Origin: Clostridia bacterium
GTDB lineage: Bacteria > Bacillota > Clostridia > Christensenellales > Aristaeellaceae
Assembly: GCA_017430225.1 (NCBI GenBank)
Contig: JAFRNK010000071.1
Span: 1 to 32,328 of the forward strand
DNA: 32,328 nt
Reading direction: 5' to 3'
Shown here: positions 1-32,328 of the stretch, piece after piece
Layout of the letters: every line of letters begins with the position of its first letter
Numbering within the stretch: position 1 is the first letter of the stretch
The notes under the pieces: generated by a model
Told to the model about the DNA's origin: nothing
What the model saw: only the letters and a program-made list of their open reading frames with translations
The model's database searches: none
Position numbers and translations under genes: made by a program

Positions 1-351
1 ATCCCCGAGCTGAACGGCAAGCTGATCGGCTCCGCGCAGCGCGTGCCCGTGCCCACCGGTTCCACCACCATCCTCGTGGCGGTCGTCAAGGGCAAGGACG
101 TCACCAAGGAATCCATCAACGCCGCGATGAAGGCCCAGGCTTCCGAGAGCTTCGGCTACACCACCGAGAAGCTGGTCTCCTCCGACATCATCGGCATGAC
201 CTACGGCTCCCTGTTCGATGCCAACCAGACCATGGTCACCAAGATCGACGACGACACCTATCAGGTTCAGGTCGTGTCCTGGTATGACAACGAGAACAGC
301 TACACCAGCCAGATGGTCCGCACCATCAAGTACTTCGCCGAGCTGAAGTAA
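1..351 (+). CDS. gap: Glyceraldehyde-3-phosphate dehydrogenase, C-terminal part (5' truncated by window)
   Basis: The frame is open from base 1 and ends at TAA 349-351, giving 116 residues of the C-terminal catalytic domain. The stretch [21 protein letters not shown] is the conserved GAPDH segment that follows the active-site half. The ending ([15 protein letters not shown]) is also diagnostic of type I NAD-dependent GAPDH. The enzyme converts glyceraldehyde-3-phosphate to 1,3-bisphosphoglycerate in cytoplasmic glycolysis. The catalytic Cys and the Rossmann domain lie upstream of the window. The gene ends before a terminator at 474-514, so it is probably not co-transcribed with the following isocitrate dehydrogenase gene. 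Confidence 0.95.
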
Positions 352-373
352 TTGATTCTGCTGGGATTTCGAA

Positions 374-391
374 CTTCTGCGAAAGCAGGAG
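374..391 (+). other. Small GNRA-loop hairpin in the gap 3' UTR
   Basis: CTTCTGC (374-380) can pair with GCAGGAG (385-391), with one G-U pair, around a GAAA tetraloop. No T-tract follows, so this is not an intrinsic terminator by itself. It could stabilise the 3' end of the transcript or be chance. The rest of 352-473 shows no gene. Confidence 0.3.
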
Positions 392-473
392 AACGAAGCC
401 AGGTATGTAAAATGTTGATTTAGTACTGTAAACCGTTCTGATATTCCGGTTTCAGGTACGATAAACATTTACC

Positions 474-514
474 CCCCCTTTCTCTGATGGAAATCGTCAG
501 GAAAGGGGGTTTTT
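474..514 (+). terminator. Rho-independent terminator after gap
   Basis: CCCCCTTTC (474-482) pairs with GAAAGGGGG (501-509). CTGA (484-487) and TCAG (497-500) extend the stem after a one-base bulge. A run of five T follows at 510-514. It lies between gap and the isocitrate dehydrogenase promoter. Confidence 0.85.
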
Positions 515-552
515 GTACGATAAATAATGCCTCAAAAAAACAGGACTGGACC

Positions 553-581
553 TTGAACACCGCCTTCCTTGCTGATACAAT
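553..581 (+). promoter_or_regulatory. Sigma-A-type promoter for icd
   Basis: TTGAAC (553-558) and TACAAT (576-581) are separated by exactly 17 bases. The -10 is preceded by TG-A, an extended -10. Transcription would begin near 588, which excludes a translation start at the upstream in-frame ATG (487) and supports the ATG at 610. Confidence 0.75.
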
Positions 582-609
582 AAGTCTGTTTACAAAAGGA
601 GGTAGTTTT

Positions 610-1812
610 ATGGACAGGCTTCAGATGATCACGCCGCTGGTGGAAATGGACGGCGACGAAATGACCCGCATCCTGTGGGCGGATATCAAGGAGATCCTTC
701 TCACTCCGTATATCGACCTGAAAACCGTATACTATGACCTGGGGCTGAAGCACCGCGACGAGACGGATGACCAGGTGACCGTCGACAGCGCGCTGGCCGC
801 CAAGCAGTACGGCGTAGCCGTCAAATGCGCCACCATCACCCCCAACGCCCAGCGCGTGGAAGAATACGGGCTCAAGCAGATGTGGAAAAGCCCCAACGGA
901 ACGATCCGCGCCATGATGGACGGCACCGTATTCCGCACGCCCATTCTGGTGAAGGGTGTCCGGCCCACCGTGCGCACCTGGGAAAAGCCCATCACCATCG
1001 CCCGTCACGCCTACGGCGATATCTACCGCAACACGGAAATGACCGTTCCGGGCAAGGGCAAGGCCGAGCTGGTATTTACCGGCGAGGACGGCACCGAGCA
1101 GCGCAAGACCATCTTCGATTTCAAGGGCCCCGGCATCCTGCAGGGCATCCATAACCTCGATTCCTCGATTTCTTCTTTCGCCCGCGCCTGTTTCAATTAC
1201 GCGCTGGACATCCGGCAGGACCTGTGGTTCTCCGCCAAGGACACCATTTCCAAGACTTACGACCATCACTTCAAGGACATTTTCCAGGAGATCTTCGACA
1301 GCGAATACAAGGACAAATTTGAAAACGGAGGCATTTCCTATTTCTATACGCTGATCGACGACGCCGTGGCCCGTATCATCCGCTCAAAGGGCGGTATGAT
1401 CTGGGCCTGCAAAAACTACGATGGCGACGTCATGAGCGATATGATCGCCACGGCTTTCGGATCCCTCGCCATGATGACCAGCGTCCTTGTCAGCCCCGAC
1501 GGCAAGTACGAATATGAAGCCGCGCACGGCACAGTAACGAGGCATTATTACCGCTATCTCAAGGGCGAGGAGACCTCTACCAATCCCGTCGCCACCATCT
1601 TCGCCTGGACAGGCGCCCTGCGCAAGCGCGGCGAAATCGACGACCTCAATGACCTGTGTGCGTTCGCCGACCGCCTGGAGAAGGCCGTGATCGGCACGAT
1701 CGAGAGCGGTATCATGACCGGCGACCTGGCATCGATCTATGAAGGAGAGTCCTGCGCCGTGACCAGCCGCGCCTTCCTCCGCGCCGTGCGTGAACGGCTC
1801 GAAAACGGCTGA
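610..1812 (+). CDS. icd: NADP-dependent isocitrate dehydrogenase (homodimeric, eukaryotic-like subfamily)
   Basis: This 400-residue cytoplasmic enzyme performs oxidative decarboxylation of isocitrate to 2-oxoglutarate with NADP. The conserved blocks are in family order: [11 protein letters not shown] at the N terminus, [16 protein letters not shown] (substrate loop), [28 protein letters not shown] (metal-binding aspartates) and [12 protein letters not shown]. Length matches the roughly 400-410-residue IDH1/IDH2-like subfamily rather than the 416-residue E. coli type. The ATG at 610 is chosen because AAAGGAGGT (594-602) sits directly upstream and a good promoter lies at 553-581. The frame is open back to 487, but that part encodes terminator and promoter DNA. 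The gene is monocistronic, with terminators on both sides. Confidence 0.95.
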
Positions 1813-1831
1813 CCCGCCCGATAAAACAATG

Positions 1832-1893
1832 GCCCACCGGTCCGGCCGGTGGGCTGCAGACTGCAGGGACGCTGATTTCTGCAGTCTTTTATT
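1832..1893 (+). terminator. Double-hairpin terminator after icd
   Basis: The first hairpin is GCCCACCGG (1832-1840) with CCGGTGGGC (1846-1854), a perfect 9-bp stem. The second is GACTGCAG (1859-1866) with CTGCAGTC (1879-1886), followed by TTTT at 1887-1890. The convergent PHP gene ends at 1908. Read on the minus strand, the first hairpin is followed by a weak T-rich stretch, so it may serve both genes. Confidence 0.75.
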
Positions 1894-1907
1894 GTCCCGC
1901 AGCTGTT

Positions 1908-2846
1908 TCAGAAATCTTCGAGATTCAGGAAGATCGGATTGGTCCAGGCTCGGTTTCCGTTCGAATCCTTCACTACTGCCCGGATATAGGGCGTGTTCGT
2001 CTCGCGCAGCGGAACGCTGGCGGACGTGATGCCCACCTCGCCTTCCACGGGCCGTGCGATGGTATACGGCGCGCGGAAATGGACGAACTGGATTTCGGAA
2101 ACGGGCGAGCATTCCAGATACGCCCTGCCCTTGTCCACATAGAAATCATAGATCTCCGGCCCGCAGGAAGAATAGAACGCGCCGTTTTTCAGCGCTTCCA
2201 GGATCGCGCTCACGCTGTTTTCGGCGTTCACGCGCACCCAGCCTTTGCAGTACTGGCGCATCACATGGCCGTCGTCCGTCGCGACCCCGAAGATCCTCTG
2301 GCCCTGCACCAGTATTTCGTCCCAGTAAGCGGCGTTGGTGTCCTTGCCGTGCTCGAGCGCGGAGCCGCTGTTCCAGATCTCCATCGCGAAGTTGCCCTTG
2401 AGCATCTCGAACTCGCGGGCAGGCGTGCCGCTCCATTCGGGATGGCAGTAGAACGTGATGTTGTTGTTCTCATGCATATAGTCCAGCAATTCCTGGGTCT
2501 GTTCCGGCCGGTCGATGCGGTTTCTGGGGAATCGCTGATCCTGTTCAAAGCCATTGCCGTCCTCGCGCGAAGGCCCCAGGGCTACCATATGATGGACGTG
2601 CACTCCGGGTCCTGGCAGATTCCGGTCCACCTCCACTCCGGGAACAATGGTCATCTCAGCATCGGAAAAGTTCCGGTAGTTATAGCAGCGGTGATCTGTG
2701 AGTGCCATGAAATCGTAACTGTGCTCTTTATAGCATTTGATCACGAGCGCCGGATCGTCTGCGCCGTCCGAACGGGTGGTGTGGCAATGCAGCGCTCCTT
2801 TGAGCATATAACCCGCATCGATAAATGCCGCCTGACGTCTCATCAT
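1908..2846 (-). CDS. PHP-domain metal-dependent hydrolase (CehA/McbA-like)
   Basis: This protein of about 312 residues is a PHP-type phosphoesterase or hydrolase. Metal ligands are visible: H-C-H-T-T-R-S-D-G near residues 20-28, A-L-T-D-H near 50, a Glu in PGVEV, a His pair in the HVHHM segment, and C-H-P-E-W-S-G in the middle. The length fits CehA/McbA-type proteins, whose substrates are diverse, so no substrate is claimed. There is no signal peptide, so it is probably cytoplasmic. Two adjacent ATG codons occur (2846 and 2843). AAGGAGG at 2850-2856 is only 3 bases from the first and 6 from the second, so translation more likely begins at 2843. It is divergent from the sugar ABC operon and could share its regulation. 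Confidence 0.85.
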   Translation of the reverse strand: MMRRQAAFIDAGYMLKGALHCHTTRSDGADDPALVIKCYKEHSYDFMALTDHRCYNYRNFSDAEMTIVPGVEVDRNLPGPGVHVHHMVALGPSREDGNGFEQDQRFPRNRIDRPEQTQELLDYMHENNNITFYCHPEWSGTPAREFEMLKGNFAMEIWNSGSALEHGKDTNAAYWDEILVQGQRIFGVATDDGHVMRQYCKGWVRVNAENSVSAILEALKNGAFYSSCGPEIYDFYVDKGRAYLECSPVSEIQFVHFRAPYTIARPVEGEVGITSASVPLRETNTPYIRAVVKDSNGNRAWTNPIFLNLEDF

Positions 2847-2878
2847 GAACCTCCTTATTCTTCATGGCAGGAGCCGGT

Positions 2879-2899
2879 CAACCGACAGCCTGTCAGTTG
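2879..2899. promoter_or_regulatory. Imperfect inverted repeat, possible operator in the PHP gene leader
   Basis: CAACCGACAG (2879-2888) and CTGTCAGTTG (2890-2899) are inverted repeats, 9 of 10 positions matching, with a one-base centre. On the minus strand they lie about 20-40 bases downstream of the predicted start of transcription, a usual place for a roadblock operator. No regulator gene is seen nearby, so this is a candidate only. Confidence 0.4.
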
Positions 2900-2926
2900 T
2901 TTCTTGATATCGCTTTGATTGACGAT

Positions 2927-2955
2927 ATTGTACAGTCATGAATTACTTTTGTCAA
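2927..2955 (-). promoter_or_regulatory. Promoter for the PHP hydrolase gene
   Basis: Reading the minus strand, TTGACA (2955-2950) and TACAAT (2932-2927) are separated by 17 bases. The -35 is perfect and the -10 matches 5 of 6. The transcript leader would be about 75 bases long. Confidence 0.75.
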
Positions 2956-3010
2956 TCTTCCGCATCCGCGTTTGAAGGACGCTCAAGTATATTGCACAGG
3001 CAAAAACACC

Positions 3011-3039
3011 TTGACAACCCCTGCCGGAAGGGGTAGACT
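3011..3039 (+). promoter_or_regulatory. Promoter of the sugar ABC operon with an inverted repeat in its spacer
   Basis: TTGACA (3011-3016) is followed after 17 bases by TAGACT (3034-3039), a 4/6 match. The spacer is occupied by ACCCCT (3017-3022) and AGGGGT (3029-3034), a perfect 6-bp inverted repeat. A bound repressor there would block RNA polymerase. A second inverted repeat, CGCCG (3054-3058) and CGGCG (3067-3071), lies in the leader. Confidence 0.65.
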
Positions 3040-3097
3040 ATGAGCGTCTAAATCGCCGTGTATGATCGGCGTAAATAAAAAAATGGAGGGAATACGC

Positions 3098-4363
3098 ATG
3101 AAGAAGCTCACTGCTCTGTTTCTGGCCCTGATGATGGTGCTGGCCTGCACCGCTTTCGCGAGCGCGGAAGACGAGATCACCCTGGACGTCATCATCTGCC
3201 AGTACGGCCCCAACACTGAAAACTGGTTCCTCGGGACCGGCATGGACGGCACCAACTTCGTAGCCAAGTTTGAAGCTGAAAACCCCGGCATCAAGCTGAA
3301 CCTGGACGTAGTATCCTGGAATGACGTGTACACTGAGGTGTCCACCCGCATTTCCAACAGCAAGGCTCCCGACATCCTCAACATTGACGTTTTCGCCGAT
3401 TATGCCGCTGAAGGCCTGCTGATGCCCGTGAGCGATTACTGCCCCGAAGAGCTGTACAGCGATTTCTTCCCGCAGTTCATCGCGCAGTCCGTACTGAACG
3501 ACACCGTGTGGGCCGTGCCGGACCTGGCTTCCGCCCGCGCGCTGTACTATAACATCGACCTGCTCACCGAAGCGGGCGTGGAAAAAGTTCCCGAGACCTG
3601 GGCCGAGCTGGAAGACGCCTGCCAGGCCATTCTGGATTACTATGAGGGCAAGATCTATCCCTGGGGCGTTGACATGACCACCGACGAAGGCCAGGCGGCT
3701 TTCGCATACTATGCCTGGGGCAACAATGGCGGTTTCGTGGACGATGAGGGCAACTGGACTGTGAACAGCGACGCGAACGTCGAATCCGTCAAGTTCTCCG
3801 TCGGTCTCGTCAACAAGGGTTACACCAACCCCAACCCCGCCACCCAGACCCGCTATGACCTGCAGGATATGTTCGCTGCCGGCAAGCTGGCGATGCTGAT
3901 CGCGCCCAACCAGCTGCCCACCATCGTCAAGAACAGCGGCAACGAAATCAATTTCGCTACCGCCGACATCCCCCACAACGAGGGTGCCGCTTCCGGTTCC
4001 GTGGGCGTCATGGACCGCGTGATGGCCTTCAAGAAGGACGGCCTGACCGAAGAAGAGAACGCCAAGCGCAACGAAGCGATCGGCAAGTTCCTCTCCTTCT
4101 TCTATCGTCCCGAGAATTACGTGGGCTGGGTCAGCATGGAAGACTTCCTGCCCGCTGTTAACAGCGCTGTCGCCGCTCTGGTGGAAGCGAATCCTTCCTT
4201 CGAAGCCTGGCTGAACGTGCTGGCGAACGCCAAGTTCTATCCGACCGCAAAGCCCGAATGGAACGCGGTCAAGCAGGGCGTCATCAACGTAGAGCAGAAC
4301 GCTCTGACCGGCGGCGACGTCAAGCAGCTGCTGGATGAACTGCAGGCCAGCCTGGTCAAGTAA
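3098..4363 (+). CDS. Extracellular sugar-binding protein of a CUT1 ABC transporter
   Basis: This 421-residue family 1 solute-binding protein captures a carbohydrate outside the cell for the two permeases encoded next. The signal peptide covers residues 1-23 (K-K, a Leu/Met-rich core, then F-A-S-A). A Cys at 17 follows V-L-A, so a lipoprotein form is possible, although that lipobox is imperfect. The mature part shows typical features such as ADYAAEGLLMPV, WAVPDLASARALYYN and PETWAELEDA. The ATG at 3098 has GGAGGG at 3085-3090. The frame is open back to 3062, but that start would place 12 residues before the signal peptide. The substrate is not deducible from sequence. The adjacent secreted GH3 glycosidase and esterase suggest a glycan breakdown product. 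Confidence 0.92.
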   Translation: MKKLTALFLALMMVLACTAFASAEDEITLDVIICQYGPNTENWFLGTGMDGTNFVAKFEAENPGIKLNLDVVSWNDVYTEVSTRISNSKAPDILNIDVFADYAAEGLLMPVSDYCPEELYSDFFPQFIAQSVLNDTVWAVPDLASARALYYNIDLLTEAGVEKVPETWAELEDACQAILDYYEGKIYPWGVDMTTDEGQAAFAYYAWGNNGGFVDDEGNWTVNSDANVESVKFSVGLVNKGYTNPNPATQTRYDLQDMFAAGKLAMLIAPNQLPTIVKNSGNEINFATADIPHNEGAASGSVGVMDRVMAFKKDGLTEEENAKRNEAIGKFLSFFYRPENYVGWVSMEDFLPAVNSAVAALVEANPSFEAWLNVLANAKFYPTAKPEWNAVKQGVINVEQNALTGGDVKQLLDELQASLVK

Positions 4364-4376
4364 TTTCATCCGTCTA

Positions 4377-4410
4377 CGGGGCCGGGTCAACCGGCCCCGC
4401 TTTCTGTTTG
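4377..4410 (+). terminator. Intercistronic GC-rich hairpin (attenuator or partial terminator)
   Basis: CGGGGCCGG (4377-4385) pairs perfectly with CCGGCCCCG (4391-4399) around GTCAA. It is followed by CTTTCTGTTT, a broken T-tract. Its position between the binding-protein gene and the first permease gene fits the common design in which binding-protein mRNA is made in excess over permease mRNA. Confidence 0.65.
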
Positions 4411-4429
4411 CTCTGAAGGGAGACCAACG

Positions 4430-5317
4430 ATGAACACGATCCTGGTACGCAAAAAATGGATACCCTACCTGTGGCTGCTGCCCAGTCTTATTTTGATGTC
4501 GGTATTCGTGGTCTTCCCCATCCTGATCGTTTTCCGCCTCGCGTTCAGTGAAATCAGCCGTGCCGGCGTGGTCGGCGGCTTCGTCGGCTTCGACAATTTC
4601 GCCGCGGCAATCCACGACAAGGCTTTCGGCACCGTCATGATGAACACAGCCGTCTGGGTCGTCAGTGTCGTCGGGCTGTCCACCCTGCTGGGTTTTATCA
4701 TCGCCATGGCGCTGAATACAGAGTTTTTCGGGCGGAAGATCGCCCGTTCCATCGTCATCTTCCCGTGGGCCACCTCGCTGGTGATTCAGGCTTCCGTATG
4801 GAACTATATCATCAAGTACGAATACGGCAATCTGAACAATGTGCTGCTCAATATGGGCATCATCAAAGACGTGATCAACTGGCGCCTCACTTACCAGATC
4901 GAATTCGCCTGGGAATGCGGCGTCGGCATTTTCGTCACCATTCCATTTGTCACCTTCTGCGTGCTGTCGGGCCTCCAGTCAATCGACGCGGCCTACTATG
5001 AGGCCGCCACGGTAGACGGCGCGGGATTCTGGAAAAAACTGCGCCACATCACCCTGCCGCTGGTACGGCCATCACTTACCGTCAGCACCGTTCTAAATAT
5101 CATTTATGTTTTCAACTCCTTCCCCATCGTCTATACCATTACGAAAGGCGCGCCGGCCAACAAGACGGACACTATGGTGACGCTATTGTACATGCGGGCA
5201 TTCTACGATCAGCAGAAAGGCCCGGCCACAGCTATGTCAGTCATCGGATTCGTGATCCTTTGCATCGCGGCCGGCGTCTATATGATGATTTCCATGCGGA
5301 AGGAGGAAGATCTGTGA
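4430..5317 (+). CDS. Sugar ABC transporter permease, MalF/LacF-type
   Basis: This 295-residue integral membrane subunit of a CUT1 ABC importer starts with a cytoplasmic KKWIPYLWLLPSL segment and the first membrane helix. Further helices follow. The EAA loop that docks the ATPase is YYEAATVDGAGFWKKLRHITLP, in the last third. Size matches the usual 290-310 residues. A GAAGGGAGA ribosome site lies 5' of the ATG at 4430. The stop codon overlaps the GTG start of the next permease by three bases, indicating translational coupling. No ATPase gene is present in the operon, so a shared MsmX-like ATPase encoded elsewhere is the likely partner. Confidence 0.93.
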   Translation: MNTILVRKKWIPYLWLLPSLILMSVFVVFPILIVFRLAFSEISRAGVVGGFVGFDNFAAAIHDKAFGTVMMNTAVWVVSVVGLSTLLGFIIAMALNTEFFGRKIARSIVIFPWATSLVIQASVWNYIIKYEYGNLNNVLLNMGIIKDVINWRLTYQIEFAWECGVGIFVTIPFVTFCVLSGLQSIDAAYYEAATVDGAGFWKKLRHITLPLVRPSLTVSTVLNIIYVFNSFPIVYTITKGAPANKTDTMVTLLYMRAFYDQQKGPATAMSVIGFVILCIAAGVYMMISMRKEEDL

Positions 5318-6867
5318 AAAAGCTTTCTCCCGACCGCAGACTTTACAGCCGCCGAAGCGGCCTGATCATCCTCGCGGCTTCGCTCGCGCTGATTATTGTA
5401 CTGCTGTCCCTGCCGCTGTTTGAAACGACCACCGCAATATATACCAAAAAGTCGCCCAACACGTTTATCGGGGACGAGAAATACCAGACGGTCAAAGCCG
5501 ATGTCGAAACTGCCCTGCAGGAATATACGGCGTTCGGTGAAGTAGAACTGAATGAGAGCGTGACGCTTCGGGACAAAGCAGACGGCACACAATCCAGCAT
5601 GATCACCTTCACCGCTTCCACACACAGCCGTTTCAACGGATGGAAAATGATGGGCAGCGGCCTGACCGCCGGACATATTCTGACGCTCCTGTTCTCTTTC
5701 GCAGTGCTGTCTGTTCTCCTCTCCTGCGTTCCAAAGCAAGGTATCCAGGCCTGTGCCGTTGCTTTCGGCGTGCTGGCGTTGCTGTCAGTGCCTGCTTTTT
5801 CCATGACGATCACACGCTTTTTCTCCCGCACCATCGGCACTGTGCTCTCCGGCGCGCGTGAAGCGGACATCACCGCTGAACTCGCCCTGGCGGACAAACT
5901 GCTTTACGGGGGCAAAAGCGGCGAACAGATCTCGACCCTGCTGTCAGGCATGACCTATGGTTGCACGCCCATTTTATGGTTGCTGCTCATTCCCTGCTTC
6001 TGCCTGATCTGCGGTGCACTGAGCGTACAGAACATCCAGCTTTCCGCCGCGCTGAGCCGAGGGCTCCTCTACACCTTCGTCATCGCTTTGAGCATCCTGA
6101 TCCTGTATCCATACTATGTGATGTTCATCACCGCGCTGCGCTCGCCGGGAGAAACCAACGACATGCATTTCCTGCACATGCTCCCGGTACAGTGGATGTG
6201 GAGCAACTTCGAAGATATCGTGCGCAGGAACGTCCTCAGGTATTTGGGCAACAGCCTGCTTCTCTCCATCGGCGCGACGCTGATCAGCCTGCTCTGCGGC
6301 ATTCCCGCCGCATATGCCATGGCGCGCATGAAGTTCAAAGGCAGCAAGGCCTTCCTCGGTTTCGTGATCATGAGTCAGATGTTCTCCCCTGTGGTGCTTC
6401 TGGTCGGCATCTCGCGCCTGATGATCGGGCTGAACCTGAACGACTCCGTGATCGGGCTGATGCTGATCAACGCTGCGTTCAACCAGGCCTTCGCCATTTG
6501 GCTGCTGCGCGGGACGTTCGTCTCCATCTCCTCCGAAATGGAGCAGGCAGCCTGCATCGACGGCTGTTCCATTGTCGGCGCCCTGATCCGCGTCCTGCTC
6601 CCAATGGCAGCTCCCGGCATCGTGACAACGCTAATCTTTGTATTCATCAACGCCTGGAACGAATACACAATCTCCACCGTCCTGATCTCCACGCCGACCC
6701 GCAAACCCATCACCGTCGGCATCACCCAGTTCTCCTCCTTCAATATGATCGAGTGGCACTACCTCTTTGCTTCCGCCCTTCTCGCCACCATCCCGGTCGT
6801 GATTCTGTTTATGCTGATTGAAAAGCATCTGGTCGCAGGACTCACGTCGGGAGGCGTGAAAGGCTGA
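5314..6867 (+). CDS. Sugar ABC transporter permease, MalG-type with a large N-terminal membrane extension
   Basis: This protein has 517 residues, whereas MalG-like subunits are normally about 270-300. The MalG core is residues about 250-517: YPYYVMFITALRSP, six predicted helices, and the EAA loop EQAACIDGCSIVGALIRVLLP near 410-430. The first 250 residues add a helix at 17-37, a predicted extracytoplasmic segment of about 80 residues (38-118), helices near 120-138 and 146-166, a second hydrophilic loop (about 168-215) and a helix at 217-238. The GTG start at 5314 has AGGAGG at 5301-5306, seven bases upstream, and overlaps the previous stop. The last 28 codons are duplicated at 10506-10592, beyond an AT-rich island. 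The extension could contact the binding protein, but this is inference. Confidence 0.9.
   Translation: MKKLSPDRRLYSRRSGLIILAASLALIIVLLSLPLFETTTAIYTKKSPNTFIGDEKYQTVKADVETALQEYTAFGEVELNESVTLRDKADGTQSSMITFTASTHSRFNGWKMMGSGLTAGHILTLLFSFAVLSVLLSCVPKQGIQACAVAFGVLALLSVPAFSMTITRFFSRTIGTVLSGAREADITAELALADKLLYGGKSGEQISTLLSGMTYGCTPILWLLLIPCFCLICGALSVQNIQLSAALSRGLLYTFVIALSILILYPYYVMFITALRSPGETNDMHFLHMLPVQWMWSNFEDIVRRNVLRYLGNSLLLSIGATLISLLCGIPAAYAMARMKFKGSKAFLGFVIMSQMFSPVVLLVGISRLMIGLNLNDSVIGLMLINAAFNQAFAIWLLRGTFVSISSEMEQAACIDGCSIVGALIRVLLPMAAPGIVTTLIFVFINAWNEYTISTVLISTPTRKPITVGITQFSSFNMIEWHYLFASALLATIPVVILFMLIEKHLVAGLTSGGVKG
6781..6867 (+). repeat. Direct repeat, copy A: 3' end of permease gene
   Basis: These 87 bases encode residues 490-517 plus stop of the MalG-type permease. 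Copy B (10506-10592) differs at only four positions, all third codon positions. The two copies flank the AT-rich island exactly at the gene end. Confidence 0.95.
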
Positions 6868-6875
6868 ATATATTA

Positions 6876-6904
6876 TTGAACAGTGAATCATAATTACTTA
6901 TTAT
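6876..6904 (+). promoter_or_regulatory. Promoter at the left end of the island
   Basis: TTGAAC (6876-6881) and TATTAT (6899-6904) are separated by 17 bases and lie nine bases after the permease stop. The island genes can therefore be transcribed independently of the sugar operon. Confidence 0.6.
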
Positions 6905-6927
6905 ATCAACACTAAGGAGATATTCTA

Positions 6928-8400
6928 ATGGCAAAGAAAAAACTTGTTCAGGCGTCAACTTTTCAACTCTTATACGAAAAGGTTTTAGGAATTTCAGCAC
7001 TATTACTCTCAACCTTTTACATCTGGCTATCTTTTGCACGCCATTTTTTCTCCCCGGAAAACAGGATTGGTGAATCAAGCGTCCTCGTAATCATGTTGAA
7101 AAGTGCACGGTATTTTGCAATAGTATTACTTGTTGCATCATTAGCGTATCTGATCATTACAAAAATACGTTTTCCTGATACCTGGTATCGCATACGAAAT
7201 GCATGGAAAGGTTTGCAATGTAAAGAGTATATTCTTCTGCTAGTTCTTTTTGTTTATTATGTTTTATGCTGCAGCGTTAATAGTCAGTATTATACTAATA
7301 TTTTTAGAAGCAACGATCTATATCTGTTCGATATGGCCGTCAGCGTGTTTTTATTATTCCCAATGGCTAATGTATTAGGTTATAGAAGAATGCGTAAGTA
7401 CGCAGATATTATGCTACATGTTGTTATGGTCATTTCAACAAGTTTCATCGTATGGGCTCTTTGGAATCTGTTTCATTTGAACATCGTGCAATTACCCAAT
7501 GGCCTTAGTTCTGGTATGACTTCCGCTTATACCTTTTATCCAGGTGTCAACCAGAATATTGCTGCCGCAATTGGTACAACAATGGTCATGATTTCTCTGT
7601 ACATGATCGTCTGCCATTCTTGGCCAATTAAGGTAGTTTACTCATTTGCCCTAATAATTCATTTAACCGCAACACTGCTGACTGCTTCCAGAGGCAACTT
7701 CGTTGCATTGCTGGTTTGTCTGCCAGCGGTTGGAGGCATGGTATGCTGGAATTCATTAAAAAAGAGGCCGTTCTCTTTGCGCTGTATTATCACAGGAATA
7801 GTAGTATTGATTATTGCTATAGCAGTTTGGTGGTTACGAAGTGGCGTATTCACAGTCTTTGATAGCATTACCCATTTGAGTAAATACTTAAATTCATCAA
7901 CCAGCGCATCGGCAAGTGCTTCAGGAACAACTGAGCCGTTAATTGCATCTGGCCAGAGAAGTCTTACACTGGATGCTGCCCGTGCAAGAATCTGGCGTTC
8001 ATCCATTAAGGTGATGTTATCATCGCCGCGCCATTTCTTCTTTGGTGTTCCTTTGGGCCGGATCACGGCCGAAATCAAAAGTGCAATGGAATCAATATAT
8101 GGCACAGGCAGCCAATATGCCCATGCTCACAATATGATTCTTCAGACTGGTTTAGTTACAGGCGTACCAGGCATGCTAATGTTCATTGCATTCTTGGTGA
8201 TGATGATGATTCGTTGCATCAGGGTTAGTCTAGGCAAGACTAAAGCAGTTTTTCCTGGTGCATTTGTACTTCCAATATCAATACTGGGTATGGTAATCGT
8301 GAACCTGTTTGAGCCATTCTTGTTGTTTTATGTTTCAGTGATGGGATGCATGTTTTTCCTTTATTGCGGTTGGACTGTTGCGATTGACAAGGCTGATTAG
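6928..8400 (+). CDS. O-antigen ligase/polymerase-like membrane protein (Wzy_C family)
   Basis: This 490-residue polytopic membrane protein has about 10-12 hydrophobic helices. The Wzy_C region has TASRGNFVALLV followed by a large extracytoplasmic loop. That loop is rich in Ser/Ala (SASASASG) and ends in the segment with His399, His401 and Asn402 (HAHNMILQTGLVTGVPG), which is typical of WaaL/Wzy-type glycan ligases and polymerases. Such enzymes transfer or polymerise lipid-linked glycans outside the membrane. The substrate here is unknown. AAGGAGA at 6914-6920 supports the ATG at 6928. It is followed after 47 bases by a GT39-like gene. Codon and base use differ sharply from the surrounding operon, indicating acquisition. 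Confidence 0.8.
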   Translation: MAKKKLVQASTFQLLYEKVLGISALLLSTFYIWLSFARHFFSPENRIGESSVLVIMLKSARYFAIVLLVASLAYLIITKIRFPDTWYRIRNAWKGLQCKEYILLLVLFVYYVLCCSVNSQYYTNIFRSNDLYLFDMAVSVFLLFPMANVLGYRRMRKYADIMLHVVMVISTSFIVWALWNLFHLNIVQLPNGLSSGMTSAYTFYPGVNQNIAAAIGTTMVMISLYMIVCHSWPIKVVYSFALIIHLTATLLTASRGNFVALLVCLPAVGGMVCWNSLKKRPFSLRCIITGIVVLIIAIAVWWLRSGVFTVFDSITHLSKYLNSSTSASASASGTTEPLIASGQRSLTLDAARARIWRSSIKVMLSSPRHFFFGVPLGRITAEIKSAMESIYGTGSQYAHAHNMILQTGLVTGVPGMLMFIAFLVMMMIRCIRVSLGKTKAVFPGAFVLPISILGMVIVNLFEPFLLFYVSVMGCMFFLYCGWTVAIDKAD

Positions 8401-8447
8401 TCCTTTGAAGAATTATTCAGAATATATCGTGTTATTGGAGAACAAGT

Positions 8448-10484
8448 ATGAAAAAACCGGTTCTACAAGTAAAGAATCTCCATTCATTATTCATAATTTA
8501 TTTTTCGGTCGTTATAATCCGCTTTTTATTAGCTATTATCACTTCTGCATACCCCATGGTAAACATCGATGAGTTTCTATACTACGGGATGGCTCGTTCC
8601 ATAGCAGAAGGAAAAGGCTTGATGTTCCGTGGGCAGCCGGCAAATTACAGTTACATTCTTTATTCGTTGGTTTTATCACCAATATACTTACTTGGCATAA
8701 AAGGCCAACTGCTCTACCGCGTACTGCAACTATGGAATACATTAATCATATCTCTATCTGTTTTCCCATTATACAATATAGCAAATAGAATCATAAAAGA
8801 CAAACGCACAGCGGTTTGGGCAGCCATTATTTCAATGGTATTACCAGATTTTATGCTGGGTCAGTTGATGATGACTGAAAATGTGATCATTCCACTCTTC
8901 TTTTTTCTTGCTGACCTTATTCTTGGATATTTGGAGAATCAAAAGATAAATAGAATCATTTTTATCGGTATCATTGGCGGTTTATTGTTCTCCGCAAAAC
9001 CAGGTGCCCTTATTCTGACAGCAGTTTTTGACCTTGCGCTATTAGTCCGCGGAATAATTACAAAGAATTCTAAAACAATCATACATACTGGTATAAGTGC
9101 TTTTCTCACCGTATGCGTATCTGCCTTATTCTTTGGAATCGTTCGCTTATTGGGTGGCCAACCGTCAATTCTGTCCATATATCAAGTTCAGGTTTCCAAC
9201 ACAGAGCATCTGAACGTTTTTTTCAGATTTATCGGGATTTACTCATTGTATTTTATTTTATCAAGTGGCATTTTCTGCTTTGCAGTTTCCTTGGGCAAAT
9301 GGAAAGAATATGATACAAATCAAAAATTCCTGTTTAGCATAATAATCACTGCATTGTTTATTACAGTCATAGGTGTTTCCTGGTCTGTGAATCGCTATGA
9401 ATATAACGCGAATACAGCTCATATGCGTTATATAGGTATGTACATTCCCTTAGTATACTTCTTTGCTCTTAAACCAACAGAAAAGAAAACTGAGAATCAC
9501 CAAGGCGCAAAGAACCTAATTTCGATCTCGTATCTTGTACTGATCGCAACTGCTGCATTTTTAGCCATCAATGTCTATTCTGGTGTTAATAAAAAGACGG
9601 TATTTGCTGAAAACATGACTCTGGCTTCAATAATCAAGGCTTTCCGAAACGGAATATCCGTCTGGATCATTACTGCGTCAGTACTTATTCTGATTGTTCT
9701 GTTTGCCTGGATACTGCTAAAGAAAAAGCCCATTGTACAAAAAGCTGTTACAATATCACTTTTAGTATCCATGGCAATCAATAATGTCGCAGCATACTCT
9801 TTGCAAAGCGAAGATACGAAATTCACTTCAGCTGAACAGACAAATAAACTGCTTCAGCATATCAATGGTGATGAAGAATTCTTGCATATTTACACATCAG
9901 AAACTATATCATCCTATTATGGCGCATTAGATATTTATAATAACAAAGGGATCAGTTTTGTAAAACTGAATGATATGTTCAACCAATTATATGCCACACA
10001 CGGGGTGTATGAACCATTCGTACCAAAGGGGCAGCGAGGAAATACTGCAGCAAATCCGACACCGGATACTGACACCTGCTTTATGGATGCCACCGTCTAT
10101 TATATGCTAAAGCTGTCAAATAACACCACGCATTTCACAGAGAATGAAGAATCACTGCACCTGGTAAGAATCCTGGATAAGTCAAAGCCTTGGCTGGATG
10201 CGATAATCGGCGGCACAACAAACGCTATTCTAAAGGCAGGAGAAACAGGAATTCTGCTGATATTTGATAATTCGTACCTGGAATCACCATTCACACTAAC
10301 AATCAACATTCGAAGTGATCACGAAACTACAATGAAGATCTATTCACAGTCCGAAACAAAAGATATACAATTGGAAAGTGGCTTAAACGAATATAGGATT
10401 GATTTCAAACATCCGATGGATGCCTACAATTTCATAGTCGAGGATGAAGATATTCGTTTGTATGGCTTTGATATAACTAATTAA
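8448..10484 (+). CDS. GT39-like polytopic membrane glycosyltransferase
   Basis: This 678-residue membrane protein has an N-terminal helix, then NIDEFLYYGMARSIAEGKG with Asp41-Glu42. That matches the first-loop acidic motif of the PMT/ArnT-type GT-C glycosyltransferases, which use polyprenyl-phosphate sugars. About ten further helices follow to residue 450. The C-terminal 200 or so residues are hydrophilic and probably extracytoplasmic. The AT-rich codon use matches the preceding Wzy_C gene, and the pair is probably one transcription unit. A GGAG-like site precedes ATG 8448. It may decorate proteins or a cell-wall polymer with a sugar, but the acceptor is not indicated by sequence. Confidence 0.7.
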   Translation: MKKPVLQVKNLHSLFIIYFSVVIIRFLLAIITSAYPMVNIDEFLYYGMARSIAEGKGLMFRGQPANYSYILYSLVLSPIYLLGIKGQLLYRVLQLWNTLIISLSVFPLYNIANRIIKDKRTAVWAAIISMVLPDFMLGQLMMTENVIIPLFFFLADLILGYLENQKINRIIFIGIIGGLLFSAKPGALILTAVFDLALLVRGIITKNSKTIIHTGISAFLTVCVSALFFGIVRLLGGQPSILSIYQVQVSNTEHLNVFFRFIGIYSLYFILSSGIFCFAVSLGKWKEYDTNQKFLFSIIITALFITVIGVSWSVNRYEYNANTAHMRYIGMYIPLVYFFALKPTEKKTENHQGAKNLISISYLVLIATAAFLAINVYSGVNKKTVFAENMTLASIIKAFRNGISVWIITASVLILIVLFAWILLKKKPIVQKAVTISLLVSMAINNVAAYSLQSEDTKFTSAEQTNKLLQHINGDEEFLHIYTSETISSYYGALDIYNNKGISFVKLNDMFNQLYATHGVYEPFVPKGQRGNTAANPTPDTDTCFMDATVYYMLKLSNNTTHFTENEESLHLVRILDKSKPWLDAIIGGTTNAILKAGETGILLIFDNSYLESPFTLTINIRSDHETTMKIYSQSETKDIQLESGLNEYRIDFKHPMDAYNFIVEDEDIRLYGFDITN

Positions 10485-10505
10485 TACAAGAGACAGTACC
10501 CCCTC

Positions 10506-10592
10506 CTCGCCACCATCCCGGTCGTGATCCTGTTCATGCTAATTGAAAAGCATCTGGTCGCGGGACTCACGTCGGGAGGCGTGAAAGGCTGA
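10506..10592 (+). pseudogene. Direct repeat, copy B: orphan 3' end of the permease gene
   Basis: This 87-base fragment is still in frame to the TGA at 10590-10592 and is identical at the protein level to the end of the permease ending at 6867. Four nucleotide differences are all synonymous (ATT/ATC, TTT/TTC, CTG/CTA, GCA/GCG). Weaker similarity continues a few bases upstream to about 10500. It has no start codon and is a remnant. It sits 20 bases from the esterase start, which reveals the ancestral gene order. Confidence 0.92.
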
Positions 10593-10612
10593 TCATCGGG
10601 AGACACAGTATT

Positions 10613-11809
10613 ATGAGAAATCTGCTTATATCCATAGTTGTCCTGCTCCTCTGCCTGAATACCGCCAGCGCGGAAACTGTCAATCCGTTTGAGCCGGTCG
10701 CTGTCGATGTCAGCGTGGAATCCGGTTCCACGGAGGTGCTGCGCTATGACGGCGTGGATTTCGGCAGCGGCGCGTCCCTGATCCGCCTGAAGGCGGTGTC
10801 AGACAGCCAGCTGAACATCCGCATTTATGCCGACAGCACGGAGAGCAAGCCCGCCGCATCGGTCACTTTCCGGCCTGTACACAAGGAATTCCGCTGCAAT
10901 GTCGATCTGAGCAACGCACATGATATCATCATCACGCTTGAGGGCAGCGGAACCCTCTATTCGTGGCAGGCCTTCACCTCACAGGAGGAGATCTCCGCTG
11001 CCATCAAGGCGGAACGCGGTACGGCGTACGAAGACCGTCTGCCTTCCGAGTACACGGCTGTCTGCGCTTCAGGCGGAACCGTCGACCGGTTCACATACGA
11101 AGCGCACGATTATGTCAACGGCGGGACTTATGAAAAGACCGCCTTCGTCTACCTGCCCCACGGTTATGATCCCGGCCAGAGCTACAGCCTGCTCATCCTC
11201 TGTCACGGTATCGGCGGCAGCGAGTACGAATGGGGGCTAGCTAATGACGATTCCCGCGTGAAGCGGATCATGGACAACCTGATCGCCAAGGGCGAGATCC
11301 GCCCCTTCATCGTCGTCACGCCCAACGGCAGAGCCGGGAAATCCGAGGACTATTCGTCCTTCTACCTTTTCGACAAGGAATTGCGCAACGATCTGCTGCC
11401 CACGCTCGCGACTACTTACTCGGTCGACGTTACGAATCGAAACCGCTGTGCGATGGCCGGGCTGTCCATGGGCGGAATGCAGACCGTCAACATCGGCATC
11501 GGCAAATGCCTCGACCTTTTCAGCGCATTCGGCGCGTTTTCCGCCTGTCCCACCACCAATACTGCTTCCATGACCGCAGCGAACCTGAACGCGCATCCTA
11601 AGCTGCCGGTCCGGATGTTTTACAGCATCTGCGGCACTGGCGACACGACCGCCCTCGCCAGCGCCACCGCCGCGGTGAAGGGATTAAACGGCATGACCGG
11701 CCTGCTGAACGACAAAAACTTCATGGTCCAGACCGTGCCCGGCGGCCATGATTTCGGAGTCTGGTACCTCGGCTTCTACAACTTTGCACGGCTCTTTGGG
11801 GCTCAATAA
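10613..11809 (+). CDS. Secreted alpha/beta-hydrolase esterase (CE1-like)
   Basis: This 398-residue protein has a signal peptide (residues 1-20, ending T-A-S-A). Residues about 25-130 form an all-beta domain without a recognised family. The C-terminal esterase domain contains VYLPHGYDP and LLILCHGIGG (oxyanion region), the nucleophile elbow G-L-S-M-G-G with Ser285, a candidate acid Asp344 and His379 in GGHDFGVW. These are hallmarks of the CE1/esterase-D group, which includes acetyl-xylan and feruloyl esterases. It probably removes acyl groups from plant or host glycans outside the cell. CGGGAG precedes ATG 10613. The gene originally lay just downstream of the permease and belongs functionally to the sugar operon. 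Confidence 0.87.
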   Translation: MRNLLISIVVLLLCLNTASAETVNPFEPVAVDVSVESGSTEVLRYDGVDFGSGASLIRLKAVSDSQLNIRIYADSTESKPAASVTFRPVHKEFRCNVDLSNAHDIIITLEGSGTLYSWQAFTSQEEISAAIKAERGTAYEDRLPSEYTAVCASGGTVDRFTYEAHDYVNGGTYEKTAFVYLPHGYDPGQSYSLLILCHGIGGSEYEWGLANDDSRVKRIMDNLIAKGEIRPFIVVTPNGRAGKSEDYSSFYLFDKELRNDLLPTLATTYSVDVTNRNRCAMAGLSMGGMQTVNIGIGKCLDLFSAFGAFSACPTTNTASMTAANLNAHPKLPVRMFYSICGTGDTTALASATAAVKGLNGMTGLLNDKNFMVQTVPGGHDFGVWYLGFYNFARLFGAQ

Positions 11810-11827
11810 TCGATGAAGCGCGTTTTG

Positions 11828-11841
11828 ACCGAATATTCGGT
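11828..11841. promoter_or_regulatory. Perfect 14-bp palindrome upstream of the GH3 gene
   Basis: ACCGAATATTCGGT is a perfect palindrome in the 54-base gap between the esterase and glycosidase genes. It overlaps a TTGACC (11825-11830) that, with GATAAT (11846-11851), could form a weak promoter with a 15-base spacer. It may be an operator or a small RNA hairpin. Confidence 0.4.
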
Positions 11842-11863
11842 GAATGATAATTCCGGAGGCCGC

Positions 11864-13030
11864 ATGAAAAAGCATTATCTCATCAGATTCCTCACGCTCG
11901 TCACAGCACTGGCGCTCATGATTTCCGCCGCACATGCGGGAGAGGAGGACGTTATGGAACAGATCGCAAAAATGACGCTGAAAGAAAAAGTCGGCCAGCT
12001 GTTCATGATCCGGCCGGACGCGCTGGAAGGCCGCTTCTCCCCCGCCGAACTGGAAGACAACAGCATCCTGGGCACCATCGCCGTCACGGACGAGATGCGG
12101 GCCGTATATGCCGAGTATCCCTGCGGCGGGTTTACGCTGTTCCGCAAGAATATCACCGATCCCGCTCAGCTCCTGGAGCTGACGGAAGCCCTGCACGGGC
12201 TGGGAAATATCCGACCTATCCTGAGCATTGACGAGGAGGGCGGCCGGGTCGCGCGCCTAGGCAACCATCCTGCATTTAATGTCCCCAAGATTCTCGCCAT
12301 GCAGGTCCTCGCCGCCAGCCGCAAGCCGGAGCGGGCTTTCGAAGCCGGCAACACGATCGGCGGATACCTGCGTAACTACGGCCTGGATTTGGATTTCGCG
12401 CCGGTAGCTGACGTGAACACCAATCCGCGGAATCCGGTCATCGGAGACCGCGCTTTCGGCAGCAAGCCCAAAATCGCCGCCCAGATGGTGGCGGCATATC
12501 TGAACGGCCTGCACAGCCAGGGCGTCGCCGGCTGTATCAAGCATTTCCCGGGCCACGGCGATACGTCCACGGACACCCATACCGGCTACGCAGAAACTCT
12601 CAAAACCTGGGATGAACTAAAAGCCTGCGAGATGCTGCCCTTCATAGCCGGCATCGAAGCAGGCGCCGATTTGGTCATGACCGCACATATTGCCGCGCCG
12701 AACATCACCGGCAGCAGCGAACCGTCTACCGTCTCTTACACCATCCTGACCGAAAAACTGCGCGGCGAACTGGGCTACGACGGCATCATCATCACGGACG
12801 CTCTGTCCATGGGCGCGATCACCCAGGCTTATGCGCCGGGCGAGGTCTGCGTGCGCTGCCTGCAGGCCGGTGTCGATATCCTCCTGATGCCGCTCGGCTA
12901 TCAGGATGCCTTCCGTGCTGTCATAGCCGCTGTGGAGCAGGGCGAGATCAGCGAAGCGCGCATCGACGAAAGCGTCCGCAGGATCCTCACGTTCAAACAG
13001 CAGATGGCAAACAGATCGGTTTCCCGCTGA
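11864..13030 (+). CDS. nagZ: Secreted glycoside hydrolase family 3, beta-N-acetylhexosaminidase (NagZ) type
   Basis: This 388-residue protein has a signal peptide (KKHYLI..., ending A-H-A near residue 27), then a single GH3 TIM-barrel domain. The NagZ signature K-H-F-P-G-H-G-D-T-x-x-D-T-H supplies the acid/base His239, and ITDALSMGAI supplies the nucleophile Asp312. SIDEEGGRVARL is also conserved. Proteins of this type release beta-linked GlcNAc from peptidoglycan fragments or chitooligosaccharides. The absence of the second GH3 domain argues against a classical beta-glucosidase. ATG 11864 follows GGAGG (11855-11859). An in-frame ATG at 11813 would add 17 residues before the signal peptide and is unlikely. 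It is the last gene of the sugar operon, before a strong terminator. Confidence 0.88.
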   Translation: MKKHYLIRFLTLVTALALMISAAHAGEEDVMEQIAKMTLKEKVGQLFMIRPDALEGRFSPAELEDNSILGTIAVTDEMRAVYAEYPCGGFTLFRKNITDPAQLLELTEALHGLGNIRPILSIDEEGGRVARLGNHPAFNVPKILAMQVLAASRKPERAFEAGNTIGGYLRNYGLDLDFAPVADVNTNPRNPVIGDRAFGSKPKIAAQMVAAYLNGLHSQGVAGCIKHFPGHGDTSTDTHTGYAETLKTWDELKACEMLPFIAGIEAGADLVMTAHIAAPNITGSSEPSTVSYTILTEKLRGELGYDGIIITDALSMGAITQAYAPGEVCVRCLQAGVDILLMPLGYQDAFRAVIAAVEQGEISEARIDESVRRILTFKQQMANRSVSR

Positions 13031-13057
13031 ACACACTCCCTGTAACGTACACTATAA

Positions 13058-13113
13058 AACGGCTCCCTGCCGTCAGGCTGAATTCGTCCTGACGGCAGGG
13101 AGCCGTTCTTTTT
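13058..13113. terminator. Strong bidirectional terminator with a 20-bp perfect stem
   Basis: Positions 13058-13077 are perfectly complementary to 13088-13107 around a 10-base loop. T5 at 13109-13113 serves the plus-strand sugar operon. On the minus strand the stem is followed by TTTTATAGT, so it also serves the converging minus-strand operon ending at 13162. Confidence 0.9.
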
Positions 13114-13161
13114 GTGATTCTAATGCAGCTTATGCATGCGAATATCATCCCGTCGAATGAT

Positions 13162-13719
13162 CTATTTCCACTCCAGCGCACCGACCAGGTATTCGGTGGC
13201 TTCCTCCAGCAGCTCCTGCGACCACGCGGAAAGGGAGAAGAGATAGGTGCCGAAAGCACCGCTCACGCGGATGCCTCGCTGGTACAGGAGCACGGACGTT
13301 TCGGCCGTCTCCACGGAGAGGACCGCGTCGCAGAGCAGACTTTTCATGCCCCAGAGTTCTTTCTCGACAGCATCCTGCGCGTCATAATCCGCCAGCTTCC
13401 GGCCGCCCGCCTCGTACTGTGCCCGGATCATCGATTCCGCATCGCGGTACATCTGGGTAAACTGTTCCGCGGTCATAAGCGTTCCGTCCCGGGTCCAGGT
13501 CGCGTTGACCGCCGTCATGGCAATTCCGGCGTCCACGGCAGGATAGAATATAAAGAGCGGCTGATTTTCCGTTCTCTCGTTCTGCAGTTCAAGCACACGG
13601 TCTGTCTTCAGCGTGAAATCGTCAAACTCGGTGAAAAAGCCTTCCGCAGCTGCCGCGGCAGCGCTGATCGCCAGCACAGCCGCGCAAAGGATCAGGACAA
13701 ACCGGCTGTGTCCGGTCAC
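13162..13719 (-). CDS. Small secreted protein of unknown function
   Basis: This predicted 185-residue protein has a signal peptide: T-G-H-S-R-F-V-L-I-L-C-A-A-V-L-A with an unusual run of Ala before E-G-F-F. The remaining 155 or so residues are hydrophilic with mixed alpha/beta character. There is one possible coiled segment (AEQFTQMYRDAESMIRAQYEAGGRK). I do not recognise a family. The GTG at 13719 is chosen because AAGGAGG (13727-13733) lies seven bases upstream. The ATG at 13755 would overlap the preceding gene and has no comparable site. It is the last gene of the six-gene envelope operon and lies 32 bases after the MATE-ATPase gene. Confidence 0.72.
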   Translation of the reverse strand: MTGHSRFVLILCAAVLAISAAAAAAEGFFTEFDDFTLKTDRVLELQNERTENQPLFIFYPAVDAGIAMTAVNATWTRDGTLMTAEQFTQMYRDAESMIRAQYEAGGRKLADYDAQDAVEKELWGMKSLLCDAVLSVETAETSVLLYQRGIRVSGAFGTYLFSLSAWSQELLEEATEYLVGALEWK

Positions 13720-13751
13720 CGTATCCCCTCCTTCCGATGCTCGCAAGCACG

Positions 13752-15491
13752 TCACTTCGTCAGTTTCAGCGCCAGGTTGTTCAGGTTCATCGTGTAAGTG
13801 TAATGCGCTTCCTCCGCCATGGCCAGGACCAGTCTGATGCCAATGGCCTGCTTGCCTTCACCGGGCACATAACTGACCGGGTCAAAGGCACGGCAGTCGT
13901 CCCGGAAACGCAGCACCCAGTGATCCGGCTTGTGCAGGATACGCACCGACAGGTGGTGGAGCTTTTCATCCCTGTTGAAGCCGTGCTCGATCACGTTGGC
14001 TGCCATTTCCTCGATGCACAGCGCGATATGGTTGCCCGTCCTGGCATCCTGCCCCTGCTCCAGGCAGAAACGCCCGGCTTTCTCCGCCGCCGCGGCGACC
14101 TCTTCCAGGGTACGGAGATCCATCTCCAACACCTGATCCTCCGGCGCACCGAAGTCAGATTTCAGCAGGAGGAACGTCCCGTCTTTCCAAGGCGCTTTCC
14201 CGCTGTTCAGGCGGATGAACAGTCCGATGGTCAGCAGCATCAGCGTTTCACCCACCGCAAAAGCGAGCCACGCGCCGCTGACAAACATGAACGCGCTCAG
14301 GATAAACACGGACAGGGCCGGGAATATAGCCCCTTCGAACAGTGAAATGAGCTCGGTCAGCGACGCCCTGCCCGTCGCCTGATACGCATTCTTGAGGGCG
14401 TTGTTGATACAGCAGGGAATCAGCCCGAGCGCGAAGCAGCGCAGGCCGAGGATCGCCATCTGCCGCGTCGCGCCGTCGTTGGGGATAAACAGCGACACGC
14501 ACGCCGGGGCGAACACCAGGAGCAGCACGCCCATGCAGAGCCCGAGCACCACACTCCATTTACAGAGCATTCCGACCAGCTCTTTCAGGCCGGTCCGGTC
14601 TTCCTCGTGATAGAAGATACCGCTGAGCGTCAATGACACGCCGCCGATGCCGGTAGTGATACAGTTGGCCGCGTTGCCGATGGACATGAAGACCGTATAA
14701 GCTGCCACGGCCGCGCTACCGTCCAGCGCATTCAGCAACCGGTTCATCACATACACCATCACTACGGACGCAAGCATGTTCACGCCGGCGGGCACACCGT
14801 TGCAAAACAGTTCCACGATCCGCTTCGCACTCACCAGTTTCCCCGAGAAACGAAAAACGGATTTCTTTGACAGGAAGTAGAAGCCGGCGACGATCATCGC
14901 CGCGTAATAACTCAGCGCGGAAGCGAGGCCCATGCCGAACATCCCGCCGTGGAACACCAGCACGTTCAGCAAATCCAGTGCGATGTCCGTCACCGTCATG
15001 GTCAGTACGGACGCGATCAACAGGCCGCTCTGCCCCGCCATCTGCAAAAACGGCACCAGGACCAGCGCTCCCATGGAGCCGGGCGCTCCGATGCTGAAGC
15101 CCGCCAGGTAATCGGCCGTGTTCTCATACAACGTGCCGCTGCTCCCTGCGCCCAGGCCGTGCGCCAGCGGATAACGGAAGAGGACCACCAGCACCGCAAA
15201 AGCCAGGCAGATTCCCGCCGCCACAGCGACCGCGGAGGAATAACCGGCGTTGGCTTCCTCCTGGGAGCCGCGGCCCAGCGCTTTGCTGCACACCACCTGC
15301 ACGCCGGCAGCCAGCAGCGTCCCGATAGCGCCGATGGCCAACAGGATCGGATTGGACAGTCCATAAGCGGCGATCGCCGTTTCACCCAGGAAACGGCTGA
15401 CCATCACGCTGTCGATCAGCAGGCAGAGCGAGACCGTCAGTGCTGACAGGATCTGCGCTGTCAGCATCTGACGGACAAGTTTACGGATCAT
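13752..15491 (-). CDS. MATE-family transporter fused to a C-terminal histidine-kinase-like ATPase domain
   Basis: This 579-residue protein has two modules. Residues 1 to about 438 form a MATE/NorM-type multidrug or toxin exporter with about 12 helices, starting near MVSRFLGETAIAAYGLSNPI. Residues about 441-579 form a soluble GHKL domain resembling RsbW/SpoIIAB anti-sigma kinases. It contains the N box L-C-I-E-E-M-A-A-N-V-I-E-H-G (Asn499), a G1-like segment R-F-R-D-D-C-R-A-F-D-P (531-537, with Cys where Gly is usual) and the G2-like GEGKQAIGIRLV. AAGGAG at 15499-15504 supports ATG 15491. The domain could gate export with ATP or bind a sigma/anti-anti-sigma partner. Neither is shown. No SpoIIAA-like partner is encoded nearby. 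Confidence 0.85.
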   Translation of the reverse strand: MIRKLVRQMLTAQILSALTVSLCLLIDSVMVSRFLGETAIAAYGLSNPILLAIGAIGTLLAAGVQVVCSKALGRGSQEEANAGYSSAVAVAAGICLAFAVLVVLFRYPLAHGLGAGSSGTLYENTADYLAGFSIGAPGSMGALVLVPFLQMAGQSGLLIASVLTMTVTDIALDLLNVLVFHGGMFGMGLASALSYYAAMIVAGFYFLSKKSVFRFSGKLVSAKRIVELFCNGVPAGVNMLASVVMVYVMNRLLNALDGSAAVAAYTVFMSIGNAANCITTGIGGVSLTLSGIFYHEEDRTGLKELVGMLCKWSVVLGLCMGVLLLVFAPACVSLFIPNDGATRQMAILGLRCFALGLIPCCINNALKNAYQATGRASLTELISLFEGAIFPALSVFILSAFMFVSGAWLAFAVGETLMLLTIGLFIRLNSGKAPWKDGTFLLLKSDFGAPEDQVLEMDLRTLEEVAAAAEKAGRFCLEQGQDARTGNHIALCIEEMAANVIEHGFNRDEKLHHLSVRILHKPDHWVLRFRDDCRAFDPVSYVPGEGKQAIGIRLVLAMAEEAHYTYTMNLNNLALKLTK

Positions 15492-15529
15492 GAATTATCT
15501 CCTTAAAGCAGCGGGACACGGCTTCTGCT

Positions 15530-15955
15530 TTACTCTGCACTAACATAAAACTCCGTTGTCGTCTCATTGGCCTGAATGAGCACCGAGCTCTGGTTGAATA
15601 CCCGGATCATCTCATCCGCGGCGGCATGTACCTTATCCAGGGTGGTGTCGCTCAGGTATATCACGATCGTATGCTCCTCGTACAGTGTCCCGTCGTCGCC
15701 GATCCAGCCGCCTTCGGCTTCCTGCAGGGTATAGCCGCCGAAGTGCCGGATCAGGATCTCGCGGACCTTCGCTTTCGCCTCTTCCGGCGTGAACACCGGC
15801 AGGTTCGTGTCCTTGTCGTTCGTACCCAGATACAGCACGTACTGGATATCTTTTGTCCCGTTTTCCGCTTTGGCGGAGTACCAACCGCCGACCGCCGTCA
15901 CGCAGAGCGCAATCACGCTGACGGCCGCCAGCGTCAAAATCCATTTTTTGTTCAT
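15530..15955 (-). CDS. Small membrane-anchored or secreted protein (DUF3574-like)
   Basis: This 141-residue protein has an N-terminal hydrophobic segment (MNKKWILTLAAVSVIALCVTAVGG) that serves as signal or anchor. A compact domain begins YVLYLGTNDKDTNLPVFTPEEAKAKV and ends IRVFNQSSVLIQANETTTEFYVS. The pattern recalls the DUF3574 type of small domains found in Clostridia, but this assignment is from memory of the pattern and is uncertain. Start ATG 15955 has GGAG at 15964-15967, eight bases away. A longer frame reaching 16018 would overlap the upstream gene. It is in the envelope operon, 38 bases before the MATE-ATPase gene. Confidence 0.78.
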   Translation of the reverse strand: MNKKWILTLAAVSVIALCVTAVGGWYSAKAENGTKDIQYVLYLGTNDKDTNLPVFTPEEAKAKVREILIRHFGGYTLQEAEGGWIGDDGTLYEEHTIVIYLSDTTLDKVHAAADEMIRVFNQSSVLIQANETTTEFYVSAE

Positions 15956-15987
15956 AGCGTAATCTCCGTTGATTGATCGGTTATGCT

Positions 15988-16590
15988 TCAGTAAACCAGT
16001 TCTCCGAAATCGACCCATCCGCGCGCGAAATAGATATTCTGCTCGCCCTCGTCATAGGCGTTCGTACATTCCACGAGGGCCCAGCCGCCGTTGGTCAGGA
16101 CGACCCAGGCGTTGGTGTCATGGTGCATCACGAAGCCGGTCTGGGCATACTCCTTCCCCGGCCCGAAACGCAAGGGCAGGTCGCCGAAGCACATGCACTG
16201 CCAGGTGCTTTCCATCTCGTCCGCTTCCATGGGCACAGAATTCAGGTCGCAGTCGATCAGCACCTGGCCGTCGCGCTCTTTCTGCAGCAGGTAGACGCGT
16301 TTTGTGCGGCCGTTCTCGTTCTCTTCCACCAAGACCCAGCGGTTACCGGAAGCATCCAACGCCTGTGTGAGCACCTTCACCTTCGTCCCTGCTGCTATGT
16401 TCAGGCTCACATAGAAATACCGGTATCCCGGCCCGTCGTGCGGATCGAGGAAAGACGAATCGTAGCGTAGCGTACCAGTCACGTAACCGTGCAGACGGAA
16501 TTCTTCCCCGCCTCGCGCGGCCAGGGCAGCTGCGGGCAGCAGCACCAGCAGCAAAAGCAGGCACACCAGGCGTACAGGATGCTTCGGCAT
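15988..16590 (-). CDS. Secreted protein with SH3-like segments, unknown function
   Basis: This 200-residue protein has a clear signal peptide (MPKHPVRLVCLLLLLVLLPAAALA). The mature region contains two stretches that look like bacterial SH3-type beta-barrels: AAGTKVKVLTQALDASGNRWVLVEEN and LRFGPGKEYAQTGFVMHHDTNAWVVLTNGGWALVEC. The second holds the R-x-G-P pattern typical of SH3b repeats that bind peptidoglycan or peptides. It ends with RGWVDFGELVY, and G-W-V-x is a common SH3b ending. ATG 16590 follows AAGGAGG (16598-16604) at seven bases. It is co-oriented with the Ig-like repeat protein and probably acts at the cell wall. Confidence 0.78.
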   Translation of the reverse strand: MPKHPVRLVCLLLLLVLLPAAALAARGGEEFRLHGYVTGTLRYDSSFLDPHDGPGYRYFYVSLNIAAGTKVKVLTQALDASGNRWVLVEENENGRTKRVYLLQKERDGQVLIDCDLNSVPMEADEMESTWQCMCFGDLPLRFGPGKEYAQTGFVMHHDTNAWVVLTNGGWALVECTNAYDEGEQNIYFARGWVDFGELVY

Positions 16591-16657
16591 GAGTATTCCT
16601 CCTTGCATAGAGCCCCAGACCGTCAAAGACGTGCCGAAGCTTCAGGCTGTTCTATTC

Positions 16658-18442
16658 TCAGGTCGTGTATGAGAACTTCGGCTGCTGGCGCTTCGGAATC
16701 GTCTTCACCCAGTCGTTGTCGATCTGATAAGATACAACGCGGACTGTCATCCACTGGAAGCCGTAATCCTTGTCGTAGTTTTCAAACGTCCACTGGTCTT
16801 CCGGAGTTGTCCTTCCGGGCCTCAGACGCTTCGAATACGTCGCTCTCACGATATTGGAACCATCCTTCGTGTTGACAGGCGCCGGCTCGCCGCCGTAGAG
16901 ATAGGCCTCAATCTCCAGCGTAACCTTCGTGATGTTCAGGTCGGTGCTCGTATTCTTCACGCTGATGAGCAGATGTCCCTTTCCGTTGATCGTCGCGTCG
17001 GTGATCCTCAGGACCTTGTTCCACTCGCCGACCTTTACCTCTAACGAAGTCTGGTAACCTCCGTCCTCGGTAATGCCGATGATGGTCGTATCACCATACG
17101 CAATACCTTTGATGGTGGCTTTCGTCTTGTCGCCTGACACGCTGGCAATCCCGGGATTCATGCTGTACCAGCTCATCCGGTTGTTGCCGGCAGTCTTCGG
17201 CTCCAGCTGCGCGCCTGCCGTAGCGGTTTCATTTACATTGATGTACGCGACCTTCCGGAGCATATGCACGCCGGTTACATGCTCAATGACGGATACCTTG
17301 ATCCTGGCACTCTTCTCACTGCCGTCAGTGGCAGCCACAGTCACATACGCTTCGCCATGCTTGACGCCGGTGATCGTGCCGTCCTGAGCAACCGTCACAA
17401 TCTTGGAAGAAGACGACGTGAATTTCATTGTCTGATTACTCGCATTTGCCGGCTCGATACGCCAAGTCAGCCGCGTGCTTTCACCGGCGTAAACCTGAAT
17501 CGTCTTATCCGTCACAACCTTGGTGACCGGCTGCTGCACATGGACGGTGGCCGCTGCGGTCACTTCCGGATTCGCCTTGCTCGCGCAGATGATCTGGCAC
17601 TCGCCGAGGGCTATGCCTTTGACGCGGCCTTCCGCGTTGACAGTCGCGACTCCGGTGTCGGTAGACGTCCATACGAGGTTCTTGTTATCCGTATTTGCAG
17701 GCTGTACGGTCGCTTTCAGCACCGCGGTCTTGCCCACGTCAACGGTTATATCAGTCTTGGCGAGTGTGATCTGTTCTGCAGTCTGGACCACGCGCACATT
17801 CATGTCGACGCGCACACGGCTGCCGTCGCAGGCTGTCGCGGTCACGCGCGTTTCACCGCGCTTGATACCGGTGATCACGCCGTTCTCATCCACAGTCGCG
17901 ATTTTCGGGTTTTCAGTTTTCCAGGTCACAGCCTTCATCGGTGCACTTTCCGGCGTGGCATTTGCGGTCAGTTGAATCGAACCGCCCACGGGCAGGCTGC
18001 GCACCGCAGGTGTAATCGCGATGCTGCTGACAGGCTGGATCACCAGCACGCGGTAGCTCAGCACGGGTTCCGGATCCTGCTTGCTGGCAATCGTCAGCAC
18101 AGTACTGCCCTTTTTCGAACCGGTGATACTATGGTCATAAACCTTTACGATCGTACTGTCATCTACAGACAGGGTATAACGCTTGTTTTTGACCGTTTTG
18201 GGCAGTACGGTAACATTCAGTTCATAGCTCTTTTTCAGGGGGAGCAGCAGCACAGGCAATGCATCCTCCCCCGCCTTTTCCGTTTCTTCCAGCATATCAG
18301 CCAGCAGCGGATCGTCCGCAGCAAAAACCGGCAGTTTTTCAGCATTCAATTCCAGGCTGACCGCTTCGTTTCCCTCAGCCATTGCCGGAATGCATGCACA
18401 AAGCAATGCCAGTAACAGCAGCACAACAATCGTCTTTCTCAT
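16658..18442 (-). CDS. Secreted Ig-like (Big_2) repeat protein
   Basis: This 594-residue protein has a signal peptide (MRKTIVVLLLLALLCACIPAMA). A first degenerate beta-domain is followed by four recognisable Big_2 (bacterial Ig-like group 2) repeats of about 80 residues. Each has the pattern V-G-x-(S/T)-x-x-L...P-x-x-A...V-x-W-x-(S/T)...A-T-V-(D/N)...G-x-I-x-G-(I/V)...G-x-(T/A)-x-(V/I)-T. A C-terminal beta-rich domain of about 125 residues (from WNKVLRITDATING) has no family I can name. There is no LPXTG or transmembrane anchor at the C terminus. ATG 18442 has AGGAGG eight bases upstream. It is probably a surface-associated adhesin or scaffold. It lies 61 bases after the SGNH hydrolase gene in the same operon. 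Confidence 0.86.
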   Translation of the reverse strand: MRKTIVVLLLLALLCACIPAMAEGNEAVSLELNAEKLPVFAADDPLLADMLEETEKAGEDALPVLLLPLKKSYELNVTVLPKTVKNKRYTLSVDDSTIVKVYDHSITGSKKGSTVLTIASKQDPEPVLSYRVLVIQPVSSIAITPAVRSLPVGGSIQLTANATPESAPMKAVTWKTENPKIATVDENGVITGIKRGETRVTATACDGSRVRVDMNVRVVQTAEQITLAKTDITVDVGKTAVLKATVQPANTDNKNLVWTSTDTGVATVNAEGRVKGIALGECQIICASKANPEVTAAATVHVQQPVTKVVTDKTIQVYAGESTRLTWRIEPANASNQTMKFTSSSSKIVTVAQDGTITGVKHGEAYVTVAATDGSEKSARIKVSVIEHVTGVHMLRKVAYINVNETATAGAQLEPKTAGNNRMSWYSMNPGIASVSGDKTKATIKGIAYGDTTIIGITEDGGYQTSLEVKVGEWNKVLRITDATINGKGHLLISVKNTSTDLNITKVTLEIEAYLYGGEPAPVNTKDGSNIVRATYSKRLRPGRTTPEDQWTFENYDKDYGFQWMTVRVVSYQIDNDWVKTIPKRQQPKFSYTT

Positions 18443-18503
18443 CAGTTGCTCCTCCTTTAAAATCCCTGACTCACAGGGCTTTATCACCTTTCGACAGCTG
18501 CAA

Positions 18504-19163
18504 TCAGTTCTCCGCTTCCGCCTTAGCCATCGCCTCATCGATCTGGTCGGCGATCTGCCGCATGCCCAGCCGGTCCGGGTGCCCGCACTGCTTGCTGATA
18601 TCGTGCAGGGTCACGCAGTTCACGTGATAGTGCGCACAGGCTTCCTGCATGCTCCGGATCGTGGACGGTTTCATATCCGTGTTGATAACAGCGAAGATGG
18701 CCGCCTGCGGATTGTTCTCGACCGTGTAGCTGAGCATCTCGCAGTAGGCGGGCAGGATCTGTTTCAGGTCCAGGTCTGTCCGCTTCTCATACTGAAGCGA
18801 TCCCACCGGGACTTCCAGCCAGTCGTCGTTGGTGCCGCCGAACAGGATGATGCAGTCCGGCTTTTCCCCGTTGACGCCTGCGGAAGAGAGGCTGTTCTTC
18901 ATCCGCTTCACGAACGCGTCCTCCAGCTTGTGCTGCTCGCGCACGCTGGTGGAGACCGTCGTGCCGGACGAACTGTCGTTCAGAAGCAGCTTAAGACCGC
19001 GCCTGTGGATGAGCTGGTACCACCAGGTATCCTCCGGGCAGGTCACGTCGTCGATCCCGTCAAATGGATAGAAGACATAATTGTTTTGCGGGATCTGCCC
19101 TTTAAATGTCGAATAGCTGTCTCCGAGGATCGTCAGCTTACAGCCGTATAACCGTTTTCCCAT
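18504..19163 (-). CDS. SGNH/GDSL-type hydrolase
   Basis: This 219-residue protein has no signal peptide. Block I is L-T-I-L-G-D-S-Y-S-T-F with nucleophile Ser16. Block III is F-G-G-T-N-D-D-W with Asn112. The block V region is KQCGHPDRLGM with His195. The acid three residues before the catalytic His (D-x-x-H in most family members) is Gln192 here, so the protein may use a dyad or another Asp such as Asp188. Members hydrolyse esters of lipids or acetylated sugars, and no substrate can be inferred. ATG 19163 follows AGGAGGG (19171-19177), and an upstream in-frame ATG (19196) lies in the promoter -10. It is the first gene of the six-gene minus-strand operon. Confidence 0.83.
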   Translation of the reverse strand: MGKRLYGCKLTILGDSYSTFKGQIPQNNYVFYPFDGIDDVTCPEDTWWYQLIHRRGLKLLLNDSSSGTTVSTSVREQHKLEDAFVKRMKNSLSSAGVNGEKPDCIILFGGTNDDWLEVPVGSLQYEKRTDLDLKQILPAYCEMLSYTVENNPQAAIFAVINTDMKPSTIRSMQEACAHYHVNCVTLHDISKQCGHPDRLGMRQIADQIDEAMAKAEAEN

Positions 19164-19195
19164 GCGGCATCCCTCCTGCTCAATAGAGTCGGTCA

Positions 19196-19224
19196 ATTAT
19201 ACCATGCGGCCCAATTCACGTCAA
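19196..19224 (-). promoter_or_regulatory. Promoter of the six-gene envelope operon
   Basis: On the minus strand, TTGACG (19224-19219) is followed after 17 bases by a perfect TATAAT (19201-19196). Its -35 is the left arm of the palindrome at 19219-19236, which also carries the -35 of the divergent galE promoter. Confidence 0.8.
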
Positions 19225-19236
19225 TTTCAATTGACG
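19219..19236. promoter_or_regulatory. Palindrome holding both divergent -35 elements; likely operator
   Basis: CGTCAATT (19219-19226), TC, then AATTGACG (19229-19236) form a perfect inverted repeat. Each arm contains one TTGACG -35 hexamer, pointing outward. A single bound dimer would control both promoters at once. Confidence 0.7.
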
Positions 19237-19259
19237 CAATTGATAACTTGTATTATTAT
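19231..19259 (+). promoter_or_regulatory. Promoter of galE-apbE
   Basis: TTGACG (19231-19236) and TATTAT (19254-19259) are spaced by 17 bases. This mirrors the geometry of the minus-strand promoter on the other arm of the palindrome. Confidence 0.75.
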
Positions 19260-19302
19260 ATATTCAGCAAAATAAGTACTTATGAACGGAGGATCATCGG
19301 AT

Positions 19303-20316
19303 ATGGCAGTACTCTTAACGGGCGGAGCAGGATACATCGGGTCGCACACCGCGCTGTGCATCGCAAACGCCGGTCTGGACGTCGTCGTCCTGGACAATCT
19401 GAGCAATTCGAGCCCGGAGGCCATCCGGCGCGTGAGCGAGCTCACCGGCAAAGACATTCCCCTGATCGTCGGCGACTGCACCTCGAAGGACGATCTCGAA
19501 AAGGTCTTTTCCGCGTATCCGATCGACCAGGTCGTGCACTTCGCGGGCCTGAAGGCCGTCGGTGAGTCAGTCGCCAAGCCGCTCATGTATTACCGCAACA
19601 ACCTGGACGCCTCCCTGACGCTGCTCGAAGTCATGGCCGCCCACGGCTGCAGGCAGTTGGTCTTCTCCTCCTCCGCGACCGTGTACGGCACCATCCAGGA
19701 GATGCCCCTGAAGGAGACCTTCCCCCTCGGCTGCACCAACCCCTACGGCTGGACCAAATACATGTCCGAGCAGATTTTTCGCGACGTTGGGCACGCGAAC
19801 CCCGACCTGTCCATCATCCTGCTTCGCTATTTCAACCCCGTAGGCGCGCATGAAAGCGGGCGGATCGGCGAGGATCCAAACGGTATCCCCAACAACCTGA
19901 TGCCCTTCATCTGCCAGGTCGCCAAGGGCAGGCTCGCGGAGCTCAGCGTCTACGGCGACGATTACCCGACGCCGGACGGCACGGGCGTGCGCGACTACAT
20001 CCACGTCGTGGACCTGGCCGAAGGCCACCTGGCCGCGCTGAACTATGCCCGCGAGCACCAGGGCGTCGAAGTCTTCAACCTCGGTACCGGCGTCGGCTAC
20101 AGCGTGCTGCAGATGGTGCACACGTTTGAAAAAGTCAACAACATCCATCTGCCCTACCGCATCGCGCCTCGCCGCCCGGGCGATATCGCCACCTGCTACG
20201 CAGATCCGACGAAGGCACGCGAGATCCTGCACTGGCAGACACACCGCTCGCTTGAGGATATGTGCCGCGACGCCTGGAACTGGCAAGACAAGAACCCCAT
20301 GGGCTATCGCGCGTAA
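19303..20316 (+). CDS. galE: UDP-glucose 4-epimerase
   Basis: This 337-residue cytoplasmic short-chain dehydrogenase-type enzyme interconverts UDP-glucose and UDP-galactose with bound NAD. It has the Rossmann motif T-G-G-A-G-Y-I-G-S-H at residues 6-15, the FSSSATVYG serine region and the catalytic pair Tyr148/Lys152 in Y-G-W-T-K. RYFNPVGAHESG, the GVRDYIHVVDLAEGH segment and PYRIAPRRPGD are also typical. Length equals that of E. coli GalE (338). ATG 19303 is preferred over ATG 19282 because GGAGG (19288-19292) lies between them and the motif then starts at residue 6. It is followed after 16 bases by apbE. Confidence 0.95.
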   Translation: MAVLLTGGAGYIGSHTALCIANAGLDVVVLDNLSNSSPEAIRRVSELTGKDIPLIVGDCTSKDDLEKVFSAYPIDQVVHFAGLKAVGESVAKPLMYYRNNLDASLTLLEVMAAHGCRQLVFSSSATVYGTIQEMPLKETFPLGCTNPYGWTKYMSEQIFRDVGHANPDLSIILLRYFNPVGAHESGRIGEDPNGIPNNLMPFICQVAKGRLAELSVYGDDYPTPDGTGVRDYIHVVDLAEGHLAALNYAREHQGVEVFNLGTGVGYSVLQMVHTFEKVNNIHLPYRIAPRRPGDIATCYADPTKAREILHWQTHRSLEDMCRDAWNWQDKNPMGYRA

Positions 20317-20332
20317 ATACACGGAGGCGGCC

Positions 20333-21415
20333 ATGATAAAATCCGTACTCAGCCGCATACTGGCGCTCATGCTTTGTCTGGCGCTGCTCACCGCACCTGC
20401 CGCGTCGGCGCAGCAGGAAGAACTGCGCCGCTACAGCGCAGCTTTTGACGACACCTTCGATACCATCATCACCCTGATCGGGTACGCGCAGGACCAGGAC
20501 GCTTACGCGCAGGACTATGCGGAGGTCTATCGCATCTTCGTCGAATATCACCGGCTGTTCGACGCCTACCACACCTATGACGGGATCGAAAACCTCTGCT
20601 CCGTCAACCAGAAAGCCGGTCAGGCACCGGTCGAAATCGATCAGAAGCTGTATGATTTCCTGGCCTGGTGCCTCGAGCGCGAAGCCGAGTTCGGGACCGA
20701 ACAGACCAACATCGCCTTGGGGGCGGTGCTGCAACTGTGGCACAGTTACCGGGAAGCCGGCATCGATCATCCCGACCAGGCGGAACTCCCGCCGATGGAC
20801 GAGCTTCAGGAAGCGTCGAAGCACACCGATATCAGCGACGTCATCCTCGATCCCGAGACCATGACCGTTTACTTCGCCGACCCGGAACTGCAGCTCGATT
20901 TCGGCGCGGTCGCGAAGGGCTACACCGCCCAGATGGCCGCGAACTATCTTGCCGGCTCCGACATGCCTTGCTTCATCCTGAACGCGGGCGGCAACGTCTG
21001 TGCCGGACACCGGAAACCGGACACCGGTGCGCTGTGGGGCGTCGGCATCCAGGATCCGGACGGCGTCACCGGCAACGACCTGTTCGATACGATCTTCGCT
21101 GCGGACAAGGCCGTGGTCACCTCCGGCGATTACCAGCGATTCTACGTGGTCGACGGCCAGCGCTACGCGCACCTGATCTCCCCCGACACCCTGATGCCCG
21201 CTGACAATTTCCGCGGCGTCACAGTCGTCGCGGACGATTCCGGGCTCTGCGACTTCCTCTCCACCTATCTCTTCATTGCCGATTACGAGACGGGATCGTC
21301 CCTCGTCGAATCCCTTCCCGGCGTCGAAGCCCTGTGGATCCTCCCGGACCGCACCTGCCGTTATTCCGAGGGCATGGGCGCCTACCTGAAGAGCGCGGGA
21401 GCAACGAATAAGTAA
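20333..21415 (+). CDS. apbE: FAD:protein FMN transferase (ApbE family), exported
   Basis: This 360-residue protein has a signal peptide (MIKSVLSRILALMLCLALLTAPAASA). ApbE/Ftp enzymes attach FMN to Thr or Ser of extracytoplasmic flavoproteins, such as Rnf or Nqr subunits or FMN-binding proteins. Conserved features include FDDTFDTIITLIGYA at the N terminus, LDFGAVAKGYTAQMAA, FILNAGGNVCAGH, AVVTSGDYQRFY, YAHLISPDTLMPA and DSGLCDFLSTYLF, whose Asp belongs to the metal site. No Cys follows a lipobox, so it is secreted or anchored by its signal. GGAGG at 20323-20327 precedes ATG 20333. No flavoprotein substrate is encoded in the window. Confidence 0.92.
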   Translation: MIKSVLSRILALMLCLALLTAPAASAQQEELRRYSAAFDDTFDTIITLIGYAQDQDAYAQDYAEVYRIFVEYHRLFDAYHTYDGIENLCSVNQKAGQAPVEIDQKLYDFLAWCLEREAEFGTEQTNIALGAVLQLWHSYREAGIDHPDQAELPPMDELQEASKHTDISDVILDPETMTVYFADPELQLDFGAVAKGYTAQMAANYLAGSDMPCFILNAGGNVCAGHRKPDTGALWGVGIQDPDGVTGNDLFDTIFAADKAVVTSGDYQRFYVVDGQRYAHLISPDTLMPADNFRGVTVVADDSGLCDFLSTYLFIADYETGSSLVESLPGVEALWILPDRTCRYSEGMGAYLKSAGATNK

Positions 21416-21441
21416 CGCATAAAACAAGGCATAAGGAACAG

Positions 21442-21474
21442 AAAAACGTCCGTCGAATCTGCGGACGTTTTTTT
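21442..21474 (+). terminator. Rho-independent terminator after apbE
   Basis: AAAAACGTCCG (21442-21452) pairs with CGGACGTTTTT (21462-21472), with the T-run continuing to 21474. It ends the galE-apbE unit. Confidence 0.9.
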
Positions 21475-21678
21475 CATTGTTACCTGAAGCGAAAAAACTG
21501 ACAAGCCTGAATATTGTGATCCGTGCTCAACTTGCTCCAGCGCCTTGAACCCGCAACCGGTTTACTGGATAAGTACAGAAAGCCGTACGACATCATATTC
21601 ACCACTTTCGTCGGCACGGTCGTCTATGAAGGCGAATGGCAGGTCTCCTTTCAATCAAGGACGAAATATGGTATAGGA
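21475..21678. other. Spacer without a convincing gene
   Basis: This is the convergent space between apbE and the exonuclease gene. A plus-strand frame from a GTG at 21523 would give 62 residues but has no ribosome site and no recognisable family. TCCTT/AAGGA inverted pentamers near 21650 are too small to call a terminator. I see no tRNA or riboswitch. Confidence 0.5.
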
Positions 21679-22275
21679 TCACGTCTGCCCCTGCTTTTCC
21701 CTTCGCCATGAGGCGTACGGTCTCACCGTCCTCATCGCATACATATCAAAGCGCCGCTCAAACCTGACGGGATCAAAGCCTTTTTCCAGATAATTCCTGA
21801 GCAGGAACGCACACGCGCGGCTGTCGCTGCCTGCCTGATGGTGGTCGAGCGGGATGCCGAGGGCGTCGCACATCGTGTTCAGGCGATGATTCGGCAGCCG
21901 CGGATAGACACAGCGGCCCATGCGCACGGTACACAGGTAGGGATAGGTATCGAGGCTTGAAAGCCCGTAATCGCGCAGGCAGGAGGCCAGCACGTGCATA
22001 TCAAACTGCGCGTTGTGCGCGACCAGTACGCAGCTGTCAAACAGCGGCCGAACGAGCGCCCACAGCTCCGGAAAGGCCATCGCCTGTCCCGCCGCTTCCG
22101 GCGTGATGCCGGTCAGGGCGATATTGAAATCATCGAAATGCGTCTCGGGATTGATCAATGTCGCATGCGTGCGTTTGACCTGGCCATCCTCGATCACCGT
22201 CAGGCCGATGGCGCTCATGCGGTCGTTGCGCGCGTTCGGCGTTTCGACGTCAAACGCCAGGTATCTGCGCGTCAT
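21679..22275 (-). CDS. DEDDh 3'-5' exonuclease (DNA polymerase III epsilon-like)
   Basis: This 198-residue protein has Exo I Y-L-A-F-D-V-E-T (first Asp/Glu pair) at the N terminus. Exo II is in V-L-V-A-H-N-A-Q-F-D-M, and Exo III is H-H-Q-A-G-S-D-S-R-A, containing the histidine-aspartate pattern of the DEDDh class. Such proteins degrade single-stranded DNA or RNA 3' ends in proofreading, repair or RNA turnover. The short size, with only the exonuclease domain, argues for a stand-alone nuclease rather than PolC. ATG 22275 overlaps the stop of the preceding gene by four bases (ATGA), so it is translationally coupled. It is the third gene of the GTPase-NYN operon. Confidence 0.87.
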   Translation of the reverse strand: MTRRYLAFDVETPNARNDRMSAIGLTVIEDGQVKRTHATLINPETHFDDFNIALTGITPEAAGQAMAFPELWALVRPLFDSCVLVAHNAQFDMHVLASCLRDYGLSSLDTYPYLCTVRMGRCVYPRLPNHRLNTMCDALGIPLDHHQAGSDSRACAFLLRNYLEKGFDPVRFERRFDMYAMRTVRPYASWRREKQGQT

Positions 22276-22925
22276 AGTGCTTTGTCGGCCGGCGGCTCGC
22301 CTTCCGCGTGCGGCAGGCTCCAGCGGTAGTGCGCGCTCAGCAGGCGGATGATCATCACGACCCCGAAGCCCGTCAGCATCGCGGCCGTCTGCCCGACGAC
22401 CGGCCACAGCGCGGCGCATAAAAGCGCGCCGGCCAGGGCCGCGCTCGCATATACGTGCTTGACAAAGATGTACGGTGTACGCCCTGCCATGATATCGCGC
22501 AGCACGCCCCCGCCCACGCCGGTGACGACGCCGACGAAGGTCAGCAGGAACAGGGATTCCGCATGGCCGAGCCCGTAAGCGACCTGCACGCCGCTGACAG
22601 TAAACAGGGACAGGCCCAGTGAATCCGACAGCTGCAGCAGCATCACGGTATGGCGGTGGTTGCCGAGCAGAAAGTGCCGCACCGGCTTTAGAAACACAAT
22701 CAGCGACACCCCGAGCGCCGTGAGCGCGTAGACCGGCTCATGAAAGGTGACCGGCGGGGTATTTCCCAGCAGCAAGTCGCGCACGACGCCGCCGCCGACC
22801 GCTGTCGTCAGGCCCAGGATGGCCACACCGAAAACGTCCATCCCCTTGCGGACGCCCGTCACGGCGCCGGAGACCGCGAACGCTGCCGTTCCGATCAGTT
22901 CCAGCGCCAGGATCAGTTCAGGCAT
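22272..22925 (-). CDS. TRIC/YicG-type (UPF0126) membrane protein, putative cation channel
   Basis: This 217-residue protein has seven hydrophobic helices built from two related halves. The repeated signature is G-G-G-V-V-R-D-L-L-L-G in the first half and G-G-G-V-L-R-D-I-M-A-G-R-T-P in the second. That is diagnostic for the bacterial TRIC-like/UPF0126 family (YicG, YadS), related to trimeric intracellular cation channels. Two copies of a GAVTGVRKGMDVFGV-like start are also visible. The ATG at 22925 comes one base after the stop of the GTPase-NYN gene, and the stop overlaps the exonuclease start. All three genes are therefore tightly coupled. Confidence 0.9.
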   Translation of the reverse strand: MPELILALELIGTAAFAVSGAVTGVRKGMDVFGVAILGLTTAVGGGVVRDLLLGNTPPVTFHEPVYALTALGVSLIVFLKPVRHFLLGNHRHTVMLLQLSDSLGLSLFTVSGVQVAYGLGHAESLFLLTFVGVVTGVGGGVLRDIMAGRTPYIFVKHVYASAALAGALLCAALWPVVGQTAAMLTGFGVVMIIRLLSAHYRWSLPHAEGEPPADKAL

Positions 22926-22926
22926 T

Positions 22927-25557
22927 TCAACTCTCCTTGTTTTTCAGCTTTTCCATCGCCGCACGCAGGGCGTCAGATACCGGATTCCCGTTGGCTTTGA
23001 GTGCGTTGCGCGCGAGGTAATCCATCAGTTCGCCTTCAGTCTGCTCGACTTCGTGGCGGAATTCGCGCGCCGAAATGCGCAGCGCGCCGCTGGCGAGGAT
23101 GATCAGCTGCTCCATCCCGTCCGAGGTCGCAACGCGCACGCGCCGCTTGTCGCGAAGCTCGTATGCTGCCTTCACGATGTAAGCGTCCGCCGTTTCGGCC
23201 TCTTTCGTATACACGATGTCCACATTCCCCCGCTTTTCCACAGACCCGCGCCCGCCGGCCACGCGATAAGCGTCGAAGACCAGGATCAGCTTCAGGTTCC
23301 GGACACCGTTGAAATCACACATCAGATCGATCAGCTGGTCGCGCGCCATGTCAAGGCTGAAACCGGCCAGCTCCTTGAGCTCGTCCCAAGCAAAAATGAT
23401 ATTGTACCCGTCCACCAGCAAGTACTCGTCCGGCGCTTCCGGGATGGTGACCCGCTCGGGCAGGGAAGCATCCGGCTTGCGCGGCAAAATGGATCTCGGC
23501 TTGATCGGGCCGTAAGTGCGCTCAAAAATCCGGAGGAGTTCCTTGTCCTCTTCCAGACTGTCCCTCGGCGGAGCGGCGCGCACAGGCGCTTCGCTTTCCG
23601 GCTGATCTGCGTCCGTTCCGCTCTCCGTGCCGTTCTGCAGATGCATGTATCTGGACGCTTCCCGCCAGGGAATCACTACGCCCGCGCCATGGCTGCAGAA
23701 AACGGAATCCGCAGGATTGTCCACGTCCCGTTCCGGGTCATAGCCGGAGGCTTCCACCAGGACCGCCTGATTCGCGCAGGGCTGGTAGCCCGCGTTTTCG
23801 AGCGCGACCCTGCCCTCGCCGTGGGTGTACATGGCCACCTGCCGGGCATAGTGCCTCGCCCGGGCGACGGGCGCCTGCCCGTCGATTACCGTGAGGCGGC
23901 TGTCGCTGTCCGCAATTTCCGCCGACCCGCCCATCTGGTTCAGGTCGTTCAGCGCGCGGCCCACACAGTCGTTCGGGACTTCCAGGCGGATATGGTACCA
24001 GGGCTCCAGCAGCACATTTTCCGCCTGCATCAGACCCTGGCGGATCGCGCGATAGGTCGCCTGGCGGAAATCACCGCCCTCGGTATGCTTGAGGTGCGCG
24101 CGGCCCGCCGTCAGGACGATCTTCACGTCCGTCAGCGGTGCGCCGACCAGCACGCCGGTATGCACGCGCTCCAGAATATGCGTCATGATCAGGCGCTGCC
24201 AGTTGAGTGCCAGGTCGTCCAGCATGCACTCGCTCGCCGCGGTCACGCCGCTGCCCCGCGGCCCGGGTTCCAGGCGCAGGTGTACTTCCGCGTAGTGGCG
24301 CAGGGGCTCGTAATGCCCGGCGCCGTCCACCGGCGCGGCGATCGTCTCGCGGTAGAGCACGCCGCCCTCCACGAATTCCACATCCAGCTGGTAGCGGTCA
24401 TGGAGCTGTCGGGCCAGGATCTCCAGCTGCACCTCGCCCATGATCCCGACCTGGATTCGCCGAAGCTGCGCGATCCAAGTGACCTGCAATTCCGGATCCT
24501 CCTCCTCGAGCTCCCGGAAGCACCTGAGCGCGCGCTGCTCGTCCGTGCCAGGCGCGAGGCGTACGCGGTAACGCAGAACCGGCGTCATGGCAGGCGTCGT
24601 ATGATGCCCGCCTTCGCCCCAGGTCTGGCCTGCCGCCGTATGCGCAGGGCCCAGCAGTGCTGCCAGCTCGCCGGCCGGCGCTTCGTCCGCCGGTTCATAC
24701 TTCGCGCCGCTGTACAGGCGGATCTGGCTCACCTTTTCGCCCGGTTCGCCGTTCACGCTGGGCAGCAGGTCACGCACCCGCAGTTTCCCGCCGGTGATGC
24801 GCACGAAGGTCAGCCGCGCGCCGGCGGCGTCCCGCGCGATCTTGTACACACGGGCGGAAAACGCCTCCGGACACCTGCGTTCCGGCAGCAGCCGGTCAAG
24901 CCCGTCCAGCAGGGCTTCCACGCCGTCACCGCGCAGAGCGGCGCCGAAATAGACCGGAAACGCCTTGCGTTCCGCAATGAGGCGGCTGACAGTCACATCG
25001 TCGATTCTTCCGGTCTCCAGCAGTTCCTCCAGTGCTTTTTCGTCCGTCAGCGCCAGGTCTTCCGCGGCATCGGGATCGTCAAGCGCGGTGCAGCCAGGGT
25101 TTAACTGCGCACGCAGCTCCCCGACCAGCCGCTTGCGGTCCGCGCCGGGCTGATCCATCTTATTCACAAAGATGAACACCGGAACGTCCGCGTTTTTGAG
25201 CAGCTTCCACAGCGTGCGCGTGTGGCTCTGCACACCGTCCGTAGCGCTGATGACCATGACCGCGGCGTCCATGACGCCGATCGCGCGCTCCGTCTCGCCC
25301 GAAAAGTCCACATGCCCCGGCGTATCCAGCAGGATCAGCGGGCGGCCCCGGAAGGAAATGCGCGCCTGCTTGGAGAATATGGTAATGCCGCGCTCCTTTT
25401 CCTGGACGTCCGTGTCTAGGAACGCATCGCCGTGATCGACACGGCCCTTGCGCCTGAGCGCGCCGGACACGTACAGAAGCTCTTCCGACAGCGTCGTCTT
25501 ACCCGCATCCACGTGGGCGACGAGCCCGATCACCGCGGGCGGTCTGTGGTCTGCCAC
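22927..25557 (-). CDS. TetM/EF-G-like translational GTPase fused to a C-terminal YacP/Rae1-type NYN ribonuclease domain
   Basis: This 876-residue protein is numbered from GTG 25557, which follows GAGGTGA. GTG 25566 is an alternative start. The GTPase domain has A-H-V-D-A-G-K-T-T (residues about 14-22), E-R-G-I-T-I, D-T-P-G-H-V-D-F and N-K-M-D. EF-G-type domains II-V follow to about residue 625. The domain IV loop corresponding to TetM's Y-S-P-V-S tip is short here (GRAHLKHTEGGDF), so tetracycline protection is not supported. After an acidic linker, residues about 710-850 match YacP/Rae1: L-L-V-D-G-Y-N-I-I (Asp716), L-V-F-D-A-Y (Asp762), Y-T-K-E-A-E-T-A-D (Glu788, Asp791) and V-A-T-S-D (Asp813). 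All the acidic positions expected of a PIN/NYN nuclease are present. B. subtilis Rae1 cuts mRNA in the ribosomal A site. The fusion suggests GTP-driven delivery of the nuclease, which is inference. Confidence 0.92.
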   Translation of the reverse strand: MADHRPPAVIGLVAHVDAGKTTLSEELLYVSGALRRKGRVDHGDAFLDTDVQEKERGITIFSKQARISFRGRPLILLDTPGHVDFSGETERAIGVMDAAVMVISATDGVQSHTRTLWKLLKNADVPVFIFVNKMDQPGADRKRLVGELRAQLNPGCTALDDPDAAEDLALTDEKALEELLETGRIDDVTVSRLIAERKAFPVYFGAALRGDGVEALLDGLDRLLPERRCPEAFSARVYKIARDAAGARLTFVRITGGKLRVRDLLPSVNGEPGEKVSQIRLYSGAKYEPADEAPAGELAALLGPAHTAAGQTWGEGGHHTTPAMTPVLRYRVRLAPGTDEQRALRCFRELEEEDPELQVTWIAQLRRIQVGIMGEVQLEILARQLHDRYQLDVEFVEGGVLYRETIAAPVDGAGHYEPLRHYAEVHLRLEPGPRGSGVTAASECMLDDLALNWQRLIMTHILERVHTGVLVGAPLTDVKIVLTAGRAHLKHTEGGDFRQATYRAIRQGLMQAENVLLEPWYHIRLEVPNDCVGRALNDLNQMGGSAEIADSDSRLTVIDGQAPVARARHYARQVAMYTHGEGRVALENAGYQPCANQAVLVEASGYDPERDVDNPADSVFCSHGAGVVIPWREASRYMHLQNGTESGTDADQPESEAPVRAAPPRDSLEEDKELLRIFERTYGPIKPRSILPRKPDASLPERVTIPEAPDEYLLVDGYNIIFAWDELKELAGFSLDMARDQLIDLMCDFNGVRNLKLILVFDAYRVAGGRGSVEKRGNVDIVYTKEAETADAYIVKAAYELRDKRRVRVATSDGMEQLIILASGALRISAREFRHEVEQTEGELMDYLARNALKANGNPVSDALRAAMEKLKNKES

Positions 25558-25590
25558 CTGCCTCACCTCACTTTCCGGGAGATTGAATCA

Positions 25591-26316
25591 ATGCAGCAAC
25601 ATCTGGATGAACTATGTCAAAGAGCAGCCGGACGCCGCCAGCCGCTCTTCAGCCGTTTCCTGAACCTGAGCGAGCAGAAGGAAGCGGAAATCGCCGCGCG
25701 CAAAGCGCAGGCGGGATATCTGTTGTTCGGCGGCGCCGAAGACTGTGAACGCCGGATGCTTGGCGTCGGGGAAGAAGCACCGGAGCCCGGGGACTTCCCC
25801 ATCACGTGCCTGCGCGTAACCCGCAGGAGCGCGCACTACGGCGAACCGCTGGAACACCGCGCGATTCTCGGCACAGTCATGGGCACCGGCATCGAGCGCG
25901 AACTGATCGGCGATATCGTACTCGCGGACGACGCCGCTTACGTCTTCTGCGTCAATACGATCGCGGACATGCTGTGCGCGGCGCTCACGCGTGTCGGCCG
26001 CACGGACACAGACTGCTGCGCCTGCGAGCCGCCTGCCGCAGCTTTGCGGAAACTGACACCTGTCAGGATCCAGGCCGCTTCGCCGCGCGTGGACGCCGTC
26101 GCCGCACACCTGTACCGCCTATCCCGCGGGGACATGCTGGAACTCATCCGCCAGGGCAAGGTCCAGGTCGACGACGCGCCGGTCACCAAGCCCGACCAGC
26201 TGCTAAAGCCCGGCCAGGTCCTCTCCGTCCGCGGTCATGGCCGCTCGAGGTACGAGGGCGAAGTGGGCATCAGCAAGAAGGGGAAGCTGTACCTGCAATT
26301 GAGTGTATACAGCTGA
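25591..26316 (+). CDS. ylmH: YlmH-type S4-domain RNA-binding protein
   Basis: This 241-residue cytoplasmic protein matches YlmH. FLNLSEQKEAEIA and LLFGGAEDCERRMLGV lie in the N-terminal domain. LEHRAILGTVMGTGIERELIGDIVL is the family signature. A C-terminal S4 domain follows (about residues 178-241; SRGDMLELIRQGKVQVDDAPVTKPDQLLKPGQVLSVRGHGR). YlmH binds ribosomal RNA, and in B. subtilis it has been linked to ribosome-associated quality control. ATG 25591 follows CCGGGAG (25575-25581). The frame is open far upstream on the opposite side of the GTPase-NYN gene, but that part is antisense. Only about 33 bases separate the two divergent starts. It is usually found near division genes (sepF/divIVA) in Firmicutes, which are not present here. 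Confidence 0.9.
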   Translation: MQQHLDELCQRAAGRRQPLFSRFLNLSEQKEAEIAARKAQAGYLLFGGAEDCERRMLGVGEEAPEPGDFPITCLRVTRRSAHYGEPLEHRAILGTVMGTGIERELIGDIVLADDAAYVFCVNTIADMLCAALTRVGRTDTDCCACEPPAAALRKLTPVRIQAASPRVDAVAAHLYRLSRGDMLELIRQGKVQVDDAPVTKPDQLLKPGQVLSVRGHGRSRYEGEVGISKKGKLYLQLSVYS

Positions 26317-26337
26317 CGTATCAGTGAGGCGCCGCGG

Positions 26338-26366
26338 TCGGAACCGCTGCGTGGTTCCGATCCTTT
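26338..26366 (+). terminator. Probable terminator after ylmH
   Basis: TCGGAACC (26338-26345) pairs with GGTTCCGA (26353-26360), followed by TCCTTT. AGGCGC (26327-26332) and GCGCCT (26369-26374) could form an outer stem. The T-tract is short, so termination may be partial. Confidence 0.55.
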
Positions 26367-26412
26367 ACGCGCCTATTACTTCAGCAATCCAAAATTCTGA
26401 GCCGCAGGCGAA

Positions 26413-26460
26413 GAGTTCAGTCCTGAACTCCTCGCTCCTATCTCATCATTCCTCACTTGA
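26413..26460 (-). repeat. Dispersed intergenic repeat, copy 1
   Basis: On the minus strand this reads AGTGAGGAAT, then GAGCGAGGAGTTCAGG. That is shared with copy 2 at 27414-27442 (15 of 16 positions in the second block). It starts a few bases after the psuG stop and includes a GAGTTCAG/CTGAACTC hairpin with a two-base loop (26413-26430). Confidence 0.55.
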
Positions 26461-27369
26461 TCAAAGTGCTTTCGCGACCCTCGCCGCCAGCCGCGCGTTA
26501 TTGAGCACGAGCTGGATATTGCTGTCCAGGCTGTCGCCCCCAGTCAGGTCCTTGATGCGCGCCAGCAGGAAGGGCGTGATGGCCTTGCCGTGAATGCCCT
26601 GCTGATTCGCTTCGGCGACTGCCTGATCGATCGCGCGGTTGATGACGTCCGGATTCATGGAATACTCTTCCGGGATGGGGTTCGTGACCAACATGCCGCC
26701 CTCGATGCCGAGTTCCCGCTGTGCGCGGAAGATCGCCGCCAGGTCTTCGGGGGTATCCACACGGTAGTCGACAGCAAAGCCGCTCTTCCGCGTATAGAAA
26801 GCAGGCAGTTCCTCCGTGCCGTAACCCAGCACGGGCACGCCCTTGGTCTCCAGGTATTCGAGCGTTAGGCCAAGGTCGAGGATGGATTTCGCGCCAGCGC
26901 AGATGACCATGACGGGCGTATGCGCCAGCTCTTCCAGGTCGGCGGAGATATCCATGGTCGTTTCCGCGCCGCGGTGCACACCGCCAATGCCGCCGGTCGC
27001 AAAGATTTTGATGCCAGCGCGGTGCGCGATCATCATGGTCGTGGTCACCGTCGTCGCGCCGTCCATGCCGCGGGCAATGAGTACGGGCAGGTCACGGCGG
27101 GAAGCCTTGGTCACCTTCTGGCCGGCCTTGCCCAGGTATTCCAGTTCGTCATCGCTCAGACCAGCCTTCATGCGGCCGCCCAGCACCGCGATGGTTGCGG
27201 GCGTCGCGCCTTCGTCGCGGATGGTCTGCTCCACTTTGCGGGCAGTCTCCACGTTCTGGGGATAGGGCATGCCGTGGGAAATGATGGTGGACTCCAGTGC
27301 GACCACAGGCCTGCCGGCTTCGAGCGCTTCACGGACTTCTTTGGAAAGATCGGGAATCAATGTTTGCAT
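26461..27369 (-). CDS. psuG: Pseudouridine-5'-phosphate glycosidase
   Basis: This 302-residue cytoplasmic enzyme reversibly cleaves pseudouridine 5'-phosphate to uracil and ribose 5-phosphate in pseudouridine salvage. Family blocks are present in order: VALESTIISHGMPYPQN, GATPATIAVLGGRM, RRDLPVLIARGMDGATTVTTTMMIAHRAGI, FATGGIGGVHRGAETTMDISADL, VICAGAKSILDLGLTLEYLETKGVPVLGY and GGMLVTNPIPEEYSM. The last of these is the NPI/P-x-x-x region. The length matches E. coli PsuG (about 312). GAGGTG lies just 5' of ATG 27369. A pseudouridine kinase (psuK) is not present. The gene is separated from the upstream DNA glycosylase gene by 68 bases containing a repeat. Confidence 0.95.
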   Translation of the reverse strand: MQTLIPDLSKEVREALEAGRPVVALESTIISHGMPYPQNVETARKVEQTIRDEGATPATIAVLGGRMKAGLSDDELEYLGKAGQKVTKASRRDLPVLIARGMDGATTVTTTMMIAHRAGIKIFATGGIGGVHRGAETTMDISADLEELAHTPVMVICAGAKSILDLGLTLEYLETKGVPVLGYGTEELPAFYTRKSGFAVDYRVDTPEDLAAIFRAQRELGIEGGMLVTNPIPEEYSMNPDVINRAIDQAVAEANQQGIHGKAITPFLLARIKDLTGGDSLDSNIQLVLNNARLAARVAKAL

Positions 27370-27413
27370 AATGACACCTCAAATAATAGATTGTATTGAA
27401 AAACAGGGAAAAC

Positions 27414-27442
27414 AGTGAGGAATTAAGAGTGAGGAGTTCAGG
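27414..27442 (+). repeat. Dispersed intergenic repeat, copy 2
   Basis: AGTGAGGAAT followed by TAAGAGTGAGGAGTTCAGG matches copy 1 (26413-26460, opposite strand). It also resembles a more divergent copy at 30916-30960 that shares the following TGAAACCGC. A further degenerate unit lies at about 27478-27508, inside the end of the DNA glycosylase gene. Confidence 0.5.
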
Positions 27443-27983
27443 TGAAACCGCTCTTGCTTTGCTCCGGCGTTCCTGCCTTAACTTCTGACTTCTCACTCAT
27501 AACTTCAGTCAGTTCCTTCCCCCACTTTTCCGTCAGCTTTTCCAGGCTCCAGGACGCGTTCAGGGGGCTGGTGGAGGGCAGGACGACCGGCGGGATACCG
27601 GTCTGAGGCAACTGGAGAAGACGATACAACCGTCCGGCTGTCTGACCGTTGCAAAGTACGCGTTCGATCCGTACCCGGGTCAGGATCACGGAGAGATCAG
27701 TGGGCACCGCGTTCGCGATGCTGCTGTCCTTCGAGCCCTCGATATCGCACTGTGCCGCCGCGTCCCACAGCGCCAGCTGATGTTCCAGCAGCAGGCGCTT
27801 TTTTGACGGGATATCCGTTGGTACCGGTTCACCGTACACCGCCGCCAGCACCCGCCAGAAGCGGTTCTGCGGATGGCCGTAGTAAAAGCCTTCCTCCCGG
27901 CTGCGCACCGACGGAAACGAGCCGAGGATCAGGATGCGCGAACGGTTGTCGAAGACCGGCTCGAAGGGATGCCGGAGCCTCAC
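27438..27983 (-). CDS. DNA-deoxyinosine / uracil-DNA glycosylase family protein
   Basis: This 181-residue protein belongs to the small UDG-like glycosylases of the hypoxanthine-DNA glycosylase type. Motif 1 is I-L-G-S-F-P-S-V-R-S, followed by YYGHPQNRFW. LCNGQTAGRLY lies in the middle, and motif 2 is L-P-S-T-S-P-L-N-A-S-W. These enzymes excise deaminated bases during base-excision repair. The family core ends at about residue 158 (LTEKWGKELTEV). The last 22 or so residues (M-S-E-K-S-E-V-K...) are encoded by repeat-like DNA and look like an acquired tail. ATG 27983 overlaps the stop of the methyltransferase gene by four bases (ATGA). Confidence 0.85.
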   Translation of the reverse strand: MRLRHPFEPVFDNRSRILILGSFPSVRSREEGFYYGHPQNRFWRVLAAVYGEPVPTDIPSKKRLLLEHQLALWDAAAQCDIEGSKDSSIANAVPTDLSVILTRVRIERVLCNGQTAGRLYRLLQLPQTGIPPVVLPSTSPLNASWSLEKLTEKWGKELTEVMSEKSEVKAGTPEQSKSGFT

Positions 27984-28774
27984 TTTTCCAGCCTCCGCCT
28001 AAGCACGTCGTAAGCCATGACTGCGCACGCCACCGCGGCGTTCAGGGATTCCGCCCCGCCGGGCATCGGCAGGCGGACCTTCTGCTGCGCCAGGGCCGCC
28101 GTTTCGGCTATCAGGCCCTGGCCTTCGTTGCCGATCAGCAGGCACGTCCTCTCCGCGTCTTCCGGCCGCTCATAAAACGGCGTGCCGTCCAGCGCGCCTG
28201 CCATCAGCCGGTAATCCCGCGCTTTCAGCATTTCCAGCGCCGAACGGAAGTCTTCCGTGACCCACACCGGCACACGGAAAACCGCACCCATAGTGGCCCG
28301 GAGCGTTTTCGGCGCGAACACATCAGCGCACTCGCAGCTCAGCAGTACGCCAGCGTTCCCGACGGCGTCCATAGTCCGCAGGACAGTGCCCACGTTGCCG
28401 GGGTCCTGTACGTTTTCGAGGGCAGCCACCAACGGCAGATCGGGCAGGCCGTCCGCCGACGGCATCCTGCACACGCACAGGACGCCCTGCGGCGTCTTCG
28501 TGTCCGTTACCGCCTCCAGCGCCCGCACAGACAGCATATGGACGGGAATGCCCGCCGTTTCGGCGTTCCGGATCAGCTCCGCATAGCGTCCGGCGGCATT
28601 CTCAGCGCAGATCAGAGCCGAAGCCCAGCCCGTTTTCAGGGCCTCTTCCGCCATGTGCTCGCCCTCTGCGAGGAAAGCCTGCGCCTCAGCACGCGCTTTG
28701 CGAGAATGGTTCAGTGTGCGCCAGCCCTGAACCATCGGATTGTGCGGGCTGGTGATAACAGTCAGCGCGCTCAT
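27980..28774 (-). CDS. SpoU/TrmH-family RNA 2'-O-methyltransferase
   Basis: This 264-residue protein has an N-terminal substrate-binding domain (ITSPHNPMVQGWRTLNHSRKARAEAQAFLAEGEHMAEEAL, typical of TrmH/RlmB-like proteins). The SPOUT catalytic domain follows. Motif 1 is L-E-N-V-Q-D-P-G-N-V-G-T-V-L-R-T, motif 2 is L-L-I-G-N-E-G-Q-G-L, and motif 3 is V-R-L-P-M-P-G-G-A-E-S-L-N-A-A-V-A. These build the trefoil knot that binds S-adenosylmethionine. It methylates a ribose 2'-OH in rRNA or tRNA, and the exact site is not deducible. Both ends overlap neighbours by ATGA, giving strict translational coupling with the 691-residue protein upstream and the glycosylase downstream. Confidence 0.92.
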   Translation of the reverse strand: MSALTVITSPHNPMVQGWRTLNHSRKARAEAQAFLAEGEHMAEEALKTGWASALICAENAAGRYAELIRNAETAGIPVHMLSVRALEAVTDTKTPQGVLCVCRMPSADGLPDLPLVAALENVQDPGNVGTVLRTMDAVGNAGVLLSCECADVFAPKTLRATMGAVFRVPVWVTEDFRSALEMLKARDYRLMAGALDGTPFYERPEDAERTCLLIGNEGQGLIAETAALAQQKVRLPMPGGAESLNAAVACAVMAYDVLRRRLEK

Positions 28775-30846
28775 TTGAGCCCCAGCGCGGCGCGGGTCAG
28801 AGGCATCGCTTTGGAAATCTCTGACAGGAAGCCCGTCTTCCTGCCGCTCTTCAGGATACCGGGCACTATATAGATCAGGACAGCCCGGTCCAGCGCGGCG
28901 GTAATACCGCCCTCCATCAGATTCTGCGCCGCTTCCGCGAAAGCGGTCATGCTGCGGATCATATACAGCGGCAGAACGATGCTCTGCTGGACGCAGAGTT
29001 TCCTTATATGCACGACCACATCCAGGGCCGCCTGGCTCAGGGGCGTGCGCGCCTGGTTGATTTTTTCTTTCAGCAGGTTTTTATCGACCGCCGGGCAGGC
29101 CGCCGGGATCCCGGGCAGGAGACTGCTCTGGCACAGCCTGATTTCCGGCAGGTACTGCTCGATCTCATCAATGTAACCCGGTACATAGATCTTCGTGAAA
29201 TCGTCTGAAGGCATAATCGTCGGCCACTGGTCGTTGCAGACCAGGAACAGCGCCGCGGAGCCGCCGCGCATCACGCTCATTTCGGCTTCGCCGTTGTACG
29301 CTTTCCCGCCCAGCGCCCGGGCCAGCGCCTCAGCCGCGTCCCGGCTGTCCGCCTCGCTCTGGGCGCGTATCATCACGCCCTCTTTGCCGCAAAACGCGTA
29401 GGCAAGCAGCAGAGAAAGCGCTTCGTTCTGATCGCATTCGAAGCCTGCCGTGCGCAGACTCTCCATGATGCGCCGGGCCACGGTCATGATCGGCGCGTCT
29501 TCTTCCGCTTCGCCGGGCCATACCTTCGGATGAAGGCCGAAGAACTCTTCATAGCGTGCCCGGTCGCGGATCAACTCTGCTTCCTGCTGCTTGATTTCCT
29601 GCAGCGCCGCCTTCGCCGCTTCCGTTTCCTCTTTCAGCGCGTCCAGTTCCTGGCGTTCGCTCTTGACCAGCCCGGCCACCAGCGTTTCGCGGTACTGCGC
29701 TTCCTGGGCTTTGGCCTGGTTCAGGTTCATCACCGTCATCAGGCGCTCGGCTTCCGTATCCTGCAGCTGCACCTTAAGCGCCGCCAGTACGGGATCTTTC
29801 GTGCCGCCCAGCGCTTTCGCAAACTGCTCGCGCGCGCCGGGCAGGCTGAGAATCTGCTCCGCCAGCTTCTCCCGGCTGCCAGCCTGCGTCCATTCGTTTT
29901 TCATCAGTTCGGCAAACGGCGGTACTGGCGCAGCGACTTCAGTGACCGGAGTCTGCTTGCGTTCGTCCTGTTTGCGATCCTGCTTTTTCTTTTCCGAGCG
30001 TTTTTCCGGCTTTTCTGCCGTGCGGCGGCTGCTTTCTACCGCCTGCGCCAGGCTATTGCAGCGCTTGACAGGCTGCTCGGTTTCCACCTGAGCGTAATAC
30101 AGCGGCGTCCCCGCATCATCGGGGATCAGCACGTCCTTGGGCTTTTCGTTCTCGGGGTTCTCCGCTTCCTGAACCAGGCGCAGCATCTGCTTGTCCAGCG
30201 CTTTGATCTGGTCCAGCGCGGTCATCGCGCCGGTCACCGCAGGTGCTTCTTCAGCCGGCGTTTCAGCAGGCACTTCTGGCGCGCTTTCCTCCGTCGTTTC
30301 AGCGATCGGCCAGTAGAACAGGCGCACAGCTCCGTCCGGCAGCGTCACAGAAAAGATGCGAGGATCGTCCGGCGGCAGCTGGCGCGCGTCCTTCAGGTCG
30401 TGCCCGGTCTGACGGTCCACCGGGCCGTGGATTTTGCCGCCCACCCGGGCATAAGCACAGGCGGTGACCGCGCGGGCAAGCATGCTCTCGGGGATCACTT
30501 CGTAAAACAACTGCTCCGGCAGCGCTTCGACCGCGTTGGAATACACGATATAGCGGTTCTTCTCGCCTTTGGCAGCGGAATAATTCTTGTTCTGCTTGAA
30601 CTTGTCCGTGTGCGACCCAGTCAGCGTCAGCAGGCAGAAGCTGCCCAGCGTGCGCAGCCTTTCCTTGCAGCTGCGCTGCTCCGACTTGTCCGGTACGACA
30701 CGCACATAACCTTCGTCACGCCATTCTTCGATCTCGGCAAGCGTAAAAGGGCCGGTCTCGCGTAGGAGCGGACGTACCCGAAAATGGCCCAGCTTCTGGT
30801 TATCCTCCTCCAGCCAGGCCAGAACCAGATGATTGATAATATCCAT
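28771..30846 (-). CDS. Unrecognised 691-residue coiled-coil protein
   Basis: I do not recognise a family. Residues 1-180 form a globular N-terminal region. An acidic Pro/Ala-rich linker (about 183-206) follows, then a helical stretch and a strongly basic Lys/Arg/Gln segment (about 274-298). A predicted coiled coil (about 355-435, rich in Gln, Glu and Ala) comes next. A C-terminal domain (about 450-691) has hydrophobic strands such as AALFLVCNDQW and alternates like a degenerate P-loop or AAA fold, but no Walker A motif is visible. There is no signal peptide or membrane helix. Only a weak CCTTT-complement site (AAAGG) lies about 13 bases before ATG 30846. Its stop overlaps the methyltransferase start (ATGA), so a role linked to RNA modification or DNA repair is possible. 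Confidence 0.8.
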   Translation of the reverse strand: MDIINHLVLAWLEEDNQKLGHFRVRPLLRETGPFTLAEIEEWRDEGYVRVVPDKSEQRSCKERLRTLGSFCLLTLTGSHTDKFKQNKNYSAAKGEKNRYIVYSNAVEALPEQLFYEVIPESMLARAVTACAYARVGGKIHGPVDRQTGHDLKDARQLPPDDPRIFSVTLPDGAVRLFYWPIAETTEESAPEVPAETPAEEAPAVTGAMTALDQIKALDKQMLRLVQEAENPENEKPKDVLIPDDAGTPLYYAQVETEQPVKRCNSLAQAVESSRRTAEKPEKRSEKKKQDRKQDERKQTPVTEVAAPVPPFAELMKNEWTQAGSREKLAEQILSLPGAREQFAKALGGTKDPVLAALKVQLQDTEAERLMTVMNLNQAKAQEAQYRETLVAGLVKSERQELDALKEETEAAKAALQEIKQQEAELIRDRARYEEFFGLHPKVWPGEAEEDAPIMTVARRIMESLRTAGFECDQNEALSLLLAYAFCGKEGVMIRAQSEADSRDAAEALARALGGKAYNGEAEMSVMRGGSAALFLVCNDQWPTIMPSDDFTKIYVPGYIDEIEQYLPEIRLCQSSLLPGIPAACPAVDKNLLKEKINQARTPLSQAALDVVVHIRKLCVQQSIVLPLYMIRSMTAFAEAAQNLMEGGITAALDRAVLIYIVPGILKSGRKTGFLSEISKAMPLTRAALGLK

Positions 30847-31110
30847 CTATTCTTATTTTCCTTTCGAAACAGCAAAATTCGACTCGCAGGAATTGCAGCG
30901 AACAATTTCGACACAAGTGTGGAATAACGAGAAATGAGTGATGAATCCAGGATGAAACCGCCGTGCGATTTCTTTGATTCCATATGCTATGCTCCTGAAG
31001 GCATCGGTCTGGCAGCGCCAAATAACTGTTCCGAACGCCTGTGGCATTGCCATATCGAAACACCGTCAGGCGTTTCAGCAGCAACTCTTCACTTCGCATT
31101 CATCGCTTAA
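30847..31110. other. 264-base intergenic region with repeat-like sequence, no gene called
   Basis: It lies between two minus-strand genes. At 30916-30960 it resembles the dispersed repeat seen near 27414, including the TGAAACCGC end. AACGCCTG (31034-31041) and CAGGCGTT (31067-31074) are an 8-bp inverted repeat with a 25-base loop. Several short frames cross it on both strands, but none has a ribosome site or family pattern. A promoter for the 691-residue gene is expected here, but I see no clear -35/-10 pair. Confidence 0.45.
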
Positions 31111-32328
31111 TTACGGTCTCCTGATCCTGACCTCCGCCCGGTCGTTTTCCGCAGGCATGCCAAAAACATCGTGGCCGGCGGTGATTTCGCGTACGACGAC
31201 GAGCGTGTCCGCGTTTTCGGCGTACACGTGCAGGGTACCGGTCTGGAAGACACGGCGGGTGCGGCAGGCAAGGATCTCCCGCAGTTCGGCCTGGAGCGCC
31301 TTATCCTCATGTCCCCATGGGAAAGTCCCTCGGCAGTAAGGGTCGGCGGTGCCGCGCATGCCGCACTCGTCGCCGTAATAAACGCAGGGAATGCCCGGTA
31401 GGGACGCGAGCAGGCGGTAGGCTTCACGCAGTTTCGCCTTGCCGAGCGCCAACCCTTCCGCGGAGACATTGCCATACGGCAGCTCGTGATCCTCATCGCT
31501 GCCGGCCTCACCGATAAACAGGCTCAGCGCGCGCGGGCGGTCATGGCTGCCCAAGAGATTCATCACACTGTAGTAGAAAGCGGGAGCATAGTTCTCCTGC
31601 TGGCTGCGGATCAGGCGCGCCACGTCCCAGGCGGCGATCCTGTAGTTCATGAAATTCAACGCAGCGGTACGCAGCGGATAATTCATCACGCTGTCGACGG
31701 TATCGCCCAGGCAGTAGGAGCGCATTTCACCATAGGTCACCTTGTGGCTCGCGTCTTCCCAGACCTCGCCGATGACCGCGGCGTCCGGCTTTTCTGCCCG
31801 CGCCGCAATGCGCAGCTCGCGCAGGTAGCTCATGGGCAGTTCGTCGGCGACGTCCAGACGCCAGCCGCTCGCGCCTTCCTTCAGCCAGCGGCGCACAATG
31901 CCCTGATCGCCGAGGAAATACTCTCTGACATCAGGGTTGTCCTTATCCAGTTCGGGCAGGGATTTGATCCCCCACCAGCTGCGGTAGTCCCGCGGCCAGC
32001 GGCGGAAACAGTACCAGCCGTAATAAGGACTCTTCCGGCTCTGGTACGCGCCAATTCCGTGATAATGTCCGGCGGCGTTGAAGTACAGGCTGTCGAAACC
32101 GGTATGGCTGAACACGCCGTCCAGGATAATGCGGATGCCTTTTTCCTTCGCCAGTTCGCACAGGTGTCTGAAATCCTTGTCCGTGCCCAGGAAAGGATCG
32201 ATTTCCGTGTAGTCGCCCGTATCGTAACGGTGGTTGGTGCGCGCTTTGAAGATCGGATTCAGGTACAGCACAGTGACCCCGAGATCACGCAGGTAATCGA
32301 GCTTTTCAGCGATGCCGTTCAGCGTGCC
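31111..32328 (-). CDS. Alpha-amylase family (GH13) glycoside hydrolase, 3' part (N terminus beyond window)
   Basis: The window holds 405 residues plus stop, and the frame is open through the right edge. Conserved GH13 regions are VLYLNPIFKARTNHRYDTGDY, I-L-D-G-V-F-S-H-T (region I) and G-W-R-L-D-V-A-D-E (region II, nucleophile Asp at 31852-31854). I-G-E-V-W-E-D is region III, with acid/base Glu at 31765-31767. L-L-G-S-H-D-R-P-R is region IV, with Asp at 31540-31542. The catalytic triad is complete. The pattern resembles cyclomaltodextrinase/neopullulanase or maltogenic amylase types, which act on short alpha-glucans in the cytoplasm. Without the N terminus the subfamily cannot be fixed. It is co-oriented with the 691-residue gene but 264 bases away. 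Confidence 0.92.
   Translation of the reverse strand, partial: GTLNGIAEKLDYLRDLGVTVLYLNPIFKARTNHRYDTGDYTEIDPFLGTDKDFRHLCELAKEKGIRIILDGVFSHTGFDSLYFNAAGHYHGIGAYQSRKSPYYGWYCFRRWPRDYRSWWGIKSLPELDKDNPDVREYFLGDQGIVRRWLKEGASGWRLDVADELPMSYLRELRIAARAEKPDAAVIGEVWEDASHKVTYGEMRSYCLGDTVDSVMNYPLRTAALNFMNYRIAAWDVARLIRSQQENYAPAFYYSVMNLLGSHDRPRALSLFIGEAGSDEDHELPYGNVSAEGLALGKAKLREAYRLLASLPGIPCVYYGDECGMRGTADPYCRGTFPWGHEDKALQAELREILACRTRRVFQTGTLHVYAENADTLVVVREITAGHDVFGMPAENDRAEVRIRRP

Follow-up and report, generated by a model that had tools for sequence, protein, structure and literature searches.

A translational GTPase fused to a YacP/Rae1-type nuclease across much of the Clostridia, a candidate A-site mRNA cleavage factor

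Can a translational GTPase carry a nuclease to the A site of stalled ribosomes? This testable question is posed by a gene on contig JAFRNK010000071.1 of a Clostridia bacterium (assembly GCA_017430225.1; order Christensenellales, family Aristaeellaceae), of which a stretch of 32,328 nucleotides, here called the window, was analyzed. The gene occupies positions 22927..25566 on the minus strand and forms one open frame of 879 amino acids, with a GTG start at 25566 (or at the in-frame GTG at 25557) and a stop at 22927-22929. A preliminary description of this DNA had placed it at 22927..25557; the stop end was correct, while the start was set too far in, as the frame reaches 25566. Because 25557 is the in-frame GTG three codons inside, the residue numbers of that description are 3 lower than those used here.

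Pfam domain identification recovered all five EF-G-like domains over aa 13-600, all on the minus strand, namely the G domain (GTP_EFTU, aa 13-228, 24883..25530), with the P-loop, DTPGH and NKMD motifs intact, domain II (EF-G_D2, aa 236-315, 24622..24861), domain III (EFG_III, aa 328-398, 24373..24585; 24.9 bits, just below the cut-off of 27), domain IV (EFG_IV, aa 402-515, 24022..24363) and domain V (EFG_C, aa 518-600, 23767..24015). In an alignment, the tip of domain IV carries the motifs GHYEPLRH (aa 417-424) and HLKHTEGGDFR (aa 491-501). A conserved tail with a DSVFCSHGAG motif (aa 601-645, 23632..23766, minus strand) runs to the end point of unfused relatives, and is followed by a variable linker (aa 646-709, 23440..23631, minus strand) with a short conserved motif around I680 and G686. 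With the boundaries chosen in this analysis, the linker measures 59-111 residues in fused proteins, with a median of 75. The YacP/Rae1 NYN nuclease domain (aa 716-869, 22960..23421, minus strand) scores 154.2 bits against the Pfam NYN_YacP cut-off of 24.6, and the match is complete, covering profile positions 1-155 of 166. Both the N-terminal G motifs with EF-G-like domains and the fusion to a YacP/Rae1 NYN domain in one frame were thereby borne out, the latter also by 107 further fetched loci that have both parts.

The genome behind the window is an assembly of 131 contigs, 82% complete, and this fragmentation is what would favor an artefact of assembly or frame that joined two separate genes. 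Against it, every one of the 20 fused relatives fetched from the order aligns over its full length (39-56% identity), frames of the same kind of length (885-904 aa) occur in the one-contig genomes G790, G896 and G1041, and the named loci described below are fused in 80 of 80 cases among the matches listed. No sign of a frameshift or misjoin was thus seen, and the artefact, refuted by the relatives, keeps a practically negligible probability. Together with the window, the fetched loci make up 108 aligned rows with 106 distinct sequences, two named-genome contigs being identical to two of the order set; one row cut by a contig end (L107) was left out of some sets.

By profile and tree, the GTPase half belongs to a distinct EF-G/RPP-like clade, here called clade A. 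Within the order, a clade-A profile gave 679-1029 bits for clade A, at most 522 bits for other RPP-like proteins and at most 394 bits for EF-G. The best full-length family model for the window protein was the NCBI model tet_protect with 388.8 bits, and the protein misses the tetracycline-protection cut-offs (NF012153, 388.8 versus 775 bits; NF033148, 262 versus 1100 bits) as well as the EF-G cut-off (TIGR00484, 264.6 versus 659.4 bits). Two unfused clade-A relatives reached 394 and 410 bits on the NCBI resistance model; two true protection proteins from this order scored 819 and 824 bits there and passed both cut-offs. Domain IV is the most conserved part of 21 fused proteins, with 37 of 114 positions invariant; the G domain has 50 of 216. 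The clade-A tip, GH[FY]EPLRH plus HLKHTEGGDFR, is absent from the rows compared with it (two true RPP, three RPP-like and one EF-G; EF-G row L002, in the wrong frame, was excluded). The Y-S-P-V-S tip loop, seen in the true protection proteins L110 and L111, is replaced by HLKHTEGGDFR in the window, in agreement with its reported absence; the accompanying view that drug protection is unlikely gains from scores far below the resistance cut-offs and from this near-invariant tip.

Public labels on members of the family read either 'translation factor GTPase family protein' or 'TetM/TetW/TetO/TetS family tetracycline resistance ribosomal protection protein'. The latter label is, on these sequence comparisons, probably wrong for family members in gut genomes, where it could inflate resistance-gene counts. 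Two other EFG_IV proteins, with frames of 699 and 713 aa, are encoded in the window's genome. Further RPP-like GTPases of the order (L109, L112 and L113) scored 476-537 bits on the NCBI resistance model and have yet another domain-IV tip. A defence function was also considered and set aside, as PADLOC gave LeoA alone, with an E value of 1.5e-4 over the GTPase part.

The fusion is widespread. Among 297 genomes sampled from the order, 58 have a YacP domain, exactly one each, located in a frame of at least 756 aa in 22 and in a frame of at most 440 aa in 36. Scanning of named genomes matched at least 80 loci and, among the matches listed, all 80 of 80 are fused, including those in Oscillibacter, Flavonifractor, Intestinimonas, Lawsonibacter, Gemmiger and Ruminococcus flavefaciens, but also in Monoglobus, Mordavella, Lachnoclostridium, Robinsoniella, Herbinix and others. 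In the class sample of 391 genomes, 158 contain the GTPase family at an E value of 1e-165 or better, and 156 remain after removal of G438 and G626 for weak clade-A scores; frames of at least 800 aa were counted by hand in 124 of 148 clade-A genomes among the matches listed. Matches were found in 30 of 398 genomes of the phylum sample. One genome that is 61% complete (G424) has two fused-length frames.

A mobile origin was looked for in IMG/VR. None of its 49 matching loci extends past query residue 647, so that none includes the NYN part, and three of them are close unfused GTPases (L245, L246 and L270). Two records named 'Bacteriophage sp.' from human faeces, both devoid of annotation (MT835563.1 and MT835514.1), match 95-96% of the fused protein and may be bacterial contigs. 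Of 38 plasmid records with a match, 33 are Ligilactobacillus plasmids, including H4-H15, with an unfused clade-A GTPase. Some of the records label it as Tet protection, which again seems to be an error, and another uses 'translation factor GTPase family protein'.

Turning to the nuclease half, a profile of 20 fused NYN domains found B. subtilis YacP (5mq8 and 5mq9) in PDB at an E value of 3e-44, and no further PDB sequence up to E 0.1. The acidic active-site positions are kept, as had been claimed, and correspond in frame numbering to D719, D765, E791/D794 and D816. D719 occurs in 108 of 108 fused rows (106 distinct), D765 and D794 each in 107, the exception being L107, cut by the contig end, and D816 in 106, with a gap in L107 and Tyr in L170. 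Counted over the 106 distinct rows, each catalytic Asp is kept in 104-106, and all are present in the window. Residue 791 is Glu in 92 fused rows and Gln in 14. At residue 798 (bases 23173-23175, minus strand), Glu in 106 of 108 rows, the window alone has Val, and its copy may therefore be weakened or hold a sequence error. Where 37 stand-alone YacP rows are at least 85% conserved, the residue is retained in at least 65% of 48 fused rows, and for the majority of these positions in more than 90%, with the exception of one Leu near the end. The mean net charge of the NYN domain is -3.6 in fused versus -0.7 in stand-alone proteins, with overlapping ranges. Compared with its nearest named relative among the matches listed (L114, 83% identical overall), the window gave dN/dS values of 0.107 for the NYN domain, 0.166 for the linker and 0.069-0.167 for the other parts, indicating that the fused protein is under purifying selection.

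The two halves also tend to keep company when apart. Once the fused genomes of the order are set aside, unfused clade A is accompanied by a stand-alone YacP in 21 of 23 genomes, the two exceptions being G173 (87% complete) and G209 (80% complete), while a stand-alone YacP occurs in 15 of 252 genomes without clade A (Fisher p 8e-20, from raw counts that ignore kinship). A search of 15 YacP-negative genomes gave no match at clade-A level. A strict rule of clade A only with YacP breaks down in the class, where 8 of 156 clade-A genomes (G324, G329, G356, G371, G422, G472, G495 and G615) yielded no YacP; the GTPase therefore has its own use in these, or the genomes are incomplete. Outside the order, unfused clade A was counted by hand, among the matches listed, 13 times with and 7 times without YacP, which is not clearly above the 101 of 235 genomes that have YacP without clade A; this class count omits G345, G374, G511 and G621, whose short frames are possibly broken fusions. 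In the window's genome (82% complete), the fused copy is the only YacP detected, in line with the expectation that fused genomes should lack a stand-alone yacP. The expectation held for most fused genomes, a second YacP being rare, and failed in G611. Five class genomes had two YacP hits, and G611 alone truly has both forms; the second hits in G427, G489 and G528 were under the cut-off and were rejected.

A quick GTPase tree of a chosen subset (86 rows, i.e. 49 fused, 32 unfused and 5 outgroup) needs two changes of the fused label, and shows one fused clade nested among unfused proteins. Within the fused clade lies a single unfused row, L075, from a genome (G065) with a separate YacP. The NYN tree, with 48 fused and 37 stand-alone domains, needs three changes, two of which are forced by well-supported branches. 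The topologies suggest one old fusion followed by at least one later separation, a history that fits both trees and falls short of proof.

The commonest neighbor of the fused gene in the order is ylmH, which belongs to ribosome quality control (RQC) and was found at 8 of 21 loci; next come a shadow frame of that region, at 4 loci, and a cluster at 3 loci. In the window, the ylmH-like gene (YlmH_RBD and S4 domains; 25591..26316, plus strand) is divergent, its ATG, as read, lying about 25 bases from the fused GTG, and it is a probable functional neighbor that encodes a separate protein. The 70 genomes from the window's family include 19 with a GTPase frame of at least 800 aa. Of these 19, 14 yielded a ylmH, which lies next to the GTPase gene in 6 genomes from four genera. 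Another 22 have shorter frames; 20 of them yielded a ylmH, in no case adjacent (6/14 fused versus 0/20 unfused, Fisher p 0.002, from hand-read counts that ignore kinship). All six adjacencies (the window, L036 and four more) were confirmed in the DNA, and broken contigs could hide others. The orientation varies, ylmH being divergent in the window's genus and in G1097, upstream on the same strand in G167, downstream on the same strand in G214, G295, G203, G061, G081 and G139, and convergent in G1072. Among 41 unfused loci, some genomes counting twice, ylmH was found at one (G329, divergent at 254 bases). Among the matches listed, 56 named fused loci have flanks of 1.2 kb or more on each side, and of these only L114, the window's closest kin, has ylmH beside it; the adjacency was seen in 0 of 6 other fused loci and 0 of 20 stand-alone yacP loci. 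A search for RqcH in 20 fused genomes succeeded in 19; the exception was the incomplete genome from which the window comes. Adjacency to ylmH may provide an indirect link of the fused gene to stalled ribosomes, in part of one order.

A second contrast concerns a SpoU-type methylase gene. Among the stretches fetched, all 20 with a stand-alone yacP contain it, as opposed to 3 of the 88 with the fusion. The window has one at 27983-28774, two genes past ylmH. A conserved operon around the fused gene was looked for across the class, and none was found.

From the anatomy, conservation and gene context, which can be read from the sequence, we infer a delivery mechanism. In the reading that we prefer, and consider about evenly poised between right and wrong, the fused protein is a one-polypeptide chromosomal translation factor, the Rae1 of its lineage, acting as a GTPase-delivered A-site nuclease for stalled ribosomes. 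EF-G and TetM likewise place their domain IV in the A site. In paused ribosomes whose A site is empty, the GTPase part would enter that site and the factor site. There the clade-A domain-IV tip would probe the decoding region, and the nuclease might thereby reach the A-site mRNA and cut it, as proposed for Rae1 in B. subtilis. GTP hydrolysis would either time the cut or only release the factor. A single site may have to serve both domain IV and the nuclease, which would then alternate there, as the long linker would permit. The ribosome, left on a truncated message, could then pass to rescue and RqcH/YlmH quality control. In the published text as far as available, YlmH is described as able to act in RQC and Rae1 is linked to mRNA cleavage on ribosomes; the main text of the paper on YlmH in RQC contains neither the term Rae1 nor YacP. 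A fuller version, which we put forward only tentatively, is GTP-driven surveillance, in which the GTPase with its private tip would recognize stalls, put the Rae1 nuclease on the A-site codon and hand the products to YlmH/RqcH, and in which the unfused GTPase would work in trans with stand-alone Rae1 in sister lineages.

The main rival to delivery is that the halves are uncoupled, i.e. that two jobs share one chain and the link merely ties their expression or raises local concentration. The GTPase would then have its own role, e.g. clearing the A site, as may be the case for its unfused form, and the nuclease would act alone like B. subtilis Rae1. Such an arrangement would suit a linker as long and variable as this one, the wide occurrence of unfused clade A with YacP absent from 8 class genomes, and the unfused form inside the fused clade, in a genome with a separate YacP. 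It fits less well with a fusion kept across the class, in the proportion of long frames given above for the matches listed, with few separations. We regard the uncoupled arrangement as a serious possibility, though a doubtful one.

Two other functions are far less probable, and about equally so. The protein might be a tetracycline-protection protein with an added RNase, as suggested by Atkinson 2015; tet_protect is its best full-length model and some members carry the TetM/TetW/TetO/TetS label, but the score is half of the 775-bit cut-off, which the two true protection proteins of the order exceed, the TetM tip loop is swapped for a different near-invariant tip, profile and tree set the clade apart, and the divergent gene so close by in the window leaves scant room for a leader. 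Just as improbable is an enzyme of ribosomal or transfer RNA processing, a function formerly suggested for NYN/YacP proteins (cited in the available part of Atkinson 2015, PMC4342817). The SpoU-type gene in every stand-alone yacP stretch fetched speaks for it, while its rarity in the fused stretches speaks against it, and Rae1 has since been tied, in the accounts available, to mRNA cleavage on ribosomes.

How does the preferred reading, a GTPase-delivered nuclease, relate to known systems? In its section 9, Atkinson 2015 (PMC4342817) describes ten Clostridiales whose Tet proteins bear a YacP-like NYN domain, and suggests a part in drug resistance for these proteins. The architecture has thus been in print since 2015 and the fusion is no discovery. 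By description, those proteins have the same architecture and, as far as hosts are named there, the same host group; the excerpted account places the NYN fusions within Tet, whereas here the GTPase forms its own clade apart from true protection proteins. No experimental study of the fusion was found in the open-access literature searched, a scope outside which the main Rae1 papers lie. Condon 2018 is said to deal with Rae1 distribution, and may already mention the fusion. This analysis adds the ylmH neighborhood, the co-occurrence in the order and what looks like a single origin of the fusion.

TetM, TetO and TetW share domains I-V with the fused GTPase, and their binding site on the ribosome is probably the same; they differ in that the fused GTPase has another domain-IV tip and tail and lies below the family cut-offs. 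EF-G is likewise similar in domains I-V, but the fused GTPase scores far under the EF-G cut-off. Rae1/YacP of B. subtilis resembles the fused nuclease in its NYN domain, its catalytic Asp positions and, judging by the order sample, its single copy per genome. It stands alone beside the SpoU-type yacO in B. subtilis (PMC6613710, in the part available), unlike the fused form, which sits on a GTPase and away from such a gene. In the part available, a 2025 review (PMC12320835) regards the known set of nucleases acting on ribosome-bound mRNA as incomplete. Since Rae1 is fused to a translational GTPase across much of the Clostridia, stand-alone Rae1 is not the sole plan; if delivery is true, the Clostridia would have a GTPase-run counterpart of mRNA cleavage on stalled or collided ribosomes.

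Some minor observations remain. The window gave no Rfam match, and a consensus search of 22700-25900 gave no sigma-70-like promoter. A 691-aa frame at 28774-30846 on the minus strand has no Pfam match. The fused frame of G255 (L042:777-3770, minus strand) extends about 110 residues past the usual end. Finally, one neighbor cluster, which we take to be TrmO/TsaA, lies beside the fused gene at 8 of 80 named loci among the matches listed (L115, L117, L119, L124, L143, L146, L171 and L190).
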